From: Methanococcoides burtonii DSM 6242
Lineage (GTDB): Archaea > Halobacteriota > Methanosarcinia > Methanosarcinales > Methanosarcinaceae
Direction: 5' to 3'
Assembly (NCBI RefSeq): GCF_000013725.1
Contig: NC_007955.1
Span: forward strand, 1-64,000
DNA: 64,000 nt
The notes below the pieces were generated by a model, which was given only the letters and a program-made list of their open reading frames with translations, ran no database searches and had not been told where the DNA came from. The position numbers and the translations under genes were made by a program. Shown piece by piece: positions 1-64,000 of the stretch (positions are counted from its first letter, which is position 1; each line of letters begins with the position of its first letter).

Positions 1-185
1 ATTGCTATTATTACATCATTGAAGATCATAACGTAGGAATAAGCAAGTGTGAAAAGTCGGGTTTGACAGTAAGTGTTCATGGGCCTCTTCTCGGAATGCC
101 CTTCTTTGTGTACAAATGTGCATTAAGGAATGCTAACTGGCTAAATCTTCTAGAGATGATTGAGGACGGACAGACCGGTTATTAA
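1..185 (+). CDS. C-terminal end of an unrecognised protein (partial)
   Basis: An open frame enters the window from the left and stops at TAA 183-185; codons run from base 3 and give 60 residues ending in IEDGQTGY. The segment has three cysteines and hydrophobic stretches such as HGPLLGMPFFVYKC. I do not recognise the family. It ends 193 bases before the L3 gene, so it is the neighbour upstream of the ribosomal operon and probably a separate transcription unit. That the frame is coding is inferred from its uninterrupted reading and protein-like composition. Confidence 0.55.
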   Translation, partial: CYYYIIEDHNVGISKCEKSGLTVSVHGPLLGMPFFVYKCALRNANWLNLLEMIEDGQTGY

Positions 186-378
186 TCAGGTCAGTCCAGT
201 ATGTTAGTTATCTTGCTTCCTGCGTGAATGTATATGTTCGATCTGCCAGTGGTTCTATTTGAGCTGGGCAGGGGTATTAGTACATCACGTAAGATTATAC
301 TTTTCTAATTGTCTTGTCCTACATCATGAATAAATGAAACATTGTTTCAAAAATAATTGAAATAGGAGGAGAATATAA
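186..378 (+). promoter_or_regulatory. Promoter and leader of the L3-L15 ribosomal protein operon
   Basis: The 193-base gap ahead of L3 has no gene. A TATA-like stretch (ttatactttt, 295-304) would place transcription start near 325. Between them and the gene lies a 6-bp inverted repeat, TGAAAC-att-GTTTCA (335-349), that could be a leader hairpin or operator. A strong ribosome binding site, aggagga, sits at 364-370, eight bases before the ATG at 379. The TATA call is tentative; the ribosome binding site is clear. Confidence 0.5.
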
Positions 379-1392
379 ATGGCAAAAGGACACAGACCAA
401 GGCGCGGTTCACTTGCATACAGTCCACGCAAGCGATCACAAAGCCACATACCAAGGTTTAGATCATGGCCAGAGTCAGACGCTGAACCAAAGCTTCAGGG
501 CTTTGCAGGTTACAAGGTAGGCATGACCCATGTAATCATGATCGACGACGTTAAGCATAGTCTTACAGAGGGTACTGAAATATCCGTTCCTGTTACTATC
601 ATCGAAACTCCAGCTATCCGTGTTGCAGCAATTCGTGCATATGGCAAAGACACCTATGGTGAAATCGCTATTGCAGAAGCATGGACAGACGTTCTTGACA
701 AGGATCTTAGCCGCAGGCTCAAGACCGCAAAGAACCCTGATGTGAATGCATCACTTGAGAAGCTTGAGACTCTTGTTGAAAGCGGACGTGCAAATGATAT
801 CAGGCTCATCACATACACTTTACCATCCACTCTTACTGGTGTACCTAAAAAGGTACCTGATGTGATGGAAACTGGTGTAAGTGGTTCTGATGTGAAAGCA
901 AAGTTCGAGTATGCTAAGACAGTTCTGGGTACAATGGTGGAGATCTCTGATGTATTCGACAACGGCAAGATCGTCGATGTCGCAGCGATCACAACCGGGC
1001 ATGGTACACAGGGTCCTGTAAAGAGATGGGGCATCAATCTAATGAAGAACAAACACTCCCGTCAGGGAAGTTTGAGACAGGTAGGTACACTCGGTCCATG
1101 GACTCCTGCACACGTGAGCTGGAGAGTTCCACAGGCAGGTCAGATGGGTTATCACCAGAGAACCGACTACAACAAGAGGATCTTGAAGATGTCCTCTGAT
1201 GTTGATGAGGTCAATCCAGCTGGTGGTTTTGTTAACTACGGTCTTGTTCGTGGAAACTACATCCTTATCAAAGGAAGTGTTCCAGGTCCATCCAAAAGGT
1301 TGATCAGACTCAGGGAGCCAACAAGGTCAAAGGTATCCAGCATTGGCGAGCCTCAGATCATGCACGTTAGCACTCAAACACTGCAGGGGTGA
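379..1392 (+). CDS. rpl3: 50S ribosomal protein L3 (uL3)
   Basis: First gene of the archaeal S10/spc-type operon; uL3 binds 23S rRNA early in large-subunit assembly. At 337 residues it has the usual archaeal length. The N-terminus ([18 protein letters not shown]), the GYKVGMTHV segment and the W-finger region ([13 protein letters not shown], where the family inserts a loop into the peptidyl transferase centre) are recognisable. The ATG at 379 follows a strong aggagga. L4 begins five bases after its stop, so the two are co-transcribed. Confidence 0.98.
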
Positions 1393-1397
1393 TGTGA

Positions 1398-2159
1398 ATG
1401 ACAACAGCAAATATTATCGATTTATCCGGAAATTCCAAAGGCGAGATTGCATTGCCGGAAGTTTTCAGTGAGATTTTCAGACCTGACCTTATTAAGAAGG
1501 CGGTCCTTTCTGCTCAGGCAAACAGACTCCAGCCATACGGTACCAAGCTCTATGCAGGTATGCAGACGTCAGCACACTCCTGGGGATCAGGAAGAGGCGT
1601 TGCACAGGTTCCAAGGATCTCAAATGGTAGTCGTGTCGCAAGAATTCCACAGGCAGTGGGAGGTAGGCGTGCACATCCACCAAAGACCGAGACCGACCGT
1701 ACAGAGAAGATCAACAAGAAGGAAAAGCGTCTTGCAGTCAGATCTGCAATTGCAGCAACTATCGATGCTGACCTTGTAAAGGCCCGTGGCCACAAGTTCA
1801 CTGCAGAGGTTCCTTTCGTTGCAGATGATGCTATCGAAGGTCTTGTAAAGATCAAAGAGGTCATCAGTTTTCTTCAGGCAGCTGGTCTTTATGATGATAT
1901 TATCCGCGCTAAAGAGGGTAAACACATAAGGGCAGGTAAAGGTAAACGCAGAGGACGTAAGTACAAGAACCGAAAGAGCGTTCTGATCGTCACAGGCGAA
2001 GAAAGTCTACTCAGCAAGGCAGCAAACAACCTTCCAGGTGTTGATGTTGCAACAGTAACTGCTCTTAACGCAGAGCTTCTTGCACCAGGTACCCACGCAG
2101 GCAGACTCACAGTCTGGACCCAATCTGCAATAACCAACATGGAGGGTATGTTCTTATGA
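1398..2159 (+). CDS. rpl4: 50S ribosomal protein L4 (L1e, uL4)
   Basis: Large-subunit protein of 253 residues in the archaeal/eukaryotic L1e form. The conserved segment around [11 protein letters not shown] and the basic loop following it, which reaches the exit tunnel in known structures, are present, as is the later [16 protein letters not shown] block. The ATG at 1398 follows L3 with a gtgatgtga spacer. Its stop overlaps the L23 start by four bases (ATGA), showing translational coupling. Confidence 0.98.
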
Positions 2160-2404
2160 ATGCTATCAGATATCCATTCATCACTGAAAAAGCAATGATG
2201 CTCATGGACGAAAATAAGCTTCAGTTCGTTGTTGACACACGTGCTAACAAGACTCAGGTGGAAAACGATGTGGTTAAGATGTATGGTTTTACTGTAAAGT
2301 CAGTCTGTACCATGACCACAATGAAAGGCTTGAAAAAGGCACTTGTGACATTCAATGAGACGGATGCTGCACATGAGATCGCAACAAGGATTGGATTGGT
2401 GTGA
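2156..2404 (+). CDS. rpl23: 50S ribosomal protein L23 (uL23)
   Basis: An 82-residue protein opening with [13 protein letters not shown], the standard start of uL23, which sits at the polypeptide exit and in known ribosomes docks SRP and the Sec channel. The ATG overlaps the L4 stop by four bases. Length and position between L4 and L2 are those expected for archaea. Confidence 0.97.
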
Positions 2405-2415
2405 GGTGAAAGTCC

Positions 2416-3129
2416 ATGGCTAAACGAATTATATCCCAGAACAGGGGTCGTGGAAGTCCAACATACAGGGCTCCATCCCATAAATATAAAGCTGAACTCA
2501 AACACCCACGCGTGGATGAGGAAAGCACTCTAAATGGTACAGTTATAGGTATCGAACATGACCCTGCAAGGTCAGCTCCGATCGCAATGGTCGCTTTTGA
2601 GAACGGAAAGAAGCAGTTTATAGTTGTTCCTGAGGGAATTTCTGTTGGCGAGAAGCTTTCCTGCGGTGTTTCCGCAGAGGTCAAGCCAGGTAACACGCTT
2701 CCTCTTGCAGAGATCCCTGAAGGTATCCCTATCTGTAACATTGAATCCAAACCAAACGATGGTGGACAATATGCGCGCTCCTCAGGTGTTTATGCAACAC
2801 TTGTATCCCGTGAGCTAAGCAAAGTAGTTGTCAGGATGCCATCTGGTGTGTTAAAGTGGTTCCATCCTAAATGCAGAGCAACGATCGGTATTGTTGCTGG
2901 TGGCGGTAGAGTTGACAGGCCATTCCTTAAAGCAGGAAAGAAATACCACAAGATGAAAGCAAGGGCAGCTAAGTACCCTCGTGTATCAGGTATTGCTATG
3001 AACGTTGTCGATCACCCGTTCGGTGGAGGTAACAGAAAGCATCCAGGTAAGCCGACCACAGTCAGCAGGAATGCACCACCAGGTAGAAAGGTTGGTCATA
3101 TCGCAGCACGTAGGACCGGAAAACGTTAA
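2416..3129 (+). CDS. rpl2: 50S ribosomal protein L2 (uL2)
   Basis: Large-subunit core protein of 237 residues that organises 23S rRNA near the peptidyl transferase centre. The start [20 protein letters not shown] and the C-terminal block [18 protein letters not shown], holding the family's conserved histidine near the active site, are present. A gtgaggtga run precedes the ATG. It lies 11 bases after L23 and 16 before S19 in one operon. Confidence 0.98.
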
Positions 3130-3145
3130 GTAAAGAGGTATTAAC

Positions 3146-3559
3146 ATGGCAAAAAAATCAACTTCAAGGTTACCAAAGCGAAAAGGAGAATATACCTTCC
3201 GTGGTAAGACGGTAGCACAGCTCCAGGAAATGAGCTTTGAAGATTTTGCGGAACTCTTGCCTGCAAAGGAACGCCGGTCTATACGCCGGGGCTTTTCTGA
3301 TTCACAGAAAGGTGTTCTGCAACAGTTCAGAGACGGAAAGGAAAGCGTACGCACGCATTTCAGGAACATGATAATCTTCCCTGAAATGATCGGTAAGAAT
3401 CTCGAGGTCTATAACGGTAAAGAATTCGTGAAGATCGAGATCATGCCTGAAATGATCGGGCACAGGTTCGGTGAATATTCACCTACACGTAACAGGGTTT
3501 CCCACGGAAGCGCTGGTGTCGGTGCAACACGTTCCAGTAAGTTCGTACCATTGAAATAA
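3146..3559 (+). CDS. rps19: 30S ribosomal protein S19 (uS19)
   Basis: Small-subunit head protein of 137 residues in the archaeal S15e-like form, longer than bacterial S19. The conserved C-terminal half reads [20 protein letters not shown] then [13 protein letters not shown] and [18 protein letters not shown]. An aaagagg stretch precedes the ATG at 3146. Position between L2 and L22 is canonical. Confidence 0.98.
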
Positions 3560-3569
3560 GGTGATATGA

Positions 3570-4025
3570 ATGGCAAGGATCAAATATACTACAGAGCTTG
3601 ATGCTGAGACCAGTGCGAAAGCAATGGGTTCAGAGCTTCACATTTCACCTAAGAAATCCCGTGAACTCTGCAAGGCTATCAAGGGCATGCGCACAAACGC
3701 AGCAAGACAATATCTTGAAGATGTTGTTATCTTAAAGCAGGCAGTACCTTTCGGAAGGCACAATGACAGCTTAGGTCACAGAAAAGGACCAATGGCAGCA
3801 GGTCGCTATCCTGTTAAGGTGGCATCTGAGATGCTTAAGTTGCTCAAGAATGCAGAAAGTAACGCAGAATATAAAGGCTTAAACCCGGAACATATGTTCA
3901 TTGCACATACAGCAATGAACCGTGGCCGTGTGATCCATGGTATGAGACCAAGGGCCCGTGGAAGGGCAAGTCCAGAGAACACAGAAACTGTAAATCTTGA
4001 GATGATCATAAGCGAGGTGCGCTAA
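3570..4025 (+). CDS. rpl22: 50S ribosomal protein L22 (uL22)
   Basis: Exit-tunnel protein of 151 residues. Family features include the helix [18 protein letters not shown], the segment [23 protein letters not shown], and the C-terminal hairpin residues [17 protein letters not shown] that line the tunnel in related structures. A gtgat ribosome binding site precedes the start. The stop TAATG shares one base with the S3 start. Confidence 0.98.
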
Positions 4026-4939
4026 TGGCGGTAGAGAAAAAGTTCGTTCAGGATGGATATGTAAAAGCATCCATGGATGAATATTTTGCAAAACAACTCA
4101 GCAGAGCTGGCTATGGTGGTATGGATATCAACCGTACTCCTATGGGAACCCAGATCACTGTATATGCTGAAAAACCAGGTATGGTTATTGGAAAGGCTGG
4201 AAAGGTAATCAGGAAGCTCACTCGTGATGTAGACCGATTATACGATCTGGACAATCCTCAGATCGATGCACAGGAAGTCAAGAGGCCGGAACTCAATGCA
4301 CAGATGATGGCATCAAGACTTGCATCCTCCATCGAACGTGGGTGGTACTTCAGAAAGGCTGGACACAACACCATGCGTGCTGTCATGAATGCTGGTGCAC
4401 TTGGCTGCGAGATCGTCATCTCTGGTAAATTGACTGGTTCAAGGTCAAGGGTAGAAAAGATGGTCAATGGTTACATCAAACATGCAGGAAAGCCTGTCGA
4501 TGATATAGTCGATGATGGTTTTGCTACCGCTGTCAAGAAACTCGGTACCCTTGGTTGTAAAGTACGTATCATTCACCCAGATGCAGTTCTTCCAGACTCA
4601 TACAGGTTGAAGAACGCCGAAGAACTTGGTTCATTGGTTTCTACTCCTGTTGAAGAAGAGAAGAGCGCAGGTATCGAGGAACTCGTTGAGGTAGAAGCTA
4701 AAGGTGAAGTTGCAGAAGCTGAGGAAGCAGTGGTCGAGGAAACAGCAAAGGCTGAAGCTGAGACCGTTGAAGAGACAGTTGAAGAAGTGGCAGCATCAGA
4801 AGTAGAAGCTGATATGATTACCGGGGAATCTGTTACCGAAGAAGGCGAGGAGCGCCGCGAGGTCAACGGTGTCTGGCAACACAAACATGGTGGACACGAC
4901 TACTGGCATCCAACCGGACGTATGCACAGGGAGAGCTGA
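4025..4939 (+). CDS. rps3: 30S ribosomal protein S3 (uS3) with acidic C-terminal tail
   Basis: Small-subunit protein at the mRNA entry site, 304 residues. A KH RNA-binding domain with the GKAG loop ([11 protein letters not shown], about residues 55-65) is followed by the S3 C-terminal domain ending near residue 205. After that comes a long low-complexity tail rich in Glu, Ala and Val (about 205-280) and a short end with histidines. The acidic extension is longer than the archaeal minimum, though S3 proteins of relatives carry similar tails. It starts within the L22 stop and is followed by L29 after two bases. Confidence 0.97.
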
Positions 4940-4941
4940 TC

Positions 4942-5145
4942 ATGGCAATTCTTCGTACAAAAGAAATAAGGGACATGACCCCTCACGAACGTGAGGATGA
5001 GCTTGTAAAGATCCGCAGTGAACTTATCCGTGAACGAGCACTTGCATCAGCAGGTGGCGCTCCAGATAATCCTGGCAGGGTCGGAGAGCTTAGAAGGACA
5101 GTCGCAAAGATAAAGACGATTCAGCACGAATTGAAGGAGATCTGA
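4942..5145 (+). CDS. rpl29: 50S ribosomal protein L29 (uL29)
   Basis: A 67-residue helical hairpin protein at the tunnel exit, opening with [20 protein letters not shown], the usual archaeal uL29 start. It begins two bases after S3. The next gene starts with TTG one base after its TGA, so the three are tightly coupled. Confidence 0.96.
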
Positions 5146-5146
5146 A

Positions 5147-5452
5147 TTGGAAGCATTGCCTTCTAATTTGATCTTTCACGAGCTTATCGGGCTTTATGCG
5201 GAAGTATTTGAGTCAACAAATCCCAAACTAATCAATATTTGTGGCAGAGTGATAGACGAGACGCGCAATATGCTTATTATCGAAACGGAAGACACGCACG
5301 AAAAAATGGTTCCAAAGAACGGGACTACGTTTGTGTTCCATCTTCCCTCATCATCTGCCGATCACGATCAACGTGTTAAAATATTCGGGACATTATTGCT
5401 CTCACAACCCGAGAATAGAGTCAAGAACATTAGGAAAATTCGCATGAGGTAA
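5147..5452 (+). CDS. rnp1: Ribonuclease P protein component 1 (Rpp29/Pop4 homologue)
   Basis: Protein subunit of archaeal RNase P, which removes 5' leaders from tRNA precursors; homologous to human Rpp29. At 101 residues it shows the Sm-like barrel segment [18 protein letters not shown] and the following [15 protein letters not shown]. Its place between L29 and S17 is standard in euryarchaeal ribosomal operons. The start is TTG at 5147, one base after the L29 stop, with ggaga at 5136-5140 inside the L29 end as the ribosome binding site; no in-frame ATG or GTG lies nearby. Confidence 0.93.
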
Positions 5453-5457
5453 TAATC

Positions 5458-5787
5458 ATGGCAAAAGACATTGGATTGGATATACCCGAGCCAACAAAGG
5501 AATGTGATGATATTAATTGTCCGTTCCATGGCGAACTCCCCGTTAGGGGACAGATCCACGTCGGTACTGTTGTAAGCGCCAAAATGGATCGTACAGTGGT
5601 AATTCAACAGAGGCGTGAAAAACTGATAAATAAATACCAGAGATATGAGAAGAGGCAATCAAAGATCCACGCTCACAATCCACCTTGCATTGATGCAAAG
5701 GTTGGAGATATTGTGACCATCGCGGAATGCCGCCCTCTCAGTAAAACAAAATCATACGTAGTTGTCAAGGCGGAGGTGAAGGCATGA
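5458..5787 (+). CDS. rps17: 30S ribosomal protein S17 (uS17)
   Basis: Small-subunit primary binder of 109 residues. The archaeal N-terminus with [17 protein letters not shown], carrying a Cys pair and His, precedes the OB fold [16 protein letters not shown] and [22 protein letters not shown] gaggtaata spacer precedes the ATG. The L14 ATG overlaps its TGA by four bases. Confidence 0.97.
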
Positions 5788-6182
5788 GGGGTATTCGTTC
5801 AAAGATCCCACGTGCACTGAATGCTGGTGCTAAGATCGAATGTGTTGATAATACTGGAGCACGTACCGTAGAGATTATCTCTGTCAAGAAGTACAGAGGT
5901 GTAAAGAACAGGATGCCTAAAGGGGGCATTGGTGACATGTGTGTTGTATCTGTAAAGAAGGGTACTCCGGAAATGCGTAAGCAGATCCTTTACGCAGTCA
6001 TTGTACGCCAGAAGAAGGAATTCCGTCGTCCAGATGGCATCAGGGTCGCATTCGAGGACAATGCTGTAGTTATCGTGGATGACAAAGGAATTCCAAAAGG
6101 AACTGATATCAAAGGTCCTGTTGCAAGAGAAGCAGCAGAAAGGTTCCCTAAGATCGGTACAACTGCATCTATGATTGTGTGA
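5784..6182 (+). CDS. rpl14: 50S ribosomal protein L14 (uL14)
   Basis: Large-subunit interface protein of 132 residues with the conserved [20 protein letters not shown] segment and the later [20 protein letters not shown]. It overlaps the S17 stop by four bases. Length and order are those of other archaea. Confidence 0.98.
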
Positions 6183-6192
6183 GGTGTTAAAT

Positions 6193-6546
6193 ATGGTATC
6201 AAAACAGCCAAGGAAACAGAGGAAAGCACGTTACGAGGCTCCACTTCACATGAAGCAGAAGTACATGGCGGCACCTCTGTCAAAGGCCCTTCGTGGTAAA
6301 TACGGTCGCAGTGCAAATGTCATTGTAGGTGACACTGTAATTGTGATGCGTGGTGACCATGCAGGTACTAAAGGAAAGGTCGAGGCATTATCCTTGAAGA
6401 GCGGAACAATTGTTGTAGAAGGTGTTTCTGTCAGCAAGGTGGATGGAACCGAGGTTCCAAGGCCGATCTATCCTTCAAATGTGATGATCACATCACTAGA
6501 AATGAATGATAAACATAGAGATTCAATATTATCAAGAGGTAGGTGA
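6193..6546 (+). CDS. rpl24: 50S ribosomal protein L24 (uL24)
   Basis: A 117-residue protein with a KOW motif ([18 protein letters not shown], about residues 48-65) that initiates large-subunit assembly. The frame is open from a TTG at 6175 inside L14, but the ATG at 6193 is the likely start because gaggtg (6181-6186) overlaps the L14 stop at the right distance and the protein then begins [14 protein letters not shown] as in relatives. S4e follows with a ribosome binding site that overlaps the L24 stop. Confidence 0.96.
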
Positions 6547-6550
6547 TTTC

Positions 6551-7261
6551 GTGGCCACTCATCAAAAGAGGATATCTGTCCCAAAAAGCTGGCAGATCTC
6601 AAAGAAATCCAACAAATGGATAACATCCACAAGGCCTGGTCCTCACAACAGACTCCAGAGCATCCCATTAGCAGTTATACTCAGGGATATGCTCGGTGTT
6701 GTCGATAACCGCGCAGAGGCAAAGAGAGTACTCTCTGAAGGCAATGTACTTGTTGACGGAGTAGCAAGGAAAGACCTTAGGTTCCCTGTAGGTCTGATGG
6801 ATATTATTACCATCCCATTGAACAACGTGGAATACCGCGTAATGCTCGATGGAAAGAGCAGACTTGTGTTGAACAAGCTTGATGGAACAGGTGCTGACAA
6901 ATTGTGCCGCATTGAAGGTAAGACCTCTATCAAAGAAGGTAAGATCCAGATGCGTCTTAACGATGGTGTCAATATCATTGGTTCCAACAATTACAATACC
7001 AAGGATTCAATAATCCTGTCCGTTCCAGACAAAAAGGTCGTCAAACACATCAAATATGAAGTGGGCAATCTTGCAATGATCGTTGGTGGAAGCCATGCAG
7101 GCGAAGTTGGATCTATCAAAGAGATCAATACAGTGAAAAGTTCCAAGAACAACACAGTTACTATCTCCGGTGAGATTGAATTCGAGACCATCGAAGATTA
7201 TGTGTTCGTGATCGGTGAATCAAAACCAGAGATCTTCATAGGTGGTGAAACTGTTGAGTAA
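6551..7261 (+). CDS. rps4e: 30S ribosomal protein S4e
   Basis: Archaeal/eukaryotic small-subunit protein, 236 residues from a GTG start. An N-terminal block ([16 protein letters not shown]), an S4-like RNA-binding domain ([19 protein letters not shown]) and a KOW segment ([20 protein letters not shown]) appear in order. The frame stays open to an ATG at 6506 inside L24, but GTG 6551 is favoured: aggtga (6541-6546) precedes it and the protein then starts [11 protein letters not shown] as in the family. Confidence 0.95.
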
Positions 7262-7763
7262 TCCAATGAGAAATCCTAAGGTCGAGAAGGTAGTCGTCCA
7301 CATGGGCGTTGGTGAAAGTGGTCAGCACCTTGTTGATGCAGAAGGTATCCTTGAGACAATTACCGGACAGACAGTTGTCAGGAGCTATGCAAAGAGGACA
7401 CTTCCAGCATTCACTATCAAAAAGGGAGAGCCTATCGGATGTAAGGTCACACTTCGTGGCGAAGCAGCAGAAGGTTTTCTTGAGACTTCATTGGGAATCG
7501 TTGAGAAAAGGCTCAATGAGTCCCAGTTTGATATCTTTGGTAATGTTTCATTTGGTGTTGAAGAGCACACCGATTATCCAGGCATGAGATACGATCCAAA
7601 CATCGGTATCTTTGGAATGGATATCACTGTGGTTGTAAATCGTCCTGGTTACAGGGTGAGTAAACGAAGGATCGCAAAACGAAAGATACCAACTTCCCAC
7701 AAGATTACAAAAGAGGATACAATATCTTTCTTTAAGGATAAGTATGCTGTGGAGGTAGAATAA
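7254..7763 (+). CDS. rpl5: 50S ribosomal protein L5 (uL5)
   Basis: Binds 5S rRNA and contacts tRNA in the P site. The sequence has [20 protein letters not shown] and the [19 protein letters not shown] segment. I place the start at TTG 7254, giving [12 protein letters not shown] and 169 residues, because ggtggtgaaa at 7241-7250 then acts as ribosome binding site. GTG 7242 and ATG 7266 are alternatives. The start lies inside the S4e end, and the stop shares a base with the S14 ATG. Confidence 0.94.
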
Positions 7764-7915
7764 TGACTCAGACAGTGAAGAACTTTGGAAGAGGCGCAAA
7801 CGAGTGTAAAAGATGCGGCAGAAAGCAGGGTCTTGTGCGCAAGTATGGGATATATCTTTGCAGGCATTGTTTCAGGGAAATTGCCCATGACATGGGATTT
7901 GAAAAATATTCGTGA
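7763..7915 (+). CDS. rps14: 30S ribosomal protein S14, zinc-binding type (uS14)
   Basis: A 50-residue gene read directly from the sequence: ATG at 7763 overlaps the L5 stop (TAATG) and TGA ends at 7915. It encodes the short zinc form, with CKRCGRK and CRHCF providing four metal-binding cysteines (C15, C18, C33, C36). Position between L5 and S8 is canonical. It is easily missed because of its length. Confidence 0.96.
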
Positions 7916-7926
7916 GGTGAACAGAT

Positions 7927-8319
7927 ATGGTATTATTAGATCCTCTTGCTGATGCGTTATCTATTATCAAGAACGCAGAAGCTGTTGGTAAAGATTCCTG
8001 TACGATCAGACCTGCATCAAAACTCATTGGAAATGTCCTTAAGGTCATGAATGACCGTGGATATATCGGTGATTTTGAGTTCGTAGAGGATGGTAAGGCT
8101 GGAGTTTATACAGTTGAACTTATTGGACGTATTAACAAATGTGGAGCTATCAAGCCACGCTACTCCGTAGGAGTAACCGAGTTCGAGAGATGGGAGAAAC
8201 AATTCCTTCCTGCTAAGAACTTTGGTGTATTGATCCTCACAACCCCTAAGGGAGTGATCTCCCAGTACGAGGCTCGTGAGAACAATGTCGGTGGTCAGTT
8301 ATTATCATTTGTATACTAA
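7927..8319 (+). CDS. rps8: 30S ribosomal protein S8 (uS8)
   Basis: Small-subunit central-domain binder of 130 residues. It opens [16 protein letters not shown] and has the C-terminal [20 protein letters not shown] motif typical of S8. A gtgaggtga stretch precedes the ATG. It lies 11 bases after S14 and 18 before L6. Confidence 0.98.
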
Positions 8320-8337
8320 GATTAAGGGTGAGATGAT

Positions 8338-8871
8338 ATGGCAAAAGAAATCAAGAAAATAATCTCGATTCCTGAAGGTGTGACAGTGACGTTTGAGAAG
8401 AACGTCCTGTCTGCTTCAGGGCCCAAAGGTACCAATACAAGATTCTTGTGGTATCCAGGCGTGAATATTGAAGTGAACGGTTCAGAAATTATCGTTGACT
8501 CTGCTTCATCGAGGAAAAAACAGAAAGCAATGGTTGGAACATATACCTCCCACATCACCAATATGATGAAAGGTGTTGTGGATGGTTTTGAGTACCATAT
8601 GAAAGTGGTCTATTCTCACTTTCCAATGCAGATCAAGGTCAATGGCAAGAAGTTCGTCATCAACAATTTCCTTGGTGAGAAGAAGCCCAGGGTATCAAAT
8701 ATCCTTGGTGAAACCTCTGTAAAGGCAAGTGGCGATGAGGTAATTGTCTCTGGTATCAACAAGGAAGATGTCGGTCAGACCGCTGCTAACATTGAGCAGA
8801 AGACCAAGATCAAGCGTTTCGACCCACGTGTGTTCCAGGATGGTATATACATCGTAGACAAGAGGGTGTAA
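8338..8871 (+). CDS. rpl6: 50S ribosomal protein L6 (uL6)
   Basis: Large-subunit protein near the factor-binding site, 177 residues with two L6 repeats. The first contains [21 protein letters not shown] and the second the [20 protein letters not shown] segment typical of the family. A gggtgaga run serves as ribosome binding site. Confidence 0.98.
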
Positions 8872-8895
8872 GAAGAGATATTGTAGGTGATCTGA

Positions 8896-9342
8896 ATGGA
8901 AGATACAGTTAATGAAACTAACATGAAGGAAGCAGTGTCCACTGAACTTGCACTTGATGAAGAGTCCAAGAGACTTTTCAATGTAAGAAAGGTCCAGAAG
9001 GGCAAAAAGCCTGATTTCAAAAGGGCCGATTCACACAAGTACAAGCGTCTGGATTCTAACTGGAGACGTCCAAGGGGTCTTCAGGGTAAACAGCGCAAGG
9101 GCATTAAAGCAAAAGGTGCAGTTGTGCAGGCAGGATATGGAAGCCCTAAAGCAGTAAAAGGTCTTCATCCATCTGGCTACTCAGAAGTTCTTGTGAACAA
9201 TCTTGCAGGAATAGAAGGTGTTGATGCTTCACTTGAGGCTATCAGGATCGGAAGGACTGTTGGCGCAAGAAAGAAAGCTCTTATTGAAGCAAAAGCTGTA
9301 GAACTGGGAATCAAGATATTGAACCCAACAAGGAGTGAGTGA
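8896..9342 (+). CDS. rpl32e: 50S ribosomal protein L32e
   Basis: Archaeal/eukaryotic large-subunit protein, 148 residues. The first 40 residues are an acidic, variable extension, then the conserved core begins with [21 protein letters not shown] and [21 protein letters not shown] taggtga ribosome binding site precedes the ATG. It has no bacterial counterpart, which helps fix the domain of life. Confidence 0.97.
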
Positions 9343-9343
9343 G

Positions 9344-9790
9344 ATGACTGATCTCACAAACCAAAAAAGACTTGCAGCTAAAGTGCTTGGATGCGGTGTT
9401 CACAGAGTTTGGTTAAATCCTGAAGCATCTAGCGATATCGCTGTTGCTATCACAAGGGAAGATATCCGTGGTCTTATCGCAAGTGGAAGCATTAAAGCAG
9501 AAGCTGTGAAAGGCGTTAGCCGTGGACGAGCAAGAGCAAGGGATGCAAAGCGCAGGTACGGTCACCGTAAGGGGCATGGTTCCCGCAAAGGTACAAAAGG
9601 TGCGCGTAATCCTCGAAAAGAACAGTGGATGAAGAAGATCCGTGCTCTCAGAAGGAAGCTCAAAGAGCTTCGAGCAGATGGTACACTTGATAAATCCGCA
9701 TTCTGCAAAGCTTACCGTAAGGCAAAGGGTGGCGAGTACAAGAACTTGGCTCATATGGAAACACACCTCAATATTGCAAAGAAAGAGTAA
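9344..9790 (+). CDS. rpl19e: 50S ribosomal protein L19e
   Basis: Archaeal/eukaryotic protein of 148 residues, very basic and helical, with the [20 protein letters not shown] region that threads through 23S rRNA in known structures. The ATG at 9344 is preferred to GTG 9335, since ggagtgag at 9332-9339 is the ribosome binding site and the protein then starts [15 protein letters not shown]. It begins one base after L32e. Confidence 0.96.
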
Positions 9791-9849
9791 GCCTGAGGAA
9801 TGAACAATGAAAACAAATTTAAATGTTAAACTGATGTGGAGGATCTAAT

Positions 9850-10371
9850 ATGGCTACAGGACCCCGTTATAAAGTTGCATTCAGGCGACGAAGGGAAGGG
9901 CGTACAGATTATCACCAGAGACTCAGGTTGCTTTTGTCAAGAGAGGACCGTGTTGTTGTGCGTAAGAGCGCAAGGCACATGCAGATACAGCTTGTTGCAC
10001 CCGATGCAAATGGGGATGTAACACTGTCATCCGCGATCTCAAAAGAGCTTGCAAAATACGGCTATGAAGGATCGACAGGTAACACTACCGCAGCATACCT
10101 CACAGGGCTCTTGTTTGGTTACAAGACACTTGCTGAAGGCTATGAGAGCGGTGTGTTGGATATCGGTATTCAGGCATCATCCGCAGGTTCCCGTGTCTAC
10201 GCAGCACTTAAAGGTGTTGTTGATTCAGGACTGGATGTTCCTCACAACTCCTCAGTGTTCCCATCCGATGAGCGCATAAGGGGAGAACATGTTGCAGAAT
10301 ACATGGAAGGATCAAATCTGCCTGAAGTGTTCGATGCAGTAAAGGAAAAGATCCTTGCCGAGTTCAGTTAA
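9850..10371 (+). CDS. rpl18: 50S ribosomal protein L18 (uL18)
   Basis: 5S rRNA-binding protein of 173 residues in the archaeal L5e-like form. It opens [21 protein letters not shown] 59-base gap with a TATA-like tttaaatg (9817-9824) separates it from L19e, so a secondary internal promoter is possible. The ribosome binding site is ggagg at 9838-9842. Confidence 0.97.
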
Positions 10372-10383
10372 GGTGTGGTTAAT

Positions 10384-11019
10384 ATGGCATATGAATATAA
10401 TGAAGAATGGGTTCCACAGACAAGGCTCGGAAAGCTTGTCTTTGATGGACAGGTCACATCCATGGATGAAGCTATGGATTCCGGTCTGCCTATAAGGGAA
10501 TCAAAAATAGTAGATCTATTATTACCTGAACTTGAAGACGAAGTTCTCGACATTAACATGGTTCAGAGAATGACTGACTCCGGAAGGCGTGTCAAGTTCA
10601 GGGCTACTGTTATCGTTGGAAACGGAGACGGTTTCGTAGGACTTGGTCAGGCAAAAGATGTACAGGTAGGACCTGCTATCAGAAAAGCTATTGACAATGC
10701 AAAGATCAACATCACACGTATCAAACGTGGATGCGGATCATGGGAATGTGGGTGTGGACTTCCACACACCGTTCCTTCAGAGGTCAATGGTAAAGCAGGT
10801 AGTGTAACTGTGGTTCTCAAGCCTGCTCCTCGTGGGCTTGGTCTTGCTGCAGGAGGCACTGCAAGAAAGGTGCTTGAAAAAGCAGGCGTCAAAGATGTCT
10901 GGACACGTACCGAAGGTCAGACCAGGACAACCCTCAACTTCGCAAAGGCAACATACAATGCTTTGATGAACACAGGCACTGTAAGGCGTCCAATCGTTTT
11001 CGATGAGACGGAGGCCTAA
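10384..11019 (+). CDS. rps5: 30S ribosomal protein S5 (uS5)
   Basis: Protein of the mRNA entry site, 211 residues. A double-stranded RNA-binding type S5 domain ([20 protein letters not shown]) is followed by [20 protein letters not shown]. The [15 protein letters not shown] insert is the archaeal/eukaryotic form. The start is ATG 10384; aggtgtgg at the L18 stop is the ribosome binding site and the in-frame GTG at 10375 lies inside it. Confidence 0.97.
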
Positions 11020-11021
11020 AA

Positions 11022-11483
11022 ATGTTCGCAGTAGTTAGAGTTAGAGGCCCGGTAAATGTAAGCGGCAAGATCGAGGATACCCTCGGCATGCTCCGTTTAC
11101 ACAAGGTCAACCATTGCGTCTTCCTTCAGGATACCCCTAACAATAAGGGTATGATCCAGAAGTCAAAGGACTACATCGCATACGGTACTGTCGATGTTGA
11201 ATCACTGACTGAGGTACTCAGCAAACGTGGAAGGTTGGAAGGCGATGCTCGTCTTACCGATGAATATGTGAAGGAAAACTCCGAGTTTGCTTCCATTGCT
11301 TCCTTTGCAGAAGCTCTTGTTAATGATGATGCAAAGATCACCGATGTCCCACTGTTGAAACCTGTTTTCAGGCTTCACCCTCCAAGGAAGGGACACGCTG
11401 GTATCAAAAGGACTGCTCAACAGGGCGGTGTCCTTGGAAACCATGGCGATGATATCAAGGCACTTTTGAACAAGATGAGGTGA
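11022..11483 (+). CDS. rpl30: 50S ribosomal protein L30 (uL30)
   Basis: Large-subunit protein of 153 residues, the long archaeal L7e-like form rather than the roughly 60-residue bacterial one. The N-terminal [20 protein letters not shown] and the C-terminal [15 protein letters not shown] are diagnostic. It begins two bases after S5. Confidence 0.97.
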
Positions 11484-11487
11484 TGTT

Positions 11488-11931
11488 ATGACTAGCAGAA
11501 AATGCAACACAAAGAAGTTCAGGGGTTCCCGTACATGTGGTGGCGGAACTACAAAGAACCGGCGCGGTGCAGGTAACCGTGGTGGCCGTGGTAGATCTGG
11601 TGAAAACAAACACCACTTCACAAGGGCTCTTCAGCTCGGTTACATACGTGGGAGCGAACGTGGTTTTTCTCGTCCATTAAAGGCGATACATGATGTTTCT
11701 GTCGTGAATGTAGGCGAACTTGATGAACTTGCAGATCAGCTCGTAGAAGATGGCTTTGCAAAGCTTGAAGCTGGAGCATATGTCATGGACCTTGCAGATC
11801 TGGAAATTGAAAAAGTTCTTGGTACCGGAAAAGTAACAAAGAATATGGTTGTTACTGCATGCAATTTCTCAGAAGTTGCAAGGGGCAAGATCGAAACTGC
11901 AGGTGGATCCTGCGTAGAACTTAAAGAGTAA
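11488..11931 (+). CDS. rpl15: 50S ribosomal protein L15 (uL15)
   Basis: Late-assembly large-subunit protein of 147 residues with the glycine- and arginine-rich N-terminus [20 protein letters not shown] that winds through rRNA. Last gene of the ribosomal block. Its TAA lies in the left arm of a perfect hairpin (11927-11950), so termination or attenuation is coupled to the end of translation. Confidence 0.97.
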
Positions 11932-11950
11932 TGTCTTTTTAGACATTACT
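11927..11950 (+). terminator. Perfect 10-bp hairpin at the end of L15
   Basis: AGTAATGTCT (11927-11936), a TTTT loop and AGACATTACT (11941-11950) form an uninterrupted inverted repeat, followed by tttatattt. The left arm contains the L15 stop codon. It looks like a terminator or attenuator separating the ribosomal block from secY. In Archaea, U-tracts rather than hairpins dominate termination, so mRNA 3'-end protection is an alternative. Confidence 0.5.
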
Positions 11951-11960
11951 TTTATATTTG
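11951..11960 (+). promoter_or_regulatory. Putative promoter of the secY-adk-cbf5 unit
   Basis: A TATA-like tttatatttg lies about 85 bases before the secY ATG; transcription would begin near 11985, leaving a leader of about 50 bases with aagggtgta (12024-12032) as ribosome binding site. The 105-base gap contrasts with the tight packing upstream, which supports a separate start here. Confidence 0.4.
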
Positions 11961-12036
11961 TTATCAATCATTATACTGTACAAATGATTTTGATGTCCTG
12001 TTATTGGATTTCAAACCTAATTTAAGGGTGTAGTTA

Positions 12037-13515
12037 ATGAGTCTAAGGGAGAGTTTGGAACCGATTTTTAATAGATTGCCCGCCGTAGCTAGTCCGGAAG
12101 GGCATGTGCATTTTAAAAACAAGTTAATGTGGACTCTTGGAATACTTGTGCTTTATTTCGCTCTGGCGAATATTCCACTGTTTGGTCTTTCAAGTGATTC
12201 TATTGACCTGTTCGAACAATATCGTGCTTTCTTCGCAGGAGCATCTGGTTCTTTGATGCTGTTGGGTATAGGTCCTATTGTTACCGCATCTATCGTACTT
12301 CAGCTTCTTGTTGGTGCTGATGTTATCAAACTCAATATGTCCGATCCTGCAGACCAGGCATTCTTCCAGGGTGCACAGAAATTTATGGTCTTTGTCATGA
12401 TTATTCTTGAAGCTCTGCCACAGATAGTTGGTGGTTATATCCAGCCTGATGCTGGTGTAGCATCAGCACTTGGAGTAGGGCTCGGAGCCGTTACTGCGAT
12501 CATCTTTATCCAGATCTGTATTGGTGGAGTTCTTATCCTCTTTATGGATGAGATCGTTTCAAAATGGGGAATTGGTTCCGGTGTAGGACTTTTCATCGTG
12601 GCCGGTGTTTCCCAGCAGATCGTAACAGGTCTGTTCAATTGGGGTCTTGACACTACGGGTCTTCCAATTGGTATCCTTCCGAAATGGATATACATAGTCC
12701 AGAATGTGGGGTTGGATTACATCGCGACCAGTGAAGGCGTAATGTTCCTGCTCATTAGAGGTGGGATACTTGCACTGATCAGTACAGTAGCTATATTCCT
12801 AATGGTCGTGTTCGTGGAGAGTACTCGTATCGAGATACCTCTTGCACATAGTGCAGTGAGAGGTGCTAGAGGCAGATTCCCCGTAAAACTTATATATGCT
12901 TCAGTTCTTCCGATGATCCTTGTAAGGGCACTTCAGGCAAACCTTCAGATGATAGGTCTGCTGCTTTCAGGACGTGGTATCAACGTACTTGGTGAATATT
13001 ATGGTTCAACGCCTATCAACGGCATCATGTATTATATTTCACCGATTAACAGTCCTTATGACTGGATCCCATCACTCGTGAGGGAAACGTTCACTGGATA
13101 TGGTGCTCCTGTTCCATCAATGTGGCAGGTCGGGTTGCATGTGTTCGTTGATGCGTTCTTCTTGATCGCAGGTGGTATCATATTCGCTCTGTTCTGGATC
13201 GAAACGACCGGAATGGGTGCAAAACCAACGGCTCAAAAGGTATTCAATTCAGGTATGCAGATCCCAGGTTTCAGGCGTAATGTCGGAAGTATCGAGAAAG
13301 TAATGCTCAGGTACATCCCGAAGGTCACTATCATTGGTGGTGCTTTCATTGGTGTACTGACACTTCTGGCAAGTTTGCTCGGTACCATTGGTGGTGCTGG
13401 AGGTACTGGATTGTTGCTTACAGTAAGTATTGTGTATCGCCTGTATGAGGACATTGCATCTGAACAGATGATGGAAATGCATCCAATGGTCAGATCATTC
13501 TTCGGACAGGAATAA
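12037..13515 (+). CDS. secY: Preprotein translocase subunit SecY
   Basis: Channel subunit of the SecYE-beta translocon in the cytoplasmic membrane, 492 residues with about ten hydrophobic segments. The N-terminal helix FKNKLMWTLGILVLYFALAN, the plug region after LFGLSSDSIDLFEQYRAFFA and the conserved GIGSGVGLFIVAGVSQQIV segment are visible. Co-location with adk and the ribosomal operon is the classic spc arrangement. It would export the S-layer-like and pilin-type proteins seen elsewhere in this window. Confidence 0.97.
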   Translation: MSLRESLEPIFNRLPAVASPEGHVHFKNKLMWTLGILVLYFALANIPLFGLSSDSIDLFEQYRAFFAGASGSLMLLGIGPIVTASIVLQLLVGADVIKLNMSDPADQAFFQGAQKFMVFVMIILEALPQIVGGYIQPDAGVASALGVGLGAVTAIIFIQICIGGVLILFMDEIVSKWGIGSGVGLFIVAGVSQQIVTGLFNWGLDTTGLPIGILPKWIYIVQNVGLDYIATSEGVMFLLIRGGILALISTVAIFLMVVFVESTRIEIPLAHSAVRGARGRFPVKLIYASVLPMILVRALQANLQMIGLLLSGRGINVLGEYYGSTPINGIMYYISPINSPYDWIPSLVRETFTGYGAPVPSMWQVGLHVFVDAFFLIAGGIIFALFWIETTGMGAKPTAQKVFNSGMQIPGFRRNVGSIEKVMLRYIPKVTIIGGAFIGVLTLLASLLGTIGGAGGTGLLLTVSIVYRLYEDIASEQMMEMHPMVRSFFGQE

Positions 13516-13536
13516 TTAAATAATGGAGATATATTG

Positions 13537-14184
13537 ATGAATGTTGTATTGTTTGGTCCACCGGGTGCAGGAAAAGGCACCCAGGCCAAAGAACTTGATA
13601 AGCATTATCAGATCCCTCACATATCTACCGGTGATATCCTGAGGGCTAATGTGCGCGATGGTACTAAACTTGGTAAAGAAGCAAAGGGCTATATGGATAA
13701 AGGCGAACTGGTTCCTGATGAGGTGCTTATTGGTGTCATAAAGAACCGTCTGGCTGAATCTGATTGTAAGCCTGGCTATCTTCTTGATGGGTATCCAAGG
13801 ACAACTCCTCAGGCAGATGCTTTATCTTCGATTCTTGTGGAGATCGGCATGCCTTTAGAGGTCGTACTGAATATAGATGTTGCTGATGAGGAACTTGTCA
13901 CCCGCCTTTGTGGCAGGTACGTGTGTACGTGTGGTGAAAGCTATCATATGAAGTTCAACCCTCCTAAAAAGGAGAATGTTTGTGATGCATGTGGTGCGGA
14001 TCTTTACCAGCGTGACGATGACAAGGAAGATGTTATCAGGCAGAGGCTTGATTCATACAAGGAAAAGACACAACCTCTCATAAGCTATTATGGTGAGAAA
14101 GGTCTTCTTGTGGACATCGATGGTACTGGTGCAATAGATCGGATATTTTCGGATATCTGTAAAACCCTTGATCAGTACAAATAA
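13537..14184 (+). CDS. adk: Adenylate kinase, zinc-LID type
   Basis: Interconverts ATP and AMP with two ADP. From ATG 13537 it has 215 residues; the in-frame TTG at 13534 is less likely. The P-loop GPPGAGKGTQ is at residues 7-16, followed by the AMP-binding HISTGDILR and GYPRTTPQA motifs. The LID carries CTCG and CDACG, a four-cysteine zinc site as in many bacterial enzymes, rather than the archaeal AdkA fold. It follows secY, as in bacterial spc operons. Confidence 0.95.
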   Translation: MNVVLFGPPGAGKGTQAKELDKHYQIPHISTGDILRANVRDGTKLGKEAKGYMDKGELVPDEVLIGVIKNRLAESDCKPGYLLDGYPRTTPQADALSSILVEIGMPLEVVLNIDVADEELVTRLCGRYVCTCGESYHMKFNPPKKENVCDACGADLYQRDDDKEDVIRQRLDSYKEKTQPLISYYGEKGLLVDIDGTGAIDRIFSDICKTLDQYK

Positions 14185-14203
14185 ACAAAAACAGGTGTGA
14201 CGC

Positions 14204-14824
14204 ATGGCAGATTCTAATTTTAAGAAGACCGCAGAAAAATTTGTTCTGGCGGTCGGTATTTCTTTAATGATAGGTATTGTTGTACTTGGGCAGGAAGGAA
14301 GAGAGTCCATCGGTGCTATCATGGGTGTCTTTATGGATCCTATCAGTATGATGGTCGGTGAAGGCAACTTCCACATAATGCTGTTCATAATGGCAGCTAT
14401 TACTGCTCTTTATGCATCCCTCATACAGAAGTATACAATTGACTGGGACCTGATGCGTAACACACAGGAGCGCATGAAGTCATTCCAGAAGGAATTTCGT
14501 GAGGCACAGCTTTCCCAGAATACCTATATGGTTAAAAAACTGGAAGAGCAGCGTGCTGATATGATGGGCGACCAGATGGAGATGTCAAAACAGCAGTTCA
14601 AGCCAATGGCATATATCAGTATAATCTCTCTTCCGCTCTTTATGTGGGCATACCACTACATAAGTGGTCATCCGGGTGCATCCCTTGAATTTCCATTCTG
14701 GGGAACCCAGATATTGGTCGAGACTGTGATTGGTCCTATTCAGTACTGGATCTTCTGGTATTTCATTACATCACTGGCTATCAGCCAGGTAGTACGTAAA
14801 GCACTTAATATCGGTGGCGTCTAA
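14204..14824 (+). CDS. EMC3/TMCO1 (DUF106) family membrane protein insertase
   Basis: A 206-residue membrane protein of the archaeal DUF106 family, related to eukaryotic EMC3 and TMCO1 and to Oxa1/YidC, which insert membrane proteins. Hydrophobic segments lie near residues 13-30, 52-72, 138-155 and 175-200. Between the second and third is a charged coiled coil (RMKSFQKEFREAQL and onward), placed as in Oxa1-like insertases. Its location next to secY fits a role in membrane biogenesis. The function is inferred from the family. Confidence 0.88.
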   Translation: MADSNFKKTAEKFVLAVGISLMIGIVVLGQEGRESIGAIMGVFMDPISMMVGEGNFHIMLFIMAAITALYASLIQKYTIDWDLMRNTQERMKSFQKEFREAQLSQNTYMVKKLEEQRADMMGDQMEMSKQQFKPMAYISIISLPLFMWAYHYISGHPGASLEFPFWGTQILVETVIGPIQYWIFWYFITSLAISQVVRKALNIGGV

Positions 14825-14826
14825 GC

Positions 14827-15354
14827 ATGCTACTGACTATTAGTGGTTTGCCTGGCAGTGGGACTACTACTGTGGGAAAACTGCTGGCCGAACATTATTC
14901 TGTGGATATAATATCCGCAGGTGATGTTTTCAGGGGTCTTGCAAAAGAACGTGGCGTGACCCTTGCTGAATTCGGTCGTCTCGCTGAATCTGATCCAAGC
15001 ATTGATGTCGAGATTGATAAGAGACAATCAGATATCGCCAATTCTTCAGATAATCTTATACTTGAGGGCAGACTTGCTGGTCAAATGGCAAAAAAAGCAC
15101 TTAAAATATGGATAAAGGCCCCTCTTGAAGTGCGTGTTAAGAGAATAGTTGACAGGGAAGGTTCTTCTTTTGATGTACGCATGCAGGAAACTGTAGAGCG
15201 TGAAGCTTCAGAGGCTCTTCGCTACAAAGAGATCCATTCTATTGATATCCATGATCTCTCTGTCTATGACTTAGTAATCGATTCCAGTCGCTGGGATCAG
15301 TTTGTGATCACAGATATGCTTAAGAAAGCAATTGATGCCTCTGGTAGTTTTTAA
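14827..15354 (+). CDS. cmk: Cytidylate kinase
   Basis: Phosphorylates CMP and dCMP; 175 residues, the short archaeal form. The P-loop is GLPGSGTTT (residues 7-15), with threonine where most kinases have the Walker lysine; archaeal Cmk proteins commonly show this variant. DREGSSFDVRMQETVEREA follows in the LID region. It starts two bases after the DUF106 stop and lies just upstream of cbf5, the conserved archaeal order. Confidence 0.93.
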   Translation: MLLTISGLPGSGTTTVGKLLAEHYSVDIISAGDVFRGLAKERGVTLAEFGRLAESDPSIDVEIDKRQSDIANSSDNLILEGRLAGQMAKKALKIWIKAPLEVRVKRIVDREGSSFDVRMQETVEREASEALRYKEIHSIDIHDLSVYDLVIDSSRWDQFVITDMLKKAIDASGSF

Positions 15355-15374
15355 TTTTAATGGAGTTTTAGTTC

Positions 15375-16370
15375 ATGGTTTCATCTAAACGTTCTCCCAA
15401 AGATGTTAATATTATGGTGGAAAAATTTCACGCAACTACCAATGCAGCATATGGTTGTCTTCCTCAGGACCGACCGATCCTTGAGTATATTAATATGGGT
15501 GTTGTGAACATCGATAAGGCAATAGGCCCAACCAGTCACGAGGTCACAGCATGGGTAAGGGATATGCTCGGTGTGAAAAAAGCAGGACATTCCGGATCAC
15601 TTGATCCGCATGTAACTGGTCTGCTTCCCGTGATGCTTGGCAGGGCAACAAAAGCGGTCTCAGCTCTGCGTCTTTCCGGAAAAGAGTACATTTGTGTTAT
15701 GCATTTGCATGATGACATCCCTGATAGGAAGATCCGAAAAGCATGCAAGGAATTCACAGGTCCTATCTACCAGACCCCTCCAATTATCTCTGCTGTCAAA
15801 AGGCAATTGAGGATCAGGAACATCTATTATCTGGATGTCCTTGAGATCGAAGGTAGGGAAGTGCTCATGAGAGTGGGTTGTGAGGCAGGGACATATCTTC
15901 GCAAACTCTGTCATGACATCGGCCTTGTCCTTGGTTGTGGCGGTCACATGAAGCAGCTTCGAAGAACCGGAACGGGTCCGTTCAGGGAGGATACGCTTGT
16001 ATCACTATATGACCTCAAGGATGCATGCGTGTTCTGGCAGGAAGATGGCGATGAGTCTGAACTACGCAAATTGGTACGTCCAATGGAAGAAGGTCTGTCC
16101 CATCTGCCGAAGATCATCATTCGTGATAGTGCTGTAGATGCTGTTTGCAGGGGTGCTTCCCTTGCAGTTCCCGGTATCGTTTCATTCAGTAAATGCATCC
16201 AAAAAGATGACAAAATTGCCGTTTTCACTCTAAAAGGAGAAGCTGTGGCACTTTGCAGGTCATTCATGAATGCAGATGAACTTGAAAATGAAAGTCACGG
16301 CATAGCCTGTATTACCGAAAGGGTAATAATGGATGCCGCTATTTATCCAAGGTGCTGGAAGGCGAAATAA
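15375..16370 (+). CDS. truB: tRNA/rRNA pseudouridine synthase Cbf5 (TruB/dyskerin family)
   Basis: Catalytic subunit of H/ACA guide RNPs and tRNA U55 pseudouridine synthase in Archaea, 331 residues. Motifs: DKAIGPTSHEV, the catalytic HSGSLDPHVTGLLPV with its aspartate, YLRKLCHDIGL, and a C-terminal PUA domain from about residue 250. A ggag at 15361-15364 supports ATG 15375, though the first 20 residues are not conserved and a later start is possible. tRNA-Ser follows after 29 bases, probably in the same transcript. Confidence 0.95.
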   Translation: MVSSKRSPKDVNIMVEKFHATTNAAYGCLPQDRPILEYINMGVVNIDKAIGPTSHEVTAWVRDMLGVKKAGHSGSLDPHVTGLLPVMLGRATKAVSALRLSGKEYICVMHLHDDIPDRKIRKACKEFTGPIYQTPPIISAVKRQLRIRNIYYLDVLEIEGREVLMRVGCEAGTYLRKLCHDIGLVLGCGGHMKQLRRTGTGPFREDTLVSLYDLKDACVFWQEDGDESELRKLVRPMEEGLSHLPKIIIRDSAVDAVCRGASLAVPGIVSFSKCIQKDDKIAVFTLKGEAVALCRSFMNADELENESHGIACITERVIMDAAIYPRCWKAK

Positions 16371-16399
16371 ACGCCAGTCAGCACGAATCTGGCATTTTT

Positions 16400-16482
16400 G
16401 CCGAGGTAGTCTAGTGGTAGGGCGCAAGCCTGGAAAGCTTGTGGGGCTTGACCCCTCGGGAGTTCGAATCTCCCCCTCGGCG
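16400..16482 (+). tRNA. tRNA-Ser (anticodon GGA)
   Basis: An 83-base gene. The acceptor stem GCCGAGG pairs with CCTCGGC (discriminator G, no encoded CCA). The anticodon arm is CAAGC-CTGGAAA-GCTTG with anticodon GGA, a long variable arm typical of serine tRNA follows (GGGGCTTGACCCCT), and the T arm reads GGGAG-TTCGAAT-CTCCC. It lies 29 bases after cbf5. Confidence 0.97.
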
Positions 16483-16544
16483 TATAATTCTTTTTTAGTG
16501 CTTTTGTTGATGTCGTTGATCTATTTATTTTGATTGTACTCCAT

Positions 16545-16660
16545 TTTATATATTAAAGTAGATATTAGTAAATATAGTATTTTTGTCCCTCTGCTATGTA
16601 GGTTAAGATACCGATGGGGAGTATATTCTTAAGTATAGCAGGATAGAGGGAAATGGGGAT
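16545..16660 (+). ncRNA. Candidate structured RNA with its own TATA box
   Basis: A TATA-like tttatata (16545-16552) predicts transcription from about 16575. Nested complementary arms follow: TCCCTCT (16586-16592) with AGAGGGA (16645-16651), GCTAT (16593-16597) with ATAGC (16635-16639), and TTAAGA (16603-16608) with TCTTAA (16627-16632). No ORF covers it. It could be a small RNA, a leader reaching toward the Doc-like gene 110 bases on, or chance. Not matched to a known family. Confidence 0.35.
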
Positions 16661-16762
16661 GAAAAATATATCTACTCATGTTCATAATACAGATACATAA
16701 AAAAATCTATAAATACATTAAAAACAATTTGAGATCTGATTATGGAAAATTAAATTAATGGT

Positions 16763-17281
16763 ATGAATATGAGCAATAGAGATGTTAATAAAATAATTCA
16801 AATTCATGATTTTATAATCGAATTAGATAAAGCTATAAATCCAGATGATTATTTACCTGGTATTCATGATATTGGAGTTCTTGAAGGGCTATTTGAGTGG
16901 CGGGTTAGCAACGATAACAGTCCAATCCGAAATGCAGCTCTAATTCTTGATTCAATCACTAGAAGACATGCATTTAATAATGGAAACAAAAGGACAGGAT
17001 TTGCAGTGGCATCCATTCTTCTTGAGTCAAAAGGTTACAGAATTACTGCAAATAGCAAAGAACGACTTGACTTTTTAGTAAGTATTGCTAAGTATCAAAT
17101 GGAAGTTGAAGACACTGAATTGTGGCTAACTGCTAACTCACACCACATTGGAAAGCTTAGATTTAAAATAGATTTGCTATTCAGAAAAACAAGATTTGGT
17201 TTGTACTTACAAGTTTGGAATCTTTTTAAAATATGCTGCCCAAAACCTAATGACAATGGGGGCAATATTAACAAAAAATAA
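16763..17281 (+). CDS. Doc-like Fic-fold protein (death-on-curing family)
   Basis: A 172-residue protein with the Fic/Doc active-site loop HAFNNGNKRTG (residues 69-79), the Doc variant of HxFx(D/N)GNKR. Doc toxins phosphorylate EF-Tu. A TATA box, tataaata (16708-16715), predicts a start near 16738 and a short leader; either ATG 16763 or ATG 16769 can serve. The C-terminus is longer and more basic than P1 Doc. No Phd-type antitoxin lies upstream, so it may be a solitary Fic enzyme or pair with the small convergent ORF downstream. High A+T and isolation suggest acquisition. Confidence 0.8.
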   Translation: MNMSNRDVNKIIQIHDFIIELDKAINPDDYLPGIHDIGVLEGLFEWRVSNDNSPIRNAALILDSITRRHAFNNGNKRTGFAVASILLESKGYRITANSKERLDFLVSIAKYQMEVEDTELWLTANSHHIGKLRFKIDLLFRKTRFGLYLQVWNLFKICCPKPNDNGGNINKK

Positions 17282-17291
17282 AAAAAGGAGT

Positions 17292-17432
17292 TTACATTTC
17301 GGACAATTTCTTCAAAAGTTCTCGGTTGTCCTCAACGTACTCTTCTAAAAATAATTTTTCATTCGTAGATAAAGCTTTTAAAGAATCATATTTTTGAGAT
17401 AAACTTATTTTTTCCATACATTTTTTGAACAT
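17292..17432 (-). CDS. Small acidic/basic helical ORF, 46 residues, unrecognised
   Basis: Read from the minus strand: ATG at 17432 with ggggtgaaaagg just upstream as ribosome binding site, TAA at 17292. The product starts MFKKCMEKISLSQKYDS, is highly charged and predicted helical. It converges on the Doc-like gene, whose stop is 11 bases away. I do not recognise it; an antitoxin role is only a guess from position. Confidence 0.45.
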   Translation of the reverse strand: MFKKCMEKISLSQKYDSLKALSTNEKLFLEEYVEDNRELLKKLSEM

Positions 17433-17871
17433 CCTTTTCACCCCAAGTGTAAATAAATAATCAATATTTTTTTTTAATTTTGATTCTCAATTAATAAATA
17501 TATCTGTAAAATGATATAACTGTTTACAGACTAAATTAATTATCGCGCTGAATTTAGTAGCTCTAAATAAGCATATTAGACTTAAAGTTTACGATAACTT
17601 CCTATAATTAGTTATCATCCTTTTTTGTTAGACATTTATTATATCTAAAATATAAGTAATATTGTCAACCTATAAAGTATAAACATGCATATAAAATGAA
17701 TTGTAACATTGAAGAATATATCAATCAAACCATCTTCACAATAGTTTCTTTTCCAACAGCCAACAAATCACCACGGTTCTTAAGCTTTGAAACAAGTTCA
17801 TTTGTGGTATCACATGAAAGGCCATGATTCTATATTCTCTCTAATCTTAAATCTCTATCAGAAATCTTTAT
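17433..17871. other. Gene-poor A+T-rich stretch with one coding remnant
   Basis: No intact gene is visible between the 46-residue ORF and the cytochrome. The stretch is A+T-rich with many stops. It contains the minus-strand remnant listed at 17725-17829 and, at its right end, the TATA-like tttatatg (17866-17873) for the cytochrome gene. Confidence 0.5.
17725..17829 (-). pseudogene. Remnant of an unidentified gene (C-terminal about 34 residues)
   Basis: On the minus strand a protein-like frame runs from just after a TAG (17832-17830) to TGA at 17725 and includes SCDTTNELVSKLKNRGDLLA and then VGKETIVKMV. It has no start codon or ribosome binding site and reads as the tail of a lost gene. The family is unknown. 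Confidence 0.3.
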
Positions 17872-17907
17872 ATGTCCGGAATGTCCAATATTAACATGAT
17901 TCATATG

Positions 17908-19089
17908 ATGGGGGAAATCTTAAGATCAATAGTAGTAGTTACAACAGTATTGCTATTTTTAACAACTGTTGTGGGGGCGGTAGACTTTGAAGAATGTGGC
18001 GACTGCCATGGGGAAACTTATGCGGTCTGGAGCTCATCACCTCACGGGTCTGCATCCTGTGAGATATGTCATACAGCATCACCGGGCGGGTTTGATGCTC
18101 ATATATCTGCGCCGTTCACGTCTGCGCCTAACGTCAGCCTTTCTTCTGAAGTTTGCGGGGACTGCCATTCAGGTGTTTATGATGAATGGAACGAATTCGG
18201 TGAAGCTGACTTCGATATGGAGGCTATTGCAAGCCATTCAGAACCAACAGAAGTTGCTGAGCCTTATGTTCTGAATAGTGGGGCATCATGTGTTGCATGC
18301 AAGAGCACTGATGGGGGTATATTGAACATTGCAGACGCTGAACCTTATGCTCTGGATGAAGGAGGTATTCATGATCTTGAAGTTGTGGAAGAATGGGCAA
18401 TCTCATGTGCTGCATGTCATGATCCTCACGATACTGGTCCTCGAATAGATGATTCGGTCCTTCTGTGTGGGAACTGCCATAACACCGAAGGTGTGGTCAT
18501 GGATGGCAACACTCCGGTAGTAAGACATGCGCAGTGGGAATTGGTAAGCACTTCTGGATATGTGGATGGGTCTCATCCTACATCCATTGGTTGTGTCGAT
18601 TGTCACATGGTGCAGATCTCTAATGATGAAGTTGTTGAAACCGGGCACACATTCGACTTTGATGCGGAACGATTGTCGAATCCTGATTCCGGGAACAACT
18701 GCAGTCTCTGTCATCAGTCGTCATTAGCCTCATTGATAGAGGATAAACAGGCTCCTATTGAATCGCATATCTCTGCTCTGAACTCATTAAAAGAAAAAGC
18801 AGGCAATGCACTTGAGAGCATTAACGGCACTGACTCATATGAGGCACAAAGGGCAAACTACAACAACGGTCAATTTTATCTGACAAAAATAGAGAATGAT
18901 GGAAGTCTTGGGATACACAACCTTGAGACCGTTACAAATGATCTCGTGGCCTCAGAAGAACTGTTCAACAAGGTCATAATTGCAGGCGATGGTTCCGATG
19001 AAGCTGAAAAACCGGTTCCTGGGTTCAGTGCTTTCATCTCAATAGCACTTCTTGCTGCAGTGGCTTTTATTGTAAGGAAAGGGCGCTAA
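17908..19089 (+). CDS. Octaheme c-type cytochrome with CxxCK site and PGF-CTERM anchor
   Basis: A secreted, membrane-anchored multiheme cytochrome. After a signal peptide (hydrophobic VVVTTVLLFLTTVVG) come eight heme motifs in order: CGDCH, CEICH, CGDCH, CVACK (18289-18303), CAACH, CGNCH, CVDCH, CSLCH. One CxxCK among CxxCH motifs marks the catalytic heme of NrfA; having it fourth of eight matches octaheme nitrite reductase. The CAACHDPHD and GCVDCHM stretches resemble NrfA, but the protein is short and the usual active-site tyrosine after CGNCH is absent. The C-terminus PVPGFSAFISIALLAAVAF plus RKGR is a PGF-CTERM signal for archaeosortase. A TATA-like sequence at 17866 makes ATG 17908 or 17911 the likely start; the frame opens at 17872. 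Confidence 0.85.
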   Translation: MGEILRSIVVVTTVLLFLTTVVGAVDFEECGDCHGETYAVWSSSPHGSASCEICHTASPGGFDAHISAPFTSAPNVSLSSEVCGDCHSGVYDEWNEFGEADFDMEAIASHSEPTEVAEPYVLNSGASCVACKSTDGGILNIADAEPYALDEGGIHDLEVVEEWAISCAACHDPHDTGPRIDDSVLLCGNCHNTEGVVMDGNTPVVRHAQWELVSTSGYVDGSHPTSIGCVDCHMVQISNDEVVETGHTFDFDAERLSNPDSGNNCSLCHQSSLASLIEDKQAPIESHISALNSLKEKAGNALESINGTDSYEAQRANYNNGQFYLTKIENDGSLGIHNLETVTNDLVASEELFNKVIIAGDGSDEAEKPVPGFSAFISIALLAAVAFIVRKGR

Positions 19090-19140
19090 TATCTTATCCC
19101 TCTCCTTCTATCCTTTTCTTAACTACTTTTGCTGTATTAT

Positions 19141-19680
19141 TTACTTCAAAGCCTTTATCACAGCTTGTCCATATTTGTTGGCAGCATTTGGGTCCCTACC
19201 AGTTATGATATTCCCATCGACCATGACATCTTTATCCCTGTATTTCGCATCATTGTCTTTCAGGATCTTCACAGTTTCCTCGTTCTTGAAAACAGTGGTC
19301 ATTTTACCTTCCAGCAATCCCGCATTGGCAAGGACCACAGGTGCGATACAGATTGCACCAATGATCTTTCCCTGTTCGTTTGCTTTTCTGACAATTTCCT
19401 GAAGTTCCTTGTTATCCCACAGATATTGCTTTGCTCCTCCACCTCCGGTTATTGAGATTGCATCATAATCATCGATGTTCACATCAGAGATGCTGATATC
19501 CGGACTGACCTTCTTTCCAAGCACGCCTTTTGCTTTCTTTGTGGTGTTGCTCGCAACGGTCACCTTTGCACCACTGTCCTCGAATACCTTCTTTGGTTTA
19601 AGAAATTCTTCATCCCTGAAATTTTCCTGTGCTATTACCATGAGTATTTTCTTCTGCTCTGTCAAAATGATCACCAACAA
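19141..19680 (-). CDS. DJ-1/PfpI family protein
   Basis: A protein of up to 179 residues with the flavodoxin-like DJ-1/PfpI fold. The segment DYDAISITGGGGAKQYLWDN and the nucleophile elbow IGAICIAPVVLANAG with its cysteine are diagnostic. Members are proteases, chaperones or glyoxalases; this sequence does not say which, and isoleucine replaces the common histidine after the cysteine. Start is uncertain: TTG 19680, GTG 19677, or TTG 19668, the last fitting ggtgatc as ribosome binding site and giving MTEQKKILMVIAQ. It converges on the cytochrome gene. Confidence 0.85.
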   Translation of the reverse strand: MLVIILTEQKKILMVIAQENFRDEEFLKPKKVFEDSGAKVTVASNTTKKAKGVLGKKVSPDISISDVNIDDYDAISITGGGGAKQYLWDNKELQEIVRKANEQGKIIGAICIAPVVLANAGLLEGKMTTVFKNEETVKILKDNDAKYRDKDVMVDGNIITGRDPNAANKYGQAVIKALK

Positions 19681-19827
19681 AAAGTTATCTCTTTCTATAA
19701 TTGTGTCCTTTTCTTTGAAAAAGTGTTGCTTTTATCCCCTACTCACAGAATATTGAATGACCGTTGCCTATCACTATTTAGAAACATGTTTAAGCTAACA
19801 TGACTTTAGGAAAATAGGTGTGATCAC

Positions 19828-22650
19828 ATGGAACGTATATACAAATATTATCCTGAAGATTTTGGGGAGCTTACTGTAAATGTCATTCACATGGACCTTT
19901 TGTTCGATGTATATAATGACCATACATATGTTACATCCGATCTGAAGGTCAAGACACTTGAAAATTCGATAGATCATCTTGACCTTAACTGTCGTGATCT
20001 GGAAATAAAGGACATTAGTTGCAAGGACTATGATATATCCTATGATTACAGGCCGGACGAATATATACTGTCCATAAAATTCCCTGCAATGGTGCCGGAA
20101 AACACTGAAATTGTCATTCACACGGAAACCATTTGCAGGCCAACCTCGAATGTACTCGAAGGTCTCTATTATGACGAAACACCGGCAGGTGCACCCCCTC
20201 AGCAGATCACTCAGTGTCAACAGTGGGGCTTCCAGCGCATTGTTCCCTGCATTGACGACATGACTGCAAAATGCACTTACACTACAACAATAATTGCAGA
20301 TGAACGTTACACCAATCTCATATCCAATGGTGATGTGATCGATGAACGTTATTCCATCGGAAATGGCAGGTCAAAGATCATCTATGACAATTCTATCACT
20401 CCCATGGCGACCTATCTCTTCTTTTTGGGAGTGGGTACCTACCGCACTTTCACAAGAGAATTCGAATACCCCTGTGGCGACACTTTCAATCTCGAGTTCC
20501 TGGTCCCTCCGGCATCTGATATATATCCTGCAGAAAAGGCACTTGATGTTCTCTATGATTCGGTTCTGTGGACATATCTTTTCACCGGACCTGAACAATA
20601 CAATGAACTTGACAAGAGGAAAGAGATATATGAGCTTGTCAGGACAAGGGATGGTCTGAAGAAAGAAGGTGACTCTGAAGACCTCCAGTTCGTTCGTGAT
20701 GAACTGAAAAAGCTTGATAGCTCTCTTAAAATGGGCTATAAATATACCGGTACTGTCTATCGTGAGATCGGAATGCAGAACTCTGATTTTGGCGGGATGG
20801 AAAATGTCGGCAATACTACCATCACCACGAACCGCATCATGCCATATCCGGAAACCACTGATCCTGCATTTGAATACATGATACGTGTCAAGGTGCATGA
20901 ATATTATCACAATATCAATGGTTCGGAGGTCACTGGCTGGAGTCCTTTTGAGATCTGGCTTAATGAGGCGGTGACCGTACACATTGAACATCAGTTCCAT
21001 GCTTTCCTTTTCGGAGATAACTACAGCCGTCTGGCGAACGTCTTGGACCTGCTATATCCCGGGGTGGGTACCTTTGCCATTGATAGCGGAGCAGCTTCGA
21101 TGTCTATTGTTCCGGAAGGCTTTAACGATCCCAATGACCTGATAACCGCTGTCACCTATGTGAAAGCACCGGAATTTGTCAGGATGCTTGAAACGTTAAT
21201 GGGCAAGGAAACGTTTGCACGTGCTCTTGATAGTTATCATACGAAGTTCAGTCATTCCAATGCAACAGGTGAGGATTGGCTCAGGACGATGGAAGAGTTC
21301 TCCGGAATGGACTTTTCAGAAATGTCCAAAAACTGGCTTAAACAGACCAAATTCCCTGTCTTGAACATCAATACTTCTTACGACAGCTCGAACCGTTCAT
21401 TTAAGTTTGATCTGGCTCAGGTCGTTCCGGAAGGCAGCACTCATTGGGAATTCCCTTTCGTGGCTGCATTAGTGGATAATGAAGGAACTGATATTGCAGA
21501 ATTCACTGAATGGATAGCTTCTGAAAAAGCTGAGGTTCTTGTGGAAAATGTTGACCTGCCTGCCTTTATTTCTGTGAACCGTGGATATTCGTTCTATGGG
21601 AAGGTCGTTCGTGATGTTTCCGATGATGAATTGCTCCTGCAGGTGGAAAAGGATAACGATATGATCAATAGGTTCGTTGCGTATTACACTCTGGTCGACC
21701 GGGAAAAGATGAAGCTCATTGCAGACAAGGATGCCCGTGTCTCTGAAATGTTCATTGATCTCTTTAGTGAGCTCATAACTGATGATGAACTTATGGAAGA
21801 TGTTGGTGGCCAGTTCCTCTCGATATTCGAATCAGTTGAGGATGTATCTTTATCTCACCGCTATCAGCTCCTTTATGATGTTAAGGAACGTATTCTCAAT
21901 GAAATAGCAAAGAACCGGACCGTTTCGATTCTTAATATCTATCACAAATACCTTACGCTTTCAGTTCCTGCGAACGATACTCTTGAAGAGCAGGCACGTT
22001 GCATTAAAGCCCGTCAGGTCAAGAACCTGGTTCTAAGAATACTTGCGACACTTGATACTCCTTTTGTGCAACAGTTATGCAAGAAACAATTCTATGAAGC
22101 CTCTTGTGCAAGTGACAAACTTGCAGCCTTTGACCGCTATCTTAACAGTTCTGCTGAGGATAAGATGGAACTTCTTGAAATGTTCATGGAGGAGTCAAAG
22201 AAAAGCCTTGTTGCATGGGAGACCTTCTTGTCAATAGTCGCAGGAAATAGCAGTATGGATGCTGTATCCCTTGTCAGGCAGATCGAAGCCTCCGAATCGT
22301 TCCGTATCGAGCAGGCAAATGACCAGCGTGCTCTTTATGGTGGTTTTGCGAGGAACAGGAAAATATCCCTGCAAACGGAAGCTGGACGTGAACTGCTTCG
22401 CGAGATCTTGTCCAAGCTCTCTAATGTCAATGAATATAGTACCACTAGCATGCTGAACGTGTTTGCAAATATAGATCTGATGGAAGAGATATATTATGTG
22501 CCTTTGGTGGATATCCTTGCACAGATGTTGAATGAACTGGATGCTGAAAAGGTTCCGAGTGTCTATAATCGGGTAAGGAAGCTTCTGAAAGGTGCTCCTA
22601 AAGCGGTTGCAAGATATCAGGAAGAAAATGGTACGATCGAAGGGTTCTGA
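19828..22650 (+). CDS. M1 family zinc aminopeptidase (aminopeptidase N type)
   Basis: A 940-residue gluzincin removing N-terminal amino acids from peptides, probably cytosolic since no signal peptide is seen. An N-terminal beta domain (to about 200) includes QCQQWGFQRIVPCIDD. The substrate-binding GGMEN is at 322-326 and the zinc site HEYYH at 357-361 with the third ligand E380 after 18 residues (WLNEAVT). A helical C-terminal domain of the bacterial PepN kind fills 480-940. The start ATG 19828 follows aggtgtgatc. Convergent with the HAD gene six bases downstream. Confidence 0.92.
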   Translation: MERIYKYYPEDFGELTVNVIHMDLLFDVYNDHTYVTSDLKVKTLENSIDHLDLNCRDLEIKDISCKDYDISYDYRPDEYILSIKFPAMVPENTEIVIHTETICRPTSNVLEGLYYDETPAGAPPQQITQCQQWGFQRIVPCIDDMTAKCTYTTTIIADERYTNLISNGDVIDERYSIGNGRSKIIYDNSITPMATYLFFLGVGTYRTFTREFEYPCGDTFNLEFLVPPASDIYPAEKALDVLYDSVLWTYLFTGPEQYNELDKRKEIYELVRTRDGLKKEGDSEDLQFVRDELKKLDSSLKMGYKYTGTVYREIGMQNSDFGGMENVGNTTITTNRIMPYPETTDPAFEYMIRVKVHEYYHNINGSEVTGWSPFEIWLNEAVTVHIEHQFHAFLFGDNYSRLANVLDLLYPGVGTFAIDSGAASMSIVPEGFNDPNDLITAVTYVKAPEFVRMLETLMGKETFARALDSYHTKFSHSNATGEDWLRTMEEFSGMDFSEMSKNWLKQTKFPVLNINTSYDSSNRSFKFDLAQVVPEGSTHWEFPFVAALVDNEGTDIAEFTEWIASEKAEVLVENVDLPAFISVNRGYSFYGKVVRDVSDDELLLQVEKDNDMINRFVAYYTLVDREKMKLIADKDARVSEMFIDLFSELITDDELMEDVGGQFLSIFESVEDVSLSHRYQLLYDVKERILNEIAKNRTVSILNIYHKYLTLSVPANDTLEEQARCIKARQVKNLVLRILATLDTPFVQQLCKKQFYEASCASDKLAAFDRYLNSSAEDKMELLEMFMEESKKSLVAWETFLSIVAGNSSMDAVSLVRQIEASESFRIEQANDQRALYGGFARNRKISLQTEAGRELLREILSKLSNVNEYSTTSMLNVFANIDLMEEIYYVPLVDILAQMLNELDAEKVPSVYNRVRKLLKGAPKAVARYQEENGTIEGF

Positions 22651-22655
22651 TCCCT

Positions 22656-23321
22656 TCACTTTTCAAATATAAAGTCGATTATCTCTGATATTTTTGAAAG
22701 GGTGATGTCGGCTTCTACTTTTTGTCCATTTTCTCTTTTATCACCATAGGCTGCGTAGGCAGTTTGCATTCCTATCTTTCGGGCAGGTTCGATATCTCTT
22801 CTGGGACTGTCTCCTACGAAAAGAGCTTTTGATGGGGGAATTTTCAGAATGTTCAGTGCATAATGGAATACTTTTGGGTCGGGTTTTTTTGCACCGGTCA
22901 TGTCAGTTGTCACAACTGTATCGAAGTAATTGCCAATCTGTGTTCTTTCGATACGTTTAATTGCATTGTATGATTGTGCATCCGTAACAAGTGCGATATC
23001 CAGTCTCTGTTCTTTGAGCTTTTGCAGTGTTTCTATGACGCCGGGATATAGGACGAGTGCTTCCACTTTCACTTTATCATATAGATCGCAACTGATCGCA
23101 TAGTTATCTTCGGAATATAATTTGTTGTCAAGAAGGTAGTCCTGTATGTTCTCAAGGTCTTCAAAACCGGTATTCTCTCTTAGAAAGTATTGAAGCATTG
23201 CTTCTGCATCACCTGTGCCGAGGTGCTCTACTATCCTTTGGCATGCTATTAGTTTTGCTTCCAGAAAATCGAAAAGGGTGTTGTCCATATCAAAAAGGAC
23301 AGCCTGTATATTTCTTGCCAT
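22656..23321 (-). CDS. HAD superfamily hydrolase (phosphatase)
   Basis: A 221-residue haloacid dehalogenase-type phosphatase. Motif I LFDMDNTLFDF holds the nucleophile and acid aspartates; motif II is VTDAQS; the lysine of motif III lies in GAKKPDPKVFHYAL; motif IV is FVGDSPRRDIEPAR. A helical cap between motifs I and II makes it subclass I, as in phosphoglycolate phosphatase. The substrate cannot be told from sequence. Its 3' end nearly meets the aminopeptidase. Confidence 0.9.
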   Translation of the reverse strand: MARNIQAVLFDMDNTLFDFLEAKLIACQRIVEHLGTGDAEAMLQYFLRENTGFEDLENIQDYLLDNKLYSEDNYAISCDLYDKVKVEALVLYPGVIETLQKLKEQRLDIALVTDAQSYNAIKRIERTQIGNYFDTVVTTDMTGAKKPDPKVFHYALNILKIPPSKALFVGDSPRRDIEPARKIGMQTAYAAYGDKRENGQKVEADITLSKISEIIDFIFEK

Positions 23322-23342
23322 GTATTTTTAATATCCTCGCAT

Positions 23343-23693
23343 TCAGTCTGTAAATGCAAGGTATCCCGGGAGGATCACATTAATCCCGGGTACTATTATG
23401 AGTAATCCGTACCATCTTGATCTGTTGGTGGCAAAAGCTATTTCTCCCCAGATGTATGCGAATATAAATAAGTTTATTAATGGAATGAGCAGTCCCAGAA
23501 GTGCTAGGGTCGATGTATTTCCGATCCTGCACATCAATATGAGATTTAATATTGGTATCCATGCCATCCATGAATTTCCAACTTGAGTCTTGGCAGCTAT
23601 TATTTGCAAAGAGTAGGAAATATATGCGTAGAGCAGTATGGCAGCTATAAGGTGTTGTGTGCCAAATCCTGGGTAGAATGATATGATGTCCAT
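23343..23693 (-). CDS. Small membrane protein, DUF5684-like
   Basis: A 116-residue protein with three or four hydrophobic segments and the pattern NSWMAWIPILNLILMCRIG and YIWGEIAFATNRSRWYGLL seen in small archaeal and bacterial membrane proteins of the DUF5684 kind. Function unknown. It starts 21 bases upstream of the HAD gene on the same strand and may share its transcript. Confidence 0.7.
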   Translation of the reverse strand: MDIISFYPGFGTQHLIAAILLYAYISYSLQIIAAKTQVGNSWMAWIPILNLILMCRIGNTSTLALLGLLIPLINLFIFAYIWGEIAFATNRSRWYGLLIIVPGINVILPGYLAFTD

Positions 23694-23791
23694 ATTAGTT
23701 ACCTTTTATTTTCAGATTGTTATACCTTATACTTATCCATACCGGTGATGGATGCAATATTCTATTATAATGTGTGGTTCATTTGTCGTTC

Positions 23792-24694
23792 ATGGCATCA
23801 TCTTCTGTCAAGGGATATCTGGAGATCACGACCGGCTGTATCGTTTATGGTATGGTGGGTGTTTTTCTTGTTCTCATCAATGATATGGGTACTCTGCCTA
23901 TTATCTTTTACAAACTTCTTATTGGTGTGATATTTCTTGCAGGTTATGTGTATCTGACAGGCAAAATGGACCTTATCAAGATAAAAGGCAAACGTAAGCA
24001 CTTATTGCTTCTTGGTATCTTCAAGCTCATGACCATTTATTTTTATTTTACATGCATTCTATATTCGGGGTTGTCAATTGCTATTTTGTTGCTCTATACA
24101 GCACCTATGTATGTTACGTTATTCTCTCCCTTTGTACTCAAGGAAATACCTACGAGGCTTGGCATCGTTGGATTGCTCCTGTCTATGGCAGGCATTGTTC
24201 TGGTGGTGGACCCTTCAAACCTCGTTGGTGCTGGATTTAGTGATATGCACTTTGTTGGTTTGATCGCTGGTATTCTTTCGGGTATATCGTTCAGTTTCCT
24301 TATCATGAATGCACGCTACCTCCGAGATGAATATTCAGGGTTTGCACAATTTTTCTGGGCAACAGTATTTTGTGTAATTGTGCTACTTCCTTTTGCATCG
24401 GATGTTACGGTCCCGGTACTTAAGGACAATTTTATGCTACTGCTTCTTTTTGGAGTGGTGAATACAAGTATAAGTGGAGTTCTCTATTTCACTGGTTTGT
24501 CAAAGGTAAGAACTCAGACTGCTAGTATACTGGCTATGTTTGAGCCTGTAAGTGGGATATTTTTTGATTATGCTCTTTTGCATAGTGTAATATTTGCTGA
24601 AACGGTTTTGGGGTGTGTGTTTATTATTGCAGGTGCTCTTCTTGCTGTTATGGAGAATATCTCTTTTAGAAAGCACCCTGAATTCGAGACGTGA
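23792..24694 (+). CDS. EamA/DMT family transporter
   Basis: A 300-residue drug/metabolite transporter with ten hydrophobic segments in two EamA repeats. Conserved features include YSGLSIAILLLYTAPMYVTL with the helix-3/4 signature and GLSKVRTQTASILAMFEPVS in the second half. Members export metabolites or amino acids; substrate unknown. ATG 23792 is preferred to GTG 23774, since it gives a normal short cytosolic N-terminus (MASSSVKGYLEITTG). Confidence 0.85.
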   Translation: MASSSVKGYLEITTGCIVYGMVGVFLVLINDMGTLPIIFYKLLIGVIFLAGYVYLTGKMDLIKIKGKRKHLLLLGIFKLMTIYFYFTCILYSGLSIAILLLYTAPMYVTLFSPFVLKEIPTRLGIVGLLLSMAGIVLVVDPSNLVGAGFSDMHFVGLIAGILSGISFSFLIMNARYLRDEYSGFAQFFWATVFCVIVLLPFASDVTVPVLKDNFMLLLLFGVVNTSISGVLYFTGLSKVRTQTASILAMFEPVSGIFFDYALLHSVIFAETVLGCVFIIAGALLAVMENISFRKHPEFET

Positions 24695-25002
24695 TCAGTG
24701 TCTTGGAGCCATTTTCTGCTTTGTGAGGGTTCCTTTTGAAAGGGCTATGGACAGTTATATGCAGATTCAATGCTGAATATGGATGATTGCGGATTTGGCA
24801 ATATGCGTCCAAATACATATTTTTATTTTGAGATAAGTTTGTTAGTATTTCATTTAGATGAATACCTTTATATACCAGAAACGGCATATTCAGCGAAGTC
24901 GCTTTTGAATTTATAAAAATTTATAAAGCCACATGGCTGTGTCGGAACAGATAAGTTCCGAGGCTACGGGGTGCGATATCGCATTCTTAAGGAGGACAAT
25001 AT
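24695..25002 (+). promoter_or_regulatory. Promoter region and structured leader of the S13-rpoD operon
   Basis: No gene lies here. TATA-like elements are seen at 24867-24873 (tttatat) and as a tandem pair within 24909-24928 (tttataaaaatttataaa). From the latter, transcription would start near 24945, giving a leader of about 58 bases. That leader holds a 7-bp hairpin TCGGAAC-agataa-GTTCCGA (24942-24961), then the 12-base palindrome TGCGATATCGCA (24972-24983), then the ribosome binding site aaggagg (24989-24995). Such a compact leader suggests autoregulation by a product of the operon; that is inference. Confidence 0.55.
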
Positions 25003-25449
25003 ATGGCAGATGAAGAAATAAGACATCTGGTTCGTATAATGAATACTGATCTGCAGGGCAAAAAGCCAGTGAAGTATGCATTGACCGGTATACGTGGTAT
25101 CGGATTACGAACCTCTCGTGTTATCGTTGACAGTACAGGTATCGACCCAAACGCAGTGATCGGTTACCTTTCTGACGAAGATATTAAAAAACTGGATTCA
25201 ACTATTGATAAGTTCGAAGAGCAACTTCCGAAATGGATGCTCAACAGACAGTTTGACCCTTTAACAGGGGAAAACAAGCACCTTCTTGGTCAGGACATCA
25301 TTCTGACACTTAAAGAAGATCTTAACGACCTCAAGAAATCACGTGCATACCGTGGTCTCAGACATGAGAGAGGTCTCAAGGTCAGAGGACAGAGAACCAA
25401 ATCCACCGGCAGGCGTGGAAGCACCATTGGTGTCAGGAAGAAGAAATGA
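25003..25449 (+). CDS. rps13: 30S ribosomal protein S13 (uS13)
   Basis: Head protein of the small subunit contacting tRNA, 148 residues. The helix-two-turn-helix [19 protein letters not shown] and the basic tail [18 protein letters not shown] are typical. First gene of the archaeal equivalent of the bacterial alpha operon. The ATG at 25003 follows a strong aaggagg. Confidence 0.98.
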
Positions 25450-25461
25450 GGGTGATGAACT

Positions 25462-26016
25462 ATGGCATATCCAGGTAAAAGTACAAAGAGCTATGACACT
25501 CCACAACATCCATGGCAAGCAGAAAGGATGGCATCCGAGGTCGAGCTCGTTAAGAAGTATGGTCTCCGTAACAAAAGGGAACTCTGGAAATCACTCAGTG
25601 TTCTGAGAAGGTTCAGGGGAGATGCAAGACGTCTTCTTGCAGAGTCCGCAGAATCTGATCTTATAGGTCACTCAAAGACCGAAGCTGATCAGCTCCTTAC
25701 AAAACTTATCAGGTTCTCAATTCTCAAATCTGATTCCAATATCGATGATGTTCTTGGTCTCCAGACCGAGGCTATTCTGGAGCGCAGGCTTCAGACCCAG
25801 GTCCACAGACTTGGACTCGCCCGCACCGCACGTCAGGCAAGGCAGTTCATTACACACGGACATATCGCTATCGATGGTAAGAGGGTAACAGTCCCTGGTA
25901 TGATGGTAACAAGGGAGCAGGAGATGAATGTCGAATATTACGGTACATCACCTATGACCAAGGAATCTCATCCAGAGAGGCCTGCACAGATCGCAGCATC
26001 AGTGGTTGAGGAATAA
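25462..26016 (+). CDS. rps4: 30S ribosomal protein S4 (uS4)
   Basis: Primary assembly protein of the small subunit, 184 residues. The archaeal N-terminus [21 protein letters not shown] and the S4 RNA-binding domain [20 protein letters not shown] with [13 protein letters not shown] are present. In bacteria S4 represses the corresponding operon by binding the S13 leader; whether that holds here is unknown. A gggtgatg ribosome binding site precedes the ATG. Confidence 0.98.
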
Positions 26017-26029
26017 GGAGGAATTAAAT

Positions 26030-26410
26030 ATGGCTAACGGAATCTGGGGTGTTGCACACATCAAGTGCTCATTCAATAACACTATCATCACTGTGACTGA
26101 CCTCACAGGCGCAGAGACCATCGCAAAATCCTCTGGTGGAATGGTTGTAAAGGCAGCAAGGGATGAAAGCTCCCCATATACTGCTATGCAGATGGCTACT
26201 CAGCTTGCAGACATTCTTAGGGACAAGGGTCTCGAGGGTGTCCACATCAAGGTAAGAGCACCGGGTGGAAACAAGCAGAGGAGTCCTGGACCAGGGGCAC
26301 AGGCTGCTATCAGGGCATTTGCAAGAGCTGGCGTCAGGATCGGAAGGATCGAAGACGTAACACCAGTTCCACATGATGGAACTCGTCCAAAAGGCGGAAG
26401 GCGTGTATAA
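26030..26410 (+). CDS. rps11: 30S ribosomal protein S11 (uS11)
   Basis: Platform protein of the small subunit, 126 residues. [20 protein letters not shown] and the C-terminal [17 protein letters not shown] are diagnostic. The start is ATG 26030 behind ggagg (26018-26022); the frame extends back to 26006 inside S4 but without such a site. Confidence 0.98.
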
Positions 26411-26433
26411 TCACAAAGGACAGAGGTTATTTT

Positions 26434-27237
26434 ATGGAAATCGATATACTTGAGTTATCGGACAGATCAGCAAAGTTCATACTGTCAAATACAACTGCAG
26501 CTTTCGCAAATGGAGTTCGTCGCGCAATGCTTGCCGACGTACCTACGCTTGCGATCGATGACGTGAATATCTATAACAATACTTCTGTTCTGTATGACGA
26601 ACAGTTGGCATTGAGATTGGGTTTGATCCCACTCACTACCAGCTTCGACGACTTCGTTCCTCAGGATAAATGTACATGCGATGGGGCAGGTTGCCCTGCA
26701 TGTACTGTTTCATTGACACTCAGTGTAGAAACAGATGAGAGTGGTCAGACGATCGTTCACTCCGGTGATATTGTTTCATCTGATCCGAATGTTCAACCAG
26801 CAGACAAGAACATCCCTATAATTGATCTTAGGGTGGGGCAGAAGGTTGTACTTGAAGCAATTGCTCATATGGGCTACGGTAACAAGCATGCAAAGTGGCA
26901 GGCAGGCGTTGCCTGCGGCTACAAGATCATGCCTATTGTAACCTTTGAAGGCTGTGACGGGTGCGGCATCTGCATCAATTCTTGTCCTAGGAACATCATT
27001 CAACTCATTGATGGATCTGCAATGGTGGCCGATGAAGACCTTCTTAAGTGTTCACTTTGTAGGCTTTGTCAGGATTCCTGCGACATTAATGCAATTACTG
27101 TAAGTGCAGATGAAAAATCTTTCATTTTTACTATGGAATCTGATGGCTCATACACTGCTCAACAGTTAATCTTAAATGCAGTGAATACCATTAAGGGGAA
27201 AGCCTCTGAGATGCAAAACATCTTGAGTACATTGTAA
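26434..27237 (+). CDS. rpoD: RNA polymerase subunit D (Rpb3/alpha homologue) with two 4Fe-4S motifs
   Basis: Assembly-platform subunit of archaeal RNA polymerase, 267 residues. The dimerisation half opens LELSDRSAKFILSNTTAAFA and has FANGVRRAMLADVPTLAID. An inserted ferredoxin-like domain carries CDGCGICINSCP (about residues 174-185) and CSLCRLCQDSC (about 206-216), enough for two 4Fe-4S clusters, as known for Methanosarcina subunit D. A further cysteine group (CTCDGAGCPACT, about 77-88) lies in the first half. Last gene of its operon; a hairpin and T-tract follow. Confidence 0.96.
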   Translation: MEIDILELSDRSAKFILSNTTAAFANGVRRAMLADVPTLAIDDVNIYNNTSVLYDEQLALRLGLIPLTTSFDDFVPQDKCTCDGAGCPACTVSLTLSVETDESGQTIVHSGDIVSSDPNVQPADKNIPIIDLRVGQKVVLEAIAHMGYGNKHAKWQAGVACGYKIMPIVTFEGCDGCGICINSCPRNIIQLIDGSAMVADEDLLKCSLCRLCQDSCDINAITVSADEKSFIFTMESDGSYTAQQLILNAVNTIKGKASEMQNILSTL

Positions 27238-27241
27238 ATTG

Positions 27242-27262
27242 GGAAATCTGATTTCCTTTTTA
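27242..27262 (+). terminator. Terminator after rpoD
   Basis: GGAAAT (27242-27247), ctg, ATTTCC (27251-27256) form a 6-bp hairpin followed by a T-rich run (tttttactttattt) four bases after the rpoD stop. It ends the S13-rpoD operon before the first tRNA-Leu gene. Confidence 0.55.
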
Positions 27263-27288
27263 CTTTATTTAATTTGAAGTATTCCCGT

Positions 27289-27376
27289 GCGGGGGTTGCC
27301 CAGCCAGGTCAAAGGCGCTAGGTTGAGGGCCTAGTCTCGTAGGAGTTCGTGTGTTCGAATCACACCTCCCGCACCA
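27289..27376 (+). tRNA. tRNA-Leu (anticodon GAG), copy 1, CCA encoded
   Basis: Acceptor GCGGGGG pairs with CTCCCGC (one G-U), the anticodon arm is CTAGG-TTGAGGG-CCTAG with anticodon GAG, the variable arm is long (TCTCGTAGGAG), and the T arm is GTGTG-TTCGAAT-CACAC. The mature gene body is 85 bases (27289-27373); bases 27374-27376 read CCA, so the 3' end is encoded or CCA occurs by chance. Confidence 0.97.
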
Positions 27377-27448
27377 AACATACTACTAATATGGAATCGA
27401 TTTATCCTGAGTTCATTGGGATATAAGTTCAATAAACAACAACGAAAT

Positions 27449-27533
27449 GCGGGGGTTGCCCAGCCAGGTCAAAGGCGCTAGGTTGAGGGCCTAGTCTCGT
27501 AGGAGTTCGTGTGTTCGAATCACACCTCCCGCA
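27449..27533 (+). tRNA. tRNA-Leu (anticodon GAG), copy 2
   Basis: All 85 bases match copy 1, 160 bases upstream, but this copy is followed by TCA rather than CCA. The sequence between the copies is not repeated. In many euryarchaea one tRNA-Leu lies between rpoD and the L18e-L13-S9 genes; here a second copy and then decayed DNA follow. Confidence 0.97.
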
Positions 27534-27706
27534 TCATATTCTATTTAATTATTAAACACCGATGCATCTTTTACTCTCTTTTGCTTCCATATAGTCAGTT
27601 TTTGACACATTTACGCAATATATCTAAATTCGATAGCAATTGTGCATACAACATCTTTATTTTTTTCAAAAAATATACAAGAGTGAAGTGGCTAACCGAT
27701 GTAACC

Positions 27707-28300
27707 TTAAATTGAGATTACTTCCCTTTCAGTATGTTCAGCTATTCCAAGAACGATTATTTTTGTTTCGATCAGCGGATTTGAATTTTCCATGAAAAGC
27801 TCATTCTTTTTCACTTAGTTTCACCGAACCATTATCCATATTAGCATTCTTTACGGCTTGTGGATAATTTCATTACCAAGTCTGAATGCATGTTCTAAAG
27901 CTTCCTAGTGTTCATAGAAGCTTTCTCTTCCCTTTTTCAGAGTACGTGTTTAATAAATTGGCTGTATCAAACGTTTCTGCATAAGCATCTCAAAGTGTTT
28001 CGTTATGGGTAGCTTATTCAAACGATTTCTTATCTCCCTTATTGATGTAGATCTCTTGGAAATAGCTTCCAGTAATTCAGCCTCCTCATTACTCAAATCG
28101 ATAGGCTCGTAATCTGTTCTAATAAAGAATTTCGTAGATTGGAAGTTCAGACCAATGATGCCTCTTGATGACATTGGATTATTGGCGGGTTGCTCTAGAA
28201 AATCTGGATATTTTGCTGTAGCCCTGCACAATGAAATAACTCTTCTGGGTCCGATAGCAGTTTATTCTGATATTCGCCAGCTTTCAGATTAACAATTCTC
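27707..28300 (-). pseudogene. Decayed gene of unknown family
   Basis: On the minus strand one frame reads protein-like sequence across several stops. It begins near 28300 (SWRISE, stop, TAIGPRRVISLCRATAKYPD), includes the open piece 28231-27950 with RSTSIREIRNRLNKLPITKH, a winged-helix-like stretch, then a TAA, KKGRESFYEH, a TAG, EALEHAFRLGNEIIHKP and another stop; further frame changes lead to a credible end LIETKIIVLGIAEHTEREVI at 27707. The density of stops shows a dead gene. I do not recognise the family. Confidence 0.55.
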
Positions 28301-28588
28301 CATTATTGATCGTCTTCATTAGTGAAAATAAATAATACTTTCACCCCGCTTGGCAGTCTTTAATATATGCAGAAGTAGTACTATCAGTTGAGGTGAATTA
28401 AAATGGATGATTTCTTTACAGAATTGATAAACAGAGCAAGATATTATGAACAATTTGAAGAATTTCTAAGAGTTTGCAGATGAGTTTCTGCAACATTCAG
28501 CCGTAGTTTCCTCCATCCCGTCAAACTATTTATTTTCACTACGGCTTCATTCCTCTTTTTCCAATGTGTTTTGTGTAAAAGCTCAATT
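28301..28588. other. Short gap with a promoter-like site and one tiny ORF
   Basis: Apart from the 26-codon ORF at 28403-28483 I see no gene here. A TATA-like ttaatatatg (28360-28369) precedes it. The rest is the 3' flank of uppS. Confidence 0.4.
28403..28483 (+). CDS. 26-residue ORF with a strong ribosome binding site
   Basis: ATG 28403 follows gaggtga (28390-28396) at good spacing and a TATA-like site about 40 bases upstream. The product MDDFFTELINRARYYEQF plus eight residues is charged and helical, ending at TGA 28481-28483. It may be a real microprotein or the surviving 5' end of a deleted gene. Confidence 0.3.
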   Translation: MDDFFTELINRARYYEQFEEFLRVCR

Positions 28589-29440
28589 TCAAATACGTTC
28601 TTCTTTTTTACAGCGATCTTGCATTTTGCTTAAGAAAAGTTCTTCTCGGTGTCTTTCGTACTTTTTTTGTTCTTCAAGACGTGTCTGATAAATGCGTATC
28701 GATCTCAAAAGATCGATCTTCCTAAACTCTGGCCAGAAAGGTGCGCAGAAATAGGCAGCACATTCGTTCCCATTGGCCTGCCATGGCAGGAAGTTCGAGA
28801 TCCTTTCATTTCCACCTGTGCGGATTATAAGGTCTACGTTCGAGACCGAGGGACTTTCTATGGGGTATAGATGCTCTGCAACAGTGTTCTCACTGATATC
28901 TTCAGGCATCAGTTCATTGATCAGCACTTTATCCGCCATCTTTTTTACAGCTTGTACTATATCCTGTCTGCCGCCATAAGCAATAGCAACGTTCAGTTTG
29001 AACTTTCTGTAGTCCTTTGTAGCTTCCTCTATCCTTCGGGTAGCTTCCTGAAGTTCTTTGGACAAAAGACCAATATCTCCGACAGCACGCACCCTTATCT
29101 CTCGTTCATGGGTACGCTCGTTCTTGCGCATATAGTCAAATTTGTTAGCAATAAGTTCAAAAAGGCGTACAGTCTCATCATCGGTGCGGTTAAAGTTTTC
29201 TGTAGAAAAAGCATATACTGTGAGTTCTTTAACTCCTATTTCATAAGACCATTCGATAACCCTCTCCGTAATATCTGCACCGCGAGAGTGGCCATAATCC
29301 ACCCTTTTCCCTAATTTGCCAGCGAACCTACGGTTCCCATCCATAATTATCGCAATATGCTCTGGAACCGCTTTCCCTTTCATACTTGCAAGAAGGGATC
29401 TTTCATATATATTATAGAACAGATTTAATGGTGATGTCAT
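28589..29440 (-). CDS. uppS: Undecaprenyl-diphosphate synthase family cis-prenyltransferase
   Basis: Condenses isopentenyl diphosphate with cis double bonds to make the long polyprenyl (dolichyl-type) carrier for glycan synthesis. At 283 residues it has the archaeal length. HIAIIMDGNRRFAGK holds the catalytic D34; GHSRGADITERVIEW, YAFSTENFNR and DLIIRTGGNERISNFLPWQ complete the family pattern. The ATG 29440 lies 18 bases below a (CAAT)10 tract, with a TATA box beyond it. Confidence 0.95.
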   Translation of the reverse strand: MTSPLNLFYNIYERSLLASMKGKAVPEHIAIIMDGNRRFAGKLGKRVDYGHSRGADITERVIEWSYEIGVKELTVYAFSTENFNRTDDETVRLFELIANKFDYMRKNERTHEREIRVRAVGDIGLLSKELQEATRRIEEATKDYRKFKLNVAIAYGGRQDIVQAVKKMADKVLINELMPEDISENTVAEHLYPIESPSVSNVDLIIRTGGNERISNFLPWQANGNECAAYFCAPFWPEFRKIDLLRSIRIYQTRLEEQKKYERHREELFLSKMQDRCKKEERI

Positions 29441-29457
29441 AAAAGATCAGATCTTGG

Positions 29458-29499
<42 letters not shown>

Positions 29500-29583
29500 G
29501 GATGTATAAATTGTAACAATAACTGTTTGACAGTACCAAAACTGATCATCCACATCAATTAGTAGTATGAGCTTTAGTGACGA

Positions 29584-29889
29584 TCAGTAGTTATCAAGTA
29601 CGGACTTAACTACTGGTTTGTAGTCCTCTTTCAACAGGTATAGATTATGGTCGCCTGTAACATCGATACTGAGTATTCCAAGCCTTGTGTTCATAAGCCC
29701 TACCATGGCTGAAACTCCTCTGTAGCTTACATCGAACTCCTTTTCATGGAGATGTTTGTAGACATCACTTGTAGTGAAAGTGCCTCCGTCTAGGAACATT
29801 TTCAGAACAACTTCCCGTATTCCGGTATCGTCTCGGCCCAAATATTTTATAAGTCTCGCCTTAACCCGGTCTTCTATAGTCTCCAGCAC
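29584..29889 (-). CDS. DUF2551 family protein
   Basis: A 101-residue protein of a family found mainly in methanogens. It resembles a winged helix: DTGIREVVLKMFLDGGTFTTSDVYKHLHEK followed in pieces by YRGVSAMVGLMNTRLGILS, so a DNA-binding or regulatory role is plausible but not shown. GTG 29889 is preferred as start because gaggtg precedes it; the GTG at 29895 lies inside that site. It is on the same strand as uppS, 143 bases upstream. Confidence 0.75.
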   Translation of the reverse strand: MLETIEDRVKARLIKYLGRDDTGIREVVLKMFLDGGTFTTSDVYKHLHEKEFDVSYRGVSAMVGLMNTRLGILSIDVTGDHNLYLLKEDYKPVVKSVLDNY

Positions 29890-30001
29890 AAACACCTCAA
29901 TTGTCTTTATGTGATTTTAAGTTATAAATTTATGGTAATATATTTGATTTCTGATGCAGAATGCGTTTTCTCTACAGCATTAATCCTTATAAATGTTAGT
30001 A

Positions 30002-31048
30002 TCAAAGCGGTATAACTTCGACTACCAGACCATCTTTGAAAGGATATCTTTCGATAATTGATGGCACGAATCCAAACTCTTTAAGTTCCTGGGCATTTTC
30101 TTCGGCAAACCACCCCGGCAATTCTATTGCCCTTTCCTTTATTGCGAACATCTTTTCAGGGACTCCTATTTCATTTAAGAAGCTCACAAGTTCCTCTATA
30201 TCGCTTGCTTCTATGGATCCGTATAGCAGTGTCCCATCCTCTGTGATCTCATCAAATGGGCGGGCGGTCTGCTTAGAAGTTCTAATGAGTCGTTCCCTAA
30301 GTTGCCCTGCATCTTTATATCTTGATGAACAGAAATGCATCTTTGGGAGATACTGCGCAATTTCCCGGGCAAATGTTTCAGAACCCTCAACTGCGTTGCT
30401 TATATCGTTCTTAAGCATGAATCCTCTTCCTGTGAGTTCCATGGCATTGTTATCTGAAAATTCCAGTTCGTTAAGGTTCAGGAAGCATCCCATCTCGTTA
30501 ATAATGTCCTTCAACTCGAGAACTCCCTTTATCGAAGGCAGTTCGAACCCTACTTCAATGCCCAGATATTTTGCATCCTTCACCGCTTTCTCATAAGCGG
30601 ATCCTTTCAGAACGTGCCACATATTTTGCGGTGGGTGGAATCGTATCTCATCCAGACCGGCAGAAGCAAGAGCTTCAAGTGTTTCTTTTGAAGGTGCTAT
30701 GGATGTGTAGAGGTGAATATGATGTGCCTTCCCAAACTCTGCTTTGAGAAGTTCTATATAATGGATAACCTTCTCTTTTTTCAGTAAAGGTTCACCTCCG
30801 GTGATGCCTGTGCCTAGCGCATCCATCGTATGTGCTTCGCACAAAACATCCTCATCAGTTTCAACTGCCTTTTCGTTCGCATAAACTGTATCTCTTTTCC
30901 TGTCTTCGGAAAGGGGGCAGTAGAAACATCCTCTATCACATATACCTGTGATGAATAGTACCATTTTGGCACCTTGTTGACAGAGTCTGCAACCTTCAGT
31001 TAGAAAATTGTAGAAAGACCCTTTATCCGTCTGGATCATTTCTTTCAT
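30002..31048 (-). CDS. COG2108-type radical SAM protein
   Basis: A 348-residue radical SAM enzyme related to pyruvate formate-lyase activase, of the archaeal COG2108 group with no settled reaction. The cluster motif CDRGCFYC is at 37-44; an extra CRLC pair sits at 20-23. GTGITGGEPLLKKEKV is the SAM-contacting region. The C-terminal 60 residues form an extra domain. An aaggg precedes ATG 31048. It is divergent from the small ferredoxin gene 75 bases away, which could supply electrons to the cluster. Confidence 0.82.
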   Translation of the reverse strand: MKEMIQTDKGSFYNFLTEGCRLCQQGAKMVLFITGICDRGCFYCPLSEDRKRDTVYANEKAVETDEDVLCEAHTMDALGTGITGGEPLLKKEKVIHYIELLKAEFGKAHHIHLYTSIAPSKETLEALASAGLDEIRFHPPQNMWHVLKGSAYEKAVKDAKYLGIEVGFELPSIKGVLELKDIINEMGCFLNLNELEFSDNNAMELTGRGFMLKNDISNAVEGSETFAREIAQYLPKMHFCSSRYKDAGQLRERLIRTSKQTARPFDEITEDGTLLYGSIEASDIEELVSFLNEIGVPEKMFAIKERAIELPGWFAEENAQELKEFGFVPSIIERYPFKDGLVVEVIPL

Positions 31049-31129
31049 AGTATCCCTTCATATGCCCTCTGATATATAAGCATGTTTTAAAGCAAAGTGC
31101 TTATCTATTTTGTACCATAATCTTTGACA

Positions 31130-31315
31130 ATGGCGAGTCTTGAAGGCCATATGGCCATCATAGGATGCAATAATTGTGGAAAATGTGCTCTAATATGTTC
31201 TCATGATGCTTTAGAGTTTCACAATGATAGAGTGACCATCGATCATGATCGTTGTGTTCTCTGTATGGATTGCGCAAAGGTATGCTTCATAAAGGCCATT
31301 GTCTATATCGAATGA
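31130..31315 (+). CDS. Small 2x4Fe-4S ferredoxin
   Basis: A dicluster ferredoxin of 54 to 63 residues. Two motifs are seen: CNNCGKCALIC and CVLCMDCAKVC, each with four cysteines but lacking the classical proline after the last. The start may be TTG 31124, ATG 31130 or ATG 31151; no ribosome binding site settles it. It diverges from the COG2108 radical SAM gene, suggesting a functional pair. Confidence 0.8.
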   Translation: MASLEGHMAIIGCNNCGKCALICSHDALEFHNDRVTIDHDRCVLCMDCAKVCFIKAIVYIE

Positions 31316-31350
31316 TCTGCCAATAATATCACATTCTTGTTCTTAGTAGC

Positions 31351-33286
31351 TCAGATAAGCCCTCTGAAGAATGTCCTTGCCGCAATGGCAGTTACAGTGA
31401 AAACGATTATAGAAATTGGTAATCCTTGTCCCAGGTCATACATGAACTGTGTTCTGTCTCCACCGTTCTCAATAGTGCTTGAAAATCTTGTGAGTATTGC
31501 TGTGATCAGTATCAAGTAGATCCCTATGACTAGCATGAATAGCTCTGGGGCAATTGTCTGGTCAAGGTTCTCCGGTGTGATGTTCGCAGGTCCGGGCATG
31601 ATCTCCTCTGGTAATCTACTCATCCCTTGTGCTATATTCTGCAATATTTTTGATATGACTTCTGAAAGTGCAATTGTAACTCCTGCTATAAGAGGTGCAA
31701 ATATGATTGCTGTAGTTCGCATGGTAGATGTCATGTCATAGAGAGAATGCTTTATGTTCTGTTCCACCACCTGAAGCTCCTTCAAGTGATCTGCAAGTTT
31801 AATGATGGCAATCCCGACTGATGACTTTTATGTATGCTTTCAGTGAACATGACCATAGTCGTTTGTATCCTGTCTGAATAAATATCTTTGAAAGCCCCGA
31901 ACTCGTCATCGAATATTGCAGTCCTTATATCCGTTCGCATCGTTATCAGGTTGGTAGAGATCCTTTCAAATGCTTTTCCGATATGGGATCCCTGCACTGT
32001 TCTTGCAGTGTGGGCAAATGCTTCTTCTGCTGCCCTGCCCTCCGAGATACGCCGCCCGAGAATGAACAATGCATCTGCAAATTCATTTTCCATCCTTTTT
32101 ATCTCATCACGTATTCTTCTATATGGGGAATAAGCAGCGTTCATGTATATTGAAAAAGCGATCACGACCCCCCATATTATCAGGAGTGTGGGTGGTAGGA
32201 TACCATTTAGCGTACCTGTAGATATTATGTTGAATGGATTTCCAATATATTTGTATGTATAACCAGAGATACTAATGAGCGTTCCCACAATAATTGCTAT
32301 AATGAATCCATTGCGTTTTTTCTGATCAATGTTCTTTAGCTCCGGGTGTGTATCTGGGATATTCTGAGGTACAAAGGTTGCTGGTCGCTGCATTAGGATA
32401 TATTCAGCATAAGCAAAGGTCGCAAGGGGAAGAATGATGTCATAGAGTATGACCAGCGTCACAATATTGAACTTGAATCCAACAACGGTCATTGCAGGAA
32501 GTAATGCGACCAGTGCAAGTGGTATCAATATGAATATCGAATATAGGATGTATGTGGGCGTTTTTAATTTCGATGCAAATTGTTCCATCAGTTCTTTCGT
32601 ACCATCAAGAACGATGTCAAGGGCGCGATTGAGTGTTATTATACGCTGAGCTTCGTCAGGTTCACTAATTGAGCTTTTGATAAGATGAAGTGACCTTTTG
32701 AAATGTTCGCTGTTCTTTCCCCACATGTCAGCAAAATCAAGAAGTGCATCATCGATATTGGAATATGTTCTAACCTGCAAGTTCCATAACATTTTCCGAA
32801 GGTCATATGCAAGAGGTCTCTTCGAATGGCTGGCTGCAAAATGGACTGCTTTTTCCATGTTCGATACAAGTCTCATTGACATCACTACATAGCTTAAGAC
32901 CTCTGGAATATCACCTATTGACTGTATCTTCATGTATCTTGCATGTATCTTCACATATTCACTAAGGTACAAAAGAACACACAGGGTAAAGTAATTGTCA
33001 GGACCACTACAAGTGTTAATATAGTACGGTCGAATGTCGTTATCTGAAATAATAGGGTGTCAAAGAGCAGTAACAATGCTAAAGTGGCAAATGTACCAAC
33101 ATAGGAGAACATCACGGTCTCAAAAGGCTCTATCACGAATCCGGTAAAAGTAATTGAATCACGATATTCCTGACTGACGGACCTTTCGGCCTTTGTGGCA
33201 AAACTGTCCATGTCCTTTATGAAATGGGAAAAGTGGTGGACTGTGAACTTACAGCTTCGAATATACCAATTCCGGGATGCTTCCAT
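31351..33286 (-). pseudogene. Type IV pilus/secretion membrane platform (FlaJ/TadC-like), frameshifted
   Basis: Three consecutive pieces on the minus strand, 33286-32951 (111 residues), 32972-31782 (396) and 31785-31351 (144), together make one T2SF-type protein of about 650 residues with several membrane segments. The seams are frameshifts. Near 32965, VVLTITLPCVFF passes into YLSEYVKIHARYMK in another frame; near 31820, TESIHKSHQSG passes into IAIIKLADHLKELQ. Both shifts are in the -1 direction and neither inner piece has a ribosome binding site. Either the gene is dead, or two sequencing errors or frameshifting events are needed. It follows the ATPase by 20 bases. Confidence 0.75.
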
Positions 33287-33306
33287 TTGAATTCCGCCAC
33301 TTTATT

Positions 33307-35618
33307 TCAGATATAAGTTGAAGAGAATTTGTCAAACCAATCTGACCATTTTTGATAGACATTTTCATAATCAGGTCCCTCGGAACCATTCTTTTCCCTG
33401 TCCATGTAGAGCCAGAACATATTGTTGGCTTTGCTGACTGCTTCTGCTTCTATAAGGTCCGGATTGGTCTGTCCTGCAATTGCCATCTTTTCTTTTATCT
33501 TTCCCCTTATGCGGATGTTAAGGGACGCGGTATCTATCGAGATTCCCCACTTGTGAGCTATTTTCCCAACAAGTTCAGACTGACCCCTGTCAAGAATATC
33601 GGTGGGTACAAGCGAATCTGTTGCAGCATTATATTCCATGATGTCTGCAAAAATATCATTTGCATCTGCAGTTTCATCCCAGCCACTGACCACTTCGCAT
33701 ATCTGGGTAACACGCCTCTTCTTGCTCATACTTCCGCCTACCCTTGTGTTTGTGCAGACTACAACGGCATCTGTTGCTTTAAATGAGGCTGGAGGTACTC
33801 CAAGCGTATGTACTATCCTTTCGTAAACTGCACTTGCAGATGCCCCATGGATCGTACCAAGTTCAGAATTGCCTGCAGCTCCGACCTGCATTGCTTCATA
33901 GAGAACTTTTACTTCTTCTCCTCTTACCTCTCCTATAACGAGCGATGAATTTCCAAGTCGTAATGTTGCCCTTAGTGCAACTTCCGGTCGAATTTCAAGA
34001 TTCGTGTTAAGTATGGATGACCGAGAGCTCATTCCCTGCATCTTCCAACCCAGTTCCTGAAGATCCTCGATAGGTATTTCTCTGGTGTCTTCAATGGTAA
34101 GTATCCTGTATTTCTGTGGTATTTCCATTATCATTGCAGACAATAGCGATGTCTTGCCTGCTCTTACTTCTCCGGCAACGAGGATGGATGTCTCACCATC
34201 CATTAGAAAGCTTAATAAACCGGCTGTGAGTGGGGAGATAGACCCTGTGGCAATGAGTTTTGGTAGTGTCCACGGTCTTCTGGAATGTTTCCTAAATGCA
34301 TATGCAAGCCCGTTCGCACTCAATGGGTCCCCTATGACAGAAACTCGGACGCCGAATTCCTTAAGTTCCATCTCGAGTATCGGGGTAGCTTCTCCAAAAG
34401 GTCTTCCGCTTATGGCACGAAATCTTGATACCATCGAATCCAGGTCATCCTGTGATAGAAATATGTTAGTGATGCATTCATCTCCATCGATGAGCACATG
34501 CACTGGATTTTTGTCTGCCGGGGCATTGATGTAAACATCTGTGACCCTTGTATCGGACAATATATCTTCAAGTATTCCAAGTCCGGTGGTGTATTTTGCC
34601 AGAAGTTCAGAATAACTGTTCACATCTGCAGGGGCAAGTGCGATATTATGTGACCTTGCATCTTCCTCGATCATCTTCTTTCCGATCCTTCGGAAATACT
34701 CACTGGAGTTGGCAGGGTTTGCAAAATTCATATCATCCGGTCTGAATCGTATCAATTTTTTTCGAACTCTCTCTATCATTTTAAGAGTATTTGTATCGAG
34801 ATTGTATTCTCTGGGAATTATCATGTACAGTTTTTCAGGACGATCTGTCATCTCATAGATGGAGACTTGTAGATCTCTTCCGTTGTGGTGTGAAATCTCA
34901 TAACATTCAAGGAACTCCGATAGTTCAGGAGGTTCTATGTATATTCTTGATGTAGAAAATGCTGGTCTAACACTTGGTTTTATTAATTTGTCATAATCAA
35001 TTTCTGATGGGTACTTTCATCAGTATCAATTAATTGTCTCAAACCCGGTTTTGTTTCCCATATTTCATCCATAATCAATTGGAAACTTTTAGTAAATCTA
35101 TTACATTCATCGCATTCGGGAACTATATCTACAACAATTGGTCCGTTTATTCCTTCGTTTCTTTCCTGAAGTTCTCTGAGAAGCTGGATCTATCTGAATA
35201 GATCATTTTTTGATGTTGCAATAATTGTTTTGATCATTTTGATCCTATCTGAACAACATTTATCAGTTGCTGCCTGATGACAATTGAACGAAAGGTTCGG
35301 ATTGATGTAGTTACTAAGGGTTTCCTGCAAGTGTGCAAGTTCGTAAAGGGCTTTTATTTCTTTGCCTTCGTAATCACGTTCATAAAGATGAGAAAGGACA
35401 ATTCTTTCGACAAGTGGTTCTCTGAGGAGTGCTGAAAGTATTTGTTTACGGCAGTTCTGATCGTTCAATGTTGATGAATTTTCACAGATCGAACACATAA
35501 ATATGATTGATCTCTGAGTCTTTGTCTGCCGTATTTTATATGAGCATTTGTTATCGTTTTTTGCATCCTTCTTTAAGAATGATCTATATAATTTGTCTGT
35601 ATTGACCACGATGTTCAA
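33307..35618 (-). pseudogene. Type IV pilus/secretion ATPase (GspE/FlaI/TadA-like), interrupted
   Basis: The ATPase that powers assembly of archaeal type IV pili. The main open piece (34851-33307, 514 residues) has Walker A GEVRAGKTS, the Walker B/Asp-box region LTIEDTREIPI and IGEVRGEEVKVLYEA. Its frame continues upstream of ATG 34851 with PAFSTSRIYIEPPELSEF to about 35016, where it hits stops; a one-base shift joins it to KPGLRQLIDTDE in the frame of the N-terminal piece 35618-35190, which ends at an amber TAG (35192-35190) and reads on openly (QLLRELQERNEG). The intact protein would be about 770 residues. One nonsense codon plus one frameshift argue that the gene is dead. Confidence 0.8.
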
Positions 35619-35835
35619 TCCTGTGTATATCTACAGGAAAATATTTAGTTTAATTATAAAAATGTAACTATATTGTTTACACTGTATGAAAATTTAATAT
35701 TTGTTGAATGTGAGTGCGGTCAAAGATCAACATAGAACTATTAAATGGATGCGCGGGATAGACAATTCAAAAAATTATAAAGATGGCAGTTCTTTCAACT
35801 GCTCACCTTTTTTTAAAAAGAGATCTGACATCATA

Positions 35836-37266
35836 TCAAATTATGGGATGTTTGTTCTTGTCGCCCCTGCCAATACCTTTGTAAACGAATCCATTGCCAA
35901 TAAAGGCATCTGGGTCGAGGACATTCCTTCCATCTACGATCACGGTGTTCTTCTTTTCTGTAAGTGATCTAAGATAGGCTGGGTCGAGTTTAAAGTAATC
36001 TGAATGTCCTGTCAGAACTGCAACGACATCGGCATTCTCTATTACTTCATCAATGTTTTTCATTATCTCTACTTCAGGGTAGTTCAGTACATGGGGGTCA
36101 TGTACCATCACTTCAGCACCGTTCTCTATCAGAAGGTTTCTATATGGCTCAGATGGTGGATTTCTTGCGTCATCAGAATCATTGATAAAAGCCCAACCCA
36201 ATATTGCTACTTTTGATCCCCTCACGTCTTTACCAATGCGCTTCAGGGCTTCTCGTGTCAGGTAGTACATGTGATCTGGCATAAAGTCGTTTACCTTCCT
36301 TGCAAGTACAAATAAAGAATCTGTATTTTCAGGATAGTCAAGATCTCCATTGCTTGTTGTGACTCCTCTTTCAAGATGGTATGTATCTTTGGTGAGGCAA
36401 TGCCCACCTACTCCGGCACCCGGGTAAAGCACAGCTCGTGTGATTCCTTCTCCTTTGAGGCTATCTATTCCTGCTCGAACATCATATACATTAATTCCCA
36501 TTGCTTCACAATACAATGCAAGCTGGTTGATAGCTGCTATTTGAAGGTCACGGAACGTATTTTCAGCGGTCTTTGTAACTTCGGCAGCGGTTGCTGTCAT
36601 GGGTATGATCTGACCTTTTGTCAAAACAGGACTGTATAGTTCTACTGCCCTTTTCGTGCTGTTGTCATCGATCCCACCTACGATACGATCGTGTTCCTGT
36701 ATGTTCTTTAACAGGCGTCCGACCATCACTCTCTCTGGAGCGTGTGCAAGTGCAAAATCCTCTCCTGCTTTAAGCCCTGATTCTTCTTCAAGTATCTGCC
36801 TTGCAAGGGTATCCGTTGTTCCGGGTGTTATTGTAGATTCCAGGACTACTAGCATTCCTTCCTTTAGGTATTTGCCAACATTACGAATACCTTCGATAAG
36901 GGCACTAAAATCAGGCTGGAGACTTGCCGGGTCTAAGAATGGTGTCTGTATGGCAAGTGCCACAGCATCAACCTCAGATATTCTTGAAAAATCTGGGGTA
37001 CATTCAAATTTATTTGCATCTACGACTTTTCGAAGTAGGTCTTCAAGGCCAGGTTCTTCTCCTTTTAATGGACTGTCCCCTTTGTTCAGCATCTCTATCT
37101 TGTAGCCGGAGCTGGGCGAATCTCTCTGGAATCCCAGGACAAGATCGAACTTCTCAGAATCTGCAAATAAAGCAGCTGCAGGAATACCTACGTATCCCAT
37201 TCCAAGAACCCCTATCTTTTTTATCGGACCTCTCTTTTCAAGAATTGAACTTAGTTTATTTGTCAT
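35836..37266 (-). CDS. UDP-sugar dehydrogenase (WecC/UDP-ManNAc dehydrogenase type)
   Basis: Oxidises a UDP-hexose C6 alcohol to a uronic acid with NAD, supplying sugars for surface glycans. 476 residues. The NAD-binding start is IGVLGMGYVGIPAAALF; the catalytic cysteine lies in GAGVGGHCLTKDTYHLERG; the C-terminal domain has LGWAFINDSDDARNPPSEP with the usual Asp-Arg substrate contacts. Sequence resembles UDP-N-acetylmannosamine dehydrogenases, but the exact sugar is uncertain. A gtgatatc precedes ATG 37266. Confidence 0.9.
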   Translation of the reverse strand: MTNKLSSILEKRGPIKKIGVLGMGYVGIPAAALFADSEKFDLVLGFQRDSPSSGYKIEMLNKGDSPLKGEEPGLEDLLRKVVDANKFECTPDFSRISEVDAVALAIQTPFLDPASLQPDFSALIEGIRNVGKYLKEGMLVVLESTITPGTTDTLARQILEEESGLKAGEDFALAHAPERVMVGRLLKNIQEHDRIVGGIDDNSTKRAVELYSPVLTKGQIIPMTATAAEVTKTAENTFRDLQIAAINQLALYCEAMGINVYDVRAGIDSLKGEGITRAVLYPGAGVGGHCLTKDTYHLERGVTTSNGDLDYPENTDSLFVLARKVNDFMPDHMYYLTREALKRIGKDVRGSKVAILGWAFINDSDDARNPPSEPYRNLLIENGAEVMVHDPHVLNYPEVEIMKNIDEVIENADVVAVLTGHSDYFKLDPAYLRSLTEKKNTVIVDGRNVLDPDAFIGNGFVYKGIGRGDKNKHPII

Positions 37267-37647
37267 GATATCACTATTTTAGTTTATATGTGGAAGTTGT
37301 AAAATATATTGTGCTTATATGGGCATTAGCATATTGTCTATTCATATATTATTTAACTCATATATATTCAGAACATTCATTTTTTAGTTGAAATGTTCTT
37401 ACTTTAAAGTGTTCAATTCAGTATTTTTCCCCCTATGTCCCTTATATTGCTGATCTTATCAGACAATGTTCTTTGGATGAAGTTCTATATTGTGAAAAAA
37501 ATCGAATTTTCATCAGGGATGGAAATCTATTATGGATGGTGATAAAAAAGATAAGTATTTAATTAGGGGAAGGCAGGTAAATAATAAGTAAGTATCTGTT
37601 ATGTGGGCAATTGAATATTTGGCCCACTCAACAAAAAAGGGTGAAAT
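37267..37647. other. Intergenic stretch with no gene
   Basis: About 380 A+T-rich bases between two minus-strand genes. I see a 7-bp inverted repeat, GAACATT (37371-37377) with AATGTTC (37392-37398), and promoter-like A+T tracts for the dehydrogenase. No coding frame or RNA gene is recognised. Confidence 0.5.
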
Positions 37648-37851
37648 TCAGGCCTTCTGTTCTTTTTTCTTCTGAACAATCTTCTCAAGTTTTTTCGTCC
37701 ACATCTCTTCGTTCATATCTGTATATTCACATTCAATATAGTGCTCAACTGCAATGATAAGTGCCTCTTTTGTTGATGTGTTGTTGCATTTGTCTTTTAA
37801 TGCTAATAATTGTTCTTCTGCAAGAACGGTTTGGGCATGTACTATCTTCAT
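37648..37851 (-). CDS. DUF5371-like small protein
   Basis: A 67-residue protein beginning MKIVHAQTVLAEEQLLALK, similar to the DUF5371 family I know from Methanosarcinaceae; it looks like a ribbon-helix-helix-type or helical protein with a basic end (KKLEKIVQKKKEQ). The start is ATG 37851 because ggagatg precedes it; the frame extends back to 37890 through a Cys-containing stretch that is probably leader. Function unknown. Confidence 0.65.
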   Translation of the reverse strand: MKIVHAQTVLAEEQLLALKDKCNNTSTKEALIIAVEHYIECEYTDMNEEMWTKKLEKIVQKKKEQKA

Positions 37852-38090
37852 TTTTTCATCTCCGTACGGGCATTTCGCGCTGCACCTCATAATGATAGAT
37901 TATATTTATAGTTGTTGTTGAAAAATCTCATCTTATCTTACTTGTCATAAAATCATTTTTGCCAATCGATTTTTTCTCATCGATGTTATCTCATTTGGAT
38001 AGCTCTGTTCTCTATTTTCATCTCTTTCTTTTGCGATGTATTTTGACCAATAGGTTTAAAATATTGGTTGACATTACAAGGGTTGTTCGA

Positions 38091-38168
38091 GGGCGTGTGG
38101 CCTAGCCAGGATATGGCGGCAGCCTCCTAAGCTGTAAATCAGGGGTTCAAATCCCTTCACGCCCGCCA
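38091..38168 (+). tRNA. tRNA-Arg (anticodon CCT), CCA encoded
   Basis: Acceptor GGGCGTG pairs with CACGCCC, discriminator G at 38165, then an encoded CCA (38166-38168). The anticodon arm is GCAGC-CTCCTAA-GCTGT with anticodon CCT; the T arm is AGGGG-TTCAAAT-CCCTT. A TATA-like tttaaaatatt lies about 35 bases upstream. Confidence 0.96.
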
Positions 38169-38208
38169 TTATTCTTCTGATAATGTTTCAGGTTAAGGAG
38201 CTTGTGTT

Positions 38209-38661
38209 TTGATTAGGAAAGCCACATTAAATGATGTTGATGCGATTAAAAGCATCATTAGTTTCTATGCAAAGCAGGAGCTTATGCTCCATCGTTCTGT
38301 CAGTGAGCTCTATGAGTCCATACGTAACTTCTATGTTTATGAGATCGATGGCGATGTGGTAGGTTGCTGTGGTCTGCAGGTGTTGTGGGCAGATCTTGCA
38401 GAGATCCTGTCCTTTGCTATTCTTCCGGAATATAGGGGGAAATGTATTGGCACTCAATTGTTAAATGCATGCCTTGATGATGCTCGTGAACTCAAGGCTA
38501 CCTCTGTCTTCACATTGACGTATGCACCTGTCTTTTTTGAGAAAAATCATTTCAAACGTGTGGACAAGGCAACTCTCCCGCACAAAATATGGATTGGTTG
38601 CATCAAATGTCATAAGTTCCCTGATTGTGACGAAATAGCTCTTTCATTGGAACTTTCATAA
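38209..38661 (+). CDS. GNAT N-acetyltransferase, ArgA-like
   Basis: A 150-residue acetyltransferase. The acetyl-CoA motif is ILPEYRGKCIGTQLLNACLD; the end LPHKIWIGCIKCHKFPDCDE with its cysteines is typical of short archaeal proteins annotated as N-acetylglutamate synthase-like. If so it would feed the argB product encoded 3 kb downstream; the pathway assignment is inference. The start is TTG 38209 behind aaggag (38195-38200). Confidence 0.82.
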   Translation: MIRKATLNDVDAIKSIISFYAKQELMLHRSVSELYESIRNFYVYEIDGDVVGCCGLQVLWADLAEILSFAILPEYRGKCIGTQLLNACLDDARELKATSVFTLTYAPVFFEKNHFKRVDKATLPHKIWIGCIKCHKFPDCDEIALSLELS

Positions 38662-38735
38662 TTCGATTAATCAATGTAATCATTTATTAATCCCAAGTAC
38701 ATTTGCCTAGCTATAACCAAACCAGGAAGATAATA

Positions 38736-39665
38736 ATGATTAAAGCACGTATCAGAGATTTTATAATTACCAAAGACGACTGGATATTTGCAGTTGCTGA
38801 CTATTTCCATCCCGAAGGTGTCAGGTGTGTGCTACGATATGTACCCGATGAGAATGGGGAACGTCAGCTCAATGGGGTGAATTACCGCAAATATGATTTC
38901 GATGTTGCTTTTGATTTTATGCGTAATAACAGACCTGAGTGGGTTCAGGATGTCCATGTAGTTCCTGAGGATCAGGTAAAGGTCATTCTCCATCCTTCAG
39001 ATCCCATTTCAGAACTCATAAAAAAGGATGAGAGGGTAAAAGCCGTCTATGAAGTATTGCATGCAGCCGGTATCCCAATTGAAAAGATGGGTGTTACCGG
39101 CTCTTTCCTTCCTGGCTTACAAAACGATATGTCCGATGTTGATTTTGTTGTATATGGCAAGGACTGGTTCAATGCAAGGGATGTCATTGCAGTTGCAAAA
39201 GCAAAGGGCGGATTCATTGAGGATATTGATGAGGATATGTGGCGTCGCATTTACAACAAACGTATCCCTGAGATATCTTTTGAAGAATTCGTTCTACACG
39301 AAAAGCGTAAGGGCAACAGGGGAATGGTCGGTGGCACATATTTTGATCTCCTTTTTGTTCGAGACTGGGATCAAATAAGTTTGCCTATCTCCCGCGGTGA
39401 AGACATCGGTACTGCAAAAATCGAGGCAATGGTAACTGATGCAGAACTGGCATTCGATAATCCTTCTATATACAATATCGATCACGATGAGATCGATCAT
39501 GTCCTTTCATACACTCACACCTATGCCGGTCAGGCTCTAAAAGGGGAATTGATCGAAGCACAGGGCGTAGTTGAACAGGTAGGCGATATTAAGAGACTTG
39601 TAGTAGGAACTTCGAGGGAGCCTAAAGGCGAGTGGATAAGATCACTGACACTACTAGATCTGTAA
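38736..39665 (+). CDS. Nucleotidyltransferase-fold protein (COG2413-like)
   Basis: A 309-residue protein, conserved in methanogens, whose middle carries the polymerase-beta-type site GSFLPGLQNDMSDVDFVVYG with the GS and DxD signature (about residues 136-155). The N-terminal 110 residues (AVADYFHPEGVRCVLRY) form a separate domain. Substrate unknown. ATG 38736 is chosen over the upstream TTG 38703, with aggaaga as ribosome binding site. Confidence 0.78.
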   Translation: MIKARIRDFIITKDDWIFAVADYFHPEGVRCVLRYVPDENGERQLNGVNYRKYDFDVAFDFMRNNRPEWVQDVHVVPEDQVKVILHPSDPISELIKKDERVKAVYEVLHAAGIPIEKMGVTGSFLPGLQNDMSDVDFVVYGKDWFNARDVIAVAKAKGGFIEDIDEDMWRRIYNKRIPEISFEEFVLHEKRKGNRGMVGGTYFDLLFVRDWDQISLPISRGEDIGTAKIEAMVTDAELAFDNPSIYNIDHDEIDHVLSYTHTYAGQALKGELIEAQGVVEQVGDIKRLVVGTSREPKGEWIRSLTLLDL

Positions 39666-39783
39666 TATGGTCTTGTATCAAAAAGTGTTAGAATCGATGT
39701 TAATAAAGATGTGAAAATGTATTAAAAATAGTTATGTTAAGTGCAGCGAAATGTATGCGCACTCTATAAGTTGATCGGATGAA

Positions 39784-40095
39784 TCAACCGCCACCAGTTG
39801 CCTGAAAAACGTCTTCTACTTTTTCCTGACCGGTTTCGGAATGCGCTTTTATAAGCTCCTTTGCTTCCTCCTTTGTAAGGACGTGTTCCTTTCCTTTGGT
39901 CGATACCTTTTCAGTGATTTGCAATGTATCGATCCTGTAGTATAATTGTGTTGTGTCAAGAAGTGCCCAGGTGCCTTCGTCATCGGTGGTGATATCCTCT
40001 ATCACTCCTATGGTGTCGGTGTTAATATAGCGTACATTGCTGCCAACATTAATTGGTTTGCCATCGATATCAACGGGTTTGGGCACTTCGTTCAT
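39784..40095 (-). CDS. DUF2098 family protein
   Basis: A 103-residue protein of a family nearly confined to methanogens. The core INVGSNVRYINTDTIGVIED and GTWALLDTTQLYYRIDTL suggests a small beta barrel. It starts 12 bases after mptA behind gagg, so it is co-transcribed with the first enzyme of methanopterin synthesis, which hints at a link to that pathway. Confidence 0.8.
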   Translation of the reverse strand: MNEVPKPVDIDGKPINVGSNVRYINTDTIGVIEDITTDDEGTWALLDTTQLYYRIDTLQITEKVSTKGKEHVLTKEEAKELIKAHSETGQEKVEDVFQATGGG

Positions 40096-40107
40096 TTGTT
40101 CCTCGCA

Positions 40108-41061
40108 TCAATTATTTTTTATCTCGTCTCTGAGATCACCGAGAAGAGCAACTCTTTCTGCAAATGCATTATGTCTGTGTATGCTCTCTTCATTAATCTG
40201 CTTAATGGTAACGAGTGCACTGTCAGGCACATGAGCAAATTCACTGACTATATTTTGTGCCATTGTTCTGACACAATCTTCCACGAACTTAGGGTTCTGG
40301 TGTGCTCTTTCAACTACAAGTGCTTCATCTGCGCGCTTCAGGAGCTCTACTATGCTTGAACTCATGGAACTCTCGATGATACGGATGATGGTCTCAAGGG
40401 AGACATCAACGTCACCGCTGACCTCGAGGGATATAATTCCACGTCCTCTCTGGTTGTGGGTAGCCATTGGTACTTTGTTCAGGAAGTTCATGACGGTCTC
40501 AAGACCGACTCCAAGTTCCCTTAGTGCAGTTTTTGCGTTGTCTCTCATTATTTCCTGTGCGCATGGGCATGCTGTCATGCCAACGACCTCGGCTCCAATG
40601 AGTTTCTTGACATCGATGTCCCCATCTTCAAGTCTTGTTGCGGTCGCTTCTGCAAATATATCCACTACTTCTTGACATTTCATTTTTGTAGATGGTGCTT
40701 CTCTTTTGACAACATATTCACTCTTCATACGTACTTCTGAACGAGTGGCGTATTCATGACGTCTTAGAAGGCTTTTAGCAACATCATTACAGAGTTTCTC
40801 TATCTCATAGACTGGCAGGTTGATGGCTTTTTCAAGGACTTCATCCATAGCTTCAAAGTTACGTGACAGGTTTGCACCTTTACGGTCTGAAGGTAGGTCT
40901 ACAAAGATCTCAAAAGTTGAGATAAGTACAATTGGACGTTTGTCCTTTCTCTTTATCTCAACAAGCTTTTTAACTCCGGTAACACCCACGCGTGTAAGGT
41001 TTATGGGTATTTTCGGTCTGTTTGCCTGTACATCAGGAAATTGCGCAATTGGAAGTTCCAT
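40108..41061 (-). CDS. mptA: GTP cyclohydrolase MptA (type IV)
   Basis: Iron-dependent enzyme converting GTP to 7,8-dihydroneopterin 2',3'-cyclic phosphate, the first step to methanopterin. 317 residues from ATG 41061, chosen because gaggc precedes it. The family pattern [19 protein letters not shown], the [19 protein letters not shown] block, and the metal-site cysteine in [12 protein letters not shown] are present. It marks the organism as a tetrahydromethanopterin or sarcinapterin user. Confidence 0.94.
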
Positions 41062-41307
41062 ATTTATAGCCTCTAACAAGGATTAAGTAAATAATTGTAT
41101 ATTTAATTAAATAGTAACCAACACAAACAAATTCATTGCATGTAAATGTTTTGTTATGTTGCCATAATATATCAGGCGCGACCTCTGTAATTATTTCATA
41201 TTTTGTTGTATTTAAGCCGAAGGGATAGCATATTTATGCCAAATTATTCCTCTTTATCTATAATGTCTCCAAAATCATAATCTAAAGGCAACATTAAAAG
41301 AAAACTA

Positions 41308-41347
41308 TTTATATTTCATAAGTACAACTACCTATAACCGATATCGG
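41308..41347 (+). promoter_or_regulatory. Promoter of the MC1 gene with a palindrome at the predicted start
   Basis: The TATA box tttatattt (41308-41316) predicts transcription from about 41340. There the 10-base palindrome CCGATATCGG (41338-41347) overlaps the start, an apt position for an operator or a short leader hairpin, and aaggtga (41355-41361) is the ribosome binding site. Confidence 0.55.
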
Positions 41348-41364
41348 GTTAGTAAGGTGATAAA

Positions 41365-41661
41365 ATGTCTGAAACAAGAAACTTTGTGTTACGAGACGAA
41401 AAAGGCAACGAAAGCGGCGTATTCACGGGTAAACAGCCACGTCAGGCAGCTCTTAAGGTTGCTAACAGGGGCAAGGGTACCAAAAAGAAGCCAGATAATA
41501 TCATGCTTCGTGAGCGCGGCACCAAAAAGATCCATGTTTTCGTGGGTTGGAAAGAAATGGTCGATGCACCAAAGAACAAACCTGACTGGATGCCTGACAA
41601 GATCAACAAGCCATTCGTCAAGAAACAGAAACCAGGCATAATCAAACTGGAAACTATCTAA
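41365..41661 (+). CDS. Non-histone chromosomal protein MC1
   Basis: Architectural DNA-binding protein that bends and wraps DNA in Methanosarcinaceae and haloarchaea. 98 residues, with the family sequence TRNFVLRDEKGNESGVFTGK, RQAALKVANRGKGTKKKPD, RERGTKKIHVFVGWKEMV and PDWMPDKINKPFVKK. The presence of MC1 supports the Methanosarcinales assignment. The start is ATG 41365 behind aaggtga. Confidence 0.95.
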   Translation: MSETRNFVLRDEKGNESGVFTGKQPRQAALKVANRGKGTKKKPDNIMLRERGTKKIHVFVGWKEMVDAPKNKPDWMPDKINKPFVKKQKPGIIKLETI

Positions 41662-41819
41662 TATTTTCAATTATTGTAGGTTCTGATCTGAGCCTGCAAG
41701 TTCTTCTTTTTGAATTTTATTAACAATTTCTGTTGATATCTCTTTCAAGCTTTATACTGTTAACTTTTGTTCTCTAAATCAAAAAGCTTTATACGATGTA
41801 TAATCTTTATTGTACCTAT

Positions 41820-42710
41820 ATGACAGGAAAAAGAGAGAATGTGTTGATCGAGGCACTTCCTTACATAAGGGAATTCCACGATTCTGTTATGGTGATCAAA
41901 GTAGGTGGACATGCAATGGTGGATCCTCAGGTAATGAGTGATATCGTCCAGGACATTGTTCTTCTGCGCTTTGTCGGTATTCATCCTGTGATCGTTCATG
42001 GTGGCGGACCGGAAATAACTGAAAAGATGGACCGAATGGGCAAAAAATCGGAATTTATAGGCGGTTTGAGGATAACTGACGATGAGACCATGGAAATTGC
42101 CAGGATGGTGCTTGTCGGAAATATCAATACCCGTATAGTTTCTCTTATAAGCAAACATGGTGGGAAAGGTGTCGGTCTTTCCGGAAAAGATGGGAATATG
42201 ATATTGGCAAAGAAAAAGCCCACTCAGAAAATTCTAATCGAAGATATTGAACACGATGTTGATCTTGGTTGGGTAGGGGATACTGAGATCATCAATCCTG
42301 AGATCATCAATATTGTGACTGCAAATGGGTATATTCCAGTCATATCTCCAATTGCAATGGATTCTGAGGGGAATGCCCTGAACATCAACGCTGATACGGT
42401 TGCAGGTGATCTTGCAGATGCTCTGAATGCAAAGAAATTAATACTTATGACCGATGTGCCTGGTGTTCTCAGAGATCAGACCGATATATCAACACGCATA
42501 TCACGTATAGGTGTGGACGAAGTTGAACAACTGATAGAAGATGGAGTTCTCAGTGGCGGTATGATCCCGAAGATGAGAAGTGCAAAAGCAAGTGTTGAGG
42601 GCGGTGTGGACCGTGTTCATGTTATCGATGGCAGCATATCCCATTCAGTATTGCTGGAGCTTTTCACCGATCAGGGTATTGGTACGATGGTTTATAAGGA
42701 CACCAAATAA
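41820..42710 (+). CDS. argB: Acetylglutamate kinase
   Basis: Phosphorylates N-acetylglutamate in arginine synthesis. About 296 residues from ATG 41820; the frame opens at ATG 41796, but a TATA box at 41779-41786 would put transcription near 41806, so the later start is likely. VMVIKVGGHAM, the VHGGGPEITEKM loop, NINADTVAGDLADALNAKKL and the C-terminal LSGGMIPKMRSAKASVEGG are diagnostic. Confidence 0.93.
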   Translation: MTGKRENVLIEALPYIREFHDSVMVIKVGGHAMVDPQVMSDIVQDIVLLRFVGIHPVIVHGGGPEITEKMDRMGKKSEFIGGLRITDDETMEIARMVLVGNINTRIVSLISKHGGKGVGLSGKDGNMILAKKKPTQKILIEDIEHDVDLGWVGDTEIINPEIINIVTANGYIPVISPIAMDSEGNALNINADTVAGDLADALNAKKLILMTDVPGVLRDQTDISTRISRIGVDEVEQLIEDGVLSGGMIPKMRSAKASVEGGVDRVHVIDGSISHSVLLELFTDQGIGTMVYKDTK

Positions 42711-42735
42711 GGTGTCCCCTCATCTTTTTTTGGCT

Positions 42736-43779
42736 TTATCTGTCAAGTATCGGACTGCCATAGGTAAAATCATCAAGTTCGAGCACTTTTGTCCACGTCT
42801 GTTTGCAATCACATGTCAGCCCTTCAAGCACCTTTAGGTCCTGGGTACGTGAAAAAAGATGTACTGCATCTGAAACATCCCTGCTGCATATCTTGCAATT
42901 GTGAGGGCCACGTTTTGAACCTGCACCCACGGGGTCGGAAGTTATTGCCAGATTAGGATGGCGTTGTTTTGTTCGTTTAAGGATCTCAACGATACTCCAA
43001 AGCCATGGTGTTCTGTATTGGCTCCTCTGCCAGAGCTGTTCCACATACGTACCATTCTGGACATTGCATAGGTTTATCGAGATGGTCTGTGCATGAGCTG
43101 CAACATCATCGACAGTTTTGACAATGTCTTCCAATGCTTCCTTTTCGGACAGGAATGGAGGTTTTAGCAACAGATATGCTTTCATGCTCGCATCATTGTT
43201 CTTTGCCACGTTTGAGGCTGTAATATAATCCTCGAACGTGAATCCCTTATTTATGGAATTCTTCCTTATATTGTCAGAACTTGTCTCCAGCCCGATAGCA
43301 ACTTCAAAAGCTGTCTTTCCAAGTGCTTCTTTACAGGCTTTCAGGGTCTCCTCTGTCACGAATTCAGGCCTGCTCTCTACAAGTACCTTAAAGATACGTT
43401 CATCGGCTGCCAGTTTGTTCAGGATGTTAGCTCTTGTTTCGGCTGTCACTTCATTTTCATCAAGGAAACTTCCTGAAGTGAATATCTTTACCATAAAACG
43501 TTCAAACTTCTCTCCCTTCCGCATGGCGTTATCGAACTGTCTTTCAAGTTCTTCTGGTTGTGGGGGTATCTTTGCACTATCATAAACAAAGCCGCACATT
43601 GTACAGCCTCCAGCCTTTCCCCACCAGCAGCCTGATGTTTTGAAGATGATGGTCAGTGTATCAACTGTCTTCCCGTCACAGTGGTCTGTGCTTCTCCATA
43701 CGGCAGCAGGATAATCGTTAGATGATGGTTTTATACGCTGACGTTCGCGTATATCTAATACGGCTTTATTAAGTGACAT
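42736..43779 (-). CDS. Archaeosine synthesis radical SAM protein RaSEA
   Basis: Works with ArcS to convert the lysine adduct of preQ0-modified G15 in archaeal tRNA to archaeosine. 347 residues; the radical SAM cysteines appear as GCWWGKAGGCTMCGF (about 50-64), an unusual long spacing typical of this COG1244 family. The later IGLETSSDNIRKNSINKGF and the C-terminal CKICSRDVSDA and CDCKQTW cysteines also match. Its ATG abuts the GMP synthetase stop, one base away. Confidence 0.87.
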   Translation of the reverse strand: MSLNKAVLDIRERQRIKPSSNDYPAAVWRSTDHCDGKTVDTLTIIFKTSGCWWGKAGGCTMCGFVYDSAKIPPQPEELERQFDNAMRKGEKFERFMVKIFTSGSFLDENEVTAETRANILNKLAADERIFKVLVESRPEFVTEETLKACKEALGKTAFEVAIGLETSSDNIRKNSINKGFTFEDYITASNVAKNNDASMKAYLLLKPPFLSEKEALEDIVKTVDDVAAHAQTISINLCNVQNGTYVEQLWQRSQYRTPWLWSIVEILKRTKQRHPNLAITSDPVGAGSKRGPHNCKICSRDVSDAVHLFSRTQDLKVLEGLTCDCKQTWTKVLELDDFTYGSPILDR

Positions 43780-44694
43780 TTACTCGAACTCGATAGTTGC
43801 AGGTGGTTTTGGTGACAGGTCGTAAAGTACTCTTGCGACTGATGCTATCTCGCCGGAGATCCTGGATTCGATCTTCATGAGGGTCTCCCAGGGCAGTTCA
43901 AGTGCTTCTGCGGTCATACCGTCCCTTGAACCGACAGCACGTACAGCAATTATCCATCCATGTACGCGTACATCTCCTTTGACGCCGGTTCCTTTTCCTA
44001 TGACGGCTGCAAATGTCTGCCATGGTTTGAACTGCTCAAGAAGTTCTTCCTCTACAATTGCGTTCGCTTCACGCACGACATCTACCTTTTCCTCAGTGAC
44101 CTCTCCGATTATTCTCACGGAAAGCCCAGGTCCTGGGAATGGCATTCTCTCGCATATCTCTTCAGGAAGGTCAAGTGCCCAGGCTACCTCTCGCACTTCA
44201 TCTTTGTAAAGGTCATCTATAGGCTCGATTATTCCCTTGAAATCGATGTGTTCTGGTAATCCGCCTACGTTGTGGTGAGATTTGATACCGCCGTCAGACT
44301 CGATCCTGTCAGGATAGATAGTTCCCTGGATGAGATATTGTGCATTTATTTCGCGTGCTTCTTCTTCAAAGACACGAATGAATGTCTCTCCGACAACCTT
44401 TCTCTTCTCTTCAGGGTCTTTGATGCCTACAAGTGCGTCAAGGAAGCGATCCTTTGCATCTATGGTCTGCAGGTTCATGTCCGCAAAGATCTCTTTGATC
44501 CTTTCGGTCTCACCTTTTCTCATAAGACCGGTATCGATGTATATAGGAATCAGGTCATCTTTAATAGCCTGGTATGCAAGTACTGCACAGACTGAACTGT
44601 CAACACCGCCGGAAAGTGCAATTATCGTCTTTCCTTTTGCTTGTTCCTTGATTCTGTCTATAGCATTTGGTATGAATTTCTCGACTTTTACCAT
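43780..44694 (-). CDS. guaAB: GMP synthetase subunit B (ATP pyrophosphatase)
   Basis: Adenylates XMP and aminates it to GMP with ammonia from the separate glutaminase subunit used in Archaea. 304 residues: the P-loop SGGVDSS is at 28-34, the C-terminal dimerisation domain includes [20 protein letters not shown] and the final PPATIEFE. The glutaminase subunit is not adjacent. It is directly upstream of and coupled to RaSEA. Confidence 0.93.
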
Positions 44695-44849
44695 GAATGT
44701 GAACTCCAGTTATGATGTGATAATGATTATATTCAGTGAATTTCTTAGATATACTGTGCTTTAATATGTTTGTTGGTTTTAATAGTATCGATGGAATTTT
44801 CAATCATTTCTTTGTATAAATTAATATATTTATGTCATCATTTTAATTT

Positions 44850-45034
44850 TATTCATAATGTATATATATAATCAAATACCATTATTTATTAGTGGTTCAT
44901 ATCCGTCTGTGGGGGACGAAAAGGCAGATATGCCTGTTTTGTTTTTATTTTGTAGTGGTATATTTTGCCTTAGTGATGCTGTTCTCCGGAGATGCAGGTG
45001 AATCCGGATACTTGATCAAATGAGGTGGTACAAT
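44850..45034 (+). promoter_or_regulatory. Promoter and long leader of the first PEF-CTERM gene
   Basis: A tatatatataa run (about 44860-44870) is the probable TATA box, giving a leader of roughly 135 bases, long for an archaeon. The leader contains cgtctgtgggggacg (CGTC/GACG arms) in both duplicated copies. The ribosome binding site is gaggtgg at 45022-45028. The same arrangement recurs at 46610-46777. Confidence 0.5.
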
Positions 45035-46369
45035 ATGAAATTAAAATATATGGCATTATTAGTTGCCTTAATAGTAGTTATGGGAGCAGGTGCTGCATCT
45101 GCAAAATCACTGTACGTACTTTCGAACACGAACTCCGCATCAAGTCCAATACAGGCGTATGATGTCAATGTTGCAGGCATATCCTATCAGGCAACACATA
45201 ATACTGGCTCTGGATGGGGTGAAGTGGGTGTTGCGATTGACAGCAATTCGGGGTATTTGTTCATTACGCATGAATCTTCAGGTCAGCTCTATCTGGTCAA
45301 TGGGACTACCATGACGGCTGCCGGCACTGTTACCGCTCCTGGTGCTAGTAACTTGGCAGGTATTGTAGTCGATGAGGAAAAGCAGAGGGTCTATGCTGTG
45401 AACAGAGGTACTTCCAACCTCTATGTCTATGATTGGGATTCAAGTGCAAAAACTTTGATTGCAGTTACAGGTTCTCCTTTTACTCTGACTGGGGCAAATG
45501 CTTATGGTATTGCCCTTGATGAGGCAAACGACCTGCTCTATGTAGCTTCATATAATAACATTGTAAGATACTACGACACTGCTACATGGACTCAACAGGG
45601 AACTATTACGCTTGGGCAGAAAGCAATAGGAATTGCAGTCGAAGATGGTAAATATCTTTACACAGGATCAGGTTTTGCAGGTAGCAATGTGTTGAGTCAA
45701 TACGATCTTGTTGCTAAGACAGAGAGCAATATCACTAATACATATGGCATAATGGGACTTGCTGTAGACCAAGAAACCGGACGTGTTTACGCTACCACTG
45801 GTTACACTGGTGATATGGTACAGGTATTTGATTCTAGTTTGACCTTGATAGACAGTACTGGTGATATTGGCGATCCCACTGGACTTTGTGTACCTCGTAC
45901 GGGCGTATCCTATAACCCACTCGGTTTTGACAAGGATGATGGATCAACATCAGTAGTTGCTGGTAGTCAAATAACCTACAACTTGAGCTACATTAATACG
46001 AATCCAACGGGTGTTACCAATGTTGAGATCACTGACACAATTCCTGTAGGTACAACCTTTGTAAGTGCTACTGGTTCCTATGTTGAAAGTGCAGGAGTTG
46101 TTACCTGGACAATTGGAGATCTTGTGTCAGGCGAATCCGGTTCTGTCACAATGACCGTGCAGGAATCTTCTGGGGTATTGAGAACAATTACCAACGATGC
46201 TACGATCGACAGCGATCAGACACCTCAGACAACCCAGTCTGATATGACTGAAGTGGTCGGTAATGGTAATGGCAATGGTAATGAGATCCCTGAATTCCCT
46301 ACAGTGGCTCTCCCAATTGCGGCAATAATTGGACTGGCATTCTTCTTCCAGCGCAGAAAGAATGAGTAA
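45035..46369 (+). CDS. PEF-CTERM surface protein with beta-propeller and DUF11-like domain, copy 1
   Basis: A 444-residue exported protein. ATG 45035 follows gaggtgg and starts a signal peptide (MALLVALIVVMGAGAASA). Then come YVTN/NHL-type propeller blades, seen as repeated LAGIVVDEEKQRVYAV, AYGIALDEANDLLYVA and LAVDQETGRVYATT, then a DUF11-like beta domain (SYINTNPTGVTNVEITDTIP, about 325-400), a Gly-Asn linker, and the PEF-CTERM tail IPEFPTVALPIAAIIGLAF with a basic end, the signal for an archaeosortase. It is probably lipid-anchored on the cell surface; binding partner unknown. Confidence 0.9.
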   Translation: MKLKYMALLVALIVVMGAGAASAKSLYVLSNTNSASSPIQAYDVNVAGISYQATHNTGSGWGEVGVAIDSNSGYLFITHESSGQLYLVNGTTMTAAGTVTAPGASNLAGIVVDEEKQRVYAVNRGTSNLYVYDWDSSAKTLIAVTGSPFTLTGANAYGIALDEANDLLYVASYNNIVRYYDTATWTQQGTITLGQKAIGIAVEDGKYLYTGSGFAGSNVLSQYDLVAKTESNITNTYGIMGLAVDQETGRVYATTGYTGDMVQVFDSSLTLIDSTGDIGDPTGLCVPRTGVSYNPLGFDKDDGSTSVVAGSQITYNLSYINTNPTGVTNVEITDTIPVGTTFVSATGSYVESAGVVTWTIGDLVSGESGSVTMTVQESSGVLRTITNDATIDSDQTPQTTQSDMTEVVGNGNGNGNEIPEFPTVALPIAAIIGLAFFFQRRKNE

Positions 46370-46777
46370 GGATTTTCTTACTTATTTCACTTTTTTACTT
46401 TTTTGGAGTATTTCAATTACTTTCACTCTGCATGGTTGCATATTAAATATGTTGAAAGACATTTTTAGGATCGTATCATTAGCTTAATCTCGGTATCAAT
46501 ATGCACAGAACAAATATGTTTGTTGGTTTTAATAGTATCGATGGAATTTTCAATCTTTTCTTAGTATAAATTAATATATTTATGCCATCATTTTAATTTT
46601 ATTCATAATGTATATATATAATCAAATACCATTATTTATTAGTGGTTCATATCCGTCTGTGGGGGACGAGAATGCAGAAATGCCTGTTTTCTTAGTTTTT
46701 TTGGCATTTTCTGCTTTAGTGATAATGTTCTCCGGAGATTATGAATCTGGATATTTGATTAAATGGGGTGGTACAAT
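46370..46777 (+). other. Spacer between the two PEF-CTERM genes, with orphan recQ promoter copy
   Basis: Bases 46430-46512 duplicate the sequence that lies directly before recQ (48240-48333), including its first 11 coding bases, so an orphan recQ promoter remains. From 46513 the unit 2 promoter and leader begin; the ribosome binding site ggggtgg is at 46765-46771. No other gene is seen. Confidence 0.8.
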
Positions 46778-48333
46778 ATGAAATTAAGATATATTGCATT
46801 ATTAGTTGCCTTAATAGTAGTAATGGGTGCAGGTGCTGCATCGGCTAAATCACTGTATGTAAACGCGGATCTCAATGCGAATAGTCCTATTCAAGCGTAT
46901 GATATATCAGGAAATACACTGACCTATCAAATGACCTCAGTACCGACACATTATGGTGGTGCTGGCTTGGGTATAGATACAGACTCTGAGACTTTGTTCG
47001 TTACGTTTGAAGGGTATGGTACTTTCGATATTGTCGATGCTAAAACACTCGCAGTCTTAGGAACAGTAACTGCCCCTGGGGCAAAGAATCTTGCAGGCAT
47101 TGTAGTGGACCAGGACAAACAACAAGTCTATACAAACGACCGTGGTGCAAAATCCATTTATATCTATGATTGGGATGCAACTACTTCAACGCTAACTCTC
47201 AATAAGATTCAGTCTCTAGTAGGGACTACCCAGATATATGGAATTGCACTGGATGAGGCAAATGATCTGCTTTATGTTGGAGATCTGACAACACAAGTTA
47301 AAATATTTAATACTGCAGATTGGTCTTCTGCAGGTAGTTTCCCAGTTTCTCAAAAGGTGATGGGAATTGCTGTTGATGCTACAAATGGATATGTATATAC
47401 AGGAAATGCATACCCTAATGCTGGAAGTATCGGTCTTTTGAGCCAGTATGATCTTGGCACTTCCACTGAAGTAACCGTTAATACAAGAACCTTGCCAGGT
47501 GGCGTTTCACTCGATAATGCAGTTGGTATTGCAGTGGATCCTGCAACAGGACTTGTTTATGTTACTACAGGAAATCAGGCAAGTGGTGGTTCTGATAGGA
47601 TTCTTGTATTTAATCCATCACTTGGTACACCTGCTCTCGAGCCATCTGATCTGACCGATTCTACTGGTGATATTGGAAACCCAACAGGTATTTGTGTGCC
47701 GGGTAAGGACATATCCTTTAACCCACTCAATATGGCAAAGACCGATAGTGTTACTCAGGTATATCAGGGTGGTACACTGACCTATGCGATCAGCTATGAC
47801 AATGCTTTGAACAACAATCCTGTAAATAGTGTAATGATCGTTGATTCTCTGCCAGTCGAGGTTACATTTGTATCAGCAAGTGATAGTGGTGTCTATAATT
47901 CCACAACACACACTGTTACATGGACAATTGGAACACTTGCAGCAGGTGCTCCATCTGATAGTGTTAGTGTCACAGTGAATGTTGGTGCAAGTACTCCAAT
48001 AGGAACAATGCTTGACAATGCTGTTACGATAAACAGTGACGACACAGCTCAGACCACTCAGCATGATGACGACACTGAAGTGATCCTCACTGACAATGAG
48101 ATCCCTGAATTCCCTACAGTGGCTCTCCCAATTGCGGCAATAATTGGACTGGCATTCTTCTTCCAGCGCAGAAAGAATGAGTAAGGACTCCCTTACTCGT
48201 TTCATTTTTTTACTTTTTTATCAAATACAGTATTTCAATTACTTTCACTCTGCATGGTTGCATATTAAATATGTTGAAAGACATTTTTAGGATCGTATCA
48301 TTAGCTTAATCACGGTATCAATATGCACAGAAC
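46513..48333 (+). repeat. Tandem duplication, unit 2
   Basis: Second copy, 1821 bases to unit 1's 1750; the difference lies mainly in the longer propeller region. The final bases atgcacagaac are the true start of recQ. The last about 90 coding bases and the signal-peptide region are nearly identical to unit 1, while the middle has diverged strongly. Confidence 0.9.
46778..48184 (+). CDS. PEF-CTERM surface protein with beta-propeller and DUF11-like domain, copy 2
   Basis: A 468-residue paralogue of the preceding gene with the same plan: signal peptide (IALLVALIVVMGAGAASA), propeller blades (LAGIVVDQDKQQVYTN, IYGIALDEANDLLYVG, GIAVDPATGLVYVTTG), DUF11-like domain (NPVNSVMIVDSLPVEVTFVS) and an identical PEF-CTERM tail. 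It lacks the Gly-Asn linker of copy 1 and has extra loops. ATG 46778 follows ggggtgg. recQ starts 139 bases downstream. Confidence 0.9.
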   Translation: MKLRYIALLVALIVVMGAGAASAKSLYVNADLNANSPIQAYDISGNTLTYQMTSVPTHYGGAGLGIDTDSETLFVTFEGYGTFDIVDAKTLAVLGTVTAPGAKNLAGIVVDQDKQQVYTNDRGAKSIYIYDWDATTSTLTLNKIQSLVGTTQIYGIALDEANDLLYVGDLTTQVKIFNTADWSSAGSFPVSQKVMGIAVDATNGYVYTGNAYPNAGSIGLLSQYDLGTSTEVTVNTRTLPGGVSLDNAVGIAVDPATGLVYVTTGNQASGGSDRILVFNPSLGTPALEPSDLTDSTGDIGNPTGICVPGKDISFNPLNMAKTDSVTQVYQGGTLTYAISYDNALNNNPVNSVMIVDSLPVEVTFVSASDSGVYNSTTHTVTWTIGTLAAGAPSDSVSVTVNVGASTPIGTMLDNAVTINSDDTAQTTQHDDDTEVILTDNEIPEFPTVALPIAAIIGLAFFFQRRKNE

Positions 48334-50266
48334 ACTCCAGAAATATTTTGGTTATAGCGAATTCCGTCCTCTCCAAGAGGATATTATCAATGATGTTCTG
48401 AATAAAAAGGATGTTTTTGTATTAATGCCGACCGGCGGTGGCAAATCAATATGCTACCAGATACCTGCACTCATAATGGATGGGCTTGCCGTGGTGGTGT
48501 CTCCGCTCATTTCTCTGATGAAGGACCAGGTGGATGGACTTGTCAGCAATGGGATCTCGGCTGCTTACCTCAATAGTACGTTGAGTTATAACGAAGTTCA
48601 GAAAATTACTCGTGCCATTGTCGAAGGGAATGTGGATATATTGTATGTTGCACCTGAACGTCTTTGCATGAAAAGCACTCAGGAGCTGCTAAGTCACGTC
48701 AATGTAAGTCTTTTCGCTATCGATGAAGCTCATTGTATCTCTGAATGGGGACATGATTTCAGGCCGGAATATCGGCGGATGGGATTTTTGAAAAAGAAGT
48801 ACCCTGATGTTCCTGTAATCGCACTGACCGCAACGGCTACTGCGAAGGTAAAGGAAAATACCATCAAACAACTTGATCTGGTCTCTCCTTCTGTCTATGT
48901 GGCAAGCTTTGATCGTGCGAACCTTTCCTATGAGATACGACCCAAGAACAATACCTATGGTGACATGGTAAGTTACCTTAAGGGTCAGCGTGGAAATTCG
49001 GGTATTATCTATTGCAACAGCCGAAAAAGTGTTGAATCTGTTTCCACCAAACTGAATCGTGAAGGATTCCATGCTCTCCCTTATCATGCAGGATTGAATG
49101 ATGCCAAAAGGCAGGATAATCAAGAACGTTTCATCAGGGATGATGTCGATATCATTGTGGCTACTGTTGCCTTTGGTATGGGCATTGATAAACCGAACGT
49201 TCGTTTTGTTATCCATTATGACCTCCCCAAGAACCTAGAGGGCTACTATCAGGAAACCGGCAGGGGTGGGCGTGATGGGCTTGAATGCGATTGCATCTTG
49301 TATTTCAGTCGGGCTGACTGGTACAAGATCAAATATTTGATTGATCAGAAACCCAAAAAGTCCGAGCGCGATATCGCAATGACGAAGTTGCAGGAAATGA
49401 TCGATTATTGTGAAAGCACTTCCTGTCGCAGGAAAGCCTTATTACATTATTTTGGGGAAGAGCTGGAATCCGATAATTGCGGAAGCTGTGATGTCTGTTT
49501 GAACCCACGTGACACTTATGATGCATCAGATGTCGCAAGGACCTTCCTTTCCTGTGTCGATGAGGTCAATGAGCGGTTTGGCCTGACGCATATAGTGGAT
49601 ATCCTTACAGGCTCTAAGTCCAAGAAAATAATAAGCTACAAACATGACCGCCTTAAAAGCTATGGCACTGGTGAAGGATACATTAAGTCCGAATGGGTGG
49701 AGATGGCAAGGGAAATGATACGCTTGGGTCATGTTGATGTGAAGGAAGGGAAATACCCTATATTACTTTTGAACAAGAATAGCCGTGAGGTCCTTGGGGG
49801 GAGTGAGGTACATCTGACACGTTCGATGGGAACAACTGTTTCCAAACCACGGAAAGCACCTGCTACTGTGTCAAGGCCGGGCAATTCTGTATCTTCCCGA
49901 CCTGCATCTAGTGGTTCGAAAAAGGTTAGCTCAACGGTAGTCAGATCACCGGCTAAGTCTACAAAGTACAGCAGCCAAAGAAGAACGTCTGTTCCGGGAA
50001 AGGCTAAGAGAGCTCCAACACCGATATCACGGCCGAACAAGAAACTCTTTGACAAGCTTCGTGAATTGCGCAAAAGGCTTGCTGTGGAAGCGAATGTTCC
50101 TCCTTATATCATATTTGCAGATACCAGTCTCAGGCAGATGGCTGCAAACTTCCCTAATAATGAAAAAGAGTTTATTGGCATCACGGGTGTCGGTGAGGTC
50201 AAGTTAAAGAAATATGGTTCCGTTTTTATGAAAGAGATAGTTGCCTTTGAAAAAGGAAACAAGTAA
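48323..50266 (+). CDS. recQ: ATP-dependent DNA helicase RecQ
   Basis: A 3'-5' DNA helicase, 647 residues. Walker [21 protein letters not shown] box [19 protein letters not shown], motif [16 protein letters not shown], zinc-binding [12 protein letters not shown] with CGSCDVC, and a C-terminal HRDC domain (about 570-645). Between the RQC region and HRDC is a Ser/Lys/Arg-rich linker of about 65 residues (about 495-560) that looks disordered. Its first 11 coding bases were copied in the upstream tandem duplication, which leaves the gene intact. Confidence 0.95.
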
Positions 50267-50273
50267 ATTCCAT

Positions 50274-51032
50274 TTATAGTAATAAATGAAGTGTCAATTG
50301 GAATATAAGGTCTCCATAAATCACTGCACTGATGAAACCGGCAGTTATGGGTATCATGAATGGGAGTCCTGGGGTTACCCATGTCCTTTTCTCAATGAGT
50401 CCATTTTTATCATATTCCTTCATCATAGCGATTGTATCCTCATCAAGCTGCATTCCCCCTGTTGTGAATCGATGTGATACGATCCCATCGTTCTCCTCGT
50501 ATTGTTCAATAAGGCGAATGTGGGGCCTTTCAAGGTCTTTGATCAATGATCTGTATCCAATGAACATGTAATGAGGTCTCTTAAGAGTATCTTTCAGGGT
50601 TGGTTGCGTGAGGTTGTAGAGGAAAAGTCCCAGCGGTACGACCACGGTGAGTATGACCGAGTTCCCAAAGACACTGAATGTGAAAAGGCCAATGGGGGGC
50701 ATACCTGCTACAGGCAAATGGTAGCTGATCAGCTCCAGTGCAGGATAGATTGGCAGTATCAATGATATCACCATCAATATTTTGGCATCTGCACCACCGA
50801 AGGCTCCGAAATAGAACAATATGTAAACGAACACGAATATAAATATGAACGATATGAGTGTCCATTTTACGTAGGGAATGCCATATCGTGCGATATCATA
50901 GATGATTAATGGGGCTGCTGCACCGAGCATTATTGGCCAGAGCTTGTTAGTGACCCTTCGTGTCTTAATATCTGAATAGCAGGAGTAAAGGAGAAATAGC
51001 AGACAAACAAGCACTTTCAATAGTTCTATCAT
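50274..51032 (-). CDS. A24 family prepilin/preflagellin peptidase
   Basis: A membrane aspartyl protease that cleaves class III signal peptides of archaeal pilins. 252 residues with about six hydrophobic segments; catalytic aspartates lie in YSDIKTRRVTNK and GAFGGADAKILM (the GxGD-type motif). A soluble insert (HIRLIEQYEENDG) lies before the last membrane segments. It starts directly after the HPS-RraA stop (TAAATG), so it is co-transcribed with it. It could process pilins for a system like the broken one at 31-36 kb. Confidence 0.88.
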   Translation of the reverse strand: MIELLKVLVCLLFLLYSCYSDIKTRRVTNKLWPIMLGAAAPLIIYDIARYGIPYVKWTLISFIFIFVFVYILFYFGAFGGADAKILMVISLILPIYPALELISYHLPVAGMPPIGLFTFSVFGNSVILTVVVPLGLFLYNLTQPTLKDTLKRPHYMFIGYRSLIKDLERPHIRLIEQYEENDGIVSHRFTTGGMQLDEDTIAMMKEYDKNGLIEKRTWVTPGLPFMIPITAGFISAVIYGDLIFQLTLHLLL

Positions 51033-52304
51033 TTACATTTTCTCCCATTTTTTGAGCTTTAGGACTTCAGAAAGCGTGCTTCCTCTTTTTATCTCTTCAT
51101 AGATACGCTTTTCGTTCTTTTCAACTTCCTTAGAACGCCTTGCTATCTCATATGCTCTTTCTTTTGGTATTACGACCACTCCGTTGTCATCTCCTATTAT
51201 GTAATCTCCAGGGTTGACATTTTGTGAGCCGCAGTGTATGGATGCCCCAATTTCGCCAAATCCTTTCGGGTCTCCTGCGTTAGGTACATTACTGGTGGCA
51301 AAGACGGGCAGTCCTATAGTCCTTATCTCTTCGATATCCCTTACTGGACCATCAATTACCACTCCTGCTATGCCTTTGTTAAGGCAGCTAAGGGTGGCAA
51401 GTCCTCCCCATGGTGATATATGTCGGCTTCCGTTGTAGATGACAATTACGTCTCCTTTGACGGCAACTTCGATAGCTTCGACAGTTTTTGCCCAGTCGCC
51501 TTCGAATGTCTGAACTGTCACAGCTTTACCTACCATTCTTTTTCCGGCAACCATTGTGTGGATGTCATTCATGGCTCCTTTCCTGTGCATTGCATCGGTT
51601 ATGTTTGGGGTGGAAACCTCTGATAGCAGTTGTCGGATCTCTTCTTCGAGGGTCCGATGTGCTCTTTCAGGGATCTCGTTTGAATCAACGGCTGCTCGTA
51701 TCTTTTTCGCAGCTCCGGTCACATTGTCGGATTGCGTTATATTTCCTCCTACGATAACGATGCTTGCACCTGCTTTTACTGCCATTGCAGCACTTCCAGC
51801 ATCTAATCCTCCTGCTGCAGCTACCGGTATGCTAACTGCTGTTGTCATTTTCTCAAGTATGGGAGTGGGGTCCTTGCCGGTCATCTGCTGATCGATCCCG
51901 GTATGCATATTGATATAATCGACACCCATTAGTTCCAGTTCAATTGCCCTTGATACTGGATCTTCGACAATTATCAGGTCGGCCATCAGCTTCACTCCGT
52001 ATTTGTGTGCTGATCTGACGGCATCAAGGACCGTGGAATCATCGGCATTTCCCAGGAGCATGACAATATCCGCACCGGCTTTGGCGGCCATCTCCACTTC
52101 AAATGCACCGGTGTCTGCTATCTTCATGTCGGCAAGGATTGTATGGTTCGGGAATGATTTCCTCAGTTGACGAATGGCATTCATTCCTTCACTCTTGATA
52201 AGTGGGGTTCCTGCTTCGATCCAGTCTATGCCTCCCTCGATGGCTTCCTTTGCGATCTGGATGGCGCGGTCTATTTCCAGCAGGTCAAGAGCTACTTGAA
52301 TTAT
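51033..52304 (-). CDS. 3-hexulose-6-phosphate synthase fused to RraA-like domain, no canonical start codon
   Basis: HPS condenses formaldehyde with ribulose 5-phosphate; in Archaea the reverse reaction makes pentoses. The N-terminal domain (about 1-215) has the barrel signature [28 protein letters not shown] and [11 protein letters not shown]; the C-terminal domain (about 225-400) resembles RraA/demethylmenaquinone methyltransferase ([24 protein letters not shown]). The first methionine in frame is at 52184, but homology extends 40 residues upstream to an ATA-ATT pair (52304-52299), with no ATG, GTG or TTG between there and the upstream TAA. A gggtgatc and a TATA box upstream mark the true 5' end, so a rare ATA or ATT start, or a mutated ATG, is likely. 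Confidence 0.85.
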
Positions 52305-52438
52305 TGTGTTGATATGATCACCCTTTGGAACTTACGTAGTGTAGTTGAATAAGTATAAATCTATCCGGGTATATGGTTATAATACTTAATAGTTGATACT
52401 ATTTGTTAAAACTAAGTCATTATTAATGAGCTCATATT

Positions 52439-52885
52439 ATGGCAGAAGAAGATATATTGACCGAAAAGCAGCGCAAAAGGTTCCTTGCAGGACTTCATCG
52501 TCAATTGTTCTGGTGTGGTGAATGAATTCCTGATGAGGTTGAGTTCAATGGGAAAATGTTCCCGCTTCATGAGATCACATGGGAACTTATCAATAAGCCA
52601 GATTTGAACGATGAAGATAAGGAACAAATAGAGCATTGTATTGTTTCTCTTTCTAAGAAAGCTCGGTCATTTGAAAGTGTCCTGGAAACTGAAACTATGA
52701 CCTTTGAGGAAGCAAAAGGGATATTTGACAAAACAGCGGGTCTTTTGCGAGCTGTCATGGACCTGAAAGAGATCGATGAATTGCCCGGTCCTGAGCGGAT
52801 GACTAAATTCAAGGAAGATGCTATGAAGTGTACAGTTAAAGATGTAAAGGGCTGGATGAAGTTCCGAGCGGAACTTGCTGAATGA
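52439..52885 (+). pseudogene. DUF5788-like protein interrupted by an in-frame TGA
   Basis: One frame runs from ATG 52439 to the stop at 52885 (149 codons) and is broken only by TGA at 52523-52525 (codon 29). The residues on both sides read as one protein: RLFWCGE-like QLFWCGE before it and IPDEVEFNGKMFPLHEITWE after it. It resembles the archaeal DUF5788 family. A CGA to TGA change is the simplest cause. The downstream part could be translated alone from ATG 52556 (109 residues). Function unknown. Confidence 0.65.
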
Positions 52886-52973
52886 TTCCATCTGGATATC
52901 ATATCAATATTTTATTTTTATTATAACTATCATAGGCAAACATTATATTTCATGCAATTCTTCTTCATGGTGA

Positions 52974-53900
52974 ATGAGCTTCAAAGATTTGCATATCATT
53001 TCGATGAAATCCTTTTCAAGGGATATGATCGATCATGTCCTCAATACTGCAGAAATGCTTGAACCGATAGCCAAAGGCAAGACGAAGTCTGATCTTCTAA
53101 AGGGCAAAATACTGGGGGTACTGTTTTTTGAACCAAGCACAAGAACCCGTATGTCCTTTGAGACTGCAATGATGCGTCTTGGTGGGGATGTCTTAAGCCT
53201 TGGTTCGGTAGATGCGAGTTCAATTGCAAAAGGTGAGACTCTTGCTGATACTATTCGTGTGGTGAATGGTTATGCTAATGCGATAGTTCTCAGACACAAC
53301 AAGGAAGGTGCTGCACAACTTGCTTCCGAGTTCTCCTCAGTCCCCATACTGAATGCGGGAGATGGTGCAGGGCATCATCCTACGCAGACATTCCTCGATC
53401 TTTATACCATACGCAGGGAAAGCCATCTGGATGGCTTGAAGATCGCTCTTGCGGGGGATCTTAAGTATGGCAGAACGGTCCATTCATTGTGTTATGCTCT
53501 TTCTCTTTATGGTGCGGAGATCACCCTTGTTTCTCCAAAGGAGCTGCGCTTGCCTGCTGATATCATTGAGGACCTTAGGAGCAGGAATATAAAACTTACT
53601 GAGATCGAGTATATAGAGGATGCTATTGAAAATGTGGATGTGCTTTATGTTACAAGGATCCAGAAAGAGCGCTTTCCAGATCCTGCAGAGTATCGTAAAG
53701 TAGCTAATAGTCTGCTGATCAGTCCTGAACTTCTTGAGAAAGCGAAACCTGAACTGAAGGTAATGCATCCGCTCCCGAGGACGAATGAGATCGATCCAAG
53801 GGTGGACAATACTAAGCATGCGTGTTATTTCAAACAGTCATTCTATGGTGTTCCGATCAGGATGGCACTTCTTGCACTTGTTATGGGGGCATTGGAATGA
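52974..53900 (+). CDS. pyrB: Aspartate carbamoyltransferase, catalytic subunit
   Basis: Joins carbamoyl phosphate and aspartate in pyrimidine synthesis. 308 residues; the carbamoyl-phosphate loop is FFEPSTRTRMSFE, followed by SSIAKGETLADTIR, GDGAGHHPTQTFLDLYTI and the aspartate-site HPLPRTNEIDPRVD. The regulatory subunit gene overlaps its stop by four bases (ATGA). Confidence 0.97.
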   Translation: MSFKDLHIISMKSFSRDMIDHVLNTAEMLEPIAKGKTKSDLLKGKILGVLFFEPSTRTRMSFETAMMRLGGDVLSLGSVDASSIAKGETLADTIRVVNGYANAIVLRHNKEGAAQLASEFSSVPILNAGDGAGHHPTQTFLDLYTIRRESHLDGLKIALAGDLKYGRTVHSLCYALSLYGAEITLVSPKELRLPADIIEDLRSRNIKLTEIEYIEDAIENVDVLYVTRIQKERFPDPAEYRKVANSLLISPELLEKAKPELKVMHPLPRTNEIDPRVDNTKHACYFKQSFYGVPIRMALLALVMGALE

Positions 53901-54376
53901 GCAGTGATGATCAACATATACGTGAGATACGTGTACATCCCATTGAGAATGGTACTGTTATAGATCACATTAATGCCGGACAGGCGTTGAACGTTCTTAA
54001 GATATTGAATATACCAACTTCCTCATCAAGGGTCGTAAGTGTACTTATCAACGCACCCAGTGTCCATGGCAGAAAAGATGTCGTCAAGATCGAAGGCAGG
54101 GAACTCAATGTCGAAGAAGTCGATAAGATCGCCCTGATAGCTCCTAATGCAACCATCAATATCATAAGGGATTTTGAAGTATCTGATAAAGATATTGTTC
54201 ATATCCATTCACAAATCGAGGGCGTTGTCAGGTGTATAAATCCGAACTGTATCTCTAATAGCAATGAACCTGTGACCTCTAAGTTCGCTGTGAGTTCCAA
54301 TGGGCAAAGGACGATTCTTCGCTGTTCATATTGCGAACGCATCATTTCCGATGATATAGGAGAGCATCTGCTCTGA
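53897..54376 (+). CDS. pyrI: Aspartate carbamoyltransferase, regulatory subunit
   Basis: Allosteric nucleotide-binding subunit, 159 residues. The N-terminal domain shows GTVIDHINAGQALNVLKIL; the C-terminal zinc domain has CINPNC and CSYC, the four cysteine ligands that contact PyrB. ATG 53897 overlaps the pyrB TGA, so the two are translated in step. Confidence 0.97.
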   Translation: MSSDDQHIREIRVHPIENGTVIDHINAGQALNVLKILNIPTSSSRVVSVLINAPSVHGRKDVVKIEGRELNVEEVDKIALIAPNATINIIRDFEVSDKDIVHIHSQIEGVVRCINPNCISNSNEPVTSKFAVSSNGQRTILRCSYCERIISDDIGEHLL

Positions 54377-54388
54377 TGCTCATATCTT

Positions 54389-54460
54389 GGCTCTGTAGAA
54401 ATCCTCTATATCTGATGAAACACAGCCATGAAAACAGATGTGGGGGATTTTTCCAGAGCC
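54389..54460. repeat. 72-bp element with 16-bp imperfect terminal inverted repeats
   Basis: GGCTCTGTAGAAATCC (54389-54404) and, reversed, GGCTCTGGAAAAATCC (complement of 54445-54460) match at 14 of 16 positions. The element lies between convergent genes pyrI and the NosD-type gene. It could be a miniature transposable element or IS remnant, or a bidirectional terminator; the 40-base spacing between arms is long for the latter. Confidence 0.5.
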
Positions 54461-54489
54461 TCAATCTTTTAGAGACTCATGCACATTCT

Positions 54490-55398
54490 TTATTTTTGTT
54501 TTTTCCTTATGAACATGCAACAGATTCCAAGTATGATTGTAGTAATTAAAGTGTTGACAAATGGTATTCCAGGGACTTCTCTATCATTGATATGGTTATC
54601 GTAGATATGATTTTCAGTATAATCTGCCCTTATTCCTTTGCTATTGTTTAATAGAAAATTATCATTTAGTGTATTGTTGTTGGATATATCCAAAAAGATT
54701 CCATTCTGACCGTTTGAATTTATAGTGTTATTGTTGATCTTGCTGTTGTTGGAATTAATAAAGGAAATTCCATTCAAGTGGTTTGAATTTATGATGTTAT
54801 TGCTAAATCTGTTGTTATTGGATGCCTCTAGAAAGATTCCATTCCATATGTTTGAGCTTATAGTGTTATTGCTCAGCTCATTATTACTTGAACGCTCAAG
54901 ATCGATGCCCTCAAAACTGTTCGAGTTTATATTGTTATTGATCAGAGTGTTGTTACTGGAAGAAACGAGGCCAATACCATCCTCATTTTTTGATAAAATG
55001 TTGTTGGCAATTGTGCATTTTTCAACTCCATCGAGATAAATTCCGGCTTTTGTAGGGCCATGAGTGCCCGTTATCTTAAAACCTATGACGGTTACATTAT
55101 CTGATGTTATATGGAAAACATGACTATTTTTACCAGCTTGAACCACAGTATCATTGGGGTTTTCGGATCTTGAGATTATTGTTAATGGTTTGTTTACGTT
55201 GACATTCTCTCTATAGGTGCCTGGGTTAACAAGAATTATATCTCCAGAATTTGCATTGTCTATAGCATCCTGTATATTGGCATAATTTGCTTCCCTATCA
55301 TCATCTACAGTAATAGTAGCAGCTGATGCAGCACCTGTAATCATTGTCAAAAAAATGAATATTATTACAAAACGAATTATTTTATATCTCCCTGCCAT
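54490..55398 (-). CDS. Secreted NosD-type right-handed beta-helix surface protein
   Basis: A 302-residue exported protein. A signal peptide (VIIFIFLTMITGAASA) precedes TITVDDDREANYANIQDAID, the standard entry to a parallel beta-helix with NosD/PbH1 repeats. Repeats of about 23 residues with Asn ladders (NNILSKNEDGIGLVSSSNNT and alike, about 130-270) stack the coils. The end VPGIPFVNTLITTIILG plus a basic tail resembles a PGF-CTERM-like anchor. Such proteins bind or remodel surface polysaccharide; substrate unknown. Confidence 0.85.
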   Translation of the reverse strand: MAGRYKIIRFVIIFIFLTMITGAASAATITVDDDREANYANIQDAIDNANSGDIILVNPGTYRENVNVNKPLTIISRSENPNDTVVQAGKNSHVFHITSDNVTVIGFKITGTHGPTKAGIYLDGVEKCTIANNILSKNEDGIGLVSSSNNTLINNNINSNSFEGIDLERSSNNELSNNTISSNIWNGIFLEASNNNRFSNNIINSNHLNGISFINSNNSKINNNTINSNGQNGIFLDISNNNTLNDNFLLNNSKGIRADYTENHIYDNHINDREVPGIPFVNTLITTIILGICCMFIRKKQK

Positions 55399-55817
55399 TA
55401 ACCATCACCCATATTAAAAAGGATTATAACACCAAATATGTTATCATGATTAATTCATATGGTAAGAAGACGGTAAAAAACACACGGTAATAAATTTGGA
55501 TTTTAATTCTCTTTTCAGTATAATTTACTTTCACATCAAGAGATTCTGGATTATGTCAATCAGATAAAAAATCTAACTTTAGAATAAATAATCTCTAAAA
55601 GATAGAAGTAATATCATAATAATTCAATTAGTTCTTTTAAGGCATAGGGGAAGTACCTAGAACTTATAATACATTATTATTAGGGGAATTCGGAGGAAAC
55701 CAATATAACATTGCAATATCCATTATGATCTTTACTTATGGGAAATCGACGGTTTTGAGTATCATTCGCCAGTAGTATATTATGCAAAAGTCACGAGTTT
55801 ACTATAATCATCTTTTT
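55399..55817. other. Intergenic stretch with no recognised gene
   Basis: About 420 A+T-rich bases upstream of the NosD-type gene and downstream of the P-type ATPase. A TATA-like acttataata (55655-55664) and a GGAGG (55690-55694) occur on the plus strand but no ORF follows them. I see no RNA gene. Confidence 0.45.
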
Positions 55818-58265
55818 TTACCTATGAAATCTTATCCCTGTGTGGTTAAGTAATTTGTAGGCGCGAACTTTTATAAAATCAGTTATAATAAAAGCCACCA
55901 ATGCATATGCCCAAACAAAAAGTGCTAGATTCCAACCCATTGCAGGAAGTAAAATTCCATAAACAGTAATTATAGTGGCAATAAGTTGCGTAGTTATAAC
56001 CGCTATAAATAGGGGCAATGCTGGTTTTACTGACCAAAAGGGACCTTTTGTTCTTGCTACAAACAATGTTAAATGGCCAGCTACAGAAAGCTTTAGATAG
56101 ATAAAAGACTGGAGAACTTCATGATCTAACTGAAAAATATGTAAGCCGATGTAAAGGATTCCAAATGATGTAGTAACCCCAATTATTCCAAGTATAGTAG
56201 CCATACTTAATAAATTTCGCATATCCCATTTTTCCGGCATATCGGAATATTTGACATTATCATAAGCAATGGTCATTATTGGTGCGTCATTTAGAAGTGC
56301 TAACAAAACTATCATTAATGCAGTAACGGGATAGAACTGAAATACGATGATGGAAAGAGTTATGAAAAGCAGTATGCGAATTGTTTCAGCAATACGATAG
56401 ATGGAATAATTGTTCATCCGCTGGAATATTTTACGACTCTCCTTGATCGCATCGATAATGACGGAAAGTCCGGGCTTTGTTAGCACGATATCAGCAGCGG
56501 ATTTGGCTGCGTCCGTAGCACCGGCAACAGCAATACCGGCATCGGCCTTTTTTAGGGCTGGTGCATCATTGACCCCGTCTCCCGTCATACCTACAATATG
56601 GCCCTTGCGCTGTAGTAGTTCAACAATATGATACTTATGCTCTGGGAAAACTTGGGCAAAACCATTTGCGGTTTCAACAACCTCCTGTGCTTTCCTGTCA
56701 GGCATATCCAGAAAGGAGGTAGCAAGCACGATTTCTGGGTTTAGGTTTACTTGTTTGGAAATCTCCTTAGCAATAGCGAGGTGATCACCTGTAACCATTT
56801 TGACATTCACACCCATGGATTGTGCTTTTTTGATGGTTTCTTTGGAATCTTCGCGGGGTGGATCGTAAAGGGCAATAAGACCGGCAAAATGCCAGTTTCC
56901 TTCATCATCGGTTCTGGCAACACCTAATGCCCGATATCCTTTGGCAGCAAAATTGTTAACATCTTCATCAACCTGTGCACTGGATATATCTTTGCTGTCT
57001 ACAAGAGACAGAATTACCTGAGGTGCCCCCTTAGTTACCTTGAAACTATTGCTATTGGTATGTTCTATTGTAGCTTCTGTCCGTTTTGAAACGGGGTCAA
57101 AAGCTTTGAACGCAACTACCTTGTAGCTACCAATTATCTCGGCAACCTCCTGCATGGTTTTGGTTTTCGTAACAATTGCATTATCAATGGGATCTTGGTC
57201 CTCTTCTCTTGATGCCAGGCTGGCAAAAAGAAGCACATCCTTTTCTATAAAATCGTTGAAGAGCTTTACTTCGGCTAGAACTACCTCATTTTTAGTAATG
57301 GTGCCCGTCTTATCTGAACACAAAATATCCATTCCAGCCATCTCCTCGACAGCAGCAAGTTTGGTAACGATAGCTCCCTCTTTAGCCAGAGATATCGCGC
57401 CTACTGCCATTGTGACTGAAAGAACTGCTGGCAGGGCCGCTGGTATCGCTGCCACAATTAGTACCAGCGCAAATTGGAAAAAATTCAGCATACTTTCATG
57501 ACGATAGAGCACCACAAAAAAGATCAGGACTACAAGTACAAGAGCAAAAGCAATCAGGTAATCGCCGATCTTGATGACAGCTTTCTGGAAGTGGCTTTGG
57601 GTCTTGGCTTCTTCCACCAGCTTAGCGGTCTTACCGAAATATGTGCTCATTCCAGTGGCAACTACCAATGCATCCATTTCACCCTGGCGGATAACGGAAC
57701 CGGAGTATGCAACATCAAGAACATGCTTTTCCACAGGGAGGGATTCACCGGTCAACGTGGATTCATCTACCAGCAGATAATCTCCACCTATGAGTTTAAC
57801 ATCCGCGGGTAAAATATCACCTAGGCGGAGGCGAATTACATCCCCCGGCACTATTTCGCGAGCAGTTACTTCAAGCCATTTGTTATCGCGGAGCACCCGT
57901 GCTTCCACGGCCAATTTCTGTTTTAACAATTCAATAGCATTGTCTGCTTTGTGTTCCTGCCAGAATCCGACTATGGCATTTAACATCAGCAGCGAAAAGA
58001 TAATCAAAAAGTCCTCCCACCGATGGAGGATTGCAGATAGGATTGCTGCAATCTCGATCATCCAGGGAATGGGTCCCCAAAAATAGCTTAAGAATTTGAC
58101 AATTGAGCTGGTTTTCTTTTCAGTGATCTCATTAGGCCCATATTGCTGAAATCGCTCTTCTGCTTCTGAAGCAGAAATTCCTATTTCACTCGATGAGAGT
58201 TTCTCTAACAATTCATTTATGGTTGCGTTCTTTGCTTCTTCCATGCTTATGAAGGTTTGAACCAT
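55818..58265 (-). CDS. P-type (P3A) plasma-membrane proton ATPase
   Basis: ATP-driven proton pump of the fungal/plant Pma1 kind, also found in some methanogens. 815 residues: actuator motif LTGESLPVEK, phosphorylation site CSDKTGTITKN with D318, the KGAPQVI nucleotide-binding loop, hinge MTGDGVNDAPALKKADAGIA, and about ten membrane helices. The P3A-type proton-site environment (RIAETIRILLFITLSI) supports proton rather than cation transport. It lies next to two amino-acid permease genes that could use the gradient. Isolated among accessory DNA, so transfer is possible. Confidence 0.9.
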   Translation of the reverse strand: MVQTFISMEEAKNATINELLEKLSSSEIGISASEAEERFQQYGPNEITEKKTSSIVKFLSYFWGPIPWMIEIAAILSAILHRWEDFLIIFSLLMLNAIVGFWQEHKADNAIELLKQKLAVEARVLRDNKWLEVTAREIVPGDVIRLRLGDILPADVKLIGGDYLLVDESTLTGESLPVEKHVLDVAYSGSVIRQGEMDALVVATGMSTYFGKTAKLVEEAKTQSHFQKAVIKIGDYLIAFALVLVVLIFFVVLYRHESMLNFFQFALVLIVAAIPAALPAVLSVTMAVGAISLAKEGAIVTKLAAVEEMAGMDILCSDKTGTITKNEVVLAEVKLFNDFIEKDVLLFASLASREEDQDPIDNAIVTKTKTMQEVAEIIGSYKVVAFKAFDPVSKRTEATIEHTNSNSFKVTKGAPQVILSLVDSKDISSAQVDEDVNNFAAKGYRALGVARTDDEGNWHFAGLIALYDPPREDSKETIKKAQSMGVNVKMVTGDHLAIAKEISKQVNLNPEIVLATSFLDMPDRKAQEVVETANGFAQVFPEHKYHIVELLQRKGHIVGMTGDGVNDAPALKKADAGIAVAGATDAAKSAADIVLTKPGLSVIIDAIKESRKIFQRMNNYSIYRIAETIRILLFITLSIIVFQFYPVTALMIVLLALLNDAPIMTIAYDNVKYSDMPEKWDMRNLLSMATILGIIGVTTSFGILYIGLHIFQLDHEVLQSFIYLKLSVAGHLTLFVARTKGPFWSVKPALPLFIAVITTQLIATIITVYGILLPAMGWNLALFVWAYALVAFIITDFIKVRAYKLLNHTGIRFHR

Positions 58266-58498
58266 GATAATTCTGTTCTCTTGTACCTATTTTATCAAAG
58301 AGTACACTTGTGTGAATAAAATCGAGTTTTCCAGCAAATTCTAATGATCTTGAACAACTGGTTACTCACACTACCTGTATTATTTTAATTTAAACTTGTA
58401 TTGATATATAGAGTTGATGGAAAAGCTACTTTACATATTATTAGTTTTATTTCGTACCCTTATCATCTTTAATGTTCTTTTGGAGTAAAGAGATTATG

Positions 58499-59800
58499 TC
58501 ATTCATGGATTTTCTTTATGTACCTGCCTGTAAACCTTCTATAAATTGCTTCGATGGCAAATGCTGAGCAAAGCATAAAGGCCAATATGAAAATATCTTT
58601 TGGGGAATTGTTCAAAGTGTACCAGATCAATGTAAACAGTGCAATAGAACAGACAATGATCCCTGTTATTGAAATCCATCTGTAACTTGCTGTCTTCTGA
58701 TACAGGCAAGCGTTAGAAGCGTTTACAGCTCCAAAGATTAACAAAAATCCAGCGCTTCCCATTATTGAGATACTGGCTAAATTAAATGTATTTGCTACAA
58801 TCAATGTGAGAGCAGAGGTGATCAATAGGCCTTCAATTGGTCGATTCCATATTTTTTCTTCCAATATTTCAGGCAATTCCCCATCTTTGGCAATAGTAAA
58901 GCTCACACGTGAAGCACCATACAAAGTTGCGTTAATAGCTGAAGCTGTAGACAAGAGGGCTGCAACTGCAATAAGGTTGAAACCAAAATTTCCCAAAAAA
59001 GGTTTTGCAGCTACAGCAAGAGCATAATCTTTAGCTTGTATTATGGAATCGATTGATACAGTTTCAACGGTAATAAAAGCAATTAATACATAAAGTACAA
59101 TAACAAAGACAACTGCTGAATAATAGGCGCAAGGAAGTGTTTTTCCAGGATTTTTCACATCCTTTGCGGTGTTTGCTATCAGTTCAAACCCTTCATAAGC
59201 CAAAAAAATAATCATACCTCCAGCTACAAGCTGAAGTGGATTAGAACTAATTGTTGGTTGAAACGGCTGGGATTTAACACTCCATATACCTACACCAATG
59301 AATATTAACAAAATAGCAACTTTAAAGCCAACAATCCACGTTTCCAATTTTCCAACTACTTTTGCACCAACAATATTCACCACAGTTAATGATACAATAA
59401 TAATGCTGGTGAGTACATGTCTTAAGACCGCTTGCATCGAATCGGGAAAAAACGTGGAACCATAGCTTCCAAAAGCATAGGCATAAAGCGAGAGCATCAC
59501 AACATAACTTAACCATAGAAGAATATTTAGCCCTCCTGTAACCAACCCTGAACCAAATGCCTGATTCAAAAATTCGACAGTTCCTCCTTCTGAAGGATAT
59601 CTAACAGATAGTTTTGCATATGAATATGATGTGATCAATGCGACTATGCCGGCAAGTCCAAATGCAATAGGTGTTCCACCTTTTCCAATCTCAACAGCAA
59701 GGCCAAGAACTGCAAAGATACCCCCGCCAACCATACCCCCAATGCCTATAGAAACTGCAGACAAATATCCTATAGATTTCTCAGAAGATACATCATTCAT
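58499..59800 (-). CDS. APC family amino-acid permease
   Basis: A 433-residue transporter with about twelve membrane helices. The first-helix motif IGIGGMVGGGIFAVLG (unwound substrate site) and the GFELIANTAKDVKNPGKTLP signature after helix 6 mark the APC superfamily. Substrate probably an amino acid or amine. It follows a truncated paralogue 12 bases upstream, on the same strand, pointing to a gene duplication. Confidence 0.9.
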   Translation of the reverse strand: MNDVSSEKSIGYLSAVSIGIGGMVGGGIFAVLGLAVEIGKGGTPIAFGLAGIVALITSYSYAKLSVRYPSEGGTVEFLNQAFGSGLVTGGLNILLWLSYVVMLSLYAYAFGSYGSTFFPDSMQAVLRHVLTSIIIVSLTVVNIVGAKVVGKLETWIVGFKVAILLIFIGVGIWSVKSQPFQPTISSNPLQLVAGGMIIFLAYEGFELIANTAKDVKNPGKTLPCAYYSAVVFVIVLYVLIAFITVETVSIDSIIQAKDYALAVAAKPFLGNFGFNLIAVAALLSTASAINATLYGASRVSFTIAKDGELPEILEEKIWNRPIEGLLITSALTLIVANTFNLASISIMGSAGFLLIFGAVNASNACLYQKTASYRWISITGIIVCSIALFTLIWYTLNNSPKDIFILAFMLCSAFAIEAIYRRFTGRYIKKIHE

Positions 59801-59812
59801 AAGCTAACCTCA

Positions 59813-60811
59813 TCATATAAGCGTTCGAGTCTTTAATATTCTTCTAGAGTATTTTCTATAAGCCCATTCTACAATAAAACATAAAGTTAGGACGACTGCA
59901 AATACAATTAACGTTATTATTGAGTGTATAAGTTCATAATATACAAGAATCCCGAAGAAGATGAGGCTACTGAAAAGGGATGCCCATATCAAATAGGGCT
60001 TTGCACCAGTTTCCCCGGACAAACGCAGGTGAGCAGTATTAACGGCTATATATATCACTAATAAAGAAGCGCTTGCCAGCATACCAATCCTTTCTAAATT
60101 CAGGAGATTTGTGCACAGAATGACCAGACCTGAAGTAATAAAGAGGCTTTCTGTACTTCTTTTCCATACTTTCCTCTCAAAAAATCCGGGCAATTCACCC
60201 TCTTTAGCAATCAAGTAACTGACATTTGCACCACCATAAAGAGATGCGTTTATAGCTGAAGAAGTTGATAAAAGAGCAGCTATTGCCATTATTTTGAACC
60301 CTATTGGGCCCAAAAAAGGTTTTGCCGCTGCTGCCAGGGCATAGTCCTTGGCAGTGGAGATTTCGGATATGGACAAATTTCCGATTACTGCCAGACTTAC
60401 GAGAACATAAATGCATATGACAATTAATACGCTCAAGTATAGAGCTTTGGGAAGGGTTTTCCTGGGATCATCCATATCCTCTGCAGCATTGGTTATTAAT
60501 CCAAAGCCCTGGTAAGCAAGAAATACAATTCCTGCACCATATAATATATTTGGAGTTTTTGGGAAATTCATAACTGCCAGATTCTCAGGCTTTATAAAAA
60601 ACAGGCCAGCAAGAGCAAAAAGCATGAGAATGCCTACTTTTATTGAAACCATTAAGATTTCCGACCTGCCAACAGCTTTTGCACCTATAAAATTAATAGC
60701 TGTAAAAATGACAATTATCGCCGTGGCAATATGATAATGCCATATCAGAAGTATAATAATATGTTGTGTACTCAATATTTTCGAATTGTACATCAGTTGA
60801 ATCTTCTTCAA
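59813..60811 (-). pseudogene. APC permease lacking its N-terminal helices
   Basis: A 332-residue frame that aligns with the next gene only from about its residue 28 (HIATAIIVIFTAINFIGAKA) onward, that is from residue 128 of the intact permease. The first three or four helices, including the substrate-binding motif, are gone. The first 27 codons are in a different frame of a foreign secreted-protein gene, so the visible ATG is probably accidental. Strong similarity (GFGLITNAAEDMDDPRKTLP, AKDYALAAAAKPFLG) shows paralogy to the downstream permease. Confidence 0.75.
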
Positions 60812-60875
60812 CTGCTGCTCCCATCCCTATTATACTAATCAATAGAAAGAGTCCTAAAAGTATTTTTAATTTCAT
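60693..60875 (-). pseudogene. Signal-peptide start of a secreted protein, cut by a deletion junction
   Basis: ATG 60875 opens a clean signal peptide (KILLGLFLLISIIGMGAA) and an acidic mature start (VEEDSTDVQFENIEYTT), then the frame runs out of sense into out-of-frame permease sequence and stops at 60693. The junction lies near 60740-60760. The gene is a 5' fragment joined to a 3' permease fragment. Confidence 0.6.
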
Positions 60876-61224
60876 AGATTACCTCTTTGATTTATTTCCA
60901 GAAAGGCAAAATACGCAAACTTTTCACATAATCAAAGCAAACATAACATTGCCTTTTGGCTTTTGTGGAGTTCAGTTTGTTCAACGCATATTCTAGCTCC
61001 ACATTACAAATTATTACTAATATACTATATAAATTTTGCGAAGTGACCATACGTTTTTGATAAAAACACACATGAATCGTTTTTTTATTCCGTTAATAAA
61101 CATATTTTTTTATTTTCGATAACGAAATCAATAAAACTAAAATTTCAATAGTTCTCTAATTTTTACTTAACCCCATAAATCCACATCAAACGGCATATTT
61201 AGATATGGTTGAAAATTCCCCTCC
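60876..61224. other. Intergenic stretch between the signal-peptide fragment and the transposase remnant
   Basis: About 350 A+T-rich bases with promoter-like tracts for the minus-strand fragment (atatactatataaatttt, 61018-61036). No gene or RNA is recognised. Confidence 0.45.
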
Positions 61225-61763
61225 ATGTTACCTCGACTAGAACTAACTCCAACCCAGTGCATCAAAACTGTTTTACAGCCTCTTCTCGACAATATCCATA
61301 TTCCAATCAATGGTTCTCTCAATTGCAAAGATCTATTTGCCAGTGTTCTTGGCACAGCAACATGGAATCGTTCAATTCATTCAATTCATTCAATTCATTC
61401 AATTCATAAACAGTATCATAAGATTCCTTATGAAACATCAATGAGATACCATTTACAAAAAATCGAGTTGGATCAACTCATTGAACACAATACAAAAATA
61501 CTCTTACAATCATCACTCGAAACTCTCAAACAAAAGAAAAAGCATGACTTTGCTATTGATTATACTATTGAAAAAGATTAACTTAGGGATATCTTGAGGT
61601 TTGTTTCTGGTCAGGTATGCGATACGATTTTAATGATAAAATATATCATAGACGTAATTTGGTTGAAACGATGTTCTCAGTATTGAAAAGAGAATATGGT
61701 AAATGTCTTAGAGCAAGGAAATATAGAAACCAGGTGAAAGAAATCAAATTAAAGAACTACTGA
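61225..61763 (+). pseudogene. Internally deleted DDE transposase remnant
   Basis: The 5' piece (61225-61581) has an archaeal insertion-sequence transposase start (IKTVLQPLLDNIHIPINGSL, LDQLIEHNTKILLQSSLETL). The 3' piece, read from ATG 61617 to TGA 61763, has the C-terminal motif YHRRNLVETMFSVLKREYG with the last catalytic Glu and RARKYRNQVKEIK. The DDE core between them is missing. A 9-bp tandem repeat disturbs the 5' piece. The last 15 bases overlap the end of the alpha/beta hydrolase gene on the other strand. Family is IS5/IS4-like; exact group uncertain. Confidence 0.75.
61371..61406 (+). repeat. Four tandem copies of the 9-mer TTCAATTCA
   Basis: Four perfect 9-base units (61371-61406) inside the transposase remnant, encoding repeated Ser-Ile-His in frame. 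It is a slipped-strand type expansion that keeps the reading frame. Confidence 0.9.
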
Positions 61764-62522
61764 ATTTAGGTATCTAAATACGATGTTGTTAAATTTATCA
61801 TATTGTTCAATTGAGCATACGTGTCCACAATGCTCAATTATTTCGACTTGAGAATTGCTTATTTTCTTACTATGCCTCAAAGTGTCTTTCAAAAAAAGAT
61901 GATCTTCATTTCCTGAAACATATAGGACTTGGATATCTTTGTTTAATTCATCTAACCATGTTAAACTTTTTTTCGTTTGGGGAACAAGATCCACCCATTT
62001 ACAAAATTCGTCATAGCCTAATTTTTTTGCCTCATTTACAAAGATAGCTCTTGAACGTTTATGATTTTGTTTGGGCATAATTATGTAAGCAAAAAATTTG
62101 TAAAGAATCATATAATTGATAATTTTTTTAAATTTTATTGCTAAAAAAAGTAAAAATCTTGTTCTTATGTTGAATTTGATGATACCCCCACCCATTATCA
62201 ATGAATTTATTTTTTCAGGATAGAGTACAGCAAATCGCAGGCATATCAGTGAACTAAAAGAAAAGCCTACAAAATGAGATGTTTTAATTTTGTAGTGATC
62301 TAATGTATTATTTATAAAGATGCATACATTATCAAGGTTAAGTTCTTCATTTATTTTATTTTTGTGCATTTCCAGCACAAGCAGATTATAATGTTTTGAA
62401 AAGAATTCTATTTGTTTCTTCCAGGTTCTTGCACTGCCTCCAAAACCATGAATAAAAGTAATCCACTCAACAGAATCACCCGTATAGTAAACTTCGGCAT
62501 CAAACCTTTTTTCTTCTGCCAT
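61749..62522 (-). CDS. Alpha/beta hydrolase
   Basis: A 257-residue hydrolase. The oxyanion-side motif is ITFIHGFGGSARTWKK; the nucleophile elbow GFSFSS supplies the serine (about residue 93); the acid is probably the Asp in VSGNEDH and the base the His in EHCGHVC. A long helical cap is rich in Phe, Ile and Lys. Its ATG overlaps the radical SAM gene by 23 bases, with aggaataaccg before it, so translation is coupled. Its last residues coincide with the end of a transposase remnant. Substrate unknown; together with the radical SAM protein it may process a small molecule or lipid. Confidence 0.85.
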   Translation of the reverse strand: MAEEKRFDAEVYYTGDSVEWITFIHGFGGSARTWKKQIEFFSKHYNLLVLEMHKNKINEELNLDNVCIFINNTLDHYKIKTSHFVGFSFSSLICLRFAVLYPEKINSLIMGGGIIKFNIRTRFLLFLAIKFKKIINYMILYKFFAYIIMPKQNHKRSRAIFVNEAKKLGYDEFCKWVDLVPQTKKSLTWLDELNKDIQVLYVSGNEDHLFLKDTLRHSKKISNSQVEIIEHCGHVCSIEQYDKFNNIVFRYLNSVVL

Positions 62523-63786
62523 CGGTTATTCCTTTCTTAAATGCAAGGTACTTCAAAAATTTAGGGAAGTTTTTTTGGTTATGCTCTGGCATTTTTTTGA
62601 ATAGTTCATCGGCCTTTTCCCCCCATTCTTCAGCCCTTTCAAAACTTTTCTTTGCAAGATCCTCAGGTGATTCCGGATTGGACAAATGGGTCGATCTCGC
62701 ATCCCCTTCATTAACCACATCAATAATTGCCTGAGGATTATCTATTAACGGACAGGGTCTTAATGGGTTTTGTGAAAATGGTTGTGCAGCCCTGAATGCA
62801 GTGAAAAATTTAGACCTGAGAGCTTCAGCAAGTGATACTTCGTGTATGTTTGAATCTGAATAGTGACAAAATGCACAGGGTTCAACGTCCCCTTTAGCAT
62901 TAATGTGAACAAAACCAATGCCTGCAGCAAGGCAACCAAACGCTAAGTGACCATTATTCCAAAAATCAATAATTACATAGTCGTGTTTTACGCAGTAATC
63001 CCTGATCTTTTCCTGGACATATGCTCTTTGTTCGGCAGTACATACCAAAGAAGTATCCGCAGTACTTCCCACTGGAATATATTGAAATAACCACCCAAAC
63101 CAGGCACCTTTTTCGCGCATATAATCAAGAAATTCATCACTAGCTATGGTTTTGTAGTTTTTAGAATGATAGCAAGCTGAAAAAGCAAATGCAATCTCTC
63201 TGGACTTCAAAATATCCATAGATCTGATCGCTTTATCATAAACACCCGCCCCTCTTCTAAAATCATTCTCTTCTTTCGTCCCTTCAATACTTATAAAAAC
63301 ATTTAAATTCCCTAATTTAGCCATTTCATCGGCAAATTCTTCATCGATCAAAGTGGCATTCGTAAATGCTCCGAATGTCATTTTGTCATGTTTTTTGCAT
63401 AATTTAAGGATATCTTCTTTCCTTAGTAGAGGTTCGCCACCTGTCATTAAGCAATCCATTATCCCTAAATTTTCAGCTTGATCTAATATATCATCAAACT
63501 TTTTATATGAAATATTATGGCCACTTTCGTAATCTTGGGACCAGCAACCCTTACACTTCAAATTGCAGTCACTGGTTGGATCAACAAGAAGAACTCTTGG
63601 AATAGAACTTTTATTTTTAAATCCATTATATAGCTCTTTTAAGGTAACGAAATTGCCCATGGTCAAATGAGTCGTTAGCCTTTTCGCTAAAAAGAATTGC
63701 TTACACCTATAGATGTAAGCTTTGTGATGCGGAAATGGAGGAATTTCTTCCTTTTTTCCATTTACCATTAAATGTTTCAGTTGCAC
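62500..63786 (-). CDS. Radical SAM protein with SPASM-like C-terminal cysteines
   Basis: A 428-residue radical SAM enzyme. The cluster motif CNLKCKGCW is at 74-82, GGEPLLRKEDIL follows, and a later CGCLAAG-type region (FGCLAAGIGFVHINAKGDVE) with PCAFCHYSD and PCPLIDNP supplies cysteines for an auxiliary cluster. Similar proteins occur in Clostridia and methanogens, without a known reaction. Start uncertain: GTG 63786 directly abuts ggagga, and ATG 63768 or ATG 63660 are alternatives. It lies between an upstream gene entering from the right edge and the hydrolase, in one operon. Confidence 0.82.
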   Translation of the reverse strand: MQLKHLMVNGKKEEIPPFPHHKAYIYRCKQFFLAKRLTTHLTMGNFVTLKELYNGFKNKSSIPRVLLVDPTSDCNLKCKGCWSQDYESGHNISYKKFDDILDQAENLGIMDCLMTGGEPLLRKEDILKLCKKHDKMTFGAFTNATLIDEEFADEMAKLGNLNVFISIEGTKEENDFRRGAGVYDKAIRSMDILKSREIAFAFSACYHSKNYKTIASDEFLDYMREKGAWFGWLFQYIPVGSTADTSLVCTAEQRAYVQEKIRDYCVKHDYVIIDFWNNGHLAFGCLAAGIGFVHINAKGDVEPCAFCHYSDSNIHEVSLAEALRSKFFTAFRAAQPFSQNPLRPCPLIDNPQAIIDVVNEGDARSTHLSNPESPEDLAKKSFERAEEWGEKADELFKKMPEHNQKNFPKFLKYLAFKKGITDGRRKKV

Positions 63787-63797
63787 TCCTCCAATCC

Positions 63798-64000
63798 TTA
63801 CTTTTCAGTTACAGAGACTTTCTGAGGAATAACTCCATCAAAAACAAATTCACCATTTGAATTCGATGTTAAACTATTGATCTCAAGACCCGGAACAACC
63901 GTATAAATTCTAGGGAAGTAATCTTCCATTACACTTACGCTTTCGTCAGACATGTATTTAGTTGGAAGCGAAGCAGGTCCAAGCTTGAATGATTCCGGTT
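63798..64000 (-). CDS. C-terminal end of an unrecognised protein (partial)
   Basis: The minus-strand frame enters from the right edge and ends at TAA (63800-63798). The visible 66 or so residues include SFKLGPASLPTKYMSDESVS, VMEDYFPRIYTVVPGLEINS and a beta-rich end (NGEFVFDGVIPQKVSVTEK). I do not recognise it. It lies 12 bases upstream of the radical SAM start and is probably the first visible gene of that operon. Confidence 0.6.
   Translation of the reverse strand, partial: PESFKLGPASLPTKYMSDESVSVMEDYFPRIYTVVPGLEINSLTSNSNGEFVFDGVIPQKVSVTEK

Follow-up and report, generated by a model that had tools for sequence, protein, structure and literature searches.

A probably anchored octaheme cytochrome with a fourth-place CxxCK motif in Methanococcoides burtonii: a candidate OcwA-like electron outlet

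The window analyzed here, the first 64,000 nucleotides of contig NC_007955.1 of Methanococcoides burtonii DSM 6242, encodes a cytochrome whose heme motifs follow the order of octaheme nitrite reductases (ONR). This raises the question of whether such a protein, in a salt-water methanogen, is a reductase or a conduit for electrons leaving the cell. We give about an even chance to an outlet for electrons that resembles OcwA, is held at the membrane, and may have a side activity on small nitrogen oxides. The cytochrome is new in its details and not in its kind. None of the PMC papers considered here names the protein; Kletzin 2015 describes archaeal clusters modeling on ONR 3f29, and a prior listing in the tables of that study is possible.

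The gene, its start site, and its surroundings

The ORF finder placed the start at 17872, which gives a 405-aa ORF. In the closest relatives, a stop codon lies upstream of the Met12/13 equivalent, and more distant relatives align from MLGEI; we therefore retain the start at 17908, as in the preliminary description of this locus. The features of the resulting protein are listed in Table 1. Reading the ORF also reproduced the motif count given earlier, with seven CxxCH and one CxxCK, the latter in fourth place, and at 393 residues the protein is indeed shorter, by about 130, than ONR with its roughly 520. The C-terminal bundle was modeled with high confidence as helices 241-281, 288-306, and 316-338 in mature-chain numbering, and the NrfA-type Pfam match spans residues 217-354 of the 405-aa ORF.

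Table 1. Features of the octaheme cytochrome gene, with coordinates in the window
Feature	Coordinates	Strand	Basis
Octaheme cytochrome gene, 393 aa	17908..19089	+	Open reading frame; conservation around the start; homologs from six genus-level groups
Sec-type signal peptide, MGEILRSIVVVTTVLLFLTTVVGA	17908..17979	+	Sequence reading; Ala24 invariant in 22 orthologs; cleavage site inferred
Heme motif 1, CGDCH (OcwA heme 1)	17995..18009	+	Motif and alignment
Heme motif 2, CEICH (OcwA heme 3)	18058..18072	+	Motif; OcwA heme-2 motif absent in M. burtonii protein
Heme motif 3, CGDCH (OcwA heme 4)	18154..18168	+	Motif and alignment
Heme motif 4, CVACK, Lys132	18289..18303	+	Aligns with OcwA heme 5 and ONR CxxCK; NrfA heme 1 equivalent (PMC6703420)
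Heme motif 5, CAACH, then DPH (His174)	18406..18420	+	Motif
Heme motif 6, CGNCH, without Tyr downstream	18466..18480	+	Motif
His207	18526..18528	+	Alignment to the distal HH motif of OcwA and to His264 of NrfA; relatives have His or Tyr
Heme motif 7, CVDCH	18592..18606	+	Motif
Heme motif 8, CSLCH	18700..18714	+	Motif
NrfA-superfamily three-helix bundle at the C terminus, starting at last heme motif	18697..18990	+	Model helices and NrfA-type Pfam match
PGF-like motif, transmembrane stretch, RKGR tail (probable anchor)	19018..19086	+	Sequence; weak PGF-CTERM match, ArtA in genome

Both the signal peptide and the C-terminal transmembrane stretch with its basic tail are clear, which supports the proposed position outside the membrane and makes anchoring likely. 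The archaeosortase signal also proposed for this tail is weak in M. burtonii. Its PGF-TM-RKGR tail scores 9.7 with the Pfam model (curated cut-off, 18.8) and 14 with the NCBIfam model (curated cut-off, 24.5), and the one sister Methanococcoides tail tested gave no PGF match; however, ortholog tails from other genera, scoring 40.3 and 27.8, exceed the Pfam PGF-CTERM cut-off, and the genome encodes archaeosortase A (ArtA).

Gene order around the cytochrome is conserved within Methanococcoides only, with the truB side upstream and DJ-1-like and aminopeptidase genes downstream, and a functional neighborhood was rejected on this ground. In two genomes of putative Methanolobus-like identity, the octaheme gene faces VhtG/VhtA-like hydrogenase genes in convergent orientation, and in two of putative Methanohalophilus-like identity it faces FrdB/FrdA/FumC-like genes in the same way (gene names read from sequences). 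In L115 and L116, the VhtG/VhtA-like genes adjoin the octaheme gene, and no adjacent cytochrome b gene was seen. No NrfH or cytochrome b partner was found in the regions examined, and the cytochrome gene behaves as a stand-alone gene. A Fic/DOC-like gene (HAFNNGNKRTG; window positions 16763-17281) lies between tRNA-Ser (16399-16483) and the cytochrome and was not found in two sister Methanococcoides regions examined.

The cytochrome had been set apart from MmcA, and this distinction holds: MmcA has a gene of its own, located in the rnf operon of this genome (TIGR04314, 884.7 bits), and neither TIGR04314 nor TIGR04315 is among the matches listed for the octaheme protein. The heptaheme MmcA is likewise a pseudoperiplasmic multiheme cytochrome of methanogens but belongs to a different family. 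A second octaheme cytochrome in the genome is HAO/hydrazine dehydrogenase-like (97 bits) and has a PGF tail (L095:4621-6015; G000:C1 about 459620-461014). The multiheme cytochromes of the genome are at least those named here; the genome-wide CxxCH pattern is inflated by matches that are not heme sites. The otr locus of Methanosarcinaceae (PMC11024163) is a different gene.

Fold and residues at the lysine heme

A profile search against PDB sequences with family alignment A2 ranked OcwA (E value, 7e-42) and OmhA (7e-36) ahead of ONR (about 1e-16) and NrfA (1.7e-16), so that sequence favors OcwA/OmhA over ONR. An hhalign comparison of alignment A1 with E. coli NrfA was out of register and was not used. 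We modeled the mature chain with a deeper alignment (pLDDT, 74.8; pTM, 0.72), having dropped a first AF2 model as too weak (pLDDT, 60). Structure prediction and alignment to ONR, as suggested earlier, found a full-length ONR fold with a VIA Z of 18-19 over about 320 residues (19.2 over 319 residues for ONR 8rv0 and about 18.6 for TvNiR). The match to OcwA had a VIA Z of 18.2 (rmsd, 3.9; 279 residues; 26% identity), and HAO (12.9) and MccA (10.7) were more distant. ONR and OcwA are thus tied by Z, and the fold, as modeled, cannot choose between them.

OcwA, the nonaheme surface reductase of Thermincola potens (PDB 6i5b), is the best sequence match. The two proteins have in common collinear hemes, the three-helix bundle, and a cell-surface site (predicted for M. 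burtonii), and OcwA has its open heme 5 at the position of the CxxCK. OcwA differs in having nine hemes, CxxCH at heme 5, and a second open heme (heme 2), whereas the M. burtonii protein has CVACK and no heme 2; the distal pair is HH in OcwA and RH in M. burtonii. OcwA exchanges electrons with electrodes and, without a CxxCK, reduces nitrite slowly (kcat, 1/min) (PMC6703420). OmhA, the undecaheme surface cytochrome of Carboxydothermus (6qvm), shares the superfamily and the surface location (PMC7829351) but has eleven hemes. With NrfA the protein shares the CxxCK followed by four CxxCH and the C-terminal helices, and with ONR/TvNiR (3f29, 2ot4, 8rv0) the full-length fold and the order of motifs.

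In the alignments, CVACK stands opposite CLKCH (heme 5) of OcwA and opposite the CxxCK of ONR, in agreement with the ONR-like order noted previously. The lysine heme accordingly corresponds to the catalytic hemes of both ONR and NrfA, and to OcwA heme 5. The crystal structure of OcwA shows heme 5 to be five-coordinate, its iron not ligated by the distal His pair (PMC6703420). Free His46, 65, 110, 174, 247, and 337 are invariant in the 29 Lys-type rows of our alignment, and His223 is present in 28 of them. The seven conserved free histidines equal in number the CxxCH hemes of the M. burtonii protein. As these hemes need all seven, no free histidine is left for the lysine heme, and an open distal face is likely and is the simplest reading. 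The same count disfavors a second axial ligand on the CVACK heme, which had been named as a case that would refute the preliminary reading.

The active-site residues of ONR are a different matter. Unlike ONR, the M. burtonii protein is probably anchored, and it lacks the active-site Tyr and Cys and a conserved Arg. The tyrosine reported missing near CGNCH is absent within 7 residues after the equivalent motif in every Lys-type row (0/29). The mature M. burtonii protein has no Cys outside the heme motifs and so lacks the Cys of the ONR Tyr-Cys link. No Arg occurs in the 22 residues before its CxxCK, and any Arg is found there in 12/29 rows. Among the NrfA second-sphere Arg, Tyr, and His, the His alone is present, and it is replaced by Tyr in 8/29 relatives. 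As ONR is defined by seven CXXCH and one CXXCK together with active-site residues (PMC5433712), the missing Tyr and Cys, the unconserved Arg, and the variable distal His place the protein outside ONR by the published definition. Efficient NrfA-type catalysis at the lysine heme is also unlikely. Closeness to nitrite reductase, as suggested in the preliminary description, was therefore not confirmed; by sequence, the nearest proteins of solved structure are two surface cytochromes, OcwA and OmhA. The protein passes the Pfam Cytochrom_C552 cut-off, and we caution against labeling such genes nitrite reductases although they do so.

Conservation, maturation, and candidate functions

Homologs were found in 33 of 112 Methanosarcinaceae genomes (5 of 14 genera), with one clear ortholog outside the family in the same phylum (G246; locus L096) and distant homologs in other families of the order. 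CxxCK is present in 29 of 35 aligned sequences, and these 29 come from six genus-level groups; of the other six, which are more distant, four show CxxCH at this position, one CxxCM, and one CxxCQ. Both cysteines and the lysine are invariant in the CxxCK-type rows. The lysine codon is AAG in 22 rows and AAA in 7, as expected from selection on the residue, and judging from this alignment, the CxxCK is not due to chance.

Turning to maturation, each of the 26 genomes surveyed, with or without the cytochrome, has two PF01578 genes and no more; from their size and context we read them as CcmC and CcmF. With no second CcmF-type gene in these genomes, there is no NrfE-like (NrfEFG/NrfI) lyase for the CxxCK. 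Archaea are without CcmH and CcmI (PMC9084895), and in bacteria CxxCK needs NrfEFG or NrfI or, in the case of Shewanella, CcmF with the help of CcmI (PMC12285233). Either the archaeal CcmF takes CxxCK, or the site carries no heme. The latter, which would make the protein a heptaheme wire, draws on these gene counts and is improbable to us, as the motif is invariant despite synonymous codon changes and paralogs without the site have lost the motif too. The protein makes it possible to test how CxxCK is handled in archaeal Ccm, which has neither CcmH/CcmI nor a lyase of the NrfE type.

If the site does carry heme, the protein might be a dedicated reductase of a small molecule (NO, hydroxylamine, nitrite, or a sulfur oxyanion) that protects methanogenesis, with the wire merely feeding the lysine heme. 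Such a role would suit the conserved lysine with its two codons, the ONR heme order and full-length fold, and a distal His or Tyr in every row. We nonetheless regard it as unlikely, given the active-site residues that are missing or variable, including Tyr for the distal His in 8/29 rows, and a Methanolobus-like paralog group that retains the rest of the protein but no longer has any of the CxxCK segment. That the protein transfers electrons only, with a six-coordinate lysine heme (e.g., through His/Tyr207) and hence no active site, fits a column 207 with nothing but His or Tyr in all 29 Lys-type rows and the absent catalytic Tyr. The iron-free distal pair of OcwA and a count of free histidines that leaves none over make this as improbable as a CxxCK without heme. 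Doubtful, though somewhat less so than a dedicated protective reductase, is a composite: a methanogen-specific surface reductase with a five-coordinate lysine heme, a CxxCK hemylated by archaeal Ccm without CcmH/CcmI or lyase, an OcwA-like wire, and repeated gain or loss of heme 2 and heme 5.

We favor the electron outlet on the basis of the OcwA/OmhA matches, the ONR/OcwA fold, the alignment with OcwA heme 5, and the electrode exchange of OcwA, together with the seven conserved free histidines, the signal peptide and anchor, and a gene that stands alone, with neither NrfH nor cytochrome b as a partner in the regions examined. Against it, the protein has CxxCK where the surface reductase OcwA has CxxCH, and CxxCK is a motif known from dedicated reductases. 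Further, the neighborhood offers no functional partner, fold likeness is no proof of electron export, and none of the papers considered here demonstrates extracellular electron transfer by Methanococcoides. As an outlet, the protein would be a secreted, membrane-anchored multiheme cytochrome of the ONR/OcwA fold in which seven CxxCH hemes, probably bis-His, form a wire. Lys132 would hold the fourth heme, with its distal face near His207 probably open. Electrons could enter the wire from the methanophenazine pool or MmcA and leave it to external acceptors such as Fe(III), humics, or partner cells, and small ligands (NO, hydroxylamine, nitrite) could bind the lysine heme and be slowly reduced. 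Methylotrophic methanogens would then carry a heme of the NrfA type at their surface and have, beside MmcA, a second candidate electron outlet.

Heme 2 and more distant relatives

The OcwA heme-2 motif missing in the M. burtonii protein is present in many relatives. On the family tree, which cannot separate gain from loss, this motif has changed state at least three times; the letter at the CxxCK site has done so at least four times. The authors of the OcwA study proposed that octaheme enzymes arose from nonaheme ancestors by heme-2 loss and also postulated a form missing heme 5 (PMC6703420). Both forms are thus represented in one archaeal family, where the heme-2 route to octaheme enzymes can be tested.

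Several relatives deserve mention. In the ANME-like nonaheme relatives (L065-L069, L103), the motif at the CxxCK position ends in His, Met (CMKCM), or Gln (CLKCQ), and ANME-like giant multiheme proteins of 900-1500 aa (G154-G184, e.g., L099) contain a domain matching the family's C-terminal NrfA-like part. An in-frame TAG occurs at one aligned position between heme motifs 1 and 2 in L024, L025, L026, L028, L029, L030, and L070 (contexts KWDR*YANV, YIK*YGEM, and YSK*YGEV). The sequence flanking it is homologous on either side, and L071-L074 have Met at that position; from these contexts it looks like pyrrolysine. The L027 copy, with in-frame TGA and TAG, is a probable pseudogene. In L010, from Methanococcoides, there are nine motifs, and the extra CxxCH segment resembles a tandem copy of the heme-1 segment.
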